A stretch of DNA of 64,000 nt, from contig NZ_CP154260.1 in assembly GCF_039545795.1 (NCBI RefSeq), forward strand, positions 6,515,001 to 6,579,000, written 5' to 3'. The DNA comes from Chitinophaga niabensis (GTDB lineage Bacteria > Bacteroidota > Bacteroidia > Chitinophagales > Chitinophagaceae). A program made the position numbers and the translations under genes. Below are positions 1 through 64,000 of this stretch, piece by piece. Each line of letters starts with the position of its first letter. Positions within the stretch are counted from its first letter, which is position 1. The notes under the pieces are model-generated. The model searched no databases. It was not told where the DNA came from and saw only the letters and a list, made by a program, of their open reading frames with translations.

Positions 1-1098
1 CATTATCCCTCCGCCAGCAAGATCTACCGGGAACCGAAAGGGCTTACCCTGCTGATAGGTCCCTGGAATTATCCTTTCCAGTTACTCATAAATCCGCTGA
101 TAGGAGCCATAGCAGCAGGGAATTGTGCCATCCTGAAACCATCGGAACTGGCCCCGCAAACGGAGGCCATTACCCAAAAAGTGATCAAAGATGCCTTTGA
201 TCCTGCATTTGTGGCTGTGATTACAGGAGAAGGCCATACCGTGATCCCGGAGATCATGCAAAACCGTTTCGATCATATTTTCTTTACCGGCAGCATCCCC
301 GTTGGGCGTAAGATCCTGGAAATGGCCGCCCCGCATTTAACACCTGTAACATTAGAGCTGGGAGGAAAAAGCCCCTGCATTGTTGATAAAGGCGCAGACA
401 TTAAAACTGCCGCTAAAAGGATCATATGGGGTAAATGCTGGAATGCAGGCCAAACCTGTATTGCACCGGATTATATATTAGCACATGAAAGTGTGATGGC
501 CCCCCTCATCGAAGAAATGAAAGCAGCCATTACCCGTTTCTTTGGAGAAGATGTGTCACAGAGTAAAGATTATCCCCGCATCATCAATGAAAAAAGATTT
601 GATCAGCTGGTCACATACCTGCAGCAGGGGACTATTGTAGCAGGCGGGCAAACAGACAGGGCACATAAATACATTGCACCCACCATCCTCACCAATGTTT
701 CATTTGACGCAGCTGTAATGAAGGATGAGATCTTCGGTCCCATCCTGCCGGTGCTCCCATACAACACAGCAGATGAAGCCATAAAGATGATCGCGAAAAA
801 TCCATATCCCTTATCGTTATACATCTTTTCAAACAGCCGCCGCACGGAGAAAACGTTTATAGATAAAGTAGCTTTTGGAGGTGGTTGTATCAATAACACA
901 CTCGTACATTTTACCAATGCAGACCTGCCTTTCGGAGGGATTGGTTACAGTGGCATGGGCCGCTATCACGGACGTTCCAGTTTTGATGAATTCACGCATT
1001 TTAAAGGTGTGATGAAAACCGCTACCTGGCTGGATGTGCCGGTGAAATATCCGCCGTTTAAGAATAAGCTGAAGCTGGCGAAATTGATGATGAGGTAA
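1..1098 (+). CDS. Aldehyde dehydrogenase family protein (5' partial)
   Basis: NAD(P)-dependent oxidation of an aldehyde to its carboxylate. The frame is open from base 1, so the N-terminus lies outside the window. Visible are the cofactor-fold motif GPWNYPF (about bases 61-81), the general-base segment LELGGKSP (about 355-378) and the catalytic cysteine in GQTC (about 445-456), followed by the EIFGP motif. The C-terminal tail rich in Pro, Lys and Leu, and the short overall shape, resemble the class-3 (fatty/aromatic aldehyde) subgroup; that placement is inference. Substrate unknown. It is convergent with the PDZ gene, and the 130 bases between carry a terminator for the opposite strand. Confidence 0.93.
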   Translation, partial: HYPSASKIYREPKGLTLLIGPWNYPFQLLINPLIGAIAAGNCAILKPSELAPQTEAITQKVIKDAFDPAFVAVITGEGHTVIPEIMQNRFDHIFFTGSIPVGRKILEMAAPHLTPVTLELGGKSPCIVDKGADIKTAAKRIIWGKCWNAGQTCIAPDYILAHESVMAPLIEEMKAAITRFFGEDVSQSKDYPRIINEKRFDQLVTYLQQGTIVAGGQTDRAHKYIAPTILTNVSFDAAVMKDEIFGPILPVLPYNTADEAIKMIAKNPYPLSLYIFSNSRRTEKTFIDKVAFGGGCINNTLVHFTNADLPFGGIGYSGMGRYHGRSSFDEFTHFKGVMKTATWLDVPVKYPPFKNKLKLAKLMMR

Positions 1099-1141
1099 AA
1101 AAACTCCGCCCTCTGCTGCGCGGCAAGGTCTCCGCCCAAAC

Positions 1142-1168
1142 AAAAAACGGCCCGCATGACACGAGCCG
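1142..1168 (-). terminator. Intrinsic terminator of the PDZ gene
   Basis: On the minus strand a 7-bp stem (CGGCTCG paired with CGGGCCG, one G-U pair) with a 7-base loop is followed by six T. It lies about 60 bases beyond the stop of the double-PDZ gene. Confidence 0.7.
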
Positions 1169-1228
1169 CTTCCTTTTGCTTTACACTAAACTAAACTATA
1201 ATTTTTCACCCTTCGTTACTGTATGCAA

Positions 1229-2209
1229 CTACAGGTTCTCAGTGTTTAATTTCTTCGGAATTGTAATGGTCAGCGTTTGTGTACTTCCATTCCTTTTCAC
1301 TTTTGCCGTGATGCTTTTGGCTTCTTTACTGTCTCTGTACAACTGCACAACATCCTTCGCATCCTTCACAGGTTTGCCTGCTAACTCCGTGATCACATCC
1401 TTCTCTTTAAACCCTGCTTTATCAGCAGCAGTGCCATCCGCTACATCCAATACCACAGCACCATTCGATTCTTCTGTATCTTGTACGGAAAGTCCCAGCC
1501 TTGTAGCGTTCCTGTCTTTAAAGAACTCTGCAAAAGGATATTCCCGTCCATCAGGTGTATTGCCAAAAGGACTTCTGCCATCAGGCATCCTGAATTGATA
1601 TTGATTACCACCTCCTGGTCCTAAACGTAAAGAACGGGGAGCATCTTGTCTTTTCTCAAGCGTTGCGGTAGCCTTTTGCTCTTTGCCATTACGCAGGTAA
1701 GAAACAGTGATCTTATCACTTGGTTTCAGTGCACCGATCGCTTCATACAATTCCTGAGGTTCCAGTATCTTTTTATCATTGATGCCCGTGATCACATCAC
1801 CCTCTTTCAATCCTGCTTTTTCAGCAGCGCTGCCTTCTGCAACTTCGGTGATCGTAGCACCTTTGGCATCTTCTTTTTTGGTGATAACACCGAGTACTGC
1901 CGGGTTGGGAGAGATGGATAATTCCTGTTCTTCAAAAGGAGAACCTGGCGGCAGATTGCCATTCCTTGGTGTGATCACCCGGCGGCGGACAATGATATCC
2001 TTATCATTGAACTCATCTAATTTCTTCCCGTCTGCAAACACCTCTCCGTCTTTGATCTCAATAGTCACTTTTGCGTTCTTGTCAGCGCCTTTTCGTTTGA
2101 TGATGATCTCATCATATTCACCCAGTTTGGTAGAAGGCCTTTCCTGGGAAAAAGCCGGCAGAGCCATTGTCATAGCCCCTAAGCTGAATACGAATAATAG
2201 TTTACGCAT
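1229..2209 (-). CDS. Secreted protein with two PDZ domains
   Basis: 326 residues. Residues 1-21 are a Sec signal peptide ending AFSQ. Two PDZ-like domains follow, one near residues 105-190 (with a segment of the type AEKAGLKEGDVI) and one near 235-320 (ADKAGFKEKDVI), separated by a Gly/Pro/Arg-rich linker. No serine-protease domain or catalytic triad precedes them, so this is not a complete DegP/HtrA protease; the N-terminal 100 residues are of unknown fold. Likely a periplasmic or surface peptide-binding adaptor (inference). A TAGATTTG box sits 23 bases upstream of the start. The gene lies downstream of alaS but a terminator separates them. Confidence 0.85.
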   Translation of the reverse strand: MRKLLFVFSLGAMTMALPAFSQERPSTKLGEYDEIIIKRKGADKNAKVTIEIKDGEVFADGKKLDEFNDKDIIVRRRVITPRNGNLPPGSPFEEQELSISPNPAVLGVITKKEDAKGATITEVAEGSAAEKAGLKEGDVITGINDKKILEPQELYEAIGALKPSDKITVSYLRNGKEQKATATLEKRQDAPRSLRLGPGGGNQYQFRMPDGRSPFGNTPDGREYPFAEFFKDRNATRLGLSVQDTEESNGAVVLDVADGTAADKAGFKEKDVITELAGKPVKDAKDVVQLYRDSKEAKSITAKVKRNGSTQTLTITIPKKLNTENL

Positions 2210-2232
2210 ACAATATCGGGTTTTATATATCG

Positions 2233-2240
2233 CAAATCTA
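2233..2240 (-). promoter_or_regulatory. Bacteroidota -7 element upstream of the PDZ gene
   Basis: TAGATTTG on the minus strand matches TAnnTTTG exactly, 23 bases before the ATG at 2209. No TTG -33 element at the expected 20-base spacing. Confidence 0.5.
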
Positions 2241-2266
2241 AGGGGTAATCGGGGTAATAAAATGTT

Positions 2267-2315
2267 AAAAAAGGACAGGCGGGCAAAGGTATTTTATACC
2301 CCGGCCCGCCCGTCT
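2267..2315 (-). terminator. Terminator of alaS
   Basis: Read on the minus strand, a long imperfect hairpin (GCCGGGC-type 7-bp outer stem at 2278-2284/2304-2310, inner 5-bp stem 2288-2292/2296-2300, extra pairs outside) is followed by six T at 2267-2272. A second perfect hairpin (CGGAGACC-TCCA-GGTCTCCG, 2328-2347) lies between it and the alaS stop. Confidence 0.75.
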
Positions 2316-2368
2316 GTTATAGTATTTCGGAGACCTCCAGGTCTCCGGTATTTTCGTTGACCGGCTGC

Positions 2369-4984
2369 TTAAAGGATCCCCTTCACCTGCGCAATCACCT
2401 GTTGCAACTGACTTACATCCTGCCCGCCGGCTGTAGCCTGAGTAGCTTGTCCGCCGCCACCTCCTTTGATCAGAGGTGCCACCTGTTCTTTAATGATCTT
2501 CTGTGCATTCAGCCCTTTCTCTTTCACGAGGTCCTCAGATAAGATAACAGCCACCTGTGCCTTCCCGGCTACATTCGCAGCCAGTACAATTACATAAGGT
2601 ACGGTAAGCAGGTCTTTTACATTGGTGGCACATTGCCTTACCATATCTGCACTGCCAACTTCTACCACTGCACCCAGGAACTGCACCCCATTCACAGCCA
2701 CAGCCTGCTGAGGCAAAGTAGCTGCCAATTGCTGCGCCTGCTTAGCTTCCATAGATGCCAGCTGTTTCTCCAAAGTTGTTTTATCATTCGCCAGGTTCTC
2801 AATAGCTTTTACTATATCCTTTGGATTCTTCAATTGTGCTTTCACTTCTTTCAGTTGCTGCAATTGTTCATTTACAAACGCTTCCGCTTTTGCACCTGTT
2901 ACTGCTTCAACACGGCGCACACCTGCAGCCACAGCACTTTCAGCAATGAATTTGAACAATCCTAACTCCCCGGTATTACCAACATGCGTACCACCGCAAA
3001 GCTCAATAGAATAAGATGGATCGATGGTAACAACGCGAACAGTTTCACCGTACTTCTCCCCGAAAAGTGCCATAGCACCTAGTTTCAGGGCTTCTTCACG
3101 AGGCAGTTCTTTTATCACCACAGGAATATTCTCCCGTATCTTTTCATTCACGATCGCTTCAATCGCAGCCAGTTCTTCATCTGTTACTTTCGCAAAATGA
3201 GAGAAGTCGAAACGCAGGTAATCTGCATTTACTAAAGAGCCTTTCTGTGCAACATGTGTTCCCAGCACAGCTCTTAAAGCAGCATGCAATAAGTGTGTGG
3301 CAGAGTGATGGCGTTCTGTGTTTTTCCTTTTGGAAGCATCCACCGTTGCCTGTACAGTACCTGTAAGATCAGCCGGTAAAGCATCCACAAAATGAACGAT
3401 CAGATCATTCTCTTTTTTGGTATCCGTAACGGTAATGAGCTCTCCGTTAAAATCCAGCGTACCGGTATCTCCTACCTGTCCGCCACTCTCTGCATAAAAA
3501 GGAGTTCTGTCCAACACTATTTGGTATTGCTCTTTCCCTTTGGCTTTGATCTTGCGGTGTTTCAGCACTTTTGCAGGAGATGCCAGTTCCGTATACCCCA
3601 CAAAAATACCGGAAGGTTGATCCTGCAGAATATTCCAGTCTCCCATATCCAGTTCTGTAGCTGCACGGGAACGGTCTTTCTGCTTTTTCATTTCAGCATC
3701 AAAGCCCGGCTCATCTACTTTAAAACCGTTCTCATTGGCTATCAGCATGGTAAGGTCCAGCGGAAAGCCAAAAGTATCATATAGTTCAAAGGCTGTTTTA
3801 CCATCCACATTTTTGGAAGGAGCGCCGCCCATAAAATCTTCCATTCTGCGGATACCGCTATCCAGTGTACGCAGGAAACTGTTTTCCTCTTCAAACACCA
3901 CCTTCTTCACAAAATCTTCCTGTTGCAGCAGTTCCGGGAACACTTTTGCAAACTGGCCCGCCAGTACCGGCAGCAGTTCATGCAGCAAAGGTCTCTTCAC
4001 ATCCAGGAAAGAGAAGTAATAACGCACTGCCCTTCTGAGAATGCGGCGGATCACATATCCTGCTCCCGTATTGCTGGGAAGTTGTCCATCAGCGATGGTG
4101 AAACAGATGGCACGGATATGATCTGCGATTACGCGGAAAGCGATATCTATCTTCTCCGTGTGTCCATATTCCTTACCGCAGAGTTTTTCTGTTGCATGAA
4201 TGACAGGCATGAACACATCCGTATCGTAGTTACTTTGTTTTTGCTGTAAAACCCTCACCAGCCGCTCAAAACCCATCCCGGTATCCACATGTTTAGCCGG
4301 AAGTGGTTCCAGGCTGCCATCTTTCAGGCGGTTGAATTGCATGAATACATTGTTCCAGATCTCTATCACCTGGGGATGGTCATTATTTACCAGGTCCTTT
4401 CCCGGAACCTGTGCCCTTTCTTCGTCCGTTCTGCAATCCACGTGAATTTCAGAGCAAGGGCCGCAGGGACCGGTATCTCCCATTTCCCAGAAGTTATCCT
4501 TTTTATTACCCATCAGGATCCGGTCTTCCGCAACATATTTCTTCCAGTGTTCCATGGCTTCTGTGTCAGAGGCCAGGTTTTCTTTTGTATCTCCTTCAAA
4601 TACAGTCACATACAAACGATCTTTAGGCAGTTTGTATACCTCCGTCAGCAATTCCCAGCTCCAGGCAATGGCTTCCGCCTTAAAATAATCCCCAAAGCTC
4701 CAGTTACCCAGCATTTCAAACATGGTATGGTGGTAAGTGTCTATACCTACCTCTTCCAGGTCATTATGTTTACCGCTCACCCGGAGGCATTTTTGTGTAT
4801 CTACCACCCTTTTATAGGCCGCAGGCTTGTTTCCCAGGAAAATATCCTTGAACTGGTTCATCCCCGCATTCGTGAAAAGCAGGGTGGGGTCGTTTTTAAC
4901 CACTATTGGGGCTGAAGGCACGATCTGGTGGCCTTTGGAAGCAAAAAAATCCAGGAACTGTTGTCTGATCTCGGCTGCGGTCAT
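2369..4984 (-). CDS. alaS: Alanine--tRNA ligase
   Basis: Charges tRNA-Ala with alanine in the cytoplasm. 871 residues, full family length. The class-II catalytic core starts right at the N-terminus (EIRQQFLDFFASKGH), with motif 2 in the NQFKDIFLG to HTMFEMLGNWSFGDYF region. The editing-domain zinc ligands are visible as HHSATH and CGGTH. The C-terminus has a coiled-coil then a Gly-rich DHHA1-like domain (IKGGGGGQA). It is transcribed divergently from the M23 peptidase gene across 322 AT-rich bases. Confidence 0.98.
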   Translation of the reverse strand: MTAAEIRQQFLDFFASKGHQIVPSAPIVVKNDPTLLFTNAGMNQFKDIFLGNKPAAYKRVVDTQKCLRVSGKHNDLEEVGIDTYHHTMFEMLGNWSFGDYFKAEAIAWSWELLTEVYKLPKDRLYVTVFEGDTKENLASDTEAMEHWKKYVAEDRILMGNKKDNFWEMGDTGPCGPCSEIHVDCRTDEERAQVPGKDLVNNDHPQVIEIWNNVFMQFNRLKDGSLEPLPAKHVDTGMGFERLVRVLQQKQSNYDTDVFMPVIHATEKLCGKEYGHTEKIDIAFRVIADHIRAICFTIADGQLPSNTGAGYVIRRILRRAVRYYFSFLDVKRPLLHELLPVLAGQFAKVFPELLQQEDFVKKVVFEEENSFLRTLDSGIRRMEDFMGGAPSKNVDGKTAFELYDTFGFPLDLTMLIANENGFKVDEPGFDAEMKKQKDRSRAATELDMGDWNILQDQPSGIFVGYTELASPAKVLKHRKIKAKGKEQYQIVLDRTPFYAESGGQVGDTGTLDFNGELITVTDTKKENDLIVHFVDALPADLTGTVQATVDASKRKNTERHHSATHLLHAALRAVLGTHVAQKGSLVNADYLRFDFSHFAKVTDEELAAIEAIVNEKIRENIPVVIKELPREEALKLGAMALFGEKYGETVRVVTIDPSYSIELCGGTHVGNTGELGLFKFIAESAVAAGVRRVEAVTGAKAEAFVNEQLQQLKEVKAQLKNPKDIVKAIENLANDKTTLEKQLASMEAKQAQQLAATLPQQAVAVNGVQFLGAVVEVGSADMVRQCATNVKDLLTVPYVIVLAANVAGKAQVAVILSEDLVKEKGLNAQKIIKEQVAPLIKGGGGGQATQATAGGQDVSQLQQVIAQVKGIL

Positions 4985-5306
4985 AAAATATTACTACGTA
5001 TTAATATCTAATTTTAACTTTATAATTGCGTCAGTTCTAAATTTGACTTTAATTTGTAATTAATGAAAAATTGGTCTGTTCTTAAAATTGACATTCAAAA
5101 GGTTGCCGTTTTAGCCTATTTCGCTTAGGTTTGTGCACCCCGTTTTTAAATTGTGCAATGCAAAGGGACAAAATGAACGCGGTGCAAAAATATCGAAATA
5201 ATCAAAAACAAGCGATAATCGCAGTTTTCCTTAAAAAAAAGCAGCGATAATAATATTGACCGCGCTACGTTAAACGGTCGCGCACCATATCAACCCAAAC
5301 AGGTTC
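4985..5306. other. 322-base AT-rich divergent intergenic region
   Basis: No coding frame is supported. It holds the regulatory regions of alaS (leftward) and the M23 gene (rightward). The one strong signal is a TTG-N20-TAGGTTTG promoter at 5103-5133. The rest is AT-rich with homopolymer A tracts; short inverted pairs include GACCG/CGGTC near the 3' end. Confidence 0.7.
5103..5133 (+). promoter_or_regulatory. Bacteroidota promoter for the M23 peptidase gene
   Basis: TTG at 5103-5105 and TAGGTTTG at 5126-5133 are separated by exactly 20 bases, matching the -33/-7 consensus of the Bacteroidota housekeeping sigma factor. A transcript from here would carry a leader of about 165 bases before the ATG at 5307. 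Confidence 0.65.
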
Positions 5307-6281
5307 ATGAAGAAGATCAAATATTTTTATAATACACAAACACTAAAATACGAAAAGCTCGTAGTGTCCCTGCGGGTTAAAATATTACGGGTGCTGGGTT
5401 TTATTTCGGCAGCCATCGTTACCGGTATCATCTTCCTCTCTGTCGCTTATCGCTTCCTGGATTCTCCTAAAGAAAAACTCCTGCGCGCGGATATCGAAAG
5501 CATGGAGGAAGAATACTCCGCCCTCCAGGCAAGGATGAATGAGCTGAAAGGCCATATGGACGAATTACAGCATCGCGACAATGAAATTTATCGCGTGATC
5601 TTTGAAGCCGCTCCCATCCCGGACAGTGTAAGGGCTGGCAAACCGGAAAAAACGGAACAGGAAATGGAGCAGTTGCAGTCCAAAGACAACCACGAAGTTA
5701 TCAGGGCAACCGCTAAAGTGCTCCAGGAACTGATCAACCGGGTGAAAGTACAGGAGAAATCCTACGTGCAGATAGAAGACCTGATCAAGAACAAACAAAA
5801 AATGCTGGCCTCCATTCCTGCCATCCAGCCAGTATCCAATAAAGATCTGGACAGGATAGCTTCCGGTTTCGGTTACCGGATCGATCCTATTTATAAAACC
5901 ATGAAATTTCATGGCGGCCTCGATTTTGCCGCTCCATCCGGCACACCTATCTATTCTACAGGAGATGGGGTGATCGAAGAAGCCAGCCTGAGTGATGTGG
6001 GGTATGGTAACCATGTGGTAGTAAATCACGGTTATGGTTATAAATCACTCTATGGCCATATGGTGAGGATGAAAGTAAAACGTGGGCAGACAGTTAAAAG
6101 AGGAGATGTGGTAGGCTGGGTAGGAAGCACGGGAAAATCAACCGGCCCGCACTGCCATTACGAAGTAAGCAAGAACGGAACCAGGGTAGATCCTGTATAC
6201 TTTTTTTATAACGACCTTACGCCCGAACAGTTTGACCGCATGCTGAAGATAGCCCGCTCCGGCAACCAGTCCTTCGATTAA
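5307..6281 (+). CDS. Membrane-anchored M23 family metallopeptidase
   Basis: Peptidoglycan endopeptidase of the LytM type, or a regulator of one. 324 residues. One transmembrane helix at about 30-50 follows a short cytoplasmic N-terminus; a coiled coil spans about 55-95; the M23 domain is at about 185-300. Zinc ligands are present: H202 and D206 in HGGLD and the HCH pair at 282-284, plus H251 in YGHM, so the enzyme looks catalytically competent. The layout (TM, coiled coil, LytM) resembles divisome/elongasome-associated hydrolases. A hairpin-prone leader of about 165 bases precedes it. Confidence 0.93.
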   Translation: MKKIKYFYNTQTLKYEKLVVSLRVKILRVLGFISAAIVTGIIFLSVAYRFLDSPKEKLLRADIESMEEEYSALQARMNELKGHMDELQHRDNEIYRVIFEAAPIPDSVRAGKPEKTEQEMEQLQSKDNHEVIRATAKVLQELINRVKVQEKSYVQIEDLIKNKQKMLASIPAIQPVSNKDLDRIASGFGYRIDPIYKTMKFHGGLDFAAPSGTPIYSTGDGVIEEASLSDVGYGNHVVVNHGYGYKSLYGHMVRMKVKRGQTVKRGDVVGWVGSTGKSTGPHCHYEVSKNGTRVDPVYFFYNDLTPEQFDRMLKIARSGNQSFD

Positions 6282-6404
6282 TGGAATGATTATTGGAGGA
6301 AATGCCCGTGTGCATAAAATTAGATAGCTGTGCAGGATAGGATGCGTAGGTGATTCCGTAATATTGTATCCATATTCTCTTTCAATTAATTGATATCGGT
6401 TATG

Positions 6405-6944
6405 ATGCAGCAACTGGACTTATTTGGAGCCGAGCCGCAACAGCCCGCACCCGGCAAGCCTGCACCTAAAAAGGAGTTGGAAAAAACGAACGTGGCCGAT
6501 AGCGGAGAAGAACAACCGGCGGAATCCATCGATCACCACCAGCCTTTAAAAGGAAAGAAGCGCGGACGCAAAAGCCTGAAAGAACTGGCCAGTGACCCGC
6601 ATGTGATCCAGGAACTGGAAAAACTTACACTGGATAAGCAATATTATTCCATCAGCGAAGTGGCAGGCATGTTCAGGGTAAACACTTCCCTGATCAGGTA
6701 TTGGGAAAATGAATTCGATATTCTGCAACCCAAAAAGAACCGTAAGGGAGACCGCCTTTTCCGGCAGGAGGATATCCAGAACCTGAAGCTCATCTATCAT
6801 TTACTGCGCGAACGCAAATACACCATCGAAGGAGCTAAACAAAAACTCCGGGAAGATAAACGCTCCGCCTCCCGCAATTTTGAAATGGTGAAATCACTGC
6901 AAAAAGTGAGAGCATTTTTAACAGAGTTAAAAGATCAATTATAA
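6405..6944 (+). CDS. MerR family transcriptional regulator with QLDLF N-terminus
   Basis: 179 residues from the ATG at 6405; upstream ATGs at 6390 and 6402 are possible. The MerR winged-helix domain is at about 80-150 (YYSISEVAGMF, then LIRYWENEFDIL), with a short C-terminal helix instead of an effector domain. The first 75 residues are a low-complexity Pro/Lys/Glu-rich extension containing a basic KKRGRKS segment (51-57) that looks like an AT-hook core. Residues 3-7 read QLDLF, identical to the bacterial sliding-clamp-binding consensus QL(S/D)LF. A solo Bacteroidota MerR regulator of unknown target, sited 120 bases after the M23 gene. Confidence 0.88.
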   Translation: MQQLDLFGAEPQQPAPGKPAPKKELEKTNVADSGEEQPAESIDHHQPLKGKKRGRKSLKELASDPHVIQELEKLTLDKQYYSISEVAGMFRVNTSLIRYWENEFDILQPKKNRKGDRLFRQEDIQNLKLIYHLLRERKYTIEGAKQKLREDKRSASRNFEMVKSLQKVRAFLTELKDQL

Positions 6945-6954
6945 AATACAGATT

Positions 6955-7461
6955 ATGCGTTTACACACAGTATTATTAGGATGTGGATTGCTGTTGTCTT
7001 CCGTGACTATGGCGCAATCCGTTAATGGCACCAAGCAGTTGACAGGAAAGATAGAAATGAAACAACTGACCAGCGATTCTGCTTTTGCATGGTTCTATAC
7101 CGGTGTGAACAGGTATGATGCAAATGCCAACATGGTGAACTACATCAAAACAAATAAAGATAAGATCCAACTGGTAGCGCTCGTAAATACTACAGACGAT
7201 GCCAGCAAAAAATTATTGCCCGCATTCTATAAAGTGATGATCCTGGCCAGCGTTCCCGAAGAAAGTATTCACCTCTACGGAGCGGATAACAGTGGTAATA
7301 CAGGAAACACGGTGGCAGATGGTTACAAAGTGAAAAGAGTGCCCGTTATCCTCGTTATGCGCGATGGTAAAGAAGAAGGACGTATCTCCGGAAGTCCCAA
7401 ACAAACAGTTGAGGACGACCTCGCTCAGATCATTATGAAAATGAATAATAAGAAAGATTAG
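6955..7461 (+). CDS. Periplasmic thioredoxin-fold protein without CXXC
   Basis: 168 residues. Signal peptide at 1-20 ending MAQS. The mature part has a thioredoxin-like order: a central strand (KIQLVALVN), a helix, and near the C-terminus a cis-proline segment VKRVPVILVMRDGKEEGRISG, typical of the fold. There is no CXXC redox motif; the position after the central strand reads TTDDASKK. Dithiol oxidoreductase activity is therefore unlikely; a binding or scaffold role is possible. It is 10 bases downstream of the MerR gene, likely co-transcribed, and ends at a strong terminator. Confidence 0.75.
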   Translation: MRLHTVLLGCGLLLSSVTMAQSVNGTKQLTGKIEMKQLTSDSAFAWFYTGVNRYDANANMVNYIKTNKDKIQLVALVNTTDDASKKLLPAFYKVMILASVPEESIHLYGADNSGNTGNTVADGYKVKRVPVILVMRDGKEEGRISGSPKQTVEDDLAQIIMKMNNKKD

Positions 7462-7480
7462 TTCGATATGAACGCAATTA

Positions 7481-7517
7481 AAAAGCCTCGCTGAAATAAT
7501 TTCAGCGAGGCTTTTTG
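7481..7517. terminator. Bidirectional terminator
   Basis: A perfect 16-bp stem (7481-7496 with 7500-7515) and a TAA loop, with A-run and T-run flanks. It ends the plus-strand MerR/thioredoxin-fold unit and can also stop transcripts of the minus-strand MscS gene. Confidence 0.9.
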
Positions 7518-7595
7518 TTTAGCAGGGATAAACCCTTCACATAGGGTCAGTGTTCGTTATTCCTTTTACACTCCTATACCCGGGGTATTTTAGTA

Positions 7596-8699
7596 TTACT
7601 GAACTGGTGGGGTGTCTGTTTTCATGGCCAGCTTTACCCCATTCTCCTGGAGTATCCTGATCGCAGCAAAATTCACATCTTCCCGCAGGTTCACATAAGC
7701 TGCATTCTCCAGGATATTGGTCATGTAAATGATCTGCAATACAAAGGAATCTTTCGTGAAATCAAACAGGCTCACAGAATAACCTGGTTCCACATCCTCA
7801 TGTTTGGAAAGATATTCCTGTATGCCTCTTACTACTTTGGCGGCACCATCCGAAGGTGTATCTGCAGCCAGTTCCAGTTTCACCGCAACCCTTTGCTGCG
7901 TACGCAGTGAAAGATTGTCCAGCACACTGTCCACCATCTTTTTATTCGGCACCGTTACAAAGGTTTTCTCCAATGTACGGATGCGTGTACTGCGGAGACC
8001 TATCTTTTCCACCGTTCCCTGGAAGGCATCCACTTTTACGCTGTCGCCCACGCGGAAAGGTTTATCCGAAAATATGATGAAAGAACCAATAAGGTTTTCG
8101 ATGCTTTCTTTAGCAGCCAATGCCAGTGCAGCCGCACCAATTCCAAGCCCCGCCACCAGCTTCTCCACAATATGCTGCCCGAATAATATATTGATCAATA
8201 CCATACTCCCGATAATGATCATGATGGCCTTGAAAAAATCCCGGAAGAAAACAATGAACTGGTTATCCGTTCTGTCTTCCGTGAGGTCTGCTTTCTTTTC
8301 AAGGATCAATGCCACAAAATCCATCAGGCGGAGTAAGATCCATATCACCGTAACACTGAAAGTGATCTGCAGCAAGGTTTGCAGCAGCATGTGTAAAGTA
8401 TACGGATCATTGCTGCGGTTATAGATAGTGATATTTAATTCCGGTGGGAATATCAGGTGATTACTGCCCATGATAAAAGCAGTGAGCAGGAGGAAGTATT
8501 CTAATGGACGTAATAAAAGCTCAACAAATTCATGTTGCTGAATGGTGGGAGACCAATGTTTGATCAGCTTGAAAAGCCCTGAAGCCAGGCTTTTGGACAA
8601 CACACGCCGGATAAAGAATACAAACAATACAATACCCAGCACAATCAGGTAATTGCGAACGGGATTGCTAAAGATGATACTGTTTAAGATGTCTTCCAT
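7596..8699 (-). CDS. MscS family mechanosensitive ion channel
   Basis: Inner-membrane channel opened by membrane tension to release solutes during hypo-osmotic shock. About 367 residues from the ATG at 8699. Several transmembrane helices fill the first 190 residues; the pore-lining helix is the Gly/Ala-rich segment LVAGLGIGAAALALAA, followed by the beta domain (FSDKPFRVGDSV). A longer frame starts at 8735 and overlaps the upstream stop (TAATG), but the TACATTTG element at 8706-8713 lies inside that extension and favours 8699. Convergent with the MerR unit. Confidence 0.93.
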   Translation of the reverse strand: MEDILNSIIFSNPVRNYLIVLGIVLFVFFIRRVLSKSLASGLFKLIKHWSPTIQQHEFVELLLRPLEYFLLLTAFIMGSNHLIFPPELNITIYNRSNDPYTLHMLLQTLLQITFSVTVIWILLRLMDFVALILEKKADLTEDRTDNQFIVFFRDFFKAIMIIIGSMVLINILFGQHIVEKLVAGLGIGAAALALAAKESIENLIGSFIIFSDKPFRVGDSVKVDAFQGTVEKIGLRSTRIRTLEKTFVTVPNKKMVDSVLDNLSLRTQQRVAVKLELAADTPSDGAAKVVRGIQEYLSKHEDVEPGYSVSLFDFTKDSFVLQIIYMTNILENAAYVNLREDVNFAAIRILQENGVKLAMKTDTPPVQ

Positions 8700-8705
8700 A
8701 CTTTG

Positions 8706-8713
8706 CAAATGTA
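8706..8713 (-). promoter_or_regulatory. -7 element for the MscS gene
   Basis: TACATTTG on the minus strand, 6 bases before the ATG at 8699; implies a leaderless or near-leaderless mRNA if used. No matching -33 TTG seen. Confidence 0.45.
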
Positions 8714-8734
8714 GTAAATAGCCTAAAACCGTCA

Positions 8735-9880
8735 TTAAGCTATGCGGAAAACCCTTGCTTCATCATTCACAATCTGCACCAGTCCGGGCTTCTTTCCTTT
8801 ATCAAAACTTCCATACAGGTCTGCAATATCCAATGCCTGCGCACCATTGATCGTAGCCCATTGCATAATGTTCGCCAAAGGAATATGCGGATATTGTTCC
8901 CGTATTGTTTTGATCTCTGCCCAGATAGATAACTGGTGATTGGAGGCAAGGCTATCCGTGCCTAACGTTATCCTGGCGCCCAGTTGCAGAAAAGCAGGAA
9001 TGTCCGGCAAACGGTTTTCAATATACATGTTCGCATTAGGGCAGAGGCACCAGAATATTTCCTGCGGCCTTGAATTAGCAAAGCGTATATCCATCTCCGT
9101 TGTATACGTATTATGCACCAGCAGCATGCGGGGAGTATGAGAGAAGTAGGGGAGATAACTTTGCAAACTACTGGTACCCGTAGCAGCGAACTTAGCGATA
9201 TCAATCCCAAAATGCTGATAGAAATCCAGGAAATCTCCCGTTTTGTGCTGGTACAATTCATCCTCCGCAGGGCATTCCTGGTTATGTATGCTAACTGGTG
9301 TATTCCCTTCCATGCTGCCCAATAGTTTGAATAAAGTGGCAGATACAGAATAAGGAGCATGCGGTACCAGCGAAACGGGCTGCTCCTTTGCGGCAAACTG
9401 TGAAAACACGGTAGCGGAATGTTCCAGCCGCTGATGGGCTACCGCGTCAATAAAACCCATACATTCCACAAAGCTGTGCCAGTAAAGGGAAGATTTCAGT
9501 TTATGTTCCAGGGTGGCTGGCGTATTACAGATATCTCCCACGGCCACAACCCCTCCTTCTTCCATTTCTTTTCCGGCGGCAGCAATCGCTGCCTCCAGGA
9601 TTTCCGCAGTGGGAGGTTGTCTTTGCTCCATCACCGTCCGGAGGAAAACAGGGAGCCCTGTATGCTCCGGTACTTTCCCTTTCATATGCGAAAGCTCCAG
9701 GTGACAATGGGTGTTAATGAACCCCGGGGAAAGCCATCCCTCAACCTGTAAAATATCTTCGCCTGCCCAGGACCTTGGAACGAGTGCAGATACTTTTCCT
9801 GCATCGTCCAGGATCAATACCCTGTCCGGCCCATGGAACCGTTGACCATCAAAAATGTCGTCTGCTGCCAGCTTTATCAT
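8735..9880 (-). CDS. Amidohydrolase family protein
   Basis: Metal-dependent hydrolase of the amidohydrolase superfamily, deaminase-like subgroup. 381 residues. The first metal-binding motif is NTHCHLELSH; further ligands are expected in VPHAPYSVS, SIHNQE and LGTDSLAS (catalytic Asp). The N- and C-terminal strands form the composite beta-sandwich usual for the family. Substrate cannot be assigned; an aminofutalosine- or adenosine/guanine-type deaminase is possible but no pathway neighbour supports it. Its stop overlaps the longer MscS start by one base. Confidence 0.85.
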   Translation of the reverse strand: MIKLAADDIFDGQRFHGPDRVLILDDAGKVSALVPRSWAGEDILQVEGWLSPGFINTHCHLELSHMKGKVPEHTGLPVFLRTVMEQRQPPTAEILEAAIAAAGKEMEEGGVVAVGDICNTPATLEHKLKSSLYWHSFVECMGFIDAVAHQRLEHSATVFSQFAAKEQPVSLVPHAPYSVSATLFKLLGSMEGNTPVSIHNQECPAEDELYQHKTGDFLDFYQHFGIDIAKFAATGTSSLQSYLPYFSHTPRMLLVHNTYTTEMDIRFANSRPQEIFWCLCPNANMYIENRLPDIPAFLQLGARITLGTDSLASNHQLSIWAEIKTIREQYPHIPLANIMQWATINGAQALDIADLYGSFDKGKKPGLVQIVNDEARVFRIA

Positions 9881-9908
9881 CTTTGTCTTTTTTTAGGGGC
9901 AAAAATGT

Positions 9909-9916
9909 AATTTTGC
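9909..9916 (+). promoter_or_regulatory. -7 element for prfA
   Basis: TAATTTTG, exact TAnnTTTG match, 60 bases before the prfA ATG at 9977. A TTTG at 9882-9885 lies 23 bases upstream, slightly long for a -33 element. Confidence 0.45.
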
Positions 9917-9976
9917 AACCCGAAGTAATTGCGAAATAAGCTCTTTTAGTTCGTAATTGTTAATTCGTCACTGATT

Positions 9977-11047
9977 ATGATAGATAAATTAGATGCCATC
10001 AAGGGCCGGTACGAACAGGTATCCCTGGCTCTCACCAACCCCGAAGTGGTAAAGGATAATAAGCAATTCAGCAAGCTGAGCAAAGAATACCGCCAGCTGG
10101 AGAAGATCGTGAAAGCCTACGATAACTATCGTAAGTTACTGGATGCCATTGCTTTTAATAAAGAAGTGCTGGAAAGCGGCGACGATGAGATGAGGGAGCT
10201 GGCCAAGGAAGAAACCGAAAGCCTGAGCGAACAGAAAGAGCAGGCCGAAGCAGAGATCCGCAACCTCCTGATCCCGAAAGACCCGCAGGACGAAAGGAAT
10301 GCCATCCTCGAGATCCGGGGAGGTACTGGTGGAGACGAAGCCAGTCTTTTTGCAGGAGACCTCCTGCGCATGTACCTCCGTTATTGTGAAAACAAAGGCT
10401 GGAAAACCGCTATCATGAACGAAAACCCCGGTGCCGTGGGTGGTTATAAAGAAGTAGTGGTGGAAGTGACCGGTGATGATGTATACGGAACCCTCAAATT
10501 CGAATCCGGCGTACATCGTGTACAACGGGTACCAGCCACAGAAGGTTCCGGAAGGGTACATACCTCTGCCGCTACCGTGGCTATTTTGCCGGAAGCAGAT
10601 GAAGTGGATGTGGACGTTCGGGATGCAGATATTAAAATGGATACCTTCCGTGCATCCGGAGCAGGAGGTCAGCACGTAAACAAAACGGAATCCGCCGTAA
10701 GGCTTACCCACATTCCAACCGGAGTGATCGTGGAATGCCAGGAGGGCCGTAGCCAACACTCTAACAGAGACATTGCCATGAAAATGCTGCGTACACGCAT
10801 CTACGAAGCTGCCGTACGCAAACATGAAGATGCCATTGCCTCCAAACGTAAAAGTCTTGTTTCCACCGGAGACCGTTCTGCCAAGATCCGTACCTATAAC
10901 TATCCCCAGGGCCGGATCACAGATCACCGTATTGGAATGACCGCCTATAATATGGATGCCTTTATGAATGGGGACATCCAGGACATGATCGATGCCCTTC
11001 AGTTTGCGGAGAACGCAGAGAAAATGAAGATGGGGGACCAGGTTTAA
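9977..11047 (+). CDS. prfA: Peptide chain release factor 1
   Basis: Recognises UAA and UAG stop codons in the ribosomal A site and hydrolyses peptidyl-tRNA. 356 residues, normal length. The stop-codon reading motif is PxT (PAT in QRVPATE), which marks RF1 rather than RF2. The catalytic GGQ is in SGAGGQHVN, followed by the usual [11 protein letters not shown] block. The full frame shows no programmed frameshift. Monocistronic by spacing: divergent from the amidohydrolase and 77 bases before the next gene. Confidence 0.98.
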
Positions 11048-11124
11048 CTTTCAGCAAACATTTTGGGGCAAGGGAATGTTATTATGTTCTACAGTAGTAT
11101 CTTTCCACCCTAAACCATATCAAA

Positions 11125-11700
11125 ATGCTTGATCAATTAGTTCAACTGGTGCGTGACAGCGCACAGGAAACAGTGGTAGCCAATCCAGCTATACCTAATG
11201 AGCAAAACGATGCAGTGATCGGAGAGGCTTCTCACTCCATCGCTTCCGGTTTACAGGAAGCGCTCGCCAGTGGAAATGTAAAGGACGTAATGGGCCTTTT
11301 CAATTCCAATGGCCAGGTAGACAATAGCAACCCCGTGGTCAACAACATTTCCGGTAACCTTATCAGCAGCCTTAAGGAGAAATTCAACCTCAATGGCAGC
11401 TCAGCAGCAGCTATCGCAGGTTCTCTCATCCCCAGTGTATTGGGTTCCCTGGTAAAAAAGACCAACGACCCAAGCGACAACGGTTTTTCCCTGGATGGCA
11501 TTTTCAGTTCCCTCACCGGAGGTTCCTCCCAGGGCCTCAATTTGGGTAGCCTGCTCGGCAAATTTGCCGGCGGCCTCGATAAAGACGGCGATGGCGATGT
11601 GGATATGCAGGATATGGTGGGAATGATCAGCAATGGCGCAAAACAACAACAGGGAAGCGGAGGATTAGGCGGCCTTTTAGGCGGCATCTTTGGAAAATAA
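11125..11700 (+). CDS. DUF937-like protein with an EF-hand-type calcium loop
   Basis: 191 residues, no signal peptide or membrane helix. The N-terminal two thirds are Ala/Ser/Gly/Asn-rich helices with a segment IAGSLIPSVLGSLV similar to YidB/DUF937 proteins (family call by resemblance only). Near residue 155 there is an acidic loop DKDGDGDVDMQD with Asp at positions 1, 3, 5, 9 and 12, the spacing of an EF-hand or dockerin calcium site. The C-terminus is a Gly-rich repeat (GGLGGLLGG). Function unknown; ends at its own terminator. Confidence 0.8.
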   Translation: MLDQLVQLVRDSAQETVVANPAIPNEQNDAVIGEASHSIASGLQEALASGNVKDVMGLFNSNGQVDNSNPVVNNISGNLISSLKEKFNLNGSSAAAIAGSLIPSVLGSLVKKTNDPSDNGFSLDGIFSSLTGGSSQGLNLGSLLGKFAGGLDKDGDGDVDMQDMVGMISNGAKQQQGSGGLGGLLGGIFGK

Positions 11701-11707
11701 CTACCTT

Positions 11708-11742
11708 AAACGGACAGGCAGGCATCGTTCCTGTCCGTTTTT
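11708..11742 (+). terminator. Terminator of the DUF937-like gene
   Basis: 11-bp stem AAACGGACAGG (11708-11718) with its complement at 11730-11740, ending in a T run. Confidence 0.85.
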
Positions 11743-11856
11743 AAAATACTGCTCCTCAATTATTTATAGAGAAAACCGCTTTCTTGGCAAACTATTTGTT
11801 TAGGGCTAGTGTACAAACTATATGCAGGCAACAAAAAACCTGGCAAAAATCTCACT

Positions 11857-12558
11857 ATGTTAAAATTAATTATGATGAAACGAATGAATGCATTTGTAGC
11901 AATAGCTTTAGCCGGTACACTGTTACTTGGTAGCTGTAGTACATGGCAGGGCATGGATAACACAAAAAAAGGAGCAGTGATCGGAACAGGCGGTGGTGCA
12001 GCAGCAGGTGCCGTAATTGGTAAAGCTGCCGGTAATACAGCCCTTGGTGCTATCATCGGAGCAGCCGTTGGTGGAACTGCCGGTGTATTGATCGGTAAGA
12101 AAATGGACAAACAGGCACAGGAGATCAAAAACGAAGTACCCAATGCTACCGTGGAAAGAGTAGGGGAAGGTATCAATGTTACCTTCAACTCCGGCGTACT
12201 GTTCGGTTTTGATAAATCAGATCTTACCGCTACTGCCCAATCCAATATCCGTGAACTGGCTGAAGTATTAAATAAATATCCTGATACGCACGTACGTGTG
12301 GAAGGCCATACTGATGATACCGGTGCAGACGCTTACAACTATAGTTTGTCTGAACGCCGCGCAAAAGCAGTAGCAGTTTATCTCAGCTCACAAGGTGTTG
12401 CCGCTAATCGTATCCAGACTTTCTGGTATGGTGAAACCCAGCCTAAAGTACCAAACGATTCAGAAGCTAACCGTGCACAAAACCGCCGTGTGGAATTCTC
12501 CATCTACGCGAATGATAAAATGAAGCAGGATGCGAAGAAAGAAGCAGGTCAACAATAA
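11857..12558 (+). CDS. OmpA-family lipoprotein with glycine-zipper domain
   Basis: About 233 residues from the ATG at 11857; ATGs at 11872 and 11875 are alternatives. A signal peptide with lipobox LLGSC gives a lipidated cysteine. A glycine-zipper stretch of GxxxG/AxxG repeats (GAVIGTGGGAAAGAVIG) follows, then a C-terminal OmpA domain with VEGHTDDTG, LSERRA and NRRVEF, the elements that bind the peptidoglycan diaminopimelate. Expected to tether the outer membrane to the wall, similar in layout to YiaD-type proteins. A frame starting at 11809 exists but would put an unlikely tail before the signal peptide. Confidence 0.92.
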   Translation: MLKLIMMKRMNAFVAIALAGTLLLGSCSTWQGMDNTKKGAVIGTGGGAAAGAVIGKAAGNTALGAIIGAAVGGTAGVLIGKKMDKQAQEIKNEVPNATVERVGEGINVTFNSGVLFGFDKSDLTATAQSNIRELAEVLNKYPDTHVRVEGHTDDTGADAYNYSLSERRAKAVAVYLSSQGVAANRIQTFWYGETQPKVPNDSEANRAQNRRVEFSIYANDKMKQDAKKEAGQQ

Positions 12559-12597
12559 AAGTATTTAGTTGAATTTTCTCATAAGCATTTGAAATCT

Positions 12598-12627
12598 TCC
12601 TCCCGGTTTTCCGGGAGGATTTTTCTT
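12598..12627 (+). terminator. Terminator of the OmpA lipoprotein gene
   Basis: 9-bp perfect GC-rich stem (12598-12606/12611-12619) with a TTTT loop and a T-rich tail. Confidence 0.88.
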
Positions 12628-13809
12628 TTACAGGGTATCAAGTCCCGCCAGTATGATCTTACAGGCAGTACGGATCTCTTCTTCCGTGATAATTAATGGA
12701 GGTACCAGCCGGATGCATTGTGGTGCAAACAGGAACCAGTCTGTGATCACACCATTTTTTATACAATGATCGATCACTTTTTTATTCGCAGGGAAATCTT
12801 CCAGTTCTACGGCAAACATCAAACCTCTTGAGCGCACCGCTTTGATGCGCGGATGTTGTAACAGTTCCAGGAATAGCTTTTCCTTCATCGTTACTTCCTT
12901 CATCATATTCTCTTCTATCAATGCCTTCATTCCCGCAAGGCCGGCAGCACAGGCAACAGGGTGACCGCCAAATGTAGTGATATGGCCCAATACCGGTTGA
13001 TTGGTAAGGCTCCACATCACATCCCGGTTAGCAATGAAAGCACCCAAAGGCATGCCGCCTCCCAATGCTTTTCCCAGCAAAAGAATATCCGGCACTACAT
13101 CATATTGCTCAAATGCCCATAAGGTTCCATTCCGGCCAAAACCGCATTGTATCTCATCCAGTATCAACAGGGCACCTGTTTCAGAACACTTTTTACGCAA
13201 AGCCTGTAACCATTCTGTCGCAGGGGCCAGCACACCAGCTTCTCCCTGTATTGTTTCGGCAATCACACAAGCCGTACGTTCTGTAATACTATCCAGCATC
13301 TCCATGGAGTTATGTAAAAGATGCTGCACATCCGGTAACAATGGCCGGTAAGCATTCCGCCAGTATTCATCACCCATGATACTCAATGATCCCTGTGTTG
13401 AGCCATGGTAGCTATTCTTAAAGGCAATGATCTCTGTACGCCCGGTATGGCGTTTCGCTAATTTCATGGCACCTTCCGTAGCTTCACTGCCGGAATTGGT
13501 GAAATACACACTGTTCAGGGAAGCCGGCAAATGTTGTGTGAGATAGGTGGCATAAGCTACCTGGGGAGATTGCACAAATTCCCCATATACCAGCAGGTGC
13601 ATATAGGCCTGCGCCTGTTCCTGGATGGCCTTTACCACCGCAGGATGACAATGCCCCACATTACAAACGCTGATCCCAGCAATCATATCAAGGTATTGTT
13701 TGCCATCCGCATCCCACATATACATGCCCTCCGCTTTCACGATCTCCAATGCCAGCGGGGCATCTGAGGTTTGAGCCACATGTTGTAAAAAAAGCTGCCT
13801 GTTATTCAT
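12628..13809 (-). CDS. Class-III PLP-dependent aminotransferase
   Basis: Transfers an omega-amino group to a 2-oxo acid; the family includes acetylornithine and 4-aminobutyrate aminotransferases. 393 residues. Visible are the phosphate-binding SGSEATEGA, the cofactor Asp in ILDEIQCGFGR, and the Schiff-base lysine in LGKALGGGMP, followed by TTFGGHPVACAAG. No arginine, lysine or GABA genes are nearby, so the substrate is open. Start is ATG at 13809; the next gene starts divergently only 34 bases away. Confidence 0.92.
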   Translation of the reverse strand: MNNRQLFLQHVAQTSDAPLALEIVKAEGMYMWDADGKQYLDMIAGISVCNVGHCHPAVVKAIQEQAQAYMHLLVYGEFVQSPQVAYATYLTQHLPASLNSVYFTNSGSEATEGAMKLAKRHTGRTEIIAFKNSYHGSTQGSLSIMGDEYWRNAYRPLLPDVQHLLHNSMEMLDSITERTACVIAETIQGEAGVLAPATEWLQALRKKCSETGALLILDEIQCGFGRNGTLWAFEQYDVVPDILLLGKALGGGMPLGAFIANRDVMWSLTNQPVLGHITTFGGHPVACAAGLAGMKALIEENMMKEVTMKEKLFLELLQHPRIKAVRSRGLMFAVELEDFPANKKVIDHCIKNGVITDWFLFAPQCIRLVPPLIITEEEIRTACKIILAGLDTL

Positions 13810-13839
13810 TGCCGCGAAGTTAGTGAAGTTCTATATTTG
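13809..13839 (+). promoter_or_regulatory. Consensus promoter within a 34-base divergent spacer
   Basis: TTG at 13809-13811, then 20 bases, then TATATTTG at 13832-13839. The ATG of the carbonic-anhydrase-like gene follows after 4 bases, so the mRNA should be leaderless or nearly so. On the opposite strand TAACTTCG (7 of 8 match) at 13814-13821 could drive the aminotransferase, so the two promoters would interleave. Confidence 0.65.
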
Positions 13840-13843
13840 TAAC

Positions 13844-14365
13844 ATGCCAGTAATATTACCAGTAAAAGGAGTATACCCTAAAATGGGAGAAAACAGTTTT
13901 ATAGCCCCCAATGCTACCATCGTAGGAGATGTGGTAATGGGCAACGATTGCAGCGTTTGGTTCAATGCCGTTGTACGGGGAGACGTGAACAGCATTCGTA
14001 TGGGCAATAAGGTGAATATCCAGGACGGTGCTGTGATCCACGCCACTTACGAGAAAACCAAAACCACTATCGGCAACAACGTGTCCATTGGCCACAATGC
14101 CATTGTACATGGCTGCACTGTAGAGGATAATGTATTGATCGGCATGGGCGCTATTGTGATGGACAATGCCCATATCGGCAGTAATACCATCATTGCCGCC
14201 GGTGCCGTAGTATTGGAAGGAACACAGGTAGAACCCGGGACCATTTATGCCGGCGTACCCGCTAAAAAGGTGAAAACCATCAGCCAGGAACTGATCCATG
14301 GGGAAATTAACAGGATAGCAAACAACTATATCATGTATGCGGATTGGTTCCGGGACCAGGTGTGA
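13844..14365 (+). CDS. Gamma-carbonic anhydrase-like hexapeptide-repeat protein
   Basis: 173 residues from the ATG at 13844. Left-handed beta-helix of isoleucine-rich hexapeptide repeats. The gamma-class zinc ligands appear as H in DGAVIHAT and as H in SIGHNAIVHGC, and the N-terminal arginine/aspartate segment VVRGDVNSIRMG is typical. Family members form trimers and either hydrate CO2 or act as acyltransferase-like proteins of uncertain activity. The longer frame at 13823 overlaps the promoter and is rejected. Confidence 0.92.
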   Translation: MPVILPVKGVYPKMGENSFIAPNATIVGDVVMGNDCSVWFNAVVRGDVNSIRMGNKVNIQDGAVIHATYEKTKTTIGNNVSIGHNAIVHGCTVEDNVLIGMGAIVMDNAHIGSNTIIAAGAVVLEGTQVEPGTIYAGVPAKKVKTISQELIHGEINRIANNYIMYADWFRDQV

Positions 14366-14413
14366 TCACTTGAGGAAAAAATACTATATTGCATAAGATA
14401 ATACCCTGTCCCT

Positions 14414-14563
14414 ATGAAAAGAAAATGCTTATTCCTGCTTTGGGCGGTTTTTCTACTGACCAGTTGCGCATCTCAGAAATATGGCTGCCCCGGCAGTACT
14501 TATTACAACAAGGGAAATGCAAAGCAAAATTCAAAGGCCGGTAAACAAATGAAATTATTCTAA
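14414..14563 (+). CDS. Mini-lipoprotein A, 49 residues
   Basis: Unrecognised short gene found by reading the gap. ATG at 14414, TAA at 14561-14563. A Lys-rich N-terminus, a hydrophobic helix and lipobox LLTSC (Cys18) mark a lipoprotein; the mature peptide is only about 32 residues and contains YGCPGSTYY near its start and a Lys/Asn-rich end. The next gene encodes a similar product 10 bases downstream. The pair looks like a tandem duplication. Such GCP-containing mini-lipoproteins are, from memory, frequent in Bacteroidota, function unknown. Confidence 0.72.
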   Translation: MKRKCLFLLWAVFLLTSCASQKYGCPGSTYYNKGNAKQNSKAGKQMKLF

Positions 14564-14573
14564 ACAGGAGTTT

Positions 14574-14741
14574 ATGCGCAGGCTTTGCTTTTTACTGATG
14601 CTGGCAGCAGGTATCCTGGCTATAGGATGCCGCACGCAAAAAACAGGTTGTAAAGTTCCCAAACGTAATATGGGTGCAGAAAAAGTGATGGACGAAATGA
14701 ACGCGCCCAAAAAGAAAGGGCTGTTCAACAGAGGAGGTTAA
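14574..14741 (+). CDS. Mini-lipoprotein B, 55 residues
   Basis: Starts at the ATG at 14574, preceded by a Shine-Dalgarno-like AGGAG, which is unusual in this window and supports the start. Signal sequence with lipobox AIGC (Cys19), then QKTGCKVPKRNMGAEKVM, a Gly-Cys plus RNxGAEK pattern shared with other small Bacteroidota lipoproteins (recollection, not searched). Mature length about 37 residues, strongly basic. Its stop codon overlaps the rsgA stop by four bases (TTAA, 14738-14741). Function unknown. Confidence 0.75.
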   Translation: MRRLCFLLMLAAGILAIGCRTQKTGCKVPKRNMGAEKVMDEMNAPKKKGLFNRGG

Positions 14742-15685
14742 TAAGATTTATCTTCTATGGTGTGCCAGATAGCTACATAGCTGAGGTACCTTTCCATATC
14801 CAGTTCTCCCGCTTCCACAGCTTCTTTCACAGCACAGGCAGGTTCATCCAGGTGTTGGCAGTTATTGAACTGGCAGTTAGGAAGAAATGGCCGCATATCC
14901 AGGAAATATTGAGAGAGTTCCGTTTTTGGAATATCAACGATCCCAAATTCCCGCACCCCCGGTGTATCGATCAATCTTCCGCCATCCGGCAGATCAAACA
15001 TCTCCGCGAAAGTAGTAGTATGTAAACCCTTCCCGCTCCAGCCACTTACATTTTTTGTTTTCAGTTTAAGGTCTGGCAATAACCGGTTGATGATAGTGGA
15101 TTTTCCCACACCGGAATGCCCTGAAATAAGGCTTGTTTTATTATGCAGCATGGCTTTGATCTCTTCCATACCCGCACCGGCTCCTGCAGCCGTGAGTAAT
15201 ACCTTATAGCCCATGGATTCATACACTGTTTTCCAGTGTTCGAATTTTTCCATTTCCTTATCCTTATACACATCCATTTTGTTGAAGATGAGCACAGCAG
15301 GAATATGATAGGCAGCAGCCGTTACAAGAAAACGATCAATAAACCCCTGGGAAGTACGGGGTTCTTTTACGGTACAAACCAATACCGCCTGATCAAGATT
15401 AGCGGCAACAATATGTTTCATGTGTTTGCCCTTTGGAGAGGCCCGCACGATATAATTCTTCCGGTCACTGATGCCTGTGATCATAGCAGCCGCTTCTTCA
15501 TCCTGTTCCAGGCTGAGCGTCACTTCATCGCCTACTGCAATAGGATTGGTGGAAGTGATGTCGTCATCCTTCTTAAAGATGCCCTTGATACGGGCCTGAA
15601 GGAAGTCACCTGCTTCAGTTTTGGCAGCATACCAGCTGCCCGTTGATTTGTAGATCGTTGCTTGCACGGCGTAAAGATAAGCCAA
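14738..15685 (-). CDS. rsgA: Small ribosomal subunit biogenesis GTPase RsgA
   Basis: Circularly permuted GTPase that checks late 30S subunit maturation. 315 residues: an OB-fold at about 1-70, then the G motifs in permuted order, G4 (FNKMD), G1 (GHSGVGKST) and G3 (DTPGVREFG), and a C-terminal zinc finger with C-x-C-type spacing in NCQFNNCQH plus a later Cys. Its ATG at 15685 directly abuts the batA stop, so it is likely translated from the moxR-batA transcript as well as from any promoter of its own. Confidence 0.97.
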   Translation of the reverse strand: MAYLYAVQATIYKSTGSWYAAKTEAGDFLQARIKGIFKKDDDITSTNPIAVGDEVTLSLEQDEEAAAMITGISDRKNYIVRASPKGKHMKHIVAANLDQAVLVCTVKEPRTSQGFIDRFLVTAAAYHIPAVLIFNKMDVYKDKEMEKFEHWKTVYESMGYKVLLTAAGAGAGMEEIKAMLHNKTSLISGHSGVGKSTIINRLLPDLKLKTKNVSGWSGKGLHTTTFAEMFDLPDGGRLIDTPGVREFGIVDIPKTELSQYFLDMRPFLPNCQFNNCQHLDEPACAVKEAVEAGELDMERYLSYVAIWHTIEDKSY

Positions 15686-16702
15686 TTAAGGGAGTCTCCT
15701 GAAGAGTGTGTACCGCAGCACCACTTCCAGTAAAAGACAAGCCAGGGCAATCATGGCCAATGGGAAGAAATATTCCTTGTAACGCTTGTAGGAAGTGATC
15801 TCCACTTTCGTACGTTCCAGTTTGTCAATCTCTCCGTAGATATTTTTGAGGGAAGTATTATCTGTAGCCCTGAAGTAACGGCCGCCGGTTTCAGCAGCAA
15901 TCTTCTTCATCAGTGGTTCATCTATCTGCACATCCACCATTTGCATCTGTACAGAACCATCAGGCATCGTAGCAGGAGAGGGGGCTTTGCCGATTGTTCC
16001 TACACCCACCGTATATACTTTGATCTTATAGGCTTTGGCAATCTCCAATGCAGTGAGCGGATCTACAAGACCGGTATTGTTCACACCATCCGTGAGCAGA
16101 ATGATCACTTTGCTTTTTACTTTGCTGCTGTGCAAACGGTCTACCGCTGTAGCTAATCCCATTCCTATGGCAGTACCGTCCTGCAGCAAACCGCTGCGGA
16201 TGGTCATGATCTGTTGTTTCAATACTGCATGGTCCATGGTAATGGGGCACTGGGTAAAGCTTTCACCGGAAAAGATAACCAGCCCTATGCGGTCACTTAT
16301 TCTGCTGTCCACAAAATCCATCGCGGTTTTTTTGGCCGCTTCCATTCTGTTGGGCAGCAGGTCCTCTGCCAGCATACTACCTGAAATGTCTATACTCAAC
16401 ACAATGTCTATCCCTTCACTGTCTATATTCTCTGAAGTATTGGATGTTTGAGGGCGAGCCAGTGCAGTCACCAATGCTGCAAAAGCAAGAACGCGCAATA
16501 CCAGCAATAATGGGCGGAAGCGCACTTTCCAGGATACAGGTAAACCTTTCAGGCCTTGCAGGGAAGATACCTGGATAGATCCCTGGAACTTTCGGCCGGC
16601 ACTGAATTGCCACCATACCATTACGGGAATGAGGAGCAGCAGCCAGAAGAAGGCCGGGTAAGCAAATTCAATATGTTTCCAGATGTCCGGGTTCATCGTC
16701 AA
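15686..16702 (-). CDS. batA: BatA-like VWA domain membrane protein
   Basis: 338 residues. Two transmembrane helices at the N-terminus (about 12-30 and 62-80), a von Willebrand A domain at about 95-290 with an intact MIDAS motif (DISGS, then a downstream Thr and the TDGVNN segment), and a C-terminal helix. Family members work with MoxR ATPases in aerotolerance or envelope functions in Bacteroidota and spirochaetes. It begins 3 bases after the previous gene. No batB, batC, batD or batE follows; rsgA comes next. Confidence 0.93.
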   Translation of the reverse strand: MTMNPDIWKHIEFAYPAFFWLLLLIPVMVWWQFSAGRKFQGSIQVSSLQGLKGLPVSWKVRFRPLLLVLRVLAFAALVTALARPQTSNTSENIDSEGIDIVLSIDISGSMLAEDLLPNRMEAAKKTAMDFVDSRISDRIGLVIFSGESFTQCPITMDHAVLKQQIMTIRSGLLQDGTAIGMGLATAVDRLHSSKVKSKVIILLTDGVNNTGLVDPLTALEIAKAYKIKVYTVGVGTIGKAPSPATMPDGSVQMQMVDVQIDEPLMKKIAAETGGRYFRATDNTSLKNIYGEIDKLERTKVEITSYKRYKEYFFPLAMIALACLLLEVVLRYTLFRRLP

Positions 16703-16705
16703 TTA

Positions 16706-17707
16706 CTAATTTGTGCTGTTAGGTGCAGGTTGTTCAGCAGCAACAGCAGATGGTTTTGTCCATTCTACCACAGCTATCGCTTTACGGAGGCAATCCTCAT
16801 GCTCTTGCGGAGAGGGCTGCAACTTGGCAAACTTAGCCAGGTCAGCCAGCGTAAGGATGCTCTGTAATTTATCCCGTTGCTGGTTCAGCACCGTTACAGG
16901 TTTAATGTTTTGCATCAACTCTGCACTGGTTTGTTCCAGCGCAGCAATATGGAACTGCTGTTCAAAATATTGCCGGAGAATATCCGTGAGTTGTGTGTAA
17001 TATAATTTTACATCGCTGTTCCATGGCTTTTCCTTTTCCAGCAATTGCAGCTGCTCCATGGCCAGTTGATAAGGAGCTTTGGCTGGTTTGGCAGGAGGTG
17101 CCGCCACAGCAGGTTTGCGTTTCTTATGCCAGAATACAAAATACAGCACAATAGCCGCGCTCAAAGCTAAACAGGCCAGCAGGTAAGGCCAGTAGTCAAG
17201 TATATTCCAGCCCACCGAGCGCAATGCTTTGATAGGTTTGAATGCTTTGGTGGTATCTACCGGTACTGTATTTACATCAATGAAAAAGGGTTCTGTAAAA
17301 ACGGAATCGTAAGAGCCATCCGTTACAGAGAACACTTCAAATTTCATAGGGGGCATTTCCCAACGGCCGGAATCAAAACTCGTGATCGTAATGATCTGTT
17401 TGAATAACTTCTGCTGTTCATTGGAACCGGAAGTATCGATCGGCGTACGGTCTGTGATCTCTATGTGATTGAGGGAATCCGGCAGATTAGGGAACACTAC
17501 TTTCAGATTAGCGCCTTTCAGGGCATAGATCATCACCTTGGCAGTGACTTCTAATTTGATAGGTTCACCAATACGGATCTGCGTAGTATCGGGGATCGCT
17601 TTCACCTTAAAATAATCCTGGTATTGCTCCTGCTGCGCAAACAATTGCGTTGTTGCAAGCAGGCATCCCAGCAAGGTATACACGAATATGTTCTTATTAA
17701 CTTTCAT
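16706..17707 (-). CDS. BatD/DUF4381-like membrane protein of the Bat operon
   Basis: 333 residues. Signal peptide 1-24 ending LFAQ; a periplasmic Ig-like region (KLEVTAKVMI) to about 150; one transmembrane helix at about 170-190 with basic KKRK after it; and a cytoplasmic C-terminal domain with KLYYTQLTDILRQYFEQQF, the pattern seen in the DUF4381 family found between DUF58 and VWA genes. Presumably a membrane partner in the MoxR-VWA complex (inference from operon position). Confidence 0.82.
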   Translation of the reverse strand: MKVNKNIFVYTLLGCLLATTQLFAQQEQYQDYFKVKAIPDTTQIRIGEPIKLEVTAKVMIYALKGANLKVVFPNLPDSLNHIEITDRTPIDTSGSNEQQKLFKQIITITSFDSGRWEMPPMKFEVFSVTDGSYDSVFTEPFFIDVNTVPVDTTKAFKPIKALRSVGWNILDYWPYLLACLALSAAIVLYFVFWHKKRKPAVAAPPAKPAKAPYQLAMEQLQLLEKEKPWNSDVKLYYTQLTDILRQYFEQQFHIAALEQTSAELMQNIKPVTVLNQQRDKLQSILTLADLAKFAKLQPSPQEHEDCLRKAIAVVEWTKPSAVAAEQPAPNSTN

Positions 17708-17727
17708 CCGGTGTGGCAGTGCTCAGT

Positions 17728-18600
17728 TTATGCTTTAACCCTTTTCAGGAAAAATGATTGTAGTGCTTTTACATAATCTTCATCCGTGCGTATACTGACC
17801 AGGTCTGCCCCGCTTTTCATAAATGCGTTACGGCAATACTGCGCATGCTGCTGGAATTGATGGGTATAATATTTCCGCACATTCTTATCGCTGGAATCTA
17901 CCCATTGTGTGGCGCCGGTTTCACTATCCGTCATCTTCATCATACCTACGGAAGGCAATTCCTTATCCCGCGGATCATATACCTGCACACCTACCACATC
18001 ATGCCTTTTAGCAGCAATGTTCAGTGCATCCTGGTAATTACCGGAAAAGAAATCACTCAGCAGGAACATAATACTGCGCTTCTTGTTTGCATTATTAAAG
18101 AAACGCAGCGTTTCCGCGATATTAGTCCCTTTCTTTTTAGGTGTAAAGGACAATAGTTCGCGGATGATGAAGAGGATATGTGATTTACCTTTTTTAGGTG
18201 GAATGTATTTCTCCACCCCGTCACTAAAAAAGATCACCCCTACCTTATCGTTATTCTTGATGGCAGAAAATGCCAGTACTGCACAGAGTTCTGTTACAAG
18301 GCTGCGTTTGGTATGCTGGGCTGTGCCGAATGCTTCACTTTCGCTCACATCCACAAGCAGCATTACCGTCAGCTCCCGTTCTTCTTCAAACACCTTTACA
18401 AAAGGATGATTGAAACGGGCCGTTACGTTCCAGTCTATAGACCGCACGTCATCTCCAAAGTGATAATCCCTCACTTCACTGAAAGACATACCCCTGCCCT
18501 TAAAAGCGCTATGGTATTCGCCTGCGAAGATATGATTCGTTAAGCCTTTGGTTTTTATCTCCAGCTGGCGGACCTTCTTGAGTATTTCTGAAGTCTCCAT
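17728..18600 (-). CDS. DUF58 domain protein
   Basis: 290 residues, no membrane helix. The DUF58 signature is present in FKGRGMSFSEVRDYHFGDDVRSIDWN, here noted as GRG, R-x-Y, GDD and R-x-IDW elements near residues 35-60, and a VWA-like fold follows with VDVSES as a degenerate metal site. DUF58 proteins always travel with MoxR-type ATPases; the role may be complex assembly. Lies 26 bases after moxR and 20 before the next gene. Confidence 0.93.
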   Translation of the reverse strand: METSEILKKVRQLEIKTKGLTNHIFAGEYHSAFKGRGMSFSEVRDYHFGDDVRSIDWNVTARFNHPFVKVFEEERELTVMLLVDVSESEAFGTAQHTKRSLVTELCAVLAFSAIKNNDKVGVIFFSDGVEKYIPPKKGKSHILFIIRELLSFTPKKKGTNIAETLRFFNNANKKRSIMFLLSDFFSGNYQDALNIAAKRHDVVGVQVYDPRDKELPSVGMMKMTDSETGATQWVDSSDKNVRKYYTHQFQQHAQYCRNAFMKSGADLVSIRTDEDYVKALQSFFLKRVKA

Positions 18601-18626
18601 GTTTGTTGCAGGTTTTAATTCTCGGC

Positions 18627-19628
18627 TTATGGCACTTCAACTGCGTTGAGTATCTCGCTCAGGATATTTTCGCTGGTTACGTTCTCTGCTTCCGCTTCGT
18701 AAGTAAGACCAATACGATGGCGCATTACATCAAAACAGATGCTGCGTACATCTTCAGGGATCACATATCCTCTGCGTTTTGTAAAGGCATAAGCTTTGGA
18801 AGCAAGGGCCAGGTTAATGCTGGCACGTGGTGAACCACCGTAAGAGATCAGCGGTTTCAGTTTGCCCAGTTTGTAATCTTCCGGATTACGTGTGGCAAAC
18901 ACTATATCGATGATGTATTGTTCGATCTTTTCATCCATGTACACCTGGCGCACCAGTTTGCGTGCTTCCAGGATGTCTTCCGGACTTACCACAGGATTGA
19001 TCTTCACCTGGCCTTCCGGTTGCAGGTTCTGACGGATGATGTGGCGTTCTTCGTCTTTAGTGGGATACCCGATCACTACCTTCAGCATAAAACGGTCTAC
19101 CTGGGCTTCCGGCAAGGTATAAGTACCTTCCTGCTCTATCGGGTTCTGGGTGGCCAGTACCAGGAATGGCTCATCCAGTTTAAAAGTAGTATCTCCGATG
19201 GTCACCTGCCTTTCCTGCATTGCCTCCAGCAGGGCACTTTGCACTTTTGCCGGGGCACGGTTGATCTCATCCGCCAGGATAAAGTTGGCGAAAATGGGCC
19301 CCCTGCGTACTACAAACTCATTCCGTTGCTGATTGTAGATCATGGTACCTACAACGTCTGCCGGTAAAAGGTCAGGCGTGAACTGTATCCGTGAAAAACG
19401 TGCATTGATGGCAGAAGATAAAGATTTGATGGATAAGGTCTTAGCCAAACCGGGTACCCCTTCCAGGAGCACATGCCCCTGTGCGAGCAATCCGATCATA
19501 AGACGTTCAACCATATACTTCTGCCCTACGATCACTTTGTTGATCTCCATATTCAGGATATCAACAAAAGAACTGGCCTGATGGATCTTTTCGTTGAGTT
19601 GACGAATATCGTACGATGTATTTTCCAT
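18627..19628 (-). CDS. MoxR-family AAA+ ATPase
   Basis: 333 residues from the ATG at 19628; a longer frame begins at 19685 but its 19 extra residues do not look conserved. Walker A is GVPGLAKT, Walker B is FILADEINRAP, sensor 1 is VLATQNP, and the arginine finger region follows in PEAQVDRFMLK. MoxR ATPases act as chaperones that activate VWA-domain partners, matching the downstream DUF58 and BatA genes. First gene of the operon; the 270 bases upstream contain no other gene. Confidence 0.96.
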   Translation of the reverse strand: MENTSYDIRQLNEKIHQASSFVDILNMEINKVIVGQKYMVERLMIGLLAQGHVLLEGVPGLAKTLSIKSLSSAINARFSRIQFTPDLLPADVVGTMIYNQQRNEFVVRRGPIFANFILADEINRAPAKVQSALLEAMQERQVTIGDTTFKLDEPFLVLATQNPIEQEGTYTLPEAQVDRFMLKVVIGYPTKDEERHIIRQNLQPEGQVKINPVVSPEDILEARKLVRQVYMDEKIEQYIIDIVFATRNPEDYKLGKLKPLISYGGSPRASINLALASKAYAFTKRRGYVIPEDVRSICFDVMRHRIGLTYEAEAENVTSENILSEILNAVEVP

Positions 19629-19817
19629 GTATTTACATTTCGAGGTTGCTAAAATACTGATTCCCTTCCTTAAACATCCTGCCATGGCGGGAATCCGCAG
19701 TTAAAGTGCTGTTAAATAACGACCCTGAACAGCTTCCCCGGTAGACAGATATGGTTTAAAAAAAAATCCAATTTAATAAAGGGCAGCGATATTTACATCA
19801 ATTTTTTATGTAAACCG

Positions 19818-19825
19818 TACATTTG
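19818..19825 (+). promoter_or_regulatory. -7 element upstream of the 110-residue protein
   Basis: TACATTTG, exact match, 73 bases before the ATG at 19899. No clear -33 TTG. Confidence 0.4.
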
Positions 19826-19898
19826 CTGTTCGTTACCGGTCTGCAATCTATATGCCATATGCTTGATTAGCAGCCGGAACCGTTAAAAAAATAAAGAA

Positions 19899-20231
19899 AT
19901 GGATCAGGATGATTTCAATATAAGGTGGAAAAAGGTGGAAGATATGCTCACAGAACGATTTGGCAAAACGCCGAATATGGAGGCCACCCTTTTACTGATA
20001 GGTATACAGGAACTCAACAGCCCTAAAAAGAAGTTCACCAAAGAACAGAAGCAGGATCTCATGCACATAGCTGTTTGTTCCCTGCTGAGCCAAAGCGGAT
20101 ATTTTGAACCGGAAGGCCGCGACAGAGATGGCTGGCCTCATTTTAAAGAAGTACAACCCGTCCCCAAAATGGGTATGGAAGAGCAGGAAAGGTTCCTGAA
20201 GGAGCATATAATCGCTTACTTTGAAGAATAA
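19899..20231 (+). CDS. Conserved hypothetical protein, 110 residues
   Basis: Soluble, acidic, probably all-alpha. Notable segments are NMEATLLLIGIQEL and EQKQDLMHIAVCSLLS, then a Trp-containing GRDRDGWPHF. I recall similar proteins in Chitinophagaceae but no function. It sits 9 bases before a secreted cyclophilin and probably forms an operon with it. Confidence 0.75.
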   Translation: MDQDDFNIRWKKVEDMLTERFGKTPNMEATLLLIGIQELNSPKKKFTKEQKQDLMHIAVCSLLSQSGYFEPEGRDRDGWPHFKEVQPVPKMGMEEQERFLKEHIIAYFEE

Positions 20232-20240
20232 ACCATCCTT

Positions 20241-20903
20241 ATGCATAGAGCACTACTACTGTCTTTCTTCTTATTGTTCTGTATCTCTGTGAATGCCCAG
20301 CGTAACCGTAAAGTGAAAGTGACCACGGAATACGGTACCATGGTGATCAGGTTGTATGACCAAACACCACTGCACCGCAACAATTTCATCAAACTCGTAA
20401 AAAAGCATTTTTACGACAGCCTGTTGTTCCACCGGGTGATCCACAACTTTATGATCCAGGGCGGAGACCCCGATTCCAAAAACGCCAAACCCGGCACGGA
20501 ATTAGGGAATGGAGGAGTAGGATACACCGTGCCGGCAGAATTTCAGCTGGACCTCTTTCATAAAAAGGGAGTATTGGCCGCTGCCCGGGATAATAATCCC
20601 ACAAAAGCTTCCGATGGCTGCCAGTTTTACATTGTACAAGGCAAGAAATTCACAGAAGGGCAACTGGATACTTTGGAACAAACCCGCCTGGGGGGCCGGA
20701 AATTACCGGTAGACCAACGGGAAGTCTATAAACAGATAGGCGGAACGCCACATCTGGACCAGAATTACACCATCTTCGGAGAAGTGATCGAAGGACTGAA
20801 TGTGGTAGACAGCATTGCCATGGTGAAGACAGATAAGAACAATCGCCCTTTACAGGATGTACGGATGAAGATCAGGCTGAAAAAGAAGTTCTTGTTCTTT
20901 TAA
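20241..20903 (+). CDS. Secreted cyclophilin-type peptidylprolyl isomerase
   Basis: 220 residues. Signal peptide 1-19 ending VNAQ. The cyclophilin domain runs through the rest: catalytic Arg and Phe in FHRVIHNFMIQGGD, substrate-pocket QFYIVQG, and YTIFGEVIEG near the C-terminus. Catalyses cis-trans isomerisation of X-Pro bonds in the periplasm. The insertion around residues 130-155 (TLEQTRLGGRK) is common in Bacteroidota versions. Confidence 0.94.
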   Translation: MHRALLLSFFLLFCISVNAQRNRKVKVTTEYGTMVIRLYDQTPLHRNNFIKLVKKHFYDSLLFHRVIHNFMIQGGDPDSKNAKPGTELGNGGVGYTVPAEFQLDLFHKKGVLAAARDNNPTKASDGCQFYIVQGKKFTEGQLDTLEQTRLGGRKLPVDQREVYKQIGGTPHLDQNYTIFGEVIEGLNVVDSIAMVKTDKNNRPLQDVRMKIRLKKKFLFF

Positions 20904-20990
20904 TCATTGAATTTTAACATATTCGGGGGGAAGAAGTTTTTATAATTCACCCCACAATCTTTATTTTTACGGCTCAAAATCAAACTTGAC

Positions 20991-21371
20991 ATGAATTTTC
21001 CGTCACAACTGCGTTACACAAAAGACCACGAATGGGTTTTGTTAGAAGGAAACACTGCTAAAGTGGGTATTACTGAATTTGCTCAGCGTGAACTGGGTGA
21101 TATCGTGTTTGTGGACATCACCACAACTGGTAAAACACTGGGTGCTGAAGAAATATTTGGTACCGTGGAAGCGGTAAAAACAGTGTCTGATCTGTTCCTG
21201 CCTGTTGCCGGTACCGTAGGTGCCGTAAACCCAAGACTGGAAAACAGCCCTGAACTGGTGAACACTGATCCATATGGCGAAGGCTGGATGGTAACCATCG
21301 AAGTAAGTAATGCTGCTGATGTGGACGGATTGTTAACCGCAGATGCTTACCAGGCACTGATCGGAGAATAA
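20991..21371 (+). CDS. gcvH: Glycine cleavage system H protein
   Basis: Lipoyl carrier of the glycine cleavage complex. 126 residues, full length. The lipoylated lysine is in VEAVKTVSD, the N-terminal RYTKDHEWV block is intact, and the C-terminal [10 protein letters not shown] motif is present. gcvP and gcvT are not in the window. Only 2 bases separate it from the VanZ-like gene, so the two are probably co-transcribed. Confidence 0.97.
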
Positions 21372-21373
21372 GC

Positions 21374-21787
21374 ATGAACGAACTGAATACTAATAATAAA
21401 TTTAGCATGAGAACGATCCTTTATTATTTACCAGCAATGGGTTGGATCGTTCTCATTCTTTTTTTATGCACCCTGCCCGGATCATCTATTCCAAAGATCT
21501 CGATCCTGGACAAACTGCACATAGACAAAGTAGTACACTTTGTACTGTTTGGCGGAACCGTGATCTTACTGGCCTATGGTTACTACAAACAGAATAACGG
21601 CCTTAGTGACCTGGGGCTTTTAAGCCTCGTACTGGTTGTTACCTTATACGGCCTGGCAATAGAATTCATTCAAAAATACCTTGTAGCGAACAGGAGTTTT
21701 GATATGATGGATGTTTTGGCTGATGGTACAGGCGCAGCAATGGGTGCCTTGATCTTCCGCTGGATCGGGAAAAGATTCCTCAAATAA
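21374..21787 (+). CDS. VanZ-like family membrane protein
   Basis: 137 residues with four predicted transmembrane helices. The VanZ-like features are PGSSIPK after helix 1, DKVVHFVLFGG at the start of helix 2, and EFIQKYLVANRSFDMMDVLADGTGAAMG between helices 3 and 4, here paraphrased as the Glu/Asp-rich loop conserved in the family. Function in Bacteroidota unknown; frequently adjacent to gcvH in this phylum (recollection). Ends at a terminator. Confidence 0.88.
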   Translation: MNELNTNNKFSMRTILYYLPAMGWIVLILFLCTLPGSSIPKISILDKLHIDKVVHFVLFGGTVILLAYGYYKQNNGLSDLGLLSLVLVVTLYGLAIEFIQKYLVANRSFDMMDVLADGTGAAMGALIFRWIGKRFLK

Positions 21788-21816
21788 TTACGCTTAACTC
21801 CCCCTTAATGATTTCG

Positions 21817-21842
21817 ATGCACTCAAAATGAGTGCATTTTTG
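21817..21842 (+). terminator. Terminator of gcvH-vanZ-like operon
   Basis: 9-bp stem (ATGCACTCA with TGAGTGCAT), AAA loop, five T. Confidence 0.85.
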
Positions 21843-21978
21843 TTATAATGACGTTCCGAATATCGGAATGAGAGAACTTTTGTGAACTGAAACAAACACT
21901 TTCTCCGAATGAGGCCATATCATTTGGCAGCGATTTTCCTTTCCCCTAATTTTATTTTCAAGAAATGATTGTTAACCC

Positions 21979-22413
21979 ATGAATGCTGGATCTATCATCA
22001 GAAGATTAAGAGAAGAAAGAAATGTTACGCAGGAATACATGGCATCAAAACTGAACATCGGTGTAACGGCATATGGAAATATAGAACGTAATGATGTGAA
22101 GCGGCTCACCATTGATCGCTTAAAGGAAATAGCGGATATCCTCAAAGTACATGTATTTGAATTATTTGGTTTTACAGAAAGAGACGTCTTCCTGGCCAAT
22201 AAGAAAAAACAAAGCGATGCATTCAGTGATATCAACCTGCTCGCAGTACTGCATTACTTCAGAAAAGATAAGGAGATCTTACATGCTGCATTAAGCATTT
22301 TGAAAGAAATAAGTGATGTCCTCAGGCAGCAGGTACAGGAAAATACGGCAGCTATTCACCGCCTGATGGAAATGCAGCTGGAGATGCATCAGCAACGTTT
22401 AAGTTCAGCATAA
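21979..22413 (+). CDS. XRE-family HTH regulator
   Basis: 144 residues. A lambda-repressor-type helix-turn-helix occupies about 5-65 (IRRLREERNVTQEYMASKL, then YGNIERNDVKRLTIDRL, both shortened). The C-terminal 75 residues form a probable coiled coil with Met/Gln-rich end, suited to oligomerisation. No toxin, methylase or phage gene is adjacent, so no antitoxin or C-protein role can be claimed. Confidence 0.85.
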   Translation: MNAGSIIRRLREERNVTQEYMASKLNIGVTAYGNIERNDVKRLTIDRLKEIADILKVHVFELFGFTERDVFLANKKKQSDAFSDINLLAVLHYFRKDKEILHAALSILKEISDVLRQQVQENTAAIHRLMEMQLEMHQQRLSSA

Positions 22414-22511
22414 CTCATGCATCCATTGTTTGTTAAAAGATTCATCAAAGTAGGCATAGAAACAATGCGTTCGTCCATTGCAGTTAACCTTTAATTCCTT
22501 TGCTACCCAAG

Positions 22512-25019
22512 CTAGAACTGAAGCCGGAAACTACCGAAGATGCCAAACCTTTTTTCATAAGGTTCATCCGGTAGTGGCTTCGGTGCTAGGCGCCACACAA
22601 AATCTATCCGGATGAATTTGAGGATATTTTCTACGCCGGTACCCACTTCAACATAAGGATGGCTTTGAAGTGTTTTAAAAGGATAACCCGCGTTAAGGTT
22701 CAGGTTCTTGTTAGACTCAGAGAGTTTGCCGATAATACCTTTAGCCGTCCAGAACTGGCGCAGCTTTAATTTGCGCACCAGTGGAATATAGTTGAATAAA
22801 CCACTGCCCAGCGTATGCTCCAGGTTGAAACCGGCATATTGATCACTAATGAATTCAAACCGGTTCATCATGTTGAAGGCATACTTGTTATAATAGTAGA
22901 TCTCGTTACCCGGATGTATTTCCAGCAATGGATAAGGCATTGCGGAGCCAAAGATCTTACCACCAAAGAAGTTATAATACAGGCTGCCGAAAGGTGGGAG
23001 CTTTACATAATCTGAAATGGTAAGAGATGTTTTGTGGTAGTGATAATTGCTCTTCAAAATACCTTTAACACCCATGGCATATTTGAATTCTACAATAGGG
23101 TATTTACTGCCTAAGCTGTAACGGTAATAATTCCCTTCTAGGAATTCTTCCCGGAAAGCATAGCGTAGTTTAACCGCGACTTCCATATTGGTTAAAGGGT
23201 CAAGCCCTTCTCCATTGCTGTGGAAGAAGCTGCCGGAAGGCAGGGGCGCATAAGGAATGAACTGTTTATGCACAATGGAAAAATGATGAGAGAAACCGGA
23301 GTAATATTCTTTAAAGAACTCCGCCCGCTTTTCATCTATCAGCATAAACTTCTGCGGTACATTTGGTTTGCGGATAGCCAGCGTAAAGATATTATCCGTT
23401 CCCACTTCATCATAGTAAGTAGCGCCATTATCAATATCGCGCACAAAGGAACCGTATACATACATACGCGGATGGCGTTGCAGCAACCAGAGTGCAGAGA
23501 GTTTGCCTTTAAACCTGTCGTCTCCGAAACCATAGGCCAGGTAACCATTCAGGTAGAGGTCTTTATTAAACTTAGGCGTGGTCCCCAGGTCCAGCCGGAG
23601 GCGGAAACCTTCCTGTTTATTCTGCGAGAACAGGTAGAAATAAGGCCCCCATTCTAAAGGCCCGAAAGGTTTATAACCTGTAGCCAGGAAGCGGATGGTG
23701 TTGGAATATTTCTGGAACAGGGGCATCTTCTCCAAAGTATCCACCATGTTATAGATAGCCTGTTCATTTTTACTGAGGCGGTCGTGCCGGTTATTGGCCC
23801 AGAAAGAATCCGGACGTTGGTTGGCGCTGTCCGTTACCACAATGTTCTGCGGATAACGTTTCTCTGTGAAGATATTCGTAGCCGCCGTATCATTCACAAT
23901 CACATTGTTATAAGAAGTGGTTTTGCGGCCAATGAAATCAAGGGTTTTAGTTGGCTTGGGACTGGGTGTCCAGAAGTCTACAATGAATTTATCTTTAGCC
24001 AGGAACCATCCGCTGCTATCCGGGAATTGTTTGTATTCCTGCACCAGGCTGATCTTTCTTACGAAGTTGATATTTGCATCGCCGGGGACAGATAAACTCA
24101 TTTTCTGTACGGCATAAGTTGAATCCTGCACCCATACTTCCCCGATAAAAACATTCTCTCCTTTACGACGGGGTTCAAAATTCAGTTTAATGAAGCGGTG
24201 ATTACTGATGTATTGTGTATCTGTAATACGATAGTTGTAGAATAAAGTACCGTTATTGGCAATAGGGCTTACAAAGTTCTTATCAAATACAGGGATATAG
24301 TTATCATACACATTGATATTCTGGTACATGCCACCCAGGAACTTCGTTACACTTTCATTATCTATACCGGAGGTGCGGCTGCCCTTGATCACTTCTTTCG
24401 TTCGCTTGGGGCTTTTCTGGTAATAGTAATCAGAAATACTTTCTGTCAGAAAAACGGGCAGGAAAGGCTGGTTTTCTGTAGTACTGTCTATATTCTTGAG
24501 AATAAAAGAGAACGGTTTGGTAAAACGGTTCCTGGATAGTTTCACCGTGTTCAGGTTCTTGAGGTCCAGTTCCAGTTTATTGTATATCTCATACTTATAA
24601 CTCTCCAGCCGGTCGTAATTGTTCTCCGGTTTTTTGCGGATAATATGACGCAGCAACACCAGCGCAAAATTCACATTGGCTTTTATCTCGTATGTTTTAA
24701 GGGAAACATCTGAACGGCTGATCTCAAAATTGAGGGTTTGGTCTTTTAAAGTTTTATCTACAAAAAGCACCGTTCTGCGATAGCCCATTACCCTCACCAG
24801 TAATGAATCAGAAGGAATAGCGGGCAGCTCAAACACGAAATGACCTTCCGCATCAGTCACCATGCCGGTATTGGTGCCAACAAACTGTAAGGTTGCAAAC
24901 GGGATCAGTTCCTCGGTATGCGCGTCCTTAACGATGCCACTAATCTTGAACTGAGCGTTAAGGGGTAAGAAGCTGATGATGCAAATAACTAAAGCTATGG
25001 TTCGTTTCCAGCCGGTCAT
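22512..25019 (-). CDS. DUF5686 outer-membrane protein with carboxypeptidase-like N-domain
   Basis: 835 residues. Signal peptide 1-22; a carboxypeptidase-regulatory-like beta-sandwich at about 25-110 (ISGIVKDAHTEELIPFATL region) as in SusC plug-side proteins; then the long DUF5686 region predicted to end in an outer-membrane beta-barrel, closing with the aromatic residue F in GSFRLQF. No TonB box or plug was recognised. Likely a surface or export protein of unknown substrate. Transcribed alone; 207 bases upstream without a gene. Confidence 0.87.
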   Translation of the reverse strand: MTGWKRTIALVICIISFLPLNAQFKISGIVKDAHTEELIPFATLQFVGTNTGMVTDAEGHFVFELPAIPSDSLLVRVMGYRRTVLFVDKTLKDQTLNFEISRSDVSLKTYEIKANVNFALVLLRHIIRKKPENNYDRLESYKYEIYNKLELDLKNLNTVKLSRNRFTKPFSFILKNIDSTTENQPFLPVFLTESISDYYYQKSPKRTKEVIKGSRTSGIDNESVTKFLGGMYQNINVYDNYIPVFDKNFVSPIANNGTLFYNYRITDTQYISNHRFIKLNFEPRRKGENVFIGEVWVQDSTYAVQKMSLSVPGDANINFVRKISLVQEYKQFPDSSGWFLAKDKFIVDFWTPSPKPTKTLDFIGRKTTSYNNVIVNDTAATNIFTEKRYPQNIVVTDSANQRPDSFWANNRHDRLSKNEQAIYNMVDTLEKMPLFQKYSNTIRFLATGYKPFGPLEWGPYFYLFSQNKQEGFRLRLDLGTTPKFNKDLYLNGYLAYGFGDDRFKGKLSALWLLQRHPRMYVYGSFVRDIDNGATYYDEVGTDNIFTLAIRKPNVPQKFMLIDEKRAEFFKEYYSGFSHHFSIVHKQFIPYAPLPSGSFFHSNGEGLDPLTNMEVAVKLRYAFREEFLEGNYYRYSLGSKYPIVEFKYAMGVKGILKSNYHYHKTSLTISDYVKLPPFGSLYYNFFGGKIFGSAMPYPLLEIHPGNEIYYYNKYAFNMMNRFEFISDQYAGFNLEHTLGSGLFNYIPLVRKLKLRQFWTAKGIIGKLSESNKNLNLNAGYPFKTLQSHPYVEVGTGVENILKFIRIDFVWRLAPKPLPDEPYEKRFGIFGSFRLQF

Positions 25020-25226
25020 ACAGGCAGCAAATTAGATAAAATTCACAGTAAATACGTTAAGGCACGGGTAAAAGCGACACTTTTATAACAAATATTTATG
25101 ATAAAAGAGCACATCTAATTAGACGGCCCTTCCTTCCTCTCACCCCTATACCATTAATAACATAACAAACTTTAAACGTAAATTCTCCAATATTCGTTTA
25201 ACTTTATTGGACAAAGTGCTTTTCTT

Positions 25227-25859
25227 ATGAACGAGCAACAACATCTCGAAACACTCACAGACATCAAACGTATCATGGAGCGATCCACCCGCTTCATGTC
25301 CCTCAGCGGCCTTGGAGGTATAGGAGCTGGTATCAGCGCCCTGGTGGGAGCATATTTTGCCTGGAATATTCTTGAAGCTCGTGGCAGTAGCAGCTACGAT
25401 GCCGTGGCCAGGGGAGGAGAATCTTTATTGGTGATACGCCTGCTCATGATTGCCGCAGCGGTATTGGTAGCTGCCTTAGGTGCAGGATTTTATTTCACCT
25501 GGAGAAAAGCACAAAGGTCGGGCCTTCCCGTTTGGGATGCCGTGGCCCGCAAAGTATTTATTAACCTCATGATCCCACTCGCTGCAGGGGGATTGTTTAT
25601 ATTTGGGTTGTTATATAATAATCAACTGGCACTGATAGCGCCCAGCTGTCTTGTGTTTTACGGCCTCGGACTGGTAAATGCCAGCAAATACACGGTAACG
25701 GATATACGGTACTTGGGATATGCAGAGATCCTGCTCGGCACCCTGGCACTGTTCAATCTTTACCACGGGCTGTTATTCTGGGCGCTGGGTTTCGGAGTGA
25801 TGCACATTATTTATGGTGCCCTGATGTGGTGGAAGTATGAACGTGTGGCGGCAGAATAA
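25227..25859 (+). CDS. Six-helix membrane protein of unknown function
   Basis: 210 residues. A cytoplasmic N-terminal segment (LTDIKRIMERSTRFMSLSG) precedes about six transmembrane helices. No catalytic motif. It leads a three-gene operon with a winged-helix regulator and a diacylglycerol kinase; the Arg/Ser-rich N-terminus that precedes the first helix could contact the regulator (inference). Confidence 0.8.
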   Translation: MNEQQHLETLTDIKRIMERSTRFMSLSGLGGIGAGISALVGAYFAWNILEARGSSSYDAVARGGESLLVIRLLMIAAAVLVAALGAGFYFTWRKAQRSGLPVWDAVARKVFINLMIPLAAGGLFIFGLLYNNQLALIAPSCLVFYGLGLVNASKYTVTDIRYLGYAEILLGTLALFNLYHGLLFWALGFGVMHIIYGALMWWKYERVAAE

Positions 25860-25883
25860 TGAACGCCTGATCCCCTAAAAAGT

Positions 25884-26186
25884 ATGGTCATGAATCCGAT
25901 CGGTAACCTGAATAAAATATTTGAAAGCCGCATTCGCCTGGGGGTGATGAGCGTGCTTATGGTAAATGAAGAGGTCAGCTTTAATGACCTCAAACAAATG
26001 CTGGAAGTAACAGACGGCAACCTGGCTTCCCATCTGGCCACTTTAGAAGAAAATGTTTATATCAAAGTACACAAAGGATTCATCGGCAGAAAAACCAATA
26101 CTACCTATTCCATTACCAAAGCAGGCGAAAAAGCCTTCAAAGGGCATCTTGCCGCACTGGAAGCAATGATCAAATTCAGTTCTTAG
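25884..26186 (+). CDS. Winged-helix regulator (ArsR/MarR-like, HTH_34 type)
   Basis: 100 residues; ATG at 25890 is an alternative start. A single winged helix: LGVMSVLMVNEEVSFNDL, recognition helix DGNLASHLATLEEN and wing IGRKTNTTYSITKAG, each a family hallmark of HTH_34 proteins. No metal-binding cysteines. Follows the membrane protein by 24 bases and precedes dgkA by 3, so the operon is compact. Confidence 0.9.
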   Translation: MVMNPIGNLNKIFESRIRLGVMSVLMVNEEVSFNDLKQMLEVTDGNLASHLATLEENVYIKVHKGFIGRKTNTTYSITKAGEKAFKGHLAALEAMIKFSS

Positions 26187-26189
26187 TTT

Positions 26190-26540
26190 ATGTTTTCCAA
26201 ACGCCTGCAAAGTTTCCGGCATGCCTTTAACGGCATCAGATCCTTCCTCCGCAGTGAACCTAACGGCCGCATCCATTTTGTGGCTACGATTGTGGTGATC
26301 ATAGCAGGGGTATGGTTCCATTGCAGCCTTACAGAATGGGCCATACTCATCATTGTAATGGCCATGGTTTGGTTAACAGAAATGCTCAATACTTCCATCG
26401 AAAAGATCATGGACCATATTACACCGGAACAACATTCCGGTGTGAAAAGGATCAAGGATATTGCAGCCGGGGCAGTACTCATAGCTGCACTGGCCGCTGC
26501 CATAACAGGTGCATTGATCTTTGTTCCGAAAATAGTATAA
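26190..26540 (+). CDS. dgkA: Diacylglycerol/undecaprenol kinase family protein
   Basis: 116 residues, three transmembrane helices, matching the small DgkA fold. The active-site helix is TEMLNTSIEKIMD with the catalytic Glu and Asn, and the first amphipathic helix holds FNGIRSFLRSEPN. Phosphorylates diacylglycerol or undecaprenol in the inner membrane; the substrate cannot be fixed from sequence. Confidence 0.93.
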   Translation: MFSKRLQSFRHAFNGIRSFLRSEPNGRIHFVATIVVIIAGVWFHCSLTEWAILIIVMAMVWLTEMLNTSIEKIMDHITPEQHSGVKRIKDIAAGAVLIAALAAAITGALIFVPKIV

Positions 26541-26573
26541 AAAAAGGCTGTCTCAGATGGAGACAGCCTTTTT
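26541..26573. terminator. Bidirectional terminator between dgkA and the large OM protein
   Basis: 13-bp perfect stem (26541-26553/26561-26573) with A and T flanks; suits both convergent genes. Confidence 0.9.
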
Positions 26574-26590
26574 CAATTATAGCATTAAGA

Positions 26591-29500
26591 TTAGAAATCT
26601 ACACCCATTGAAATATAGAGCAGTGGTTTACCGCGGAAGAAACCAGTCATTGGCCAGCCCGCATCTGCTTTCACAAAATAACCCAGCAATGTAGTTCTCG
26701 CACCAAATCCATAACCACCTACAAATGGCCCCAGGAACCCTTCTTTGATCTTCACAATAAGACCATCGTTACTGGTGTACGTAGTATAGTTGGCATCCTT
26801 GAAGCTCAGCTTCTGGTTCCAGGCAGTACCAATATCCAGGAAAGTGGTCAGCTGGAAGTTGCGAAGGAATGCAGAGTTGATCGGTTTGTCAATGAAAGTG
26901 GTGAATACCGGTAAACGTAATTCCGTATTCAGCAACATTACATTGTTACCGTTTTTGATATTCTGTTTGTAACCACGCATGTTAACCGCCAGGGTTTGGT
27001 ATGCATAATTATCATTCGTCATCGGCGTGTTCTTATGAATGTCCGGTGTGAACGTCCAGTTATCTACCCCACCCAGGAAGTACACCAGCTTGCTGCTACC
27101 CCAGGAGAGGTCTGCAGAGAAACGGGTAGCCCAGATAAAGTTACGCAGGATCTGCTCATAGTGCCGTGCATCGATACCCATGTTATAGGTCAGTTTACCT
27201 TTTGGCGTTACCTGCCCGAATAAAGTATTCCGGTTGCTGGACATCTGTGCCATCAGGTCTCCGTAGATCTTGTAACGGGTACCTTTATAAATATTGATAG
27301 CAGGGTTCAGCGTATTATCGTGCACATATTCCAAACGGCCCAGTGCGTAAGTTTGAACAAAAGATTTCTGGTTCAGGGAAGGGATATCGTTTGCCAGTAC
27401 CACCAGCTCATCTCTTCTGATACCCGCTTGCAAACGAAGGCTGCGCACCACATCAAAAGGATATTTCACCTCTCCCTGGTAGATATTGGTTTTGTTCTTC
27501 ACCGGGTAGGCCACTTGCTCAGACACCAGGTCTCCCTTATCTACCTTACGGTAATAAGTGAACTTATAGTCGAACCGTTTTTTCAGGTAGGACATGGAGA
27601 ACATATATTCCGTACCATCCAATCCCAGCGGGATACGGAAGGCACCACTGAATTTGTAATCTTCCATCAGGTCACTCACTCCTATACGGATCAACCCGTT
27701 AATTGGGTCTGTTAACCGGATCGGCGACATCGGTTTACCACCAAATGCCTGGTACTTACTCATGAGCACAGAGTTATCTATCTGCGCCACTAAATAGTCA
27801 GAAGAGAACTTGAGCTTGTAATTGCTCAGTCTCGCCAGTTTCAGTACAGGTGGTTCATCCCTGGCAGCACGTGCATCAACGGTTTGCTGGCTGGTAGTAT
27901 CTTTCGGCTCATTGCCAAATTCATTCTGGAAGAAATCGTTTTGTTTGGCCGCTGAAGTATCCTTTTGATTATACACGCTGGGCAGGCCCAACTTCAGACT
28001 GTCCGCATGCATCTGTGCAGAACGGAAACGCGTAGGTCTTGCATTCACATTCCTTCTGCGCAAAGTATTCGTATCCACTTTCAGTTTGTACAGGCGTTTG
28101 TAATCACCAATCTGCACTACTTCAGAAACCATGCCCTGGTCGCCTGCAATACGTGATTCCTTGATGCCATGTTGATAGTTGGTAACCGGGAACACGTAAG
28201 TGGAATCGTTAGTGATCGTAATGGCCTGAACAGAATCCGGCGCAGTAGAACCATATTCTGCCAGTGCAGAATCCAGTTCTTCCTTATCAGGGTTGTGCAG
28301 TATTTCGGCTCCTACAAAGAAGAGGGAATCCACACCGGCCCTTTCTGTTTTAAAGAAACCGGCGTAACGGTTATTGATACCATTCGCATCTGTTACGAAT
28401 GTGAAGTGGGTACCATTATATTGTACCGGAAGGCGTGCATTACCATAAGGAAGGTCTGTTAATTGAGATACCTGCTTTTCGGAAGACTTGTTCCAGTTGT
28501 CGATCAAAAAGATATTGTAACGGTTGTGTGGTAATACGGTATCTCCGCCACGGGCCTTTGGAGAAGGTCTGTTAGAAGAATAAATGATACCGCTCTTGCC
28601 GGGGAAAGCAACAAATGAAGGGTCCAGGTCATCATACACATCGTTGGTGATCTGTTCTACCTTGCCATTGGTGATACTGTACGTGAAAATGTCCGTATGG
28701 CCATTTTTCACCGCAGAAAGCAAGAGGGAGTTATCAAATTCAAAGAAGTATTTAAAGTCTATTACCCGGTCAAACTGCGGAAGGTCCTGGTAGATCTTTA
28801 TTTTGGTGATCAGGTCATATACCATGAGTTTGGTTTTGCCTTCATGCTCATAGATAATGGCCAGTCTGTTACCTTTCTGGTTCCAGGCCAGCAAAGGATA
28901 GTTAGGGTCCAGTTTAGAGGATAATTGTCTTACCCCGCTTTTCAGCAATACTTTTGAAGTATTATAACCCAGGTTGATCTCCACTTTGTACAATCCTTTG
29001 CGGTATTCGATCACCGCATACATGCTGTTTTTAGGATTAGCCTGGTAACGGTAGAAATTGGATTTGCCGATCTCATTAGAGATAACACCTGTTCCACGGG
29101 TATACTGACGGCGTTTGCGGTTATCTTCCTGGTAACGTTTTGTGGTGTATATCATGAAATCCTTCATGGCCTTTTTAGGGGTCATGTGCAGCACCTGCTC
29201 AAAACCTTTCTTCAGGCCACGGTTGATCCGGGTGATGTACATCAGGTAAGGCACTGCATCTTTTCCGTACTTGCTTTCCACATAATACCAGAAAGCCTGG
29301 CCGGCCAGCAAGGGTTTATCGTACGCCAGTTTATTAAAGGAAGAGTATTTATTGGAAGCGAATACTGCTTTTAATTCTTCATCCAGCTGAGGGTTCCAGT
29401 TTTCTGCCGCATAGGCAATGAAACCATCCGTGAACCAGTTCGGGAAATCTATCAATACCGCATTTCCGGCAAACTCGCCGATATCCTCTCCGAACAGCAA

Positions 29501-29953
29501 AGTTTCCAGCATCACCCGGGCAATACCCTGGCGGATCTGGCGGCGCAGATTTTCATGGTTCCCGTCAAAATATACCAGGAGCTTATTGCCCACCAGTTTG
29601 GTGACCCCTCCCGTATTCTGCCATTCTATCCCTATACCTATATTGGACTGCTTGAATTCCCCGAAGTTATTGTACACTACAATATTCACTTTCTGGCGGA
29701 AAGTATATTCCATAAATTCCTCCAGGCTGGGTAATTCTTTTTCAGCAGCCTGTGCCACATACTTTCCCAGTTCAAGCCCATTTTGTGAAAAATAGGTGTT
29801 GAAATGCCGGGTCGTATAATACCGCCATTTGAAGTTCTTGAACTGAACCCGGTTCTGACCAAACTCCACCGTATTAGTCTGAGCCTTAACGTGAAACGTG
29901 CCAATCAATAGGATAGTGAAGAATAAGAATGACCTGGTAATAAATCGGTTCAT
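26591..29953 (-). CDS. Large outer-membrane protein: peptidase-like, TolB-like and beta-barrel regions
   Basis: 1120 residues. Signal peptide 1-24 ending VKAQ. Residues about 30-280 resemble a peptidase-MA-like fold without a visible HExxH (DFPNWFTDGFIAYAAE occupies that place). About 300-560 holds TolB/WD40-like blades (SNRPSP, DPSFVAFPGKSGIIYSS type strands). A low-complexity linker at about 600-760 is followed by a C-terminal barrel of the BamA/TamA surface-antigen kind, ending in aromatic F. Proposed function in outer-membrane assembly or surface presentation is inference; single gene. Confidence 0.82.
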   Translation of the reverse strand: MNRFITRSFLFFTILLIGTFHVKAQTNTVEFGQNRVQFKNFKWRYYTTRHFNTYFSQNGLELGKYVAQAAEKELPSLEEFMEYTFRQKVNIVVYNNFGEFKQSNIGIGIEWQNTGGVTKLVGNKLLVYFDGNHENLRRQIRQGIARVMLETLLFGEDIGEFAGNAVLIDFPNWFTDGFIAYAAENWNPQLDEELKAVFASNKYSSFNKLAYDKPLLAGQAFWYYVESKYGKDAVPYLMYITRINRGLKKGFEQVLHMTPKKAMKDFMIYTTKRYQEDNRKRRQYTRGTGVISNEIGKSNFYRYQANPKNSMYAVIEYRKGLYKVEINLGYNTSKVLLKSGVRQLSSKLDPNYPLLAWNQKGNRLAIIYEHEGKTKLMVYDLITKIKIYQDLPQFDRVIDFKYFFEFDNSLLLSAVKNGHTDIFTYSITNGKVEQITNDVYDDLDPSFVAFPGKSGIIYSSNRPSPKARGGDTVLPHNRYNIFLIDNWNKSSEKQVSQLTDLPYGNARLPVQYNGTHFTFVTDANGINNRYAGFFKTERAGVDSLFFVGAEILHNPDKEELDSALAEYGSTAPDSVQAITITNDSTYVFPVTNYQHGIKESRIAGDQGMVSEVVQIGDYKRLYKLKVDTNTLRRRNVNARPTRFRSAQMHADSLKLGLPSVYNQKDTSAAKQNDFFQNEFGNEPKDTTSQQTVDARAARDEPPVLKLARLSNYKLKFSSDYLVAQIDNSVLMSKYQAFGGKPMSPIRLTDPINGLIRIGVSDLMEDYKFSGAFRIPLGLDGTEYMFSMSYLKKRFDYKFTYYRKVDKGDLVSEQVAYPVKNKTNIYQGEVKYPFDVVRSLRLQAGIRRDELVVLANDIPSLNQKSFVQTYALGRLEYVHDNTLNPAINIYKGTRYKIYGDLMAQMSSNRNTLFGQVTPKGKLTYNMGIDARHYEQILRNFIWATRFSADLSWGSSKLVYFLGGVDNWTFTPDIHKNTPMTNDNYAYQTLAVNMRGYKQNIKNGNNVMLLNTELRLPVFTTFIDKPINSAFLRNFQLTTFLDIGTAWNQKLSFKDANYTTYTSNDGLIVKIKEGFLGPFVGGYGFGARTTLLGYFVKADAGWPMTGFFRGKPLLYISMGVDF

Positions 29954-30010
29954 ACGGAAAGTATTGATAATATTGTGTTCTGAATTAAAATTAGCAAAAA
30001 TCGGTCAACA

Positions 30011-30673
30011 ATGTTTGAAATCAAATATTTCACGGTGAATCCCTTACAGGAAAACTCGTACGTTCTTATAAACGACAAAAAGGACTGTATCATTATAGAC
30101 CCGGGCTATTATTATCAAAATGAACGCGATGAATTCCTTCAGTTTATACGGGATAACGGCCTGAACGTTGCCCGCCTGCTGAATACCCACTGCCATTTTG
30201 ATCATATTTTCAGCAACCAGCTGGTGGCCAAAACCTTTAATGTAGGGCTGGAAATTCACCAGAAAGACCAGGTGGTGCTGGATCGCGCCAGCCAGTCAGG
30301 GTTGATGTATAACATTCCCTTTGAGCCATCCCCCATGCCGGCATCTTACCTGGAAGAGGGGGACAAAGTGATCCTGGGAGAAGATGAACTGGAAGTGATC
30401 CTTACCCCCGGCCATTCCCCTGGCAGCATTTCTTTCTATTGCGCCAAACAGGGTTTTGTGATTGCCGGAGATGTGTTATTTAAACAGAGTATTGGTCGAT
30501 CCGATTTCCCAGGCGGTAATTTAGAAGTACTCACCAGCAGCATCCGTGAGAAATTATACAAACTACCGGATGAAACGGTTGTTTATCCGGGCCATGGCCC
30601 TTCCACCACTATAGGTTTTGAGAAGAAACATAATCCTTTTGTGCCGGAAGATCCCTCAACGCGTTTTGCGTAG
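30011..30673 (+). CDS. MBL-fold metallohydrolase, glyoxalase-II-like
   Basis: 220 residues. Zinc motif THCHFDH, second ligand set in LTPGHSPGS (His), a bridging Asp in IAGDVLF, and terminal His in YPGHGPST. Bacteroidota proteins of this group are small glyoxalase-II-like thioesterases. The last 18 bases overlap the 3' end of the convergent flippase gene (30656-30673), with no terminator between. Confidence 0.92.
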   Translation: MFEIKYFTVNPLQENSYVLINDKKDCIIIDPGYYYQNERDEFLQFIRDNGLNVARLLNTHCHFDHIFSNQLVAKTFNVGLEIHQKDQVVLDRASQSGLMYNIPFEPSPMPASYLEEGDKVILGEDELEVILTPGHSPGSISFYCAKQGFVIAGDVLFKQSIGRSDFPGGNLEVLTSSIREKLYKLPDETVVYPGHGPSTTIGFEKKHNPFVPEDPSTRFA

Positions 30674-32143
30674 GCGGGAAAGCAGGCTGCCAAATTCTGC
30701 CCTTTCCATATAAAGGATAACGGCGCCATATATACCTAAACCCACAAGCCCGGCCGCATGCAGTAAAAGCATACCCGGATGCTGGGAACGGAGGTAATGA
30801 TGTGCCAGGAAAATAACGGTTGCCAGCCCCAGGTAGGAAAGGATCTTGCCTACCGGGTAGGGAACAGGATAATATTTCTGCCCGAACAGATAGGAAGTAA
30901 CCATCATAAAAGCATAACAGATCAGGGTTGTCCAGGCTGCGCCCATGTAAACGAACCGGGGGATCAGCCAGATGTTGAGTACAATGGTGATCACAGCCCC
31001 GGCCACAGTAATATAGGCGCCGATCATGTTCTGATTGGTGAGCTTATACCAGATGGTGAGGTTATAATAAATTCCGAGGAACACCGTGCCCATGGTAATA
31101 ATAGGTACAATATCCAGGGCATCTGCATAGGAGGCATCTTTGGTAGTGATCAGTAATTTCCAGATATCCAGGAAAAGTGCAACCCCCAGGAATACCGCAC
31201 CACAAACCATCACAAAGAATTTCATGATCCGCGCATAGGTAAGCCGGGCATCCTCATTTTTACTCATGTTAAAAAAGAAAGGTTCCGCCGCCATTTTAAA
31301 TGCCTGGATGAAAATAACGATCAGCAGCGCCAGCTTGTAATTCGCAGAAAAAATACCCTGCACGTCAAACTGCGCCCCGGGTAATAAATAAGTAAAAGAA
31401 AGCCGGCTCATCAGCTCATTGATCATTCCGCCAAACCCAACGATCACCAGGGGGAGGCTGTAACGCATCACCTCCTTCCAAAGCGTTTTGTCAAAAGACC
31501 ACTGGATGACCTTTATCTCCGCCGATAAAAGTACCAGGGTAAGCAGAGAGGCCAGTAAGTTGGCGATCAATATATAACCTACCCCGTAGAGCGGATCATA
31601 CCAACTCATCCAGTCCGGGTTGCCTTTTTGCAACATGGGGCAGATCATCAGGAAGAACATGGAAAAAACGAGGTTGGAAACCACGTTCATCAGTTTGATG
31701 AAAGCATATTTCCGGGGCCTGCCCTCCTGCCTTAAACGGGCAAAAGGTAAAGTGGAAAGGGTGTCCAGGAAAATGATAATAGCCGTATAATAAATGAAAT
31801 CAGCATGGCCGGGCAGCTTCAACAGGTCCGCGATAGGAGTGGCAGCCGCTAACAAAAAAAATGTGAATACAGAAGTACTCACCAGCATGGAAACACAGAG
31901 GGTATTATACAGCCTTGATTTATCCGTAGTTTGGGCAAACCGGAAATAACTGGTCTCCAGCCCGTAAGTGAAAATAACATTCAGGAAAGGGATCACCTGG
32001 TATACCAGGGACATCTGCCCAAAATCATAGGGCACCAGGAAGCCGGTAAAAAGTATGGAGGTGAAGAAGCTGAGGAATCTGCTGGTGATAGTAGGTAAAC
32101 CGTACCAAATCGTTTGTCCCGCCAGTTTTTTAATATTTCCCAA
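30656..32143 (-). CDS. Wzx/MurJ-like polysaccharide flippase
   Basis: 495 residues with about 12-14 transmembrane helices from the N-terminus (TIWYGLPTITSRFLSFFTS). It resembles the MATE-like oligosaccharidyl-lipid flippase family that moves lipid-linked sugars across the inner membrane. No glycosyltransferase genes are adjacent, so it is an isolated flippase. Overlaps the MBL gene by 18 bases at the 3' end. Confidence 0.9.
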   Translation of the reverse strand: MGNIKKLAGQTIWYGLPTITSRFLSFFTSILFTGFLVPYDFGQMSLVYQVIPFLNVIFTYGLETSYFRFAQTTDKSRLYNTLCVSMLVSTSVFTFFLLAAATPIADLLKLPGHADFIYYTAIIIFLDTLSTLPFARLRQEGRPRKYAFIKLMNVVSNLVFSMFFLMICPMLQKGNPDWMSWYDPLYGVGYILIANLLASLLTLVLLSAEIKVIQWSFDKTLWKEVMRYSLPLVIVGFGGMINELMSRLSFTYLLPGAQFDVQGIFSANYKLALLIVIFIQAFKMAAEPFFFNMSKNEDARLTYARIMKFFVMVCGAVFLGVALFLDIWKLLITTKDASYADALDIVPIITMGTVFLGIYYNLTIWYKLTNQNMIGAYITVAGAVITIVLNIWLIPRFVYMGAAWTTLICYAFMMVTSYLFGQKYYPVPYPVGKILSYLGLATVIFLAHHYLRSQHPGMLLLHAAGLVGLGIYGAVILYMERAEFGSLLSRLRKTR

Positions 32144-32176
32144 TGCGCTGAATTTGATTCAAAAATAGCTGTTGAC

Positions 32177-32578
32177 TTACTCGTTTCCAAAGTTATTCCG
32201 GCGGTTGTTCTTTTTATCGCTCAACCGTTTTTTCAATTGGATCCGCTTTTCTATCATCGCCTTTGTAGGTTTCACCTTGATGCGTTTCTTTGGAACGATA
32301 AGCGCCTGTTGCAAAAGATGGTTCATCTTTTTGATCACCTCTCCCTTATTGCCCAGCTGACTGCGTTCGGTTTGGCTCTTCACCTGTAAAAGCCCCTCGG
32401 CATTCAGCTTGCTGCCCAGTTTGGAAAGGATCCGTGTTTTCTGCTCTTCGGTTAAAATGGCAGACTCCGCAATATTAAAATAGCCTTCCACCATGGTTTC
32501 CACCTTGTTCACATTCTGTCCGCCACTGCCACCACTACGGGCGGTCTTAAATTTAATTTCCGATGCTACATCCAGCAT
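32177..32578 (-). CDS. arfB: Alternative ribosome-rescue factor ArfB (YaeJ/ICT1-like)
   Basis: 133 residues from the ATG at 32578. Contains the release-factor catalytic motif GGQ in GGSGGQNVNK but no stop-codon recognition domains, and ends in a Lys/Arg-rich tail (KKRLSDKKNNRR) that in ArfB occupies the empty mRNA channel of stalled ribosomes. A frame starting GTG at 32602 would overlap the TACTTTTG element and is not used here. Divergent from dtd by 50 bases. Confidence 0.93.
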   Translation of the reverse strand: MLDVASEIKFKTARSGGSGGQNVNKVETMVEGYFNIAESAILTEEQKTRILSKLGSKLNAEGLLQVKSQTERSQLGNKGEVIKKMNHLLQQALIVPKKRIKVKPTKAMIEKRIQLKKRLSDKKNNRRNNFGNE

Positions 32579-32601
32579 AAAGCATTTCTTATCTTTAAAC
32601 A

Positions 32602-32609
32602 CAAAAGTA
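32602..32609 (-). promoter_or_regulatory. -7 element of arfB
   Basis: TACTTTTG on the minus strand, exact match, 23 bases upstream of the ATG at 32578. It supports the shorter arfB start. Confidence 0.5.
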
Positions 32610-32628
32610 AACCGAATCCGGCGATATT

Positions 32629-33081
32629 ATGAAAGCAGTGATCCAAAGAGTTACAAATGCCAGTGTTACCATCAATGGAGCAGTGAAGTCAGCCATAGAC
32701 GGAGGTTTGTTGGTTTTGGTAGGGATAGAGGATGCGGACGGGGAAGAAGATATCACCTGGCTCAGTAATAAGATCGTTAACCTGCGGATCTTTAATGACG
32801 AAGCCGGGGTTATGAACAAAAGCCTGCTGGAAACAGGGGGAAAACTGATTCTCGTGAGCCAGTTCACCCTCCATGCCTCCACCAAAAAAGGGAACCGCCC
32901 CTCTTACCTGAAAGCCAGTAAGCCGGACACGGCTATACCTTTATATGAAAAAATGAAGGCCCGGCTGGAACAGGATCTGGGAAAAACCATCGGTACCGGG
33001 GAGTTTGGAGCAGATATGAAAGTAGCCCTCCTCAACGATGGCCCCGTTACCATTATAATAGATACAAAAAACAGGGAATAA
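32629..33081 (+). CDS. dtd: D-aminoacyl-tRNA deacylase
   Basis: Removes D-amino acids, and also glycine mischarged on tRNA-Ala, from tRNAs. 150 residues, full length. The catalytic SQFTLHAS block and the cross-subunit GPVT (Gly-cisPro) block are both intact. Followed one base later by the MazG-like gene, then glyS: a cluster of translation and nucleotide quality-control genes. Confidence 0.97.
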   Translation: MKAVIQRVTNASVTINGAVKSAIDGGLLVLVGIEDADGEEDITWLSNKIVNLRIFNDEAGVMNKSLLETGGKLILVSQFTLHASTKKGNRPSYLKASKPDTAIPLYEKMKARLEQDLGKTIGTGEFGADMKVALLNDGPVTIIIDTKNRE

Positions 33082-33082
33082 T

Positions 33083-33409
33083 ATGACCATCAAAGAAACC
33101 CAGGAACGTGTAGACCAGTGGATCAAAACCACCGGGGTACGGTACTTCTCTGAACTAACGAATATGGCTATACTCACAGAAGAAGTGGGAGAGGTAGCCC
33201 GGCTGATCTCCCGAAAATATGGCGACCAGTCCTTTAAAGAATCCGATAAAAATAAGGACCTGGGAGATGAGCTCGCAGATGTTTTATGGGTACTGGTTTG
33301 CCTGGCCAATCAAACCGGAGTAGACCTTACCGCCGCCCTCGAAAAGAATTTCGAGAAGAAGAACATCCGGGATGCAAACCGGCATAAAGACAATGAAAAA
33401 CTCAAGTAA
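33083..33409 (+). CDS. MazG-like nucleotide pyrophosphohydrolase
   Basis: 108 residues. Carries the MazG metal motifs: EEVGEVAR (ExxE) and LGDELADVLWVL (DxxD). Compact all-alpha NTP pyrophosphatase that removes non-canonical nucleotides. One base after dtd, so translationally linked to it. Confidence 0.94.
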   Translation: MTIKETQERVDQWIKTTGVRYFSELTNMAILTEEVGEVARLISRKYGDQSFKESDKNKDLGDELADVLWVLVCLANQTGVDLTAALEKNFEKKNIRDANRHKDNEKLK

Positions 33410-33463
33410 TTAACAAATTACAGTTTCGATATTAATTCAATACGTTGTTTCAATTTTCAAATT

Positions 33464-33471
33464 TATCTTTG
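33464..33471 (+). promoter_or_regulatory. -7 element of glyS
   Basis: TATCTTTG, exact match; the ATG at 33479 follows after 7 bases. A TTG at 33445-33447 is 16 bases upstream, shorter than usual. Confidence 0.5.
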
Positions 33472-33478
33472 CGCGACT

Positions 33479-34909
33479 ATGGCAACAGATCAGAACAAGT
33501 TCCAGGCGATCATTTCGCATTGTAAAGAATACGGTTTTATTTTTCAGTCCAGTGAAATATACGATGGATTGAGTGCAGTATATGATTATGGCCAGTATGG
33601 TGCGGAACTCAAGAAGAACGTACGGGATTATTGGTGGAAGAGCATGACGCAAATGCACGAAAATATTGTGGGGATCGATTCTGCGATCTTCATGCACCCC
33701 ACTATCTGGAAAGCCTCCGGCCACGTGGATAATTTCAGCGATCCTATGATCGATAACAAGGATAGCAAAAAACGTTATCGTGTAGATCACCTTATAGAAG
33801 GATATGCAGATACCCTGCCCGAAGCAGAAAAAACAGCACTGATCCAGCAAATGGAAGATCTGCTGAAAGGAAACGATTACCCCGGTTTGAAAAAACTGAT
33901 AGAAGATAATAAGATCAAATGTGCTGTAAGCGGCACCGTTAACTGGACGGACGTAAGGGAATTCAACCTGATGTTCTCCACGCAAATGGGGAGTGTTGCG
34001 GAAGATGCCAATGAGATCTACCTGCGCCCCGAAACAGCACAGGGTATTTTTGTGAACTTCCTCAACGTGCAGAAAACCGGCCGGATGAAAATTCCTTTTG
34101 GTATTGCGCAGGTAGGTAAGGCTTTCCGTAATGAGATCGTAGCCCGTCAGTTCGTATTCCGCATGCGCGAATTCGAACAAATGGAAATGCAGTTCTTTAT
34201 TCGCCCTGGCACTGAAGATGAATGGTATGCTTACTGGAAAGAAGAACGCATGAAATGGCACAAGAGCCTGGGCCTTGATCCTGCAAGACTGCAATACCAC
34301 GATCACGCAAAACTGGCATTCTATGCCAAAGCAGCCGTGGATATTGAATACGATTTCCCGATCGGGTTTAAAGAAGTGGAAGGTATCCACTCCCGCACAG
34401 ACCACGACCTGAAACAACATCAGCAGTACTCTGGTAAGAAGATGCAATACTTCGATACAGAGATCAACCAGAATTACATTCCTTATGTAATTGAAACTTC
34501 TATCGGGTTAGACCGTTGCTGCCTGATGGTATTAAGTGAAGCATATGAAGAGCAGGACCTCGGCACGCCGGAGAAACCAGATAGCCGTGTGGTATTGAAG
34601 TTCCCCGCTAAGCTGGCACCTATCAAACTGGCTGTATTCCCACTTACGAAGAAAGATGGTTTACCAGAGCTGGCCAAGGAATTAATGGCAGACTGCAAAA
34701 AGAGTTTCTATTGCTATTACGAAGAAAAGGATAGCATCGGAAAACGTTACCGCCGCCAGGATGCGATCGGTACACCTTTCTGTGTAACCATTGATCATCA
34801 AACGAAAGAAGATGGCACAGTCACTGTCCGCTACAGAGACAGTATGGAACAGGAAAGGATACCGCTTACCAGCGTAAAAGAAATGGTAATGAAAAAGATC
34901 CTCGAATAA
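33479..34909 (+). CDS. glyS: Glycine--tRNA ligase (single-chain, alpha2 type)
   Basis: 476 residues. Class-II catalytic domain with motif 1 region (YDYGQYGAELKKN), motif 2 (FRNEIVARQFVFRMREFEQMEMQ, with the FRNEI and RMREFEQ elements) and motif 3 (GLDRCCL), plus a C-terminal anticodon-binding domain (PIKLAVFPLTKK). It is the homodimer type, not the separate glyQ/glyS pair of E. coli. Near-leaderless mRNA predicted. Confidence 0.97.
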   Translation: MATDQNKFQAIISHCKEYGFIFQSSEIYDGLSAVYDYGQYGAELKKNVRDYWWKSMTQMHENIVGIDSAIFMHPTIWKASGHVDNFSDPMIDNKDSKKRYRVDHLIEGYADTLPEAEKTALIQQMEDLLKGNDYPGLKKLIEDNKIKCAVSGTVNWTDVREFNLMFSTQMGSVAEDANEIYLRPETAQGIFVNFLNVQKTGRMKIPFGIAQVGKAFRNEIVARQFVFRMREFEQMEMQFFIRPGTEDEWYAYWKEERMKWHKSLGLDPARLQYHDHAKLAFYAKAAVDIEYDFPIGFKEVEGIHSRTDHDLKQHQQYSGKKMQYFDTEINQNYIPYVIETSIGLDRCCLMVLSEAYEEQDLGTPEKPDSRVVLKFPAKLAPIKLAVFPLTKKDGLPELAKELMADCKKSFYCYYEEKDSIGKRYRRQDAIGTPFCVTIDHQTKEDGTVTVRYRDSMEQERIPLTSVKEMVMKKILE

Positions 34910-34914
34910 ATTTC

Positions 34915-34945
34915 AAAAGGCCGGATAATCATCCGGCCTTTTTTT
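34915..34945 (+). terminator. Terminator of glyS
   Basis: 12-bp stem (34915-34926/34931-34942), AATC loop, T run. Confidence 0.92.
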
Positions 34946-34981
34946 ATATTTTAGGGGGAGACAAACTTAAGACCCTATTAA

Positions 34982-35389
34982 ATGAACCTTAGACTCCTTT
35001 TAGCTTTAACAGCTGTTTTCAGCTGCGGACAACCTCAACCCGTTAATAACTATCCTTATCAGTATGTGGAAACCAAACAGGAAGAAAATAATGAAATGCT
35101 CTTATTCGCTTACAACGATTCTATCAATCCAGCCACTTTGCAGCAATTCTGTAAAGAGAAAAAGGATAGTTTCAAAAGCGGCTTTTTCCATTTCATTGTG
35201 ATCTTTGATAAAAAGGAAAACGCGGTTTTCCCCAAAAATCCTTTAACCGCCATGTATGGCATGGATAAAGATGCACTGATGCACATCAGGGCCATCTATA
35301 CTTTCAACAAACTGAACGGGTATAGTAAACTAACCATGTATGAAAAGAATGCTTACGAGAGTGCACCGGTGGTAACAGATATTCACTAG
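34982..35389 (+). CDS. Putative lipoprotein, 135 residues
   Basis: Short N-terminal hydrophobic stretch ending VFSCGQ suggests lipidation at Cys15. The rest is soluble with no recognised domain; a conserved-looking FHFIVIFD core and a C-terminal YSKLTMYEKNAYESAP. Its stop overlaps the stop of the convergent reductase by four bases (CTAG). Unknown function. Confidence 0.65.
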   Translation: MNLRLLLALTAVFSCGQPQPVNNYPYQYVETKQEENNEMLLFAYNDSINPATLQQFCKEKKDSFKSGFFHFIVIFDKKENAVFPKNPLTAMYGMDKDALMHIRAIYTFNKLNGYSKLTMYEKNAYESAPVVTDIH

Positions 35390-36102
35390 CCATATAACTC
35401 AAGATGGATATCATGCCGGTCGTACCCCATGGCTACGATCTTTTGTTTTGCTTCATCGATCATGGCCTTCCATCCGCAGAGGAAAAAATTCGCCGGCCTT
35501 TTATCTGCCAGCAATTCTTCATACACCGCATGTACATATCCCTTTCTGCCACTCCAGTCTTCCCTGGATAAAGTGGGGATGTATTGAAAACCCGGCATCT
35601 CTGCATGTAACTTCAACATTTCTTCCTTATACAAAAGATCTTTTTCGTAACGGGAGCCTGAAATGAGATAGATGTTGGGATGTGCAATGCCATGATTATG
35701 CAAATGATGTGTCATAGAGCGGAAAGGCGCAATGCCCGTTCCTGTGCAGATAAAAAAGAGGTCTTTTTCCAATACTTCCGGTAGGGTGAAAACACCGAGA
35801 GGGCCACGCATGGTCAGTTCCGTGCCTTCCTTTACCTGTGTGCAAAGATAAGTGGAACCAGGGCCTCCTTCCAGCAGTACGATCACCAGTTCTATTTCAT
35901 TCGTCCCGTTAGGATGGGATGCAATGGAATAGCTTCGCCAGCGCTTGTTCATTTTTTCGTGGATCGGCAGGTCGAGGGTTACAAACTGACCAGGTTTAAA
36001 ATCAAAAGAACTTCTATCGGGAACGCGGATCCAGAACCTTTTTGTATTGTAAGTCTCTTCCACAATCTTTGTTACCACGCCGGTGAACCATTTTTCGGGC
36101 AT
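35386..36102 (-). CDS. Ferredoxin/flavodoxin--NADP reductase-like oxidoreductase
   Basis: 238 residues from the ATG at 36102; a longer start at 36153 is possible. FAD-binding domain with RWRSYSIAS (the RxYS motif), then NADPH-binding GTGIAPFRSM and the C-terminal FLCGWKAMIDEA segment. There is no iron-sulfur domain. Likely passes electrons between NADPH and a ferredoxin or flavodoxin partner; the partner is not in the window. Confidence 0.9.
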   Translation of the reverse strand: MPEKWFTGVVTKIVEETYNTKRFWIRVPDRSSFDFKPGQFVTLDLPIHEKMNKRWRSYSIASHPNGTNEIELVIVLLEGGPGSTYLCTQVKEGTELTMRGPLGVFTLPEVLEKDLFFICTGTGIAPFRSMTHHLHNHGIAHPNIYLISGSRYEKDLLYKEEMLKLHAEMPGFQYIPTLSREDWSGRKGYVHAVYEELLADKRPANFFLCGWKAMIDEAKQKIVAMGYDRHDIHLELYG

Positions 36103-36215
36103 GTATATAGGATTTATGTAAAATGTTCGTTGCTTCCTTATCAGTTCAATCAATTTACATAAAAAACGACAATATATGAAATAAGCCGGCCTGCCTCCCG
36201 CAAGGCAAAAAGCCT

Positions 36216-36223
36216 TATCTTTG
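36216..36223 (+). promoter_or_regulatory. -7 element of mfd
   Basis: TATCTTTG, exact match, 8 bases before the mfd ATG at 36232. Confidence 0.5.
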
Positions 36224-36231
36224 CCATCTTC

Positions 36232-39200
36232 ATGAATTTGCAGGGAGTTTTACAGTTGTACGAGCGAGATTCCCGCCTGAAATCACTGGCGGCCGGAGTC
36301 CTATTGCCTGGCCCGGGATATTTTCACCTCACAGGTCTTTCCGGTAGCGCGCCTGCTTTTGTAGGTGCTACCATATGGAACAGCGCTGATGTCAACCACC
36401 TGTTCATTCTTAACGACAAAGAAGAAGCCGCCTATTTTCATAACGATCTGGAACAGCTCACACAGGCGCTGGACCTTTTCTACTTCCCCGATTCTTTCAA
36501 AAAAACAGGCCAGTTCCAGGAATTCAACAGCAGCCATAGTATGCTTCGTACAGAGGCGCTGATGAAACTAACGGGCAACCATGTACATAAAAAGATCCTC
36601 GTTACCTACCCGGAAGCACTCTTTGAGAAAGTAGCCGGTAACACAGCCTACAATGCCAACATGATCCATGTGAAGGTTGGCGAAATACTTAAAGTGGATG
36701 AGCTCCTGCAAAAACTGGTAGCCTGGGGTTTTGAACATTCCGATTTTGTATACGGCCCTGGCCAGTATGCAGTAAGAGGAGGGATCCTGGATATCTATTC
36801 TTTCGGGAATGAAAAACCCTATCGTTTTGAGCTGTTTGGGGAAGAAGTAGATTCCATCCGCCTGTTTGATCCTGAAACCCAGCTCAGTGAAAGAAAACTG
36901 AACCAGGTAACGCTGATCGCCAACATGGATACACGCGCAGTTACCCATACCAAAATGGGCCTGCCGGAATTCCTGCCGAAAAATACCGTAGTATGGATCA
37001 AAGATCCTGCTTACGTACATGGTGTGATCAACCAGATGGAACAACGTTTGGAGGATTGGTTGCAGACCGGCCAGAAAGTAAAAGTGGGAGAAGAAGAAGA
37101 ACTGCTGTTAGGGGAAGACGATTTTGTAAAAGGAAATGAGATCATGGAACAGTTGTTAAAACGTTCCTGTATAGTATTCGGCCCTCATTTCAATTTTGAG
37201 AAAGTACCTGCCGCTGTGCAGTCAATTGCTTTCAGCACCACAGAACAACCTGTATTCAACCGCCAGTTTGATCTGCTGATCAAAGACCTGGCTAAACATA
37301 ATGCCGCTAAATCCGCCCTCTTCATCTTTGCAGAAAACCCGCGCCAGCTGGAACGCTTACGCAGCATCTTTGAAGACCTGAAAGCGGATTTCAGTTTCTA
37401 TCCCATTCCCGCTGCTATCAGCAACGGCTTTATAGATAACGATCTGAAAGTGGTGTGTTATACAGACCATCAGATCTTCCAGCGTTATCACAAATACAAG
37501 GTGAAACAGGCTTACAATAAGAACAAAGCCATCACCCTCAAAACACTGCGCGAGTTATCCTCCGGTGATTACGTAACACACATTGATCATGGCGTGGGCG
37601 TATACAGCGGATTACAGAAGATAGAAGTGAATGGAAAGATGCAGGAAGCCATCCGCATCATATACAAGAACAACGATCTCTTGTATGTGAACATTAACTC
37701 CCTGCACAAGATCAGCAAATACACCGGCAAAGAAGGTGTTTCTCCAAAAGTGAATAAACTCGGCAGCGATGCCTGGGATAAGCTGAAAGAGAAAGCCAAA
37801 ACGCAGGTAAAAGATATTGCGAAAGACCTCATTAAACTATATGCCGCGCGTAAAGCCCAACAGGGATTTTCGCATACGCCGGATACCTACCTGCAAACAG
37901 AACTGGAATCCTCTTTCATATATGAGGATACACCAGATCAAAGCAAAGCCGTATCAGATGTAAAGCGGGATATGGAATCGCCATCGCCGATGGATAGATT
38001 AGTGTGTGGAGACGTGGGCTTTGGTAAAACAGAGGTGGCTGTTCGGGCCGCTTTCAAAACAGTAGTGGATGGTAAACAGGCAGCCGTACTGGTACCCACT
38101 ACTATCCTCGCTTTCCAGCACTACAAAACATTCTCTGAACGGTTAAAAGATTTCCCCTGCACCGTAGATTATATCAACCGTTTTAAATCCGCCAAAGAGA
38201 AAAAGGAAACACTGCAAAGACTTGCAGAAGGTAAGATCGATATCATTATCGGTACACATGCCCTGTTAGGAAAAGAAGTGAAGTTCAAAGACCTCGGTGT
38301 AATGGTAGTGGATGAAGAACAGAAGTTTGGTGTAACAGCAAAAGAGAAGCTCAAAACGCTCAAAGTAAACGTAGATACACTTACCCTCACTGCAACGCCT
38401 ATCCCGAGAACATTACAGTTCTCCCTGATGGGCGCCCGTGATCTTTCTGTGATCAATACGCCGCCGCCTAACCGCCAGCCCATTGAAACAGAAGTGCATG
38501 TATTTGATAAAGACCTCATCCGCGATGCTATCTATTACGAAACAGAACGCGGCGGCCAGGTATATTTCATTCACAATCGTGTGAACGGCTTGCGTGAAAT
38601 GGCAGGCCTGATCCAGGAACTGTGTCCCGATCTTTCCATTGCCACTGCCCACGGCCAGATGGAAGGCCATCAACTGGAACAGGTGATCATGGATTTCATC
38701 GACCGGAAGTATGATGTACTGGTATGCACTAATATCGTAGAAAGCGGTGTGGACATCTCCAATGCCAACACCATTATCATCAACAGTGCCAATCACTTTG
38801 GCTTAAGTGATCTGCATCAGCTGCGTGGCCGTGTGGGAAGAAGTAACAAGAAGGCGTTCTGTTACCTGCTGGCACCTCCTATGAGCACCTTACCATCCGA
38901 TAGCCGCAAACGCCTGCAAACACTGGAGCAACACAGTGAATTAGGCAGTGGTTTCCAGATAGCCATGCGCGATCTGGACATCAGGGGAGCCGGTAACCTA
39001 TTAGGCGGAGAACAAAGCGGTTTCATCTCAGAGATCGGATTCGACATGTACACCAAGATCCTCGATGAAGCCATCCGCGAACTAAAGCAAACCGACTTCA
39101 AAGACCTCTTCAAGGAACAACTCGAAGAAAAGAAAGATTTCATCAATGACTGTACAATAGATACAGACCTGGAGATACTAATTCCCGATTCATATATAGA

Positions 39201-39603
39201 AAGTATACAGGAGCGGCTGAACCTTTACCAGGAACTTGATAATATACCAATTGAAAGTAAACTCGTAGAATTCGAAGCAGGTATGGAAGACCGTTTTGGT
39301 CCTGTTCCTGCACCTGTAAAAGATCTGTTCACTACTATCCGTTGTCGTTGGGAAGCGATAGCCTTAGGTTTTGAAAAGATGATCCTCAAAGAAGAAAAAT
39401 TACGTTGTTATTTTATTAATAACCCGGATAGCCCGTATTTCGAATCCCCCACTTTCCAGCATATCCTGTCTTATATACAAACGCGCACCAACAATGCAAA
39501 ACTGAAGCAGGTAGGGAAGAACTTTATGTTAGTAGTAGACCGGATCAAAACCATGGATGATCTGTACAGCTTCCTCAAAAAAATGAGTGACGCCCGTAAC
39601 TAA
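36232..39603 (+). CDS. mfd: Transcription-repair coupling factor Mfd
   Basis: DNA translocase that removes stalled RNA polymerase and recruits UvrA. 1123 residues. N-terminal UvrB-homology modules to about 440 (GGILDIYSFG); RNA-polymerase-interacting domain at about 450-530 (GDYVTHIDHGVGVYSGL); SF2 motor with Walker A GDVGFGKTEVA, DEEQ box VVDEEQKFG, and motifs TATPIPRTL and VGRSNKKAFCYL; then the C-terminal autoinhibitory domain. All elements are in one frame. Confidence 0.98.
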   Translation: MNLQGVLQLYERDSRLKSLAAGVLLPGPGYFHLTGLSGSAPAFVGATIWNSADVNHLFILNDKEEAAYFHNDLEQLTQALDLFYFPDSFKKTGQFQEFNSSHSMLRTEALMKLTGNHVHKKILVTYPEALFEKVAGNTAYNANMIHVKVGEILKVDELLQKLVAWGFEHSDFVYGPGQYAVRGGILDIYSFGNEKPYRFELFGEEVDSIRLFDPETQLSERKLNQVTLIANMDTRAVTHTKMGLPEFLPKNTVVWIKDPAYVHGVINQMEQRLEDWLQTGQKVKVGEEEELLLGEDDFVKGNEIMEQLLKRSCIVFGPHFNFEKVPAAVQSIAFSTTEQPVFNRQFDLLIKDLAKHNAAKSALFIFAENPRQLERLRSIFEDLKADFSFYPIPAAISNGFIDNDLKVVCYTDHQIFQRYHKYKVKQAYNKNKAITLKTLRELSSGDYVTHIDHGVGVYSGLQKIEVNGKMQEAIRIIYKNNDLLYVNINSLHKISKYTGKEGVSPKVNKLGSDAWDKLKEKAKTQVKDIAKDLIKLYAARKAQQGFSHTPDTYLQTELESSFIYEDTPDQSKAVSDVKRDMESPSPMDRLVCGDVGFGKTEVAVRAAFKTVVDGKQAAVLVPTTILAFQHYKTFSERLKDFPCTVDYINRFKSAKEKKETLQRLAEGKIDIIIGTHALLGKEVKFKDLGVMVVDEEQKFGVTAKEKLKTLKVNVDTLTLTATPIPRTLQFSLMGARDLSVINTPPPNRQPIETEVHVFDKDLIRDAIYYETERGGQVYFIHNRVNGLREMAGLIQELCPDLSIATAHGQMEGHQLEQVIMDFIDRKYDVLVCTNIVESGVDISNANTIIINSANHFGLSDLHQLRGRVGRSNKKAFCYLLAPPMSTLPSDSRKRLQTLEQHSELGSGFQIAMRDLDIRGAGNLLGGEQSGFISEIGFDMYTKILDEAIRELKQTDFKDLFKEQLEEKKDFINDCTIDTDLEILIPDSYIESIQERLNLYQELDNIPIESKLVEFEAGMEDRFGPVPAPVKDLFTTIRCRWEAIALGFEKMILKEEKLRCYFINNPDSPYFESPTFQHILSYIQTRTNNAKLKQVGKNFMLVVDRIKTMDDLYSFLKKMSDARN

Positions 39604-39755
39604 CCCGATTGGCATTATCATTGTAACAAATGCGTGAGTTGTACGTTACACGCACATTACCTAACTAAAAACAAAAAGAAAAGTTAAAGCCTGCAAGGGC
39701 ATATGGAAACACACCAAAACCCTGCATCCTGTACTTGAATTTAAAACTGAAAGCA

Positions 39756-40478
39756 ATGAAAAGATTAACCGTATTATTAATGGGACTCTTTATGACAGCA
39801 ACATCTTTTGCTCAAACAACGGACAACAAACCCCCGGTAAAGAAAATTGAAGTGACCGGAACAGCCGAGATGGAGATCACACCGGACGAGATCACCATCA
39901 ACATCACCCTGCGTGAATACTATAAGAATAAAACCAACAAGGTAGGTATCACCACATTGGAAGCGCAGTTACAAAAAGCTGTACAGGATGCCGGTATTAG
40001 CAAAGAGAATTTCACCATCGGTAATGTATTTGGTTACAATTATGATCAGTGGTGGAAAAAGAAAAAAACGACAGAAGACTTCCTGGCACGTAAACAATAT
40101 GTGCTGAAAGTAAACCGCCTGGACAAGATCAATGGTATCCTCGCAGCTGTAGATGAAGAAGGTATTGAAAGTGTGAACATCGCTTCTTTCAACTCCTCCA
40201 AGATGGAAGAATACCGCAAGCAGGTAAAAACAAATGCACTGAAAGCAGCGAAAGCAAAAGCGGAATACCTGTTGTCTGCCATCGATGAAAAGATAGGCGG
40301 TGTGATAGAGATCCAGGAGTTCAATAACGATCAGTACAGTGATGTTCGTCCTGAAGCTGCAAATATGAGAATGTTTGCGAAGGCAGATGCAGCAGGTGCT
40401 GGTGTTCCGGATTCAAACATTGATGTAAAGACCATCAAGATCCGTGCAGAGATCAGAGCCGTATTCGGTATCAAATAA
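39756..40478 (+). CDS. SIMPL (DUF541) domain secreted protein
   Basis: 240 residues from the ATG at 39756 (an upstream in-frame start at 39735 is less likely). Signal peptide 1-19 ending TSFAQ. The SIMPL fold is visible in KIEVTGTAEMEITPDEI at the N-terminus and in the KVNRLDKINGIL to AKAKAEYLL stretch. Periplasmic or OM-associated family linked to stress response; exact function unknown. Confidence 0.9.
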   Translation: MKRLTVLLMGLFMTATSFAQTTDNKPPVKKIEVTGTAEMEITPDEITINITLREYYKNKTNKVGITTLEAQLQKAVQDAGISKENFTIGNVFGYNYDQWWKKKKTTEDFLARKQYVLKVNRLDKINGILAAVDEEGIESVNIASFNSSKMEEYRKQVKTNALKAAKAKAEYLLSAIDEKIGGVIEIQEFNNDQYSDVRPEAANMRMFAKADAAGAGVPDSNIDVKTIKIRAEIRAVFGIK

Positions 40479-40500
40479 GAGATATAAATTAGTATAAAAG

Positions 40501-40536
40501 AAAAAGGCTGCCAATCGTCATTGGTAGCCTTTTTCT
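40501..40536. terminator. Terminator after the SIMPL gene
   Basis: 15-bp stem with one G-U pair (40501-40515/40520-40534), CGTC loop, A and T flanks on both sides. Confidence 0.9.
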
Positions 40537-40727
40537 TGTCTGTCTGAAACATTTCGCCTGCGGCTGAAGACGCATGGCTTTGCGTTGTTCTACTGTCAAT
40601 TAAACTTGTCTATTCACTTCTATTTTGCTATTTTCTTATAAACTGCGCCCGGCGGAGTTATAAGATTTAGTGCATCAGGTAATAGGTAACAGGGATAAAT
40701 AGGGAATTATAGGATATGGTAATAAGT

Positions 40728-41228
40728 TTATTTCATGCGTAATACGTTAACATCAAATTTGCCTTCCGTGATCGTCTTCGACAGCGATATATCCACGTCA
40801 TTGATCAGTTTACCGGAGAAAGTGCCTTTGGCTTTAGTTTCGGAAATAGATTCCAGCGTGATGGTAGCTATGCCGCCATCGTTCACATCATCTGCAGAAT
40901 AAGCCTCAGAGAATCCTGATTTATACCAGGCCAGGTAATTATAGGTGCTGTTGGACAAAACATAGGTCCCCGGTTTCAGTTGGGTGTCCGGAAATACTAC
41001 GTTGATAGTAATACCCTGGTTATCAGCCCCCAGCCCTGAAATGATCAGGTAAGAGTTAACACTGCCGGTATCATAATAGGTAGCGGTAAGTTGTTTATTA
41101 ATATTTACAAGAACGTCATCTATTTTCACCGAGCAGGTGCCCACAACGACATCTTTATCTTTTTCACATGCGCTCAGTGCAGCAGTAGCCAGTAGGCCCA
41201 GCGCCAGTAAGGATTGTTTCAATTTCAT
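40728..41228 (-). CDS. Lipoprotein of unknown function
   Basis: 166 residues. Signal peptide with lipobox ALSACEKD (Cys21), so outer-membrane or inner-membrane lipoprotein. A beta-rich mature part (SYLIISGLGADNQGITIN) without a named domain. Monocistronic. A TGTCTTTG box (7 of 8) is upstream on the minus strand. Confidence 0.8.
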   Translation of the reverse strand: MKLKQSLLALGLLATAALSACEKDKDVVVGTCSVKIDDVLVNINKQLTATYYDTGSVNSYLIISGLGADNQGITINVVFPDTQLKPGTYVLSNSTYNYLAWYKSGFSEAYSADDVNDGGIATITLESISETKAKGTFSGKLINDVDISLSKTITEGKFDVNVLRMK

Positions 41229-41414
41229 AGGATATAAGCGTTACAAAGACAAGTGCAATATAATGCACATATATAGATTAAAAAAATATATTATAGATAA
41301 ATTTTGTTATTCGAGGACGTTGGTTTGACTATGGAATGCTGGAGATAGGCTTGACATAGGGTTGAGATAGGGTATTGGGATGCTTTGTTTATTGTTACCT
41401 ATATTGTAACCATT

Positions 41415-41855
41415 ATGTTTTGGGAAGAGAAAATAGACCAGATAGCAAAGAAACACGGCCCCCATGGATTTAAGGATCCATTCACTTCGTGGCCTGATAT
41501 CCTTAAGAATATGGAAGATAGATTTATCATTAAAACCTATGATTCCAATTGGGAAGATAATATTAAACGAAAAGAGGAGCTGGTTACTATTGAAATAGAA
41601 GAACTGGATACACTATTATCATCACTCTCCAATGATGCCAATTACTGGTTAGTAATGATGATGGGAGATTATCCTACAGCAAAACGTCTGATATATGACT
41701 GCAACACGGCAGCGCTTAAAGACCTGATCAGCTTGAGTAAGTATAGTTTCTATATTGTAGATAAAAAATACAGCTGGTTAACTTATTTTAAATGTAATGC
41801 GGAAAAGATAACGCTGTACAAAAGTGGCATTGCCGGTTCTCCTTTTGATAAATAA
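41415..41855 (+). CDS. AT-rich orphan protein, 146 residues (DUF6756-like?)
   Basis: From the ATG at 41415; the ATG at 41385 would add ten hydrophobic residues. Soluble, acidic and Trp/Tyr-rich with WEEKIDQIAKKHGP, NWEDNIKRKEEL and YWLVMMMGDYPTAK. I half-remember a DUF6756-type family with this pattern but cannot confirm it. Codon use is visibly more A/T-rich than in neighbouring genes, which with its lone position suggests recent acquisition or an immunity-type protein. No partner toxin nearby. Confidence 0.65.
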   Translation: MFWEEKIDQIAKKHGPHGFKDPFTSWPDILKNMEDRFIIKTYDSNWEDNIKRKEELVTIEIEELDTLLSSLSNDANYWLVMMMGDYPTAKRLIYDCNTAALKDLISLSKYSFYIVDKKYSWLTYFKCNAEKITLYKSGIAGSPFDK

Positions 41856-41886
41856 AAAAATCCCGGCCGCTTAACGCAACCGGGAC
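41856..41886 (-). terminator. Terminator of gyrB
   Basis: On the minus strand the stem TCCCGG/CCGGGA (41862-41867/41881-41886) with a 13-base loop is followed by seven T; lies 25 bases after the gyrB stop. Confidence 0.75.
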
Positions 41887-41910
41887 TCACTATATTCTCA
41901 AAACATTCAA

Positions 41911-43911
<2,001 letters not shown>

Positions 43912-43936
43912 TTAAACAAATCAGTAGACAATCATG

Positions 43937-43944
43937 CAAATGTA
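43937..43944 (-). promoter_or_regulatory. -7 element of gyrB
   Basis: TACATTTG on the minus strand, exact match, 46 bases before the gyrB ATG at 43890. Confidence 0.45.
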
Positions 43945-44034
43945 AGCAAAATCGGCCTAATTCCCATGAATAATACGGCATATTTGAAGGAGGTGGATAG
44001 TATGTGAATAGCAAAAAATCAATAAGGAGACGTA

Positions 44035-45717
44035 TTATTTTTTCCTCTCATCCATACTGGCGAGTAGAGCCGTTCCAACGGTCTCTTTTACCCCTGTAAA
44101 AATGGTCTTCCAAACCAGGTTGAAGAAGGACTTTTGAGGATCTCTCTGAAACCTTGGTTTTACAATTCGCACAGCCTCGCCGGGAGAGGGGTTTTCATTT
44201 TTGATGGCCATCAGGTTGGCAAGCAGGCTGGCAAGCCCTTTCCTTTGGTTTCCGTTAGGGTCTTTTTCCTCTTTCAGCATGGAGATCTTTAGATTGGAAT
44301 ACAAGAATTTCAGGGTGCCGCTGGCACTTCTTTCATTCCCCAGGAAATTGAATTCCAGCTCTTTTATCTGGGCAGACCGGATCTCTACCATGCCTAAAGG
44401 TTTTGTAACAGGGTTGAATTCCTTCCCGTCCATATTATTTAACTGCCCGGAAACGCTAAAAGCCCCGCTCTTATCGCCAAGGATAAAATCGAAGCTGGCC
44501 TTCAGTTTTCCGCTTTTCATCAGGATGGCATGGAGGTCTGCAGTGCAATGTTTATTCTTGGCTACCAGGGAGTCAATATTCGTGATATGCCTGAAAGTAC
44601 CTCCCGCTCTCAGGAACTGGATCTTGCCGGTTTCGCCGTTTTTAGGGTTCAGTTCTGTATAACTCACATCCACCCCGCTGGCAGCAAGGGTATCTATTTG
44701 CAGTGGTAGCTTCAGCTTGGCCAGTAACTGGTTGGGGAATTGACCATATTTATCTCCTGGCGGCATGGGAAGCCCCCTGTTGCGGTATACATTTAATTCC
44801 CCGCCGTCGATGCTGCCATTTTGTATATGAAGGCTTTGCCGGAGAAGGTCAAATCTCGACAGCCCTTGTAGGTTGATATTCCTGAAAACCAGCTGGAACA
44901 TGTCTTTCTGCGTTTTGATCTGTTTGTCGAAATCCGCCCGGTTGTACCGTGGTTTTAGTTCCACTTCTCCCACATCCAGGATCTCATCTGTAGCATGGTA
45001 GGTTACCTTCTTCACATGTAACCAGTACAAACTGTCCGGTGTGCGGTGGTCCCATTTTTCCAGGCTCACATCAAAGGTCCGGGCATATAAAAAGCGGGTA
45101 GGGTCACTTTGGCTGAGGGAATCTATCTGCAGGCCGCGGATATTTACACCCAGGTCCTCCAGTTTGCTGATCACCTTACTACTATCTTTCCCGATCCGGG
45201 TATAGGTCAGTTTGATCTTATCCATGTACACCCTGCCGATGCTGAAATGGCGGATGTTCTTATTCACCACCTGGTCAAAACGGCGTTGATGGGTAGTAGT
45301 ATCCACACTCCGCTGATCTTCCGTGATAAATAGTTCAGGATTAACAAGAGAGAACGAGCTGGCGTCCACCTCCTTGTTCAGAAAATAGCGCCAGAGCTTC
45401 ATCCGGCTCACCTGTAACCGCTCCATTTTCACATTGATCAATACTTTTGGGGCCTTTTGCTGTGCCACAAGTCGTTGATAAACAGCGCTATCAGGAATAA
45501 GGGCTACATGATGTATAATGAGGCTGCCATTCAGCAGGTTGAGGCCTAGCCGGCCATAGGCAAGTGTATAAAGACTGTCAGATCCTTCCTGCACATACCG
45601 CCTCAGCTCTTTGTCCAGAATGCCCTTCCAGTGTACGCTCAGGTACCACGTTACACCTGCCGAGGCAAATATCAGTACAACCGCTACCGTTATGATGATC
45701 TTCCAGGTCCTTTTCAT
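44035..45717 (-). CDS. AsmA-like/DUF748-type membrane-anchored protein
   Basis: 560 residues. One N-terminal transmembrane helix (residues 5-28), then a beta-rich periplasmic region with strand-rich repeats such as LGLNLLNGSLIIHHVALI, as in AsmA-like lipid-transport proteins. No catalytic motif. The AsmA/TamB-like placement is inferred from topology and the LxLNLLNGSLxL pattern, not from a search. Lies 104 bases upstream (divergent) of the AraC regulator. Confidence 0.6.
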   Translation of the reverse strand: MKRTWKIIITVAVVLIFASAGVTWYLSVHWKGILDKELRRYVQEGSDSLYTLAYGRLGLNLLNGSLIIHHVALIPDSAVYQRLVAQQKAPKVLINVKMERLQVSRMKLWRYFLNKEVDASSFSLVNPELFITEDQRSVDTTTHQRRFDQVVNKNIRHFSIGRVYMDKIKLTYTRIGKDSSKVISKLEDLGVNIRGLQIDSLSQSDPTRFLYARTFDVSLEKWDHRTPDSLYWLHVKKVTYHATDEILDVGEVELKPRYNRADFDKQIKTQKDMFQLVFRNINLQGLSRFDLLRQSLHIQNGSIDGGELNVYRNRGLPMPPGDKYGQFPNQLLAKLKLPLQIDTLAASGVDVSYTELNPKNGETGKIQFLRAGGTFRHITNIDSLVAKNKHCTADLHAILMKSGKLKASFDFILGDKSGAFSVSGQLNNMDGKEFNPVTKPLGMVEIRSAQIKELEFNFLGNERSASGTLKFLYSNLKISMLKEEKDPNGNQRKGLASLLANLMAIKNENPSPGEAVRIVKPRFQRDPQKSFFNLVWKTIFTGVKETVGTALLASMDERKK

Positions 45718-45802
45718 TATTATAAGATGTTGCTAAATTTGTACCAATTCCCTTGGTTTGTAACCTGTTTGTCAAACTAATAATATTATAACAACGATTC
45801 GT

Positions 45803-45810
45803 TAGTTTTG
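45803..45810 (+). promoter_or_regulatory. -7 element of the AraC gene
   Basis: TAGTTTTG, exact match, 11 bases before the ATG at 45822. A second exact box, TAAATTTG at 45734-45741, lies further up. Confidence 0.45.
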
Positions 45811-45821
45811 TGCTGCAAACG

Positions 45822-46748
45822 ATGAAGGAAGTACACGAGATATTATCACTTGCCATCCCGCAACCGGCTCTGAGCGACCACCTTCAATTGGCGGAAGCTG
45901 ATACTGTGGCGGTTCCTGACTGCCTGGACTATAACCTCCAGCGGTATGTGTTTGATCGTCCGCTACCTGTAGAGGACGTGGCGATGGTGGTATATCAGCC
46001 TGCCAAACGTGGCCAGTCTGCCATGATCGAACTCCGGTATTGTGTTGCCGGCAGTAAGTACTGCAAAAATCCTTCGTGTACAGACCAGCTTTGTTCCGAA
46101 GGGAAAAAGAATGATGATTGTAAGGAGAAAATGCCTTCGGTAGACATGATCACCGTTCGTTTTCAACCAGCTTTCATTCAATCCCTGCAAAAAGGAAATA
46201 CTTCCTTCTCCCTCTTTGAACTGCAATCCAAGAAGCCTTTTGTAAAAACCATTCAGCCCTGCACCAAATCCAAAACGGTATTGGAGCAAATGGTACATCA
46301 TAACTACGAAGGCATCCTTAAAAATATCTTCTTACAAAGTAAAGCCCTGGAGCTGCTATTATTCAGCTCCGATCAGTTTATCCAGAATGATACGGATGAA
46401 AGGTATGGCTGCCGCTTCCTCACACATATGGAAGACCGGGAGAAGATTGAAAAAGCCCGTAGTATTTTATTGGATCAGTTGGATGCACCTATCACTATCC
46501 GTGACCTTGCACGCCGTGTAGCCATGAATGAATGTTACCTGAAGAAAGGTTTTAAAGCCATGTTCGGTACCACCATTTATGATTACTTCCAGAAAGAAAG
46601 AATGGAAAAAGCGAAAGGGTTACTCTATGAAAAAGGCCTCTCCGTTTCAGAAGTAGCTATCATGATGGGCTATTCCTGCATCTCTCATTTCTCCACTGCC
46701 TTCAAAAAACATACTGGTCTCAAGCCCTGTGAGCTTTTGTTGCGCTAA
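45822..46748 (+). CDS. AraC-family regulator with an N-terminal cysteine cluster
   Basis: 308 residues from the ATG at 45822. The C-terminal 100 residues carry the double helix-turn-helix (ITIRDLARRVAMNECYLKKGFK, shortened to ARRVAMNE and YLKKGFK; then VSEVAIMMGYSCISHFSTAFKK, core GYSCISHFSTAFK). The N-terminal sensor has cysteines 74, 81, 86, 91 and 100 at C-x6-C-x4-C-x4-C-x8-C, unlike usual AraC sensor domains. A metal or redox role is inferred. No co-regulated operon is directly adjacent. Confidence 0.88.
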   Translation: MKEVHEILSLAIPQPALSDHLQLAEADTVAVPDCLDYNLQRYVFDRPLPVEDVAMVVYQPAKRGQSAMIELRYCVAGSKYCKNPSCTDQLCSEGKKNDDCKEKMPSVDMITVRFQPAFIQSLQKGNTSFSLFELQSKKPFVKTIQPCTKSKTVLEQMVHHNYEGILKNIFLQSKALELLLFSSDQFIQNDTDERYGCRFLTHMEDREKIEKARSILLDQLDAPITIRDLARRVAMNECYLKKGFKAMFGTTIYDYFQKERMEKAKGLLYEKGLSVSEVAIMMGYSCISHFSTAFKKHTGLKPCELLLR

Positions 46749-47065
46749 CAGTAATTCTAAAGAAAATTTAAAGCTCAGTGTGTAAACCCTTTGTACTGGC
46801 GGTTCTACATTCCATAAAGACATTTTTCCCTTTATGATCATTTGTTTTCCCGATTTGGAAAGTGCTTTCGGAGAGATTGTTCTTTCTTTGTATCACGATC
46901 AATGAATGTCTATTCACTGTTCCTCATAAGCTTCCTTATCAGATTTGACCTAAGGATCAGCTTGCAGACGATAGTAAAGCCATTATAAAGCGGGGCAGTA
47001 TCAAACACCACAATGACCTAAAGAATTGCCCTGTGAGTCCGTAAGTTTTTCCTTGTAATTTGCAT

Positions 47066-47098
47066 AAGCCGTTATCTTTCTGATGACGGCTTTTTTTT
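47066..47098 (+). terminator. Strong terminator hairpin without an obvious gene in front
   Basis: AAGCCGTTATC (47066-47076) pairs with GATGACGGCTT (47082-47092), one T-G wobble, and is followed by eight T. The nearest upstream coding stop on the same strand, the AraC gene, is 317 bases away. Confidence 0.7.
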
Positions 47099-47127
47099 GC
47101 GTAACTTTTCCGGCATGTACTAAAAAT

Positions 47128-47154
47128 GAAAAACCCCGCCCAAAAGAGCAGGGT
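47128..47154 (-). terminator. Terminator of the PepSY-like gene
   Basis: On the minus strand, ACCCTGC pairs with GCGGGGT (one G-U), loop of 8, followed by T-rich bases; 60 bases beyond the stop. Confidence 0.7.
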
Positions 47155-47214
47155 CTGTCCTATTTATCCCTATACCTATGAAATACTTAATTAATTTCTT
47201 TATACGGAGTTTCT

Positions 47215-47688
47215 TTAATCAACAATAGTGCCAGCATCGTTCAAAAGTACGGTTTTGGCAGTCCCATTATCGTCAATATTTATTTTGTAGTAAGATGCCA
47301 CATCCGCTCTTTCGATCTTCCATCCTTCTTTAACAACTGCAGAAGGATATTTGTTCTTCAAAGTTCCTAAAACTGGTTCAGGTACATTTCCTGCGGGAAA
47401 TTCGCTGCGTGTAGCTATCCAGGTTCCTTCGGCATTGTACTCAACAGCAGTTTTCACATTTTCTTTATTCACAGAAGCGATCCAGTTACCGGCAGATGTT
47501 TTTGCCCATACTGCATCTGTTGTTCCTGCAAATTGTTCATTTTGCTGAAATGCATCTTTCACGTTTGCGGGAGCCTCTATTTTCTTTGTTGTTGCTGCCT
47601 TGGTTTTTTTTGCTGAAGTTTTTTGCTGCGCAAAAGCTAATCCAGAAGTGAGGATAGCAGCGCACATGAATACGGTTACTTTTTTCAT
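47215..47688 (-). CDS. Secreted PepSY-like protein
   Basis: 157 residues. Signal peptide 1-20 ending AFAQQ; a Lys/Ala/Thr-rich linker (KKTKAATTKK); then the PepSY-like beta-lactamase-inhibitor-like fold with YNAEGTWIATRSEF and SYYKINIDDNGTAK, characteristic alternation of short strands. No catalytic residues. Found widely in Bacteroidota; the biological role is unclear. Confidence 0.85.
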   Translation of the reverse strand: MKKVTVFMCAAILTSGLAFAQQKTSAKKTKAATTKKIEAPANVKDAFQQNEQFAGTTDAVWAKTSAGNWIASVNKENVKTAVEYNAEGTWIATRSEFPAGNVPEPVLGTLKNKYPSAVVKEGWKIERADVASYYKINIDDNGTAKTVLLNDAGTIVD

Positions 47689-47918
47689 AAAAAGATATGG
47701 TTTTTACTGCGTTATACTCTTCTAAATCTTAAACCAAAACAATGCCAAAAACGCAAAGTAACTATACTTTATTGTAAATTACTCAATTTCTGGGTCACTT
47801 TTTTCATAAAAACGTTATTTTTTATGAATGGTAGCAGTCCTCTGAATCCTCCCTGTATTTTCGTAACTTCGCAGAATTTTACAGCCACAATTAATAGCCC
47901 GAAAAGAGGGATTTTCAT

Positions 47919-50900
47919 ATGTCCAGTAAATATCGTGAATACAGTCAGCTGAATTTACCACAAATAGAACAGGATATACTGCAAGCATGGGATCAGCAGC
48001 AGATCTTCGAAAAAAGCGTCACCAATCGTGATGGGGCCGCGCCTTTCGTATTTTATGAAGGCCCGCCCAGTGCAAATGGATTACCGGGCATTCACCACGT
48101 GATCTCACGGGCCCTGAAAGATCTGGTATGCCGCTATAAAACCATGCAGGGTTTCCAGGTAAAACGCAAAAGCGGATGGGATACCCATGGTCTCCCTGTT
48201 GAATTGGGCGTGGAAAAGGCATTGGGTATCACGAAAGAAGATATTGGAAAAAAAATATCTATTGCAGAGTACAACGATACCTGTCGTAAAGAGGTATTAA
48301 AATATAAAGGAGAGTGGGAAAACCTGACCCGCAAAATGGGATATTGGGTAGACCTCCAGGACCCTTACATTACTTTCGATAATAATTATATAGAAAGCCT
48401 TTGGTGGTGTTTGCAACAACTTTACAAGAAGGGCTTCCTCTATAAAAGTGTAAGCATCCAGCCATATTCACCTGCTGCCGGCACAGGGCTTAGCTCTCAT
48501 GAGCTGAACCAGCCCGGTACTTATAAAGATGTGAAGGATACTACTGTGGTGGCCATGTTTAAAGCCATCGCCGGAGAGAAATCGCAATTCTTATTTGATG
48601 CTGCCGGCTCTGAAGAAGTGTTCTTCATGGCCTGGACCACCACTCCCTGGACGCTTCCATCCAACCTCGGTCTTACTGTAGGCGCCAATATTGAATATGT
48701 ATTGGTGAAAACCTTTAACCCATATACCCATCTGCCTATTAATGTGGTATTGGCGAAAGACCTCATGGGCAAATATTTCAAACCGGAAGGAGAGAATGGC
48801 GATTTTGCTGCCTATCAGCCGGATGACAAAATAATCCCCTGGACTGTACTGGCCTCCTTCAAAGGCAGCCAGCTGGAAAATATCCATTACGAACAACTGT
48901 TGCCATATGTTCAGCCGGAAGAGGGAGATCCCTTCCGCGTGCTGCTGGGAGATTTTGTGACCACGGAAGATGGTACCGGTATTGTTCATACCGCACCTGC
49001 TTTTGGTGCAGACGACAACCGCGTAGGTAAAAAATATGGTATCGGCATCCTCACACTGGTAGACAGACAAGGGAAATTCCTGGATTCCGTTGGGGAATTC
49101 GGAGGCCGTTATGTAAAAGATTATAAGAATGAACCCGGATATAAAGATGTTGATGTAGACATCGCCGTGAAACTGAAAAAGGAGAACCGGGCCTTCAAAG
49201 TTGAAAAATACGAGCACACCTACCCACATTGCTGGCGTACAGACAAACCAGTACTGTATTATCCACTGGATGCCTGGTTTATCAAAACCACTGCGGTGAA
49301 AGACCGGATGGTGGAACTGAACAAGACCATCAACTGGAAACCCGCCGCTACCGGAACAGGCCGTTTTGGTAACTGGCTGGAGAATATGGTGGATTGGAAC
49401 CTGAGCCGCAGCCGGTACTGGGGAACCCCTCTGCCGATATGGCGTACAGAAGATGGTACGGAAGAGATCTGCATAGGCAGTATCGCTGAACTGAATGCTG
49501 GTATCCGTCTTGCAAATGAAGTGCTGGGAGGAGATGTGAACAAACATTACCTGCATGAAGGCATCCTGGACCTCCATAAACCTTATGTGGATGATATCAT
49601 CCTCGTAAGTTCCACTGGCAAACCCATGCGCCGCGAGCCAGACCTGGTGGATGTTTGGTTTGACAGTGGGGCCATGCCTGTGGCGCAATGGCATTATCCC
49701 TTCGAGAATAAAGACACCATAGATAAAGGCCAGGCTTTCCCTGCTGATTTTATTGCTGAAGGCGTGGATCAGACCCGTGGATGGTTTTACACACTTCATG
49801 CCCTGGGGGTGATGCTGTTCGATAGCGTAGCTTATAAAACAGTGGTATCCAACGGTCTCGTATTAGATAAGAATGGCAACAAAATGAGTAAACGCCTCGG
49901 TAACGTGGTGAACCCTTTTGAAACCATCGATAAGTTTGGAGCAGATGCTACCCGCTGGTACCTGATCACCAATGCCTCTCCATGGGATAACATGAAGTTT
50001 GATGTGGAAGGCATTAAAGAGGTACAACGGAAACTGTTCGGTACATTATATAATACGTACAACTTCTTCGCGATGTATGCCAACCTGGATAATTTCAGGT
50101 TTAAGGAGGCATATATCCCATTGGAACAACGTCCGGAAATTGACCGGTGGATCATTTCCTCGCTCAATACCCTGGTAAGGCAGGTGAGCTCCAGCCTGGA
50201 GGAATATGAGCCAACGCAGGCCGGGCGTGCCGTTCAGGAATTTGTGGACGAACATCTCAGTAACTGGTATGTGCGTCTTTGCCGCCGCCGGTTCTGGAAA
50301 GGGGAGTATGAGCATGATAAGATCTGCGCATACCAGACCTTATATGAATGCCTTGAAAAAGTAGCCCGGCTGATGGCCCCGGTATCTCCTTTCTTTACAG
50401 ACTGGCTGTACCGCAACCTGAATGAAGTAAGTGGCAGGCTGTCATCCGAATCCGTTCACCTGACAGATTTCCCGGTAGCAGATAATGCTGCGATAGACAC
50501 AGACCTGGAAGAGCGGATGCAACTGGCGCAGGATATTTCATCATTGGTATTATCCTTGCGTAAGAAAATGAATATTAAGGTCCGTCAGCCACTTCAGAAG
50601 ATCCTGATACCTGTGCTGAACCCTCATATGCGGGATCAGTTGACTTTGGTGGAACATTTGGTGAAAAGCGAAGTGAATGTGAAAAGTATTGAGTACCTTA
50701 CGGAAACGGAAGGTTTCATCAAGAAAAAGATCAAGCCAAACTTTAAAACCCTGGGCAGCAGGATGGGAGCTAAGATGAAAGCAGTAGCTAACGCCATCAA
50801 TGCATTTGCTCAACATGACATTGCCACGTTGGAAAAAGAAGGTGAATTTGGCTTAGTTATTGATTCTGAACGAGTTCCAATACTATTATCCGATGTCGAG

Positions 50901-51245
50901 ATCATCTCGGAAGATATTCCGGGATGGACGGTAGCTAACAAAGGTTCGCTTACCGTGGCCTTAGATATTACAATTACTCCTGAATTACTGGACGAGGGTA
51001 ATGCCCGTGAACTGGTTAACCGGATCCAGAAGATACGGAAGGATAGCGGATTTGAGCTAACTGACCGGATTTCGGTAAAAGTGGCAGATGTAGCGACTTT
51101 GAAAACGGCGATAATAAACTTTAATGACTATATTTGCACGGAAATTTTGGCAGATAGTTTGGATGTAGTGCCGCAATTACAGGAGGGCATTGAGGTAGAG
51201 GTCAACGATCTTAAGTTCAACGTATTAGTTAACAAAAAAAGCTAA
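47919..51245 (+). CDS. ileS: Isoleucine--tRNA ligase, GxHH type
   Basis: 1108 residues, of the long type-2 form with a C-terminal extension. The class-I signature that is normally HIGH reads GIHH (residues 57-60, bases 48087-48098) in GLPGIHHV; the KMSKR loop is intact (NGNKMSKRLGN). The editing domain (CP1) with TWTTTPWTLPSNL is present, and zinc-type cysteine pairs are absent. The GxHH variant is described for IleRS2 enzymes that resist mupirocin strongly. Followed five bases later by the DksA-like gene. Confidence 0.97.
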   Translation: MSSKYREYSQLNLPQIEQDILQAWDQQQIFEKSVTNRDGAAPFVFYEGPPSANGLPGIHHVISRALKDLVCRYKTMQGFQVKRKSGWDTHGLPVELGVEKALGITKEDIGKKISIAEYNDTCRKEVLKYKGEWENLTRKMGYWVDLQDPYITFDNNYIESLWWCLQQLYKKGFLYKSVSIQPYSPAAGTGLSSHELNQPGTYKDVKDTTVVAMFKAIAGEKSQFLFDAAGSEEVFFMAWTTTPWTLPSNLGLTVGANIEYVLVKTFNPYTHLPINVVLAKDLMGKYFKPEGENGDFAAYQPDDKIIPWTVLASFKGSQLENIHYEQLLPYVQPEEGDPFRVLLGDFVTTEDGTGIVHTAPAFGADDNRVGKKYGIGILTLVDRQGKFLDSVGEFGGRYVKDYKNEPGYKDVDVDIAVKLKKENRAFKVEKYEHTYPHCWRTDKPVLYYPLDAWFIKTTAVKDRMVELNKTINWKPAATGTGRFGNWLENMVDWNLSRSRYWGTPLPIWRTEDGTEEICIGSIAELNAGIRLANEVLGGDVNKHYLHEGILDLHKPYVDDIILVSSTGKPMRREPDLVDVWFDSGAMPVAQWHYPFENKDTIDKGQAFPADFIAEGVDQTRGWFYTLHALGVMLFDSVAYKTVVSNGLVLDKNGNKMSKRLGNVVNPFETIDKFGADATRWYLITNASPWDNMKFDVEGIKEVQRKLFGTLYNTYNFFAMYANLDNFRFKEAYIPLEQRPEIDRWIISSLNTLVRQVSSSLEEYEPTQAGRAVQEFVDEHLSNWYVRLCRRRFWKGEYEHDKICAYQTLYECLEKVARLMAPVSPFFTDWLYRNLNEVSGRLSSESVHLTDFPVADNAAIDTDLEERMQLAQDISSLVLSLRKKMNIKVRQPLQKILIPVLNPHMRDQLTLVEHLVKSEVNVKSIEYLTETEGFIKKKIKPNFKTLGSRMGAKMKAVANAINAFAQHDIATLEKEGEFGLVIDSERVPILLSDVEIISEDIPGWTVANKGSLTVALDITITPELLDEGNARELVNRIQKIRKDSGFELTDRISVKVADVATLKTAIINFNDYICTEILADSLDVVPQLQEGIEVEVNDLKFNVLVNKKS

Positions 51246-51250
51246 TCCCC

Positions 51251-52267
51251 ATGGCAACAAAGAAGAAAGTTGCTAGTAAGACTACTAAAAAGGCGGTTCC
51301 GGCCAAAAAAGCTGTAGCTAAAAAGGCACCCGCTCCTGCTGCTAAAAAATCGGCTGCTAAACCGGCACCTGCTAAAAAAGCAGCTCCGGCGAAGGCGGCT
51401 CCTAAAAAAGCGGCATCAAAGGCAGCGGCAAAACCCGCTCCTAAGAAAGCCGTAGTAAACAAGGTAACGGCGAAAGCAGCGCCTGCAAAGGCTGCTCCGG
51501 CTAAAAAGCCGGCTGTAACTGCCAGTAAAAAGCCCGTTCCGGCTCCTAAAGCGCCAGTAAAGAAAGCAGTACCTCCTGCTCCGGCGCCTAAAGCCAAACC
51601 CGCTCCGGCAGCTACCACCAAGCCCGCAGCTAAATCACCAGCTGCTGCCCAACCGGTTATTTCTAAACCCGTAGAAAAAGTAGATATAATGCCAGCAAAG
51701 AATAAACAGGACAAACCAGAAAAGGAGACAGTTAAAAAATCCACTGTTGTGGAACCTGCTAAACGGCTTACGGAAAGACCGACTTCCAGAACTGCTTCTA
51801 AATCTTCAGGTGGCAGACCAGTGATGAAAACCGTCACTTATACCCCTGAGTTCACTAAATCCGTATTAGATCAGCCAGATGCACAGGTTGGTCCGATCTA
51901 CCGTTACAGCGATAGCGAATTACAGGAGTTCAAAGAGATCATCCTGAAAAAGCTGGACGCTGCAAAAAAAGAACTCGTATATCTCCAGGGCCTGATCACC
52001 CGCAAGGATGAAGCCGGTACTGATGATACTGAAAATAAATACATGAGCATGGAAGATGGTGGCGGTTCCCAGGAGCGTGAGCAACTGAACCAAATGGCCA
52101 GCCGTCAGATCCAGTTCGTGGATCACCTGGAGAAAGCAATTGTGCGGATTGAGAATAAAACATACGGTATCTGCCGTGTTACAGGTAAGCTGATCGATAA
52201 AGCCCGCCTGAAAGCTGTGCCACATGCTACCTTAAGCATTGAGGCAAAGTTGTCCAAAAGCAAATAG
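51251..52267 (+). CDS. DksA/TraR-type protein with histone-H1-like tail
   Basis: 338 residues. The first about 135 are Lys/Ala/Pro repeats (APAKAAPKKAASK-like), a composition of histone H1 C-tails; about 140-195 is a charged linker; the C-terminal 120 are DksA-like: coiled-coil helices ending YGICRVTGKLIDKARLKAVP. Only one cysteine (C308) remains of the four zinc ligands. An internal Met147 at base 51689 could start a short DksA-like form. Co-transcribed with ileS. Confidence 0.88.
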   Translation: MATKKKVASKTTKKAVPAKKAVAKKAPAPAAKKSAAKPAPAKKAAPAKAAPKKAASKAAAKPAPKKAVVNKVTAKAAPAKAAPAKKPAVTASKKPVPAPKAPVKKAVPPAPAPKAKPAPAATTKPAAKSPAAAQPVISKPVEKVDIMPAKNKQDKPEKETVKKSTVVEPAKRLTERPTSRTASKSSGGRPVMKTVTYTPEFTKSVLDQPDAQVGPIYRYSDSELQEFKEIILKKLDAAKKELVYLQGLITRKDEAGTDDTENKYMSMEDGGGSQEREQLNQMASRQIQFVDHLEKAIVRIENKTYGICRVTGKLIDKARLKAVPHATLSIEAKLSKSK

Positions 52268-52286
52268 TGAACAACTATATAATTGT

Positions 52287-52322
52287 AAATGGCTGTCCGA
52301 TAAGCGGGCGGCCATTTTTTTA
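52287..52322 (+). terminator. Terminator of ileS-dksA-like operon
   Basis: 13-bp stem with two G-U pairs (52287-52299/52305-52317), ATAAG loop, T run. Beyond it, up to 52541, only a 7-bp hairpin (GGCCGGG/CCCGGCC, 52432-52449) is visible. Confidence 0.88.
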
Positions 52323-52541
52323 TAGGGGAAAAAGAAGCAGTATCCTATCTGCCATGAGGCCATGATCACAAGGAATACCAATGCCTGCTACCGTTTCCAG
52401 CATATAGGTCGGCCAAAATTACAATCTGTAAGGCCGGGAGACCCCGGCCCTTTAAACTAAATGTGAAATTGATCATTCGTAAAGCATAAAACCCCTCAAC
52501 GAGATATAGGGAGTTGATCAATCTACAATGGAAATCTTTGC

Positions 52542-52826
52542 TCAGGCGGATGCCTCTTCACTGTTTTCATGCCTCTTTTTCAACAGCGCAAAAAAAGATC
52601 TGTGCGCATCTTTAAGCATATCTTCCAGATCTTCCGATGAAGAAGATCCACTGAATTCTTTCTCCGCATCCTTTACCAGCTCCCGTATTTCTGATAAAGA
52701 CAAATGTTTACTCCTGCTGATCTCTAATGGAATAGATCTGAATGTGGCAATGATCTTTTCGTCATTGGCCAGGTCAATTGCTTCGTGCAATCGCTCCCGC
52801 ATAGTCTTTACTTTCATGATTTTCAT
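52542..52826 (-). CDS. Small hypothetical protein, 94 residues
   Basis: Alternative starts at 52817 and 52802 give 91 or 86 residues. All-alpha, charged, with LHEAIDLANDEKIIATF and LSEIRELVKDAEKEF, and a Ser-rich stretch GSSSSEDLED. Some antitoxin-like proteins have this look, but no toxin sits beside it. A TACATTCG box (7 of 8) is upstream. Unknown function. Confidence 0.65.
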   Translation of the reverse strand: MKIMKVKTMRERLHEAIDLANDEKIIATFRSIPLEISRSKHLSLSEIRELVKDAEKEFSGSSSSEDLEDMLKDAHRSFFALLKKRHENSEEASA

Positions 52827-52913
52827 TTTTACGAATGTAGAAGTCTAAACGAGAAACACCATGAAAACACAGCAACACTTTGTTAAGTGAAACCGATACT
52901 TTATCGGAGTTTA

Positions 52914-52952
52914 AAACAAAAAAAATGCTCCCCGGCAAAACGCCGGGAAGCA
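52914..52952 (-). terminator. Terminator of the glycosyltransferase-HAD gene
   Basis: Minus strand: TGCTTCCCGGC pairs with GCCGGGGAGCA (one mismatch), GTTTT loop, then a run of T; 28 bases after the stop. Confidence 0.85.
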
Positions 52953-52979
52953 CTCAGGGTATTCCTTGGATGATAATCT

Positions 52980-54536
52980 TTATGCAGGCTTTAACGCTTT
53001 CACATCCACATCATCACTATCCGTTTCAAAAGCCTTTTTAATTTGTTTCGCTGCTAAATAAACGAGCCCTGCTGTTGCTACCGCGGCCAGGCTTCCTATC
53101 CCGATATTCCGCATCAGCTTTTTGCTTGGCCAGCGGTTGCTCCTCCGTGCCGCGCTCCCTGCCTGTGCAATATCCAGCAAAGGTGCCATACATATATCTT
53201 CTATAACCTTGTCCGCCATGGTTTCCACTTCCACAAATTGTGGATGATATGCCACACCAACCCCTGCTTCCTGCAACATAACGCGGTCGCTTTCACCGTT
53301 CCCCACATAGATCACATTCTGTGGAGAGATGTGGTATTTGTCTGAAATATATTTCAGGATATTGCTCTTATCGTAAGTAGCGGAAGGATTACCTCCATCC
53401 ATGAAATATTCAGGGATCGTTAGTTCGCCTGTAGACACGCTGTGGATCAGGTGCAGCCGGTTAGCAAATGCAAAATCAGCGCCCAGTTTATTCTTCATAT
53501 GATTTGCCACACACTCAAAACCATCTGTGATAAAACCGCACACATAACCGCGTTTCTTTAATTCACGGATCACATGCCGGATATCCGGTGTTACCGGAAT
53601 ACTGTCTGCCACTTCCAGCAGTTCAGCCAGGTTGCGGCCCTGGAACAGCGCTGCAGAACGTTCCAGCCTGACAACCGGATCTGAATAATGCTCCAGGATC
53701 TGGTACAATGCATCCTCTTTATCAAATGCCAGTGCAGCGAGGTAGGTGTAATTTTGGGTGAATACCGTTTCGTCCAGGTTAAAGATCACCATCTTCTGCA
53801 ACTTGTCTATAGACTCCAGGATGGAGAACTCCATCTGCTCACGGATGATGTTGATATTACCCAGTGTTTCCAGGTTCTGCACCGGAATGCTTTCTGCTTT
53901 ACGCAAAATGGTGCGGGACACTTCCCGGCTCATTTTACTAAGCTGCTCCCATGTTTGCATAGCGTTTTCCAGCTTGCCGATATTCACTTCCCGAATGCGC
54001 GCCTGTAATAAATGCATATCTATCAGCAGGCCGATATCAACACCATAATCATTTTCAAAATGCACCTGCTTCAGCAAAGATTTCCGTGCAGCGATCATGC
54101 CACTCAGCGGTTGCTGGAAATGTGAAAGATCGGGAAACAGAATGCTCAGCAACGGTTTGGCAACTAACTGTGTTACCCTGCCTGCCTGCCGTTCAAAATA
54201 TGATTTGGTAAAATCTGCTTCATCATTCACAATCGAATCTGTCAGCAGCTCCACCAGGTTTTCCGGATACGTGAGGATGTCGCCGTCCACATACATAATA
54301 ATATCATGTTTGGCGGCCATCATGCCTTCCCGCATAGAAATGCCTTTACCGCGCTGACTGCTTGTGATCACACGCACTTTCTCTTTCAGCGCTTCCTCAA
54401 CGGTATTATCTGTTGAATTATCATCCACTACTATGATCTCAATAGCACGTGCCGTTTTTTTGATCACCTTGATCACCTGTCTGATAGTAGCCCCTTCGTT
54501 GAGTACTGGTATAATTACGGAAATCATAGGTCTCAA
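52980..54536 (-). CDS. GpgS-like glycosyltransferase fused to an inactive-looking HAD domain
   Basis: 518 residues. Residues 1-210 are a GT-A glycosyltransferase similar to glucosyl-3-phosphoglycerate synthase: VVDDNSTDNT, the metal DxD motif in YVDGDI (84-86), RVTQLVAKPLL and YGVDIGLLID. Residues about 248-440 are a SerB-like HAD phosphatase fold: T337 in motif II and K390 in YDK remain, but the motif-I nucleophile Asp is N253 (FNLDET) and the first Asp of motif IV is N413 (GNGESD). A transmembrane helix (about 476-495) and acidic tail end the protein. Proposed sugar-phosphate or glycosylglycerate role is inference. Confidence 0.9.
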   Translation of the reverse strand: MRPMISVIIPVLNEGATIRQVIKVIKKTARAIEIIVVDDNSTDNTVEEALKEKVRVITSSQRGKGISMREGMMAAKHDIIMYVDGDILTYPENLVELLTDSIVNDEADFTKSYFERQAGRVTQLVAKPLLSILFPDLSHFQQPLSGMIAARKSLLKQVHFENDYGVDIGLLIDMHLLQARIREVNIGKLENAMQTWEQLSKMSREVSRTILRKAESIPVQNLETLGNINIIREQMEFSILESIDKLQKMVIFNLDETVFTQNYTYLAALAFDKEDALYQILEHYSDPVVRLERSAALFQGRNLAELLEVADSIPVTPDIRHVIRELKKRGYVCGFITDGFECVANHMKNKLGADFAFANRLHLIHSVSTGELTIPEYFMDGGNPSATYDKSNILKYISDKYHISPQNVIYVGNGESDRVMLQEAGVGVAYHPQFVEVETMADKVIEDICMAPLLDIAQAGSAARRSNRWPSKKLMRNIGIGSLAAVATAGLVYLAAKQIKKAFETDSDDVDVKALKPA

Positions 54537-54589
54537 TGATTTTTAATGAAGAAATAAGGTACCTCCTAGCTCCAAAAATGATACCATAA

Positions 54590-54624
54590 AAAAAGGCATT
54601 CTGCCTGCAACAGAATGCCTTTTT
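54590..54624 (-). terminator. Terminator of the MsbA-like ABC gene
   Basis: 14-bp stem (54590-54603/54611-54624), 7-base loop, A and T flanks; just beyond the ABC stop and before the GT-HAD start. Confidence 0.88.
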
Positions 54625-54645
54625 AATGTTGTGTATTTTTTTATA

Positions 54646-56466
54646 CTATTTAAATTCCTGCATTTCTACCAGCTTTTTGTAGATACCGTTGTTGGTCAGT
54701 AGCTGGTCGTGCTGCCCTCTTTCCATGATCTCACCCTTATCCATAACAATTATTTCATGAGCATGCTGGATAGTGGAAAGCCGGTGTGCGATCACAATGG
54801 TGGTGCGATTCTGCATCAGTTTGTCCAACGCCTCCTGCACCAGCTTTTCGGATTCTGTATCCAATGCAGAAGTAGCTTCATCCAATATCAGGATCGGTGG
54901 ATTTTTAAAGATGGCCCGCGCAATGGTGAGCCGTTGACGCTGACCACCACTGAGTTTGCTGCCTCTGTCCCCGATGGAGGTATCATAACCATTTTCCAGG
55001 TGTGTGATGAACTCATGCGCATTGGCAATTTTCGCTGCTTCTATCACCTTAGCAGGGTCTGCATCTGTTTGTCCGAATGCGATGTTGTTGAACACACTGT
55101 CATTGAACAATATAGCTTCCTGCGAAACGATGCCCATCAATTGCCGCAGGTCCTGCAATTTAAGATCACGTACATCTTTTCCATCTATCGTGATCTTTCC
55201 TTCACTCGCATCATAGAAACGCGGAAGCAGATCTGCCATGGTAGATTTACCGGCACCGCTTTTTCCTACCAATGCAATCATCCTTCCTTTTTCAATAGTC
55301 AGATTAATATCCCTTAATACATATTGTTCATCATACTTGAAAGAGAGGTTTTGATAAGAGATATTATCCTTAAAGGCAGACACAGCTATAGCGTCAGCTT
55401 TATCCTGGATCTCCACCGGTTCATCCAATACATCAAAGATGCGCTCACCTGCAACCAGGCCTCTTTGCATAGAGGTGAATGCAGCAGAGATATTCTTTGC
55501 GGGTTGAAGGATGGTGAAGTATAATCCCAGGTACATGATGAAAGTGCCCGGTTTAATTTCTCCGGTTTCCAGTACCATATAGCCACCCACCAGCACAAGG
55601 AAAACCACTAAGATCACACCCAATGCTTCTGAAATAGGCGAAGCCAGTTCACGCTGATTATAGATGGCTTTGCTTAAACGGGTAAATGCATGGGTGATGG
55701 CACCAAATTTCTGCTGCATATATTTCTGTGCCGTAAAACTCTGAATGATACGTACACCACCCAGTGTTTCTTCGGACACATTCAGCATTTTTCCTAACAT
55801 CTCCTGGCTGTAGTAACCTTTCTTGCGCAGCTGTTTTGAAATATAAGAGATCAGCAGGCCGGACAATGGAAAGAATATCAGGGTGAATAAAGTAAGCTTC
55901 AGCGATATGTAGAACAGCGCAATGAAAGTGCCGATAATGATGAGCGGATCACGCAATAGTACCTGTATCGAGTTAGCAATGATGTATTCTACTTCAGATA
56001 CATCATTCGTCATAACAGACAACAGATCTCCTTTACGGCGTTTATTGAAAAAAGAAAGGGATTGTGTGGTTGCCTGTTCGTATAATTTATTCCGCATCCT
56101 TTCCAGTATGTTCATCCGTAACCGGATCATTACCCGCATGCCCAGGTAACGGGCAGTATTAGTAATTACTGTAGCAGCCCCGATAATAGCACACACAAAT
56201 CCCAAAGCATTTAACTTACCATATACATCGCTGATCTGGAGGAAGTAGTATTGGAACAGATCCGTAAAATAGCCAACGGTCAGGGAGAATTCAGGCATAG
56301 CAGGTACCTCCGTTTTTTCCGTACTGAATAGCACATCCAGCAAGGGAGCCAGCATGGCAAAATTCACCAGTCCGAATATGATCCCGATGATAGAATAGAT
56401 CAGGTATTCCGGTAAATAATGGTGCAAGGGCTTCACAAATGCCAGCAAACGCTTAAAAGTCTTCAT
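54646..56466 (-). CDS. MsbA-like ABC exporter (fused permease-ATPase)
   Basis: 606 residues. Six transmembrane helices to about 320, then the nucleotide-binding domain with Walker A GKSGAGKST, signature LSGGQRQR, Walker B ILILDEATSALD and H-loop IAHRLST. The layout suits lipid A or lipid-linked substrate export; MsbA is the closest functional family but the substrate is unproven. TACTTTTG promoter box at 56487-56494. Confidence 0.93.
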   Translation of the reverse strand: MKTFKRLLAFVKPLHHYLPEYLIYSIIGIIFGLVNFAMLAPLLDVLFSTEKTEVPAMPEFSLTVGYFTDLFQYYFLQISDVYGKLNALGFVCAIIGAATVITNTARYLGMRVMIRLRMNILERMRNKLYEQATTQSLSFFNKRRKGDLLSVMTNDVSEVEYIIANSIQVLLRDPLIIIGTFIALFYISLKLTLFTLIFFPLSGLLISYISKQLRKKGYYSQEMLGKMLNVSEETLGGVRIIQSFTAQKYMQQKFGAITHAFTRLSKAIYNQRELASPISEALGVILVVFLVLVGGYMVLETGEIKPGTFIMYLGLYFTILQPAKNISAAFTSMQRGLVAGERIFDVLDEPVEIQDKADAIAVSAFKDNISYQNLSFKYDEQYVLRDINLTIEKGRMIALVGKSGAGKSTMADLLPRFYDASEGKITIDGKDVRDLKLQDLRQLMGIVSQEAILFNDSVFNNIAFGQTDADPAKVIEAAKIANAHEFITHLENGYDTSIGDRGSKLSGGQRQRLTIARAIFKNPPILILDEATSALDTESEKLVQEALDKLMQNRTTIVIAHRLSTIQHAHEIIVMDKGEIMERGQHDQLLTNNGIYKKLVEMQEFK

Positions 56467-56486
56467 TCCTGTTAATTGATGATCTG

Positions 56487-56494
56487 CAAAAGTA
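56487..56494 (-). promoter_or_regulatory. -7 element of the MsbA-like gene
   Basis: TACTTTTG, exact match on the minus strand, 20 bases before the ATG at 56466. Confidence 0.5.
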
Positions 56495-56529
56495 CATTAA
56501 AAGCGGGGCGGATAACCATATAAAATGGT

Positions 56530-56537
56530 TAATTTTG
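56530..56537 (+). promoter_or_regulatory. -7 element of rbfA
   Basis: TAATTTTG, exact match, 42 bases before the rbfA ATG at 56580. Its TTG overlaps a false TTG start at 56535. Confidence 0.5.
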
Positions 56538-56579
56538 AGCGGATTCCCATGGAGGGGCGTTCAGCTTAAATTGAGTAAA

Positions 56580-56945
56580 ATGCAAGAAACAAAAAGGCAA
56601 AAGCAGGTAGGGCAACTCGTGCAGGAGGAATTGAGTGATATATTCATGCGTATGGGGTTCAACGTTACAGAGGGAGGTATGATCTCCATCTCTTCCGTGA
56701 AAATGACGCCAGACCTGCTGGAGGCAAGGGTATATTTAAGCATGTTCCAGATCAAATCCCCGGAAGAGATGCTGGAAAAGATCAATGAGCGGATGGGTGA
56801 GATCAGGGGAGCACTGGGTAACAGGGTAGCCAAACAATTACGCCGCGTGCCTTACATCAATTTCTTCCTGGATGATACGCTGGATCATGTGTTCAAGATG
56901 GAGGAACTCTTTAAGAAGATCAACGAGGATAAAGACAAGAAGTAA
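56580..56945 (+). CDS. rbfA: Ribosome-binding factor A
   Basis: Binds the 30S subunit for 16S rRNA 5' end maturation. 121 residues from the ATG at 56580. The KH-like fold is evident in RQKQVGQLVQEELSDIF, then VKMTPDLLEARVYLS and the RVPYINFFLDDTLDHVF strand/helix. Located 9 bases before the LolC/E-like permease gene. The TTG frame from 56535 is rejected. Confidence 0.93.
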   Translation: MQETKRQKQVGQLVQEELSDIFMRMGFNVTEGGMISISSVKMTPDLLEARVYLSMFQIKSPEEMLEKINERMGEIRGALGNRVAKQLRRVPYINFFLDDTLDHVFKMEELFKKINEDKDKK

Positions 56946-56953
56946 ATTACAAC

Positions 56954-58186
56954 ATGATCTGGCAGTTCGCACTTCGTTATTTCCGGGCCCGCAAATCCAC
57001 CAGCGCCATCAATATTATTGCATGGGTAAGCGTGGGGGCAATTGCAGTAGGTACTGCCGCCTTGATCACAGTGCTGAGTGTTTTCAATGGCTTTACCGGG
57101 CTTGTTAAATCACTCTATTCTTCTTTTTACCCCACACTCAAAGTAGCGCCGGCTACCGGCAAAACCATTATACTAACTGCCAGCCAGCTCAAAGAAATAG
57201 CAGCTATCCCGGGCGTGGCACATTATTCACAGTCCATCGAAGAAAAGGCCGTACTGCGTTTTGGCAATGAACAAACCATTGCCGTACTGAAAGGAGTGGA
57301 CACTGCATTCAGATCTGTAGCCGGTTTGCAGGACAAGATCGTGCGGGGCCGGTTTGACCTTAGCCATGAAAATGGCTACCAGGCCATATTTGGAATGGGA
57401 ATAGAAACTGCGTTGGGTGTGGATGTGGAACATAGCCTGGTACCCGTGAACGTATATATGCCTAAAAGGGATGCTAACAGTAACCTCAATGCGGCACTTC
57501 CTGAACAGGCCCTGAATACCGGGGTGATCTATCCTGTAGGCACTTTTGCCATCCAGCAGGAGTTTGACAGCAAATACATCCTCACAGATATCAGCTTCCT
57601 GCGCAACTTATTGAACATGAGCCCCGGGGAAATGTCTTCCCTGGAATTATCCGTGAAGCCGGGGTATTCGGAAAAGAAGGTGAAGCGGAAAGTGCAGGAA
57701 TTACTGGGAGATACGGTAAAAGTGCTCACCCGTGTGGAACAGAATGCCACCATATATAATATTATGCAAACTGAAAAGTGGGTGGTGTATGTGTTCCTGA
57801 GCTTTATCCTGGTAATTGCCGCTTTCAACATGATCGGCTCATTATCTATGCTGGTGATAGAAAAGCAGAAGGACATTACCATCCTGAAAGCCATGGGCAG
57901 CCGCAATAGTCTTATTCAGCGGATCTTTCTAACGGAAGGATTGATCATAGCAGGGGCTGGCAGCGTCATCGGGTTTAGCCTGGCTATCACCATTTGTTTA
58001 TTGCAGCAGCATTTTGGCCTGGTAAAGCTGGGAGGCGGTTCTTTTCTGATAGATGCTTTCCCCGTGGAGATGCACTTAGATGATTTTATCCTGGTGAGTG
58101 TAACCATCCTCGTTATAGGGGTGCTGGCCAGTTGGTATCCGGCCAAAAGGGCTGCCAGCCAGGAAATAGCACTAAAAGCCACTTAA
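56954..58186 (+). CDS. LolC/LolE-like ABC permease (FtsX family)
   Basis: 410 residues. Four transmembrane helices: one at about 18-45, three after 270. A large periplasmic domain lies between (about 50-270). FtsX/MacB-like C-terminal region has VVYVFLSFILVIAAFNMIGS and ASWYPAKRAASQEIAL. Probable partner of a LolD ATPase for lipoprotein release; no ATPase is nearby. Starts 9 bases after rbfA. Confidence 0.9.
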   Translation: MIWQFALRYFRARKSTSAINIIAWVSVGAIAVGTAALITVLSVFNGFTGLVKSLYSSFYPTLKVAPATGKTIILTASQLKEIAAIPGVAHYSQSIEEKAVLRFGNEQTIAVLKGVDTAFRSVAGLQDKIVRGRFDLSHENGYQAIFGMGIETALGVDVEHSLVPVNVYMPKRDANSNLNAALPEQALNTGVIYPVGTFAIQQEFDSKYILTDISFLRNLLNMSPGEMSSLELSVKPGYSEKKVKRKVQELLGDTVKVLTRVEQNATIYNIMQTEKWVVYVFLSFILVIAAFNMIGSLSMLVIEKQKDITILKAMGSRNSLIQRIFLTEGLIIAGAGSVIGFSLAITICLLQQHFGLVKLGGGSFLIDAFPVEMHLDDFILVSVTILVIGVLASWYPAKRAASQEIALKAT

Positions 58187-58191
58187 AATAT

Positions 58192-58229
58192 AAAGGCGCC
58201 GTATCAATTGACACGGCGCCTTTTTTTAT
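58192..58229 (+). terminator. Terminator of rbfA-permease operon
   Basis: 11-bp stem AAAGGCGCCGT (58192-58202) with its complement at 58213-58223, 10-base loop, seven T. Confidence 0.88.
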
Positions 58230-58243
58230 ACTTACTGTAAGGT

Positions 58244-59083
58244 TTAATAATCACCCAGTGTTTCCGGCAATTGCGCCAGGGCTTTCGCTAATTGCTCATC
58301 ATTAGGAGCAATGCCATGCCATTCATGGGAACCTTCCATGAAATCAACGCCTTTACCCATGCCCGTTTTCATGATAATTACAATAGGCTGGCCTTTGCCG
58401 GCAAGGCTTTTCGCCTTTTCCAGGGTAGCTACCACTTCATCCACATCATTACCGTTATCCAGATTCAGTACAACCCAGCCAAAAGAGGTGAATTTAGCAC
58501 CAAGGTCACCCAGGCTCATTACTTTATCTGTAGGGCCATCGATCTGTTGACCATTATAATCCACAGTTGCGATCAGGTTGTCCACTTTATGATGCGCTGC
58601 AAACATAATGGCTTCCCAGTTCTGACCTTCTTCCAGTTCACCATCTCCGTGAAGGGAATATACCAGTTTGCTGTCTTTATTGAGTTTTTTAGAGAGGGCT
58701 GCACCCAGTGCAACACTCATGCCCTGGCCGAGGGAGCCACTGGCAATACGAACACCGGGAAGATGTTCATGTGTGGTGGGATGCCCCTGAAGGCGGGAAT
58801 TGAGTTTCCGGAAAGTAGCCAGTTCCGCTTTGGGGAAATAGCCGGAATGCGCCAGTGCACTGTAATACACAGGAGAAATGTGACCATTGGAGAGGAAGAA
58901 AAGGTCCTGGTCTTTACCGTCCATATCAAATGGTTCGGGATGATGTTCCATCACCTTGAAAAACAAGGCCGTAAAATAATCCGTACAGCCCAGGGATCCT
59001 CCGGGATGTCCGCTTTGTACAGCATGTACCATCCGTACAATGTCCCGCCTGATCTGCGTGGCTATATCTTTCAGTTCTGGCAT
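58244..59083 (-). CDS. Transketolase, N-terminal subunit
   Basis: 279 residues from the ATG at 59083. ThDP-binding half of transketolase: QSGHPGGSLG, HGDGELEEGQNWEA (GDGE metal/ThDP motif) and a following N in DYNGQQ. The C-terminal subunit (pyrimidine-binding and C domains) is not adjacent; the next gene downstream is convergent. TACTTTTG box at 59107-59114. Confidence 0.95.
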   Translation of the reverse strand: MPELKDIATQIRRDIVRMVHAVQSGHPGGSLGCTDYFTALFFKVMEHHPEPFDMDGKDQDLFFLSNGHISPVYYSALAHSGYFPKAELATFRKLNSRLQGHPTTHEHLPGVRIASGSLGQGMSVALGAALSKKLNKDSKLVYSLHGDGELEEGQNWEAIMFAAHHKVDNLIATVDYNGQQIDGPTDKVMSLGDLGAKFTSFGWVVLNLDNGNDVDEVVATLEKAKSLAGKGQPIVIIMKTGMGKGVDFMEGSHEWHGIAPNDEQLAKALAQLPETLGDY

Positions 59084-59106
59084 GATAATTGGCATTTTAT
59101 AAGCCG

Positions 59107-59114
59107 CAAAAGTA
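59107..59114 (-). promoter_or_regulatory. -7 element of the transketolase gene
   Basis: TACTTTTG on the minus strand, exact match, 23 bases before the ATG at 59083. Confidence 0.5.
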
Positions 59115-59217
59115 ATAAGAAATTGCCCAGATTCTCAGCGTATTCCGCGTTTTTTTAGAAGAATGGCTAAAAACCATAGTTTTTATAAAATGTTGATACG
59201 CATATCACTGAATTTAA

Positions 59218-59225
59218 TATCTTTG
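59218..59225 (+). promoter_or_regulatory. -7 element of the WecA-like gene
   Basis: TATCTTTG, exact match, 16 bases before the ATG at 59242. A TTG at 59193-59195 is 22 bases upstream and could be the -33 element. Confidence 0.5.
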
Positions 59226-59241
59226 CACCACAACCCCCCGT

Positions 59242-60384
59242 ATGGAGAATGTAATTATCGCGACTGTCCTGAGTTTCGTTATAACCTATTTTGCCATACC
59301 CGTTTTAATCCGGGTGGCAGAATTGAAACATCTATATGACGAACCAGACGAGCGCAAATCGCATAAATCCCGTATCCCCACGCTCGGTGGATTGGGTTTC
59401 TTTGCCGGCTTTGTGCTGGCAACACTGGTTTGCGCCCCTTCGCAGCAAACTTTCCCTCTTCAATATCTTGTTGCGGCTTTCTTTGTCATTTTCATCGTAG
59501 GTATGAAAGATGATATCACCGGCCTTTCCCCGGTTAAGAAACTGGTAGGTCAGCTGGTGGCTGCTTTTGCAATCATTTACCTGGGTAACCTCCAGATCCG
59601 CAATATGTATGGCATGTTCGGCATCGAAACATTACCATACCACTTCAGCCTTTTACTTACCTATTTCACTTTTATCGTAGTGATCAACGCCTTCAACCTG
59701 ATCGATGGTATCGATGGGCTGGCGGGTAGTATCGGCATGCTGGTTTCCGCAGTGCTGGGTGCTTACTTCCTTTATGTGAATGAGGTTACTTTTGCCGTAA
59801 TGGGATTCAGTCTCGCTGCAGGCCTGGCCGCATTCCTGATCTTCAATATCACCCCGGCGAAAATATTCATGGGAGATACCGGTTCACTTTTAGTGGGTCT
59901 GGTGAACGCAACCCTGATCGTTAAATTCATTGAAATTGCAGGTAACCCGGTGGGCAAAATGCCGCTGGAGGCAGTTCCTGCTATCGCATTTGCCATCCTG
60001 ATCATTCCTTTGTTTGATACCTTAAGGGTATTTGCCATCAGGATGAGCCGCGGCAGATCTCCTTTTACCGCAGACAGGCACCATATTCATCATTACATGC
60101 TGGCCCTGGGGCTTTCGCACCGCCAGGCAACATTGGTGGCCGTGGTGTTCAATGCAGGTTTTATCACTTTAGCCTTTTCCTTACAAAGTATAGGTACAAC
60201 TTACCTCATGGGCCTGATCGGCTCACTGGCCTTAGGGTTCACCGCTATACTTTTCGTGTTGAAGAAACGGAAAGAAACACCGAAACCGGCTGTGGTATTA
60301 GCGGAAGAAGTAGAAGTGGCGCCAGCCATTACTAAACCTAAGATTCTGCGTATCAATACAGAAGGAATGTTACAGGACAAGTAA
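59242..60384 (+). CDS. WecA/MraY-like polyprenyl-phosphate sugar-1-phosphate transferase
   Basis: 380 residues, about ten to eleven transmembrane helices. Starts O-antigen- or glycan-lipid synthesis by moving a sugar-1-phosphate from UDP-sugar to undecaprenyl phosphate. Active-site loops present: DEPDERKSH near residue 30, NAFNLIDGIDGLAG, the metal-binding MGDTGSL, and the HHIHH cluster. The C-terminal 40 residues are a charged, Glu/Pro/Lys tail. MraY is ruled out by the HHIHH and DGIDGLAG forms typical of WecA-like proteins. Confidence 0.92.
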   Translation: MENVIIATVLSFVITYFAIPVLIRVAELKHLYDEPDERKSHKSRIPTLGGLGFFAGFVLATLVCAPSQQTFPLQYLVAAFFVIFIVGMKDDITGLSPVKKLVGQLVAAFAIIYLGNLQIRNMYGMFGIETLPYHFSLLLTYFTFIVVINAFNLIDGIDGLAGSIGMLVSAVLGAYFLYVNEVTFAVMGFSLAAGLAAFLIFNITPAKIFMGDTGSLLVGLVNATLIVKFIEIAGNPVGKMPLEAVPAIAFAILIIPLFDTLRVFAIRMSRGRSPFTADRHHIHHYMLALGLSHRQATLVAVVFNAGFITLAFSLQSIGTTYLMGLIGSLALGFTAILFVLKKRKETPKPAVVLAEEVEVAPAITKPKILRINTEGMLQDK

Positions 60385-60488
60385 TATTGCCACCTGTATA
60401 AACTCCATTTACTTTTTCTATCCTGGCTCATCCTTTGATGATTAAAAGATTTCATGTAGGTTTGCATGCACTTTAAGTATTATTTCTT

Positions 60489-61052
60489 ATGCAAGACGAA
60501 CTTAATTTAATCCTGGAGGATGCAAAGGAAACCATGCAGCATTCAATTTCGCACCTGGAAACCGAGCTCACCAAAATAAGGGCTGGTAAAGCGAATACGC
60601 AGATCCTGGATGGTATTTATGTTGATTACTATGGTGCTCCCACTGCTTTGAACCAGGTTGCAAATGTGAGTGTGGCCGATGCCCGTACCCTCACCATCCA
60701 GCCCTGGGAAAAGAACATGCTTCAACCTATTGAACGCGCTATCATTGCTTCCAATATTGGCCTCAATCCGCAGAACGATGGTATCATCATACGCCTTTTC
60801 CTGCCTCCGCTTACAGAAGAACGCCGTAGAGAACTCGTGAAAAAAGTGAATGGTGAAGGAGAACATGGAAAGGTAGCTATCCGGAATATCCGCAGAGATG
60901 CTATCGAATCTATCAAGAAATTACAGAAAGACGGACTGAGTGAAGATATTGCGAAGGACGCTGAAGCGGATGTACAGGAGCTGACGGATAAATTCATCCA
61001 GATAATAGACAAGCATTGCGCAGCTAAGGACAAAGAGATTATGGCTATTTAA
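60489..61052 (+). CDS. frr: Ribosome recycling factor
   Basis: Splits post-termination ribosomes with EF-G. 187 residues, full length. Three-helix bundle with LETELTKIRAGKANTQIL at the N-terminus, VDYYGAPTALNQVANV in the small domain, and RREL/KKVNGEGEHGKVAIRNIRRD (shortened: RRELVKK and IRNIRRD). The usual pyrH neighbour is absent. Starts 104 bases after the WecA-like gene. Confidence 0.97.
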   Translation: MQDELNLILEDAKETMQHSISHLETELTKIRAGKANTQILDGIYVDYYGAPTALNQVANVSVADARTLTIQPWEKNMLQPIERAIIASNIGLNPQNDGIIIRLFLPPLTEERRRELVKKVNGEGEHGKVAIRNIRRDAIESIKKLQKDGLSEDIAKDAEADVQELTDKFIQIIDKHCAAKDKEIMAI

Positions 61053-61076
61053 GCCCTCGGGTATAAAGATCTGCAG

Positions 61077-61109
61077 GAGGCTGTTTCTTAAAGGGAACAG
61101 CCTCTTTTT
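61077..61109. terminator. Terminator between frr and the EamA gene
   Basis: 11-bp stem with one T-G pair (61077-61087/61094-61104), T run at 61105-61109, A/T flanks; serves the convergent pair. Confidence 0.85.
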
Positions 61110-61974
61110 ATTTACGGTTCACCAGGTAAACGCCGCCCATGATCCCAAATAAACACAATACCTGCAGCACATTGATTACCTCACCGGCTAATAAACCCCA
61201 GCCTATAGCTACTATAGGTAAACCATAAGTGACCATGGAAGCAAAAATAGTTCCGGCAGACCTGATCAGCTGGTAGAAAAGTATAGAAGCAATACCTGTT
61301 CCCATTACACCTAATAATACACTCGCACCAAGGCTCATCCAGGGTTTATCATCTCCCTGGAATAAAGAGAAGAAATTACCGGATAACAAGATAGGCAAGG
61401 CAAACACGGCCATAAAGAAAAGAGAGATGGATACCAGGTGCATAGAGGCATGCCCTTTCAGGTAATGATGCACAATAGTAATGTTCAACCCATAACAGGC
61501 TGTAGCCAGTACTACAAAGAAGCCATAGTACCAGTATTCATTTGTATTGATCCCTTTGGCAAGGAATAAACAGATCACCCCAACAAAACCTATCGCAAGG
61601 CCTATCAGTTGCCTTTTTGCTACAGGAGCGCGAAAGATCACCAGCCCAAAGAATAAGGCAAATACCGGTGTGAAAGAATTAAGCATACCTGCCAGCGAAC
61701 TGTCTATCCTCGTTTCCGCAATGCAGAACAGGTAAGCGGGGATACCATTACCCAACAGGCCGGAAACAATGATCAGGGGAAGTTTACTTTTAGGCACTTC
61801 GCGTATCGCTTTCAGGAAAAAAGGAAGTAATGCCAGACCACCTGAAATAAGCCTCAGGCTTGCTACCTGGTAAGGGTTAAAGGATTCCAGACCCAGCTTC
61901 ATCAGTATGAAAGAGCTGCCCCAGGTAAGGGACAGGAGCAGAAAGATCCCCCAGTTTAATAAGCGTTGGTCCAT
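61108..61974 (-). CDS. EamA/DMT superfamily transporter
   Basis: 288 residues, ten predicted transmembrane helices in two EamA repeats (SLTWGSSFILMKLGLE at the start; the second repeat begins about residue 145). Exports metabolites or drugs; substrate unknown. Its stop is one base before the frr terminator ends, so the two are closely convergent. Confidence 0.9.
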   Translation of the reverse strand: MDQRLLNWGIFLLLSLTWGSSFILMKLGLESFNPYQVASLRLISGGLALLPFFLKAIREVPKSKLPLIIVSGLLGNGIPAYLFCIAETRIDSSLAGMLNSFTPVFALFFGLVIFRAPVAKRQLIGLAIGFVGVICLFLAKGINTNEYWYYGFFVVLATACYGLNITIVHHYLKGHASMHLVSISLFFMAVFALPILLSGNFFSLFQGDDKPWMSLGASVLLGVMGTGIASILFYQLIRSAGTIFASMVTYGLPIVAIGWGLLAGEVINVLQVLCLFGIMGGVYLVNRK

Positions 61975-62009
61975 AGGGCCGTAAAGATACCGAATCCCGG
62001 TATGCTAAA

Positions 62010-62017
62010 TAAATTTG
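62010..62017 (+). promoter_or_regulatory. -7 element of the PPK2 gene
   Basis: TAAATTTG, exact match, 27 bases before the ATG at 62045. A TTG frame at 62015 overlaps it and is not a real start. Confidence 0.5.
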
Positions 62018-62044
62018 CTTAAATTTAATAAAGATCTTACGCGT

Positions 62045-62818
62045 ATGCCTACTGTAAAACTCTCATCAATAGCCACTACGGCCCCACAGAAGTTCGGGAA
62101 GGAGCAAACCAAAGAGCAGTTCAGAAGGATCCAGGGTGAACTGGACGACTTGCAAAATCTCCTCTACGCTGAACATAAACATAGTTTATTGGTTGTATTA
62201 CAGGGAATGGATGCCAGCGGTAAAGATGGCGTGATCCGTAATGTGTTTGGTATGATGAACCCGATGGGGGTACAGGTGCAGCCTTTTAAAGCACCTACGG
62301 AAGAACAGATGGACCATGATTTCCTGTGGCGGATACATCAGCATGCACCCGCTAAGGGAATGATCCAGGTATTCAACCGCTCCCATTATGAGGATGTATT
62401 GGTGCAACGTGTGCATAAATGGGTAGATGAAAAAACGATCAAAAGAAGATTTGATGCCATCAATGATTTTGAGAAACTGCTGACGGAACATAACGATACC
62501 CACATTCTGAAATTCTATTTACACGTTTCACCGGAAGAACAAAAACAACGGCTCACAGAACGTACGCAGGACCCAACAAAAATGTGGAAGTACAACGAAA
62601 AAGATTTTGCAGAAGCTAAACTCTTTAAAACATACTGGAAAGCATATGAAGATGTATTCCGGCAGTGCGATAAAGTGCCCTGGATCATTGTACCGGCAGA
62701 TCAGAACTGGTATAAGGAATACGTGGTGGCTAAAACGGTAAGGGATACACTAAGATCATTGAAGATGAAGTTCCCTAAATTGCCGGTACCAAAAAATAAT
62801 GAGGATAACCAAGCGTAA
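62045..62818 (+). CDS. Polyphosphate kinase 2 family protein
   Basis: 257 residues from the ATG at 62045. PPK2 fold with Walker A GMDASGKDG, the second conserved FNRSHYEDV and the lid region with RFDAINDFEKLL and KMWKYNEKDF. Uses polyphosphate to phosphorylate nucleotides, or the reverse; class I-III substrate choice not assigned. Lies 60 bases upstream of mscL. Confidence 0.94.
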   Translation: MPTVKLSSIATTAPQKFGKEQTKEQFRRIQGELDDLQNLLYAEHKHSLLVVLQGMDASGKDGVIRNVFGMMNPMGVQVQPFKAPTEEQMDHDFLWRIHQHAPAKGMIQVFNRSHYEDVLVQRVHKWVDEKTIKRRFDAINDFEKLLTEHNDTHILKFYLHVSPEEQKQRLTERTQDPTKMWKYNEKDFAEAKLFKTYWKAYEDVFRQCDKVPWIIVPADQNWYKEYVVAKTVRDTLRSLKMKFPKLPVPKNNEDNQA

Positions 62819-62878
62819 ATTATTAATATCGCGGTTAGTATATACCATTCATTATTTCTTAACACTAAATTTTAGCGT

Positions 62879-63253
62879 ATGTCTTTTTTCAGTGAATTTA
62901 AAGCCTTTGCCATGAAAGGCAATGTGATCGATCTCGCAGTGGGTGTTGTGATCGGCGCTGCTTTCGGAAAGATTGTAGGTTCTCTTGTTGATGCGATCAT
63001 TATGCCATTGGTAGGAATCCTGATCGGTGGATTTGATTTCAAAGGCCTGATGATCAAAGTGGGAACTGCCGAAGTGAAATACGGTATGTTTCTCCAGGCA
63101 ACGGTAGAATTCATAATAGTAGCCTTCGCTATCTTTCTCCTCGTAAGGGCTATTAACCGGCTGAAAAAACCAGAAGAACCCGTAGCACCTGCAGGCCCCA
63201 CCACAGAAGAGAAATTGCTGATGGAGATCCGCGATGCCATTAAACAAAAATAA
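62879..63253 (+). CDS. mscL: Large-conductance mechanosensitive channel MscL
   Basis: 124 residues with two transmembrane helices and the N-terminal amphipathic helix. The first helix begins [20 protein letters not shown], a near-perfect MscL signature (FKAFAMKGN before it); the second is [20 protein letters not shown]. Opens under extreme hypo-osmotic stress. Sits just downstream of PPK2, another stress gene. Confidence 0.97.
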
Positions 63254-63272
63254 TTCAACCTTGTTAAGATAG

Positions 63273-63302
63273 ACGGTTGGCCGGGCAACGGCCAACCGTT
63301 CA
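63273..63302 (+). terminator. Hairpin after mscL
   Basis: 10-bp perfect stem ACGGTTGGCC / GGCCAACCGT with a 7-base loop; no clear T run follows, so termination strength is uncertain. Confidence 0.65.
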
Positions 63303-63330
63303 CTATTTAATCTATATAACCAATTTGAGA

Positions 63331-64000
63331 ATGAAGAAGTTTTATTTAGCTGTTACCCTGTGCCTGCTGACCTTTGGATCCATACAGGCGCAAGACAATA
63401 GTATGAAGAAAGTAAGAGAAGAAGCAGCAGCCAAGATTAAGAATGCAGAGAAAGATACCACTGGCAGATTATGGAAGAAGGGAGGCAATTTTGGCCTCAT
63501 GTTCAACCAGGGATCTTTAACGAACTGGGCAGCAGGTGGTGATAAACTATCACTCTCCCTGCTCGGTACCTTAAACGCTTTCGCGAATTATAAAAAAGGA
63601 AAACACTCCTGGGATAATAATATTGACCTTGCTTACGGTTATGTGAACACCACCAGCCTTGGCAGCCGTAAAAGTGACGACCGGATTGATATGACCTCCA
63701 AATACGGGTACGAAATAGGAAAACACTGGTACCTGGGCGCTTTATTCAACCTCAGAACGCAGTTTGCAAATGGTTACCTGTATCCGGCAGACACTACCAG
63801 GCAACTGACATCTAAGTTCTTTGCTCCTGCATATATCGTACTGTCCCCGGGTATTGATTATATGCCCAATAAGGAGTTTTCATTGTTCATGTCCCCCATC
63901 ACTGCCCGCTGGGTAGTAGTGATGGACGATACCCTGTCTGCCAAAGGGGCCTATGGTGTGGATACCGGGAAACATGTAAAAGGGGAGTTCGGTGCTTACC
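63331..64000 (+). CDS. DUF3078 domain outer-membrane protein (3' partial)
   Basis: 223 complete codons visible; the frame stays open past the window end. Signal peptide 1-21 ending IQAQ. A Trp/Gly-rich domain with GGNFGLMFNQGSLTNWAAGGD and many aromatic/Tyr strands (KYGYEIGKHWYLGALFNL, shortened) fits the Bacteroidota DUF3078 beta-barrel family. Function unknown. Starts 77 bases after mscL. Confidence 0.87.
   Translation, partial: MKKFYLAVTLCLLTFGSIQAQDNSMKKVREEAAAKIKNAEKDTTGRLWKKGGNFGLMFNQGSLTNWAAGGDKLSLSLLGTLNAFANYKKGKHSWDNNIDLAYGYVNTTSLGSRKSDDRIDMTSKYGYEIGKHWYLGALFNLRTQFANGYLYPADTTRQLTSKFFAPAYIVLSPGIDYMPNKEFSLFMSPITARWVVVMDDTLSAKGAYGVDTGKHVKGEFGAY

Follow-up and report, generated by a model that had tools for sequence, protein, structure and literature searches.

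What use can a glycosyltransferase (GT) still have for a phosphatase half deprived of its catalytic aspartates? This question is raised by a gene located in a window of 64,000 nucleotides, the whole stretch of DNA analyzed here, which lies in a 7.2-Mb single-contig genome; the closest named contigs are those of Chitinophaga, at 96% identity. The whole gene, encoding a GT, a pseudo-HAD half and a C-terminal helix, is found on the minus strand (52980..54527), begins with an ATG and corresponds to a 515-aa database protein (P0002). The initial annotation opened the frame at the TTG at 54536 (minus strand), but translation probably starts at the ATG of P0002, three codons further, at 54527. Residues are numbered here as in that longer frame, which counts three more residues than the ATG form.

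Searches in Pfam, NCBIfam and the PDB agree with the fusion first proposed, with a GT2/GpgS-like domain at residues ~4-214 and a HAD-IB/SerB-like domain at residues ~245-454. All on the minus strand, the GpgS-like glycosyltransferase domain (residues 4-214; 53895..54527), which includes a DxD (54279-54287) and a GRVT acceptor motif (54171-54182), is followed by a linker (residues 215-244; 53805..53894), by a HAD-IB/SerB-like domain without catalytic aspartates, i.e., a pseudophosphatase (residues 245-457; 53166..53804), and by a hydrophobic C-terminal helix, a probable tail anchor that marks the long form of the protein (residues 478-496; 53049..53105). With a Kyte-Doolittle mean of 1.87 over 19 residues, this helix would quite likely anchor the window protein in the membrane, hydropathy being the sole basis of the assignment. 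The GpgS model (NF010496) gives 164.8 bits for a cut-off of 262 and the SerB model (TIGR00338) 91.4 bits for a cut-off of 144.15; since both scores are below the NCBI cut-offs, neither name is earned by the window protein.

The HAD half matches PF00702 (43.5 bits, cut-off 26.4) and PF12710 (31.2 bits, cut-off 27) and presents the residues typical of motif II (T337, codon ACA; motif at 53511..53537) and motif III (K390, AAG; 53361..53375), which places it in the HAD superfamily. In motif I (VIFNLDET; 53766..53789) the nucleophilic Asp is replaced by N253 (AAC, 53778-53780) and D255 (GAC) is kept, and in motif IV (VGNGESD; 53286..53306) the Mg-ligand Asp is replaced by N413 (AAC, 53298-53300) and D417 (GAC) is kept. 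Among the residues expected of a SerB, namely both loop-1 aspartates and the Mg-ligand Asp, D255 is thus the only one left. This codon reading of the minus strand agrees with the initial annotation, and its view that the fold looks preserved and catalysis is not expected is also supported, given the HAD profile, the retained motifs II and III and the presence of N253 and N413. Phosphatase chemistry has almost certainly been lost in the window protein.

Homologues of the protein come in two forms, a soluble one of ~457 aa, in which the HAD domain is the last element, and an anchored one of ~500 aa with a C-terminal hydrophobic helix, "anchored" meaning here that a 19-residue window of mean hydropathy >1.0 is present beyond the HAD domain, as computed without a topology program. 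Six HAD catalytic residues were scored (D1, D2, S/T, K, D, and D). All six are intact in none of 92 anchored rows vs. 99 of 106 soluble rows, in a set with genome loci added and dereplicated at 90% (anchored, 166 to 92; soluble, 180 to 106), from which the pieces of L077 (a frameshifted copy), the truncated P0062 and P0136, P0001 (the same protein as P0002) and the split and free HAD or GT pieces of <440 residues were left out. Among the 250 protein matches listed, the six residues are intact in 0/113 anchored forms vs. 136/137 others, the protein counts covering the best 120 of the 1732, 2312, and 3874 matches obtained by similarity searches among ≤8000 scored candidates. The single non-intact row of these 137 is P0062, a truncated Chitinophaga record. 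Orthologues with Asp at both 253 and 413, which the initial annotation regarded as evidence against its view, are absent among the Chitinophaga orthologues and present among deeper soluble homologues (99/106 with all six residues), which indicates that the residues were lost secondarily. The database names "phosphoserine phosphatase," "HAD-IB family phosphatase," and "glucosyl-3-phosphoglycerate synthase" are probably wrong for the anchored form.

The residues of the HAD half did not share the same fate. Among the 92 anchored rows, Ser or Thr is found at 337 in 91 and Lys or Arg at 390 in 91 (Lys in 80), and Asp is present at 253 in 36, at 255 in 61, at 413 in 18 and at 417 in 80, being lost from this last position in 12. 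In phosphoserine phosphatase (PSP), Asp11 and Asp13 are described as performing the chemistry and Asp167 as binding Mg, and loops 2 and 3, with Ser99 and Lys144, as positioning the phosphoryl group (PMC6321591); similarly, the Ser/Thr of motif II is reported to bond the substrate phosphate (PMC1769515). The retention of S/T337 and K/R390 along with the loss of D1, D2, and Asp413 thus suggests that the grip on phosphate was kept and that the chemistry and the metal site were lost. In seven of the 92 anchored rows both loop-1 aspartates remain and only Asp413 is missing, two of the seven also having Arg for Lys390, and seven of the 106 soluble rows are broken, three by Asp413 to Asn alone; deadness is therefore less sure in these seven anchored rows than in the window protein. 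An anchor as a requirement for HAD decay was considered and rejected, in view of the broken soluble rows (7/106) and of the short copy of genome G816, which is broken too.

Within the Chitinophaga type, N253 is present in 29 of 30 orthologues, i.e., the subset with loci of 33 near-full-length matches, the remaining one having Asp at 253 and Gly at 413, and similarly in 49/49 genome-contig loci (48 titled Chitinophaga and one titled Flavihumibacter) and in 70/71 rows of a set dereplicated at 95% (near-copies >95% removed), all 71 of which harbor D255. A His occupies position 253 in P0041 and P0048, both of which left the 95% set as near-copies. By conservation, the N253 column ranks 32 of 213 HAD columns, 31 others being equal or higher. 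Position 413 is variable, with D in 20, N in 14, S in 14 and a gap in one of the 49 genome-contig loci; over all rows compared, S, N, D, E, and G are seen there. The motif I change is thus nearly fixed, and no peculiarity of this one gene, and the motif IV change part of a drift, and N413 as a fixed feature had to be abandoned (D/N/S in 20/14/14 of 49 loci). The alignment of orthologues at both sites, proposed by the initial annotation, therefore bears out N253 (49/49 loci) and not N413 (N in 14/49).

The anchored forms are grouped in all trees, which were midpoint-rooted for drawing and do not include L170 and L171, fused forms from outside the order. In the GT-half tree (60 rows), a single branch sets the 36 anchored rows apart from all others (ultrafast bootstrap 100, SH-aLRT 100); in the HAD-half tree (70 rows, six active-site columns out), 36 anchored rows split off with an SH-aLRT of 100; and in a quick tree (99 rows, midpoint root), 48 anchored rows form one clade within the soluble rows (support 99). 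The anchored rows being one clade, anchor plus broken HAD count as one evolutionary event and not as 92, and the anchor looks like it was gained once. Motif I decay differs by lineage: Asn-x-Asp in Chitinophaga, Glu-x-Asp (with one Glu-x-Asn) in the genus coded g34, and Asp-x-Asn, Ser or Gly in Chitinophagaceae relatives, some of them under the names Agriterribacter and Foetidibacter. Parsimony on 60 rows counts five changes at D1, six at D2 and nine at 413 (Asp or not), two at 390 (Lys/Arg or not) and one at 337 (Ser/Thr or not). As read from these alignments, what is repeated among the anchored lineages is the manner of HAD decay, at different residues.

The fusion has a patchy distribution, being found in 61/396 genomes of the order (E ≤ 1e-60), including two with GT and HAD as separate frames, and in 8/395 genomes of a phylum sample (E ≤ 1e-50), three of them outside the order. 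GT and HAD are separate adjoining frames in G371 and G258, and three g34 genomes (G154, G346, and G375) carry an anchored and a soluble copy together.

Despite its broken motifs, the dead half evolves slowly. The dN/dS ratio was computed for non-overlapping pairs of rows (dS 0.05-1.5, duplicate pairs removed). Its median is 0.043 for the anchored HAD (17 of 26 pairs usable, range 0.009-0.074) and 0.048 for the soluble HAD, a value based on few pairs (5 of 10 usable); for the GT half it is 0.025 in anchored (23 pairs) and 0.027 in soluble forms (7 pairs), and for the linker (215-244) of the anchored forms it is 0 (29 pairs, duplicates included). The low value of the anchored HAD argues that the dead half is not decaying freely, and very probably it retains some function under selection.

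The best reading of these data, to which we give a probability of about 0.55, is that the pseudophosphatase binds a phospho-ligand without hydrolyzing it and exerts a regulatory role, the binding itself being deduced from the retained pocket residues. The binding or regulatory module suggested by the initial annotation fits with these residues and with purifying selection. The top PDB match of the window HAD half is 1l7o/1l7p, which carries Asn at motif I and scores 57.8 bits, slightly more than the 55.8 bits of 1f5s, which has Asp there. This order is reversed with the soluble P0080 (76.6 bits for 1l7o/1l7p, 79.0 for 1f5s), so that it follows the motif I residue. The structure of PSP D11N (1L7P) is described with phosphoserine bound and no Mg (PMC6321591), and we infer that the window HAD may be a natural D-to-N domain acting in the same manner. 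Glu20 of PSP is reported to bind the amino group of serine (PMC6321591), and no Glu is found at this position in the 70 rows of the HAD tree, free HADs included, the window protein having Asn. The Glu20 equivalence was read from the alignment of the window HAD half to a solved PSP.

The dead HAD could also be a structural spacer or a dimerization block, needed for the folding of the GT and anchor and devoid of ligand binding. Mean entropy of HAD vs. GT columns is 1.14 vs. 0.39 in the Chitinophaga type and 1.57 vs. 0.62 in the other anchored rows, compared to 0.96 vs. 0.78 and 1.57 vs. 1.07 in two soluble sets. Measured against the GT half, the HAD is thus less constrained in the anchored than in the soluble forms, which suggests that it may in part be retained for structural reasons only, and the disappearance of Asp413, as well as that of Asp417 in 12/92 anchored rows, points the same way. 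However, a spacer does not readily account for S/T337 and K/R390 being each kept in 91/92 rows while the other catalytic positions drift, nor for the near-fixation of N253 in the Chitinophaga type (70/71), although 31 HAD columns are conserved as much or more. We consider such a role possible, if unlikely.

In the GT half, the equivalents of GpgS Glu54, Lys114, Asp134, Asp136, and Thr187, which are assigned to the nucleotide-sugar and 3-PGA pocket (PMC2581804), are unchanged in 92/92 anchored rows. The position of GpgS Glu232 is Asp in 198/198 rows of both forms, and that of His258 is Asn in 92/92 anchored and 104/106 soluble rows; with Asn at the His258 position, GT activity and product are not assured. 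Two further positions separate the forms: next to the nucleotide site, position 40 has Asn in 91/92 anchored vs. Lys in 93/106 soluble rows, and position 123, directly after GRVT, is Gln in 85/92 anchored vs. Glu in 105/106 soluble rows. These differences could reflect a switch in donor or acceptor. Both changes also match a reading in which the anchored clade took on an altered job.

According to the binding reading, the window gene would encode a GpgS/MpgS-type glycosyltransferase, probably tethered to the membrane by its C-terminal helix. The comparisons above support an architecture shared with a soluble fusion of synthase and phosphatase whose motifs are intact, a single clade of anchored copies whose HAD half is broken at different residues per lineage and still under selection, and intact GT catalytic residues. 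The GT would still work and make a phosphorylated glycoside, and the HAD pocket, which retains Ser/Thr and Lys and is deprived of Mg ligands, would bind a phospho-metabolite, the product or acceptor of the GT, without hydrolysis. Through this binding, the HAD half would regulate the GT or present the product to a separate phosphatase, and would then be a natural counterpart of the PSP D11N mutant. A more tentative extension, which we hold as rather improbable, is that the anchored GT glycosylates a membrane-borne phospho-acceptor or hands over a phosphorylated product there; removal of the phosphate in cis would be detrimental at this site, and the HAD would have become a phospho-ligand sensor. 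If true, a soluble, solute-type synthase would have given rise to a novel type of glycosylating enzyme acting at the membrane.

The initial annotation had also considered that the true phosphatase might lie elsewhere, and a candidate was indeed identified in the same genome. It is a free 219-aa HAD (L002/L169) with all motifs intact, located at G000:C1:4240641-4241300 (L169:4016-4675, minus strand), which adjoins argS and has dnaK nearby (neighbors identified by Pfam). It shares 52% identity with the soluble-form HAD and 34% with the HAD half of the window protein. A fused-type copy is present in 72/79 Chitinophaga genomes (in two frames in G828), counted irrespective of the C-terminal helix. 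Of these 72, nine also carry a free HAD; a complete soluble fusion is present in G820 and a degenerate short one in G816, which leaves 61 with none of these. The free HAD is next to argS in 9/9 genomes, the window genome included, and dnaK is within the fetched stretch in 7/9. In the congener G820, argS and dnaK flank the complete fusion, whose motifs are intact, and in another genus, coded g35, a soluble fusion has the same location in two of four fetched genomes (L122, intact; L134, broken). In the HAD tree, eight of the nine free HADs are sister to the G820 copy (support 89), and these to four g35 copies (96). The simplest history would be that of an ancestor with both copies, in which the argS-dnaK copy lost its GT in one group and the anchored copy lost its phosphatase chemistry. 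The sequences show a complementary domain loss within one genome, two copies having lost opposite halves, and we infer that both copies would serve one pathway. A free partner phosphatase in every genome with a dead half was excluded by the count (9/72), so that no dedicated partner was found in most fusion-bearing Chitinophaga genomes.

The free HAD might instead be the phosphoserine phosphatase of the organism and have no relation to the GT pathway, a proposal that concerns the partner and not the window gene. Indeed, no TIGR00338 match in the genome exceeds the cut-off, and at E ≤ 1e-5 the model picks up two proteins only, namely the free HAD and the fusion. However, the PSP Glu20 position is Glu in 0/70 rows, free HADs included, and most congeners have no free HAD and must make serine otherwise, which renders the proposal rather unlikely. 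The two copies could also have split the labor of one two-step pathway, the anchored copy being the synthase and the free HAD the phosphatase, with a dead half that at most docks the phosphatase, as proposed for plant sucrose-phosphate synthase (SPS). The nine Chitinophaga genomes with a free HAD have it at the very site of the complete fusion of G820, and plant SPS is described as carrying an SPP-like domain and interacting with SPP (PMC4493782). Nevertheless, the dead half is still conserved in the 63/72 fusion-bearing Chitinophaga genomes without free HAD, G820 among them, and we regard this division as improbable for the window gene. Finally, a HAD half still active by an unusual route such as deamidation of Asn253 is suggested by Asn being a direct deamidation precursor of Asp and by D255 in 71/71 Chitinophaga-type rows, but was set aside as extremely improbable, since in other anchored lineages the loss concerns the second Asp and spares the first, or Glu is present, and 413 is free to vary, which leaves no common rescue.

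Upstream of the fusion gene lies an ABC exporter gene (54646..56466, minus strand; PF00664, 129.7 bits; PF00005, 118.7 bits), a neighbor outside the system that is msbA-like. The name msbA was given by the initial annotation. A terminator-like stem detected by stem search separates the two genes (54590..54624, no strand assigned), such sites numbering seven in 4.5 kb for 3.9 expected from shuffles. The exporter is upstream in 42/49 Chitinophaga-type genome-contig loci and was found in 0/6 anchored loci of other genera and 0/45 non-anchored loci, within fetched flanks of ~4-6 kb (one contig being shorter). The helix that the initial annotation proposed as an anchor beside the exporter is seen by hydropathy, and the link with msbA is weak in view of these counts and of the terminator-like stem; coupling with msbA as a general feature was rejected, no such exporter having been found outside Chitinophaga-type loci within the fetched flanks.

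Non-anchored loci have other neighbors, as judged from one representative scanned per cluster and in related genomes that are not independent: a universal-stress-protein gene near 16/45 loci (14 in one cluster and two in another), a CLC chloride channel in nine, a histidine kinase/regulator pair in seven and NhaA in two. These stress and ion clusters were found in 0/15 anchored loci examined. Other clusters near non-anchored loci are ordinary, e.g., acyl-CoA dehydrogenase (6/45). The stress and ion neighbors give hints that the soluble form takes part in the synthesis of a salt or stress solute, which is consistent with the mannosylglycerate enzyme, also bifunctional, of Dehalococcoides (PMC4720418). 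An intact soluble form, an anchored derivative, genomes with both and a leftover free phosphatase coexist in related bacteria. As such natural pairs are extant, the use of a dead phosphatase to its synthase becomes testable.

The closest solved GT relatives of the window protein are GpgS enzymes of family GT81 (5.6e-26), with which it shares GRVT, DxD and the equivalents of Lys114 and Glu54; it differs from them by its score below the cut-off, the changes of His258 to Asn and Glu232 to Asp, and the fused HAD. The closest solved relatives of the HAD half are SerB and the D11N form of M. jannaschii PSP, the latter having the same Asp-to-Asn change as the window protein, which differs from SerB by its score below the cut-off and the lack of a Glu20 equivalent. 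The soluble relatives resemble in plan MgsD of Dehalococcoides, whereas the window protein has lost the phosphatase residues. The phosphatase of MgsD belongs to another HAD branch. MgsD itself is characterized as a phosphoglycerate-type synthase with an active phosphatase and a potential osmotic role (PMC4720418).

Our literature search for a fusion of GT and pseudo-HAD recognized no description of one, in a body of texts from which subscription journals are mostly missing, so that absence is unproven. As in the window protein, plant SPS and trehalose-6-phosphate synthase (TPS) associate a synthase GT with a C-terminal HAD phosphatase-like half. In plant SPS this half is inactive, and the GT fold family and HAD branch of SPS and TPS are other than those of the window protein. 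The latter further differs in being bacterial, GpgS-like and SerB-like, in its C-terminal hydrophobic helix and in having an extant soluble relative with intact motifs. The phosphatase half of plant TPS is reported to lack some active-site residues (PMC9569751), TPS/TPP sequences without such residues are described as being under selection (PMC1769515), and GTs with a degenerate phosphatase half are known in plants and yeast (PMC4493782; PMC9569751; PMC1769515), the role of the dead half being presented as still open for several of these synthases (PMC9569751). At the sequence level, the window protein has the features of a GT-pseudophosphatase fusion, with an intact GT and a C-terminal phosphatase half that is degenerate yet conserved. 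By the tests made, it is a member of neither GpgS nor SerB and resembles, in sequence, the plant and yeast fusions. Such a fusion would be a bacterial parallel of the plant sucrose and trehalose synthases, and apparently a separate case.

A profile search of the whole genome carrying the window (G000) with TIGR00338, the SerB phosphoserine phosphatase model, retrieved only two matches at E<=1e-5, namely the HAD half of the window's fused gene, in which N253 and N413 replace the catalytic aspartates, and a free SerB-like HAD with intact motifs, located on the minus strand (G000:C1:4240641-4241300, corresponding to L002:1561-2220 and L169:4016-4675 in two fetched loci). The latter gene adjoins argS, and dnaK is close by. 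Within the window, two long antisense open frames on the minus strand, 51229-51837 and 48591-49799, lie inside plus-strand genes (51251-52267 and 47919-51245, respectively) and are treated here as open frames only.

In two genomes, G371 and G258, the glycosyltransferase (GT) and HAD halves occupy separate frames, adjacent or overlapping (loci L149:4001-5460 and L150:3971-5357), an arrangement that may reflect either two genuinely separate genes or a frameshift. The copy of Chitinophaga sp. E66 is interrupted and split across two frames (L077:5982-7549, also L216). Since 7 of the 79 Chitinophaga genomes searched (G005, G009, G014, G031, G817, G818, and G822) yielded no HAD match at E<=1e-8, the fused GT-HAD gene appears dispensable at the species level.
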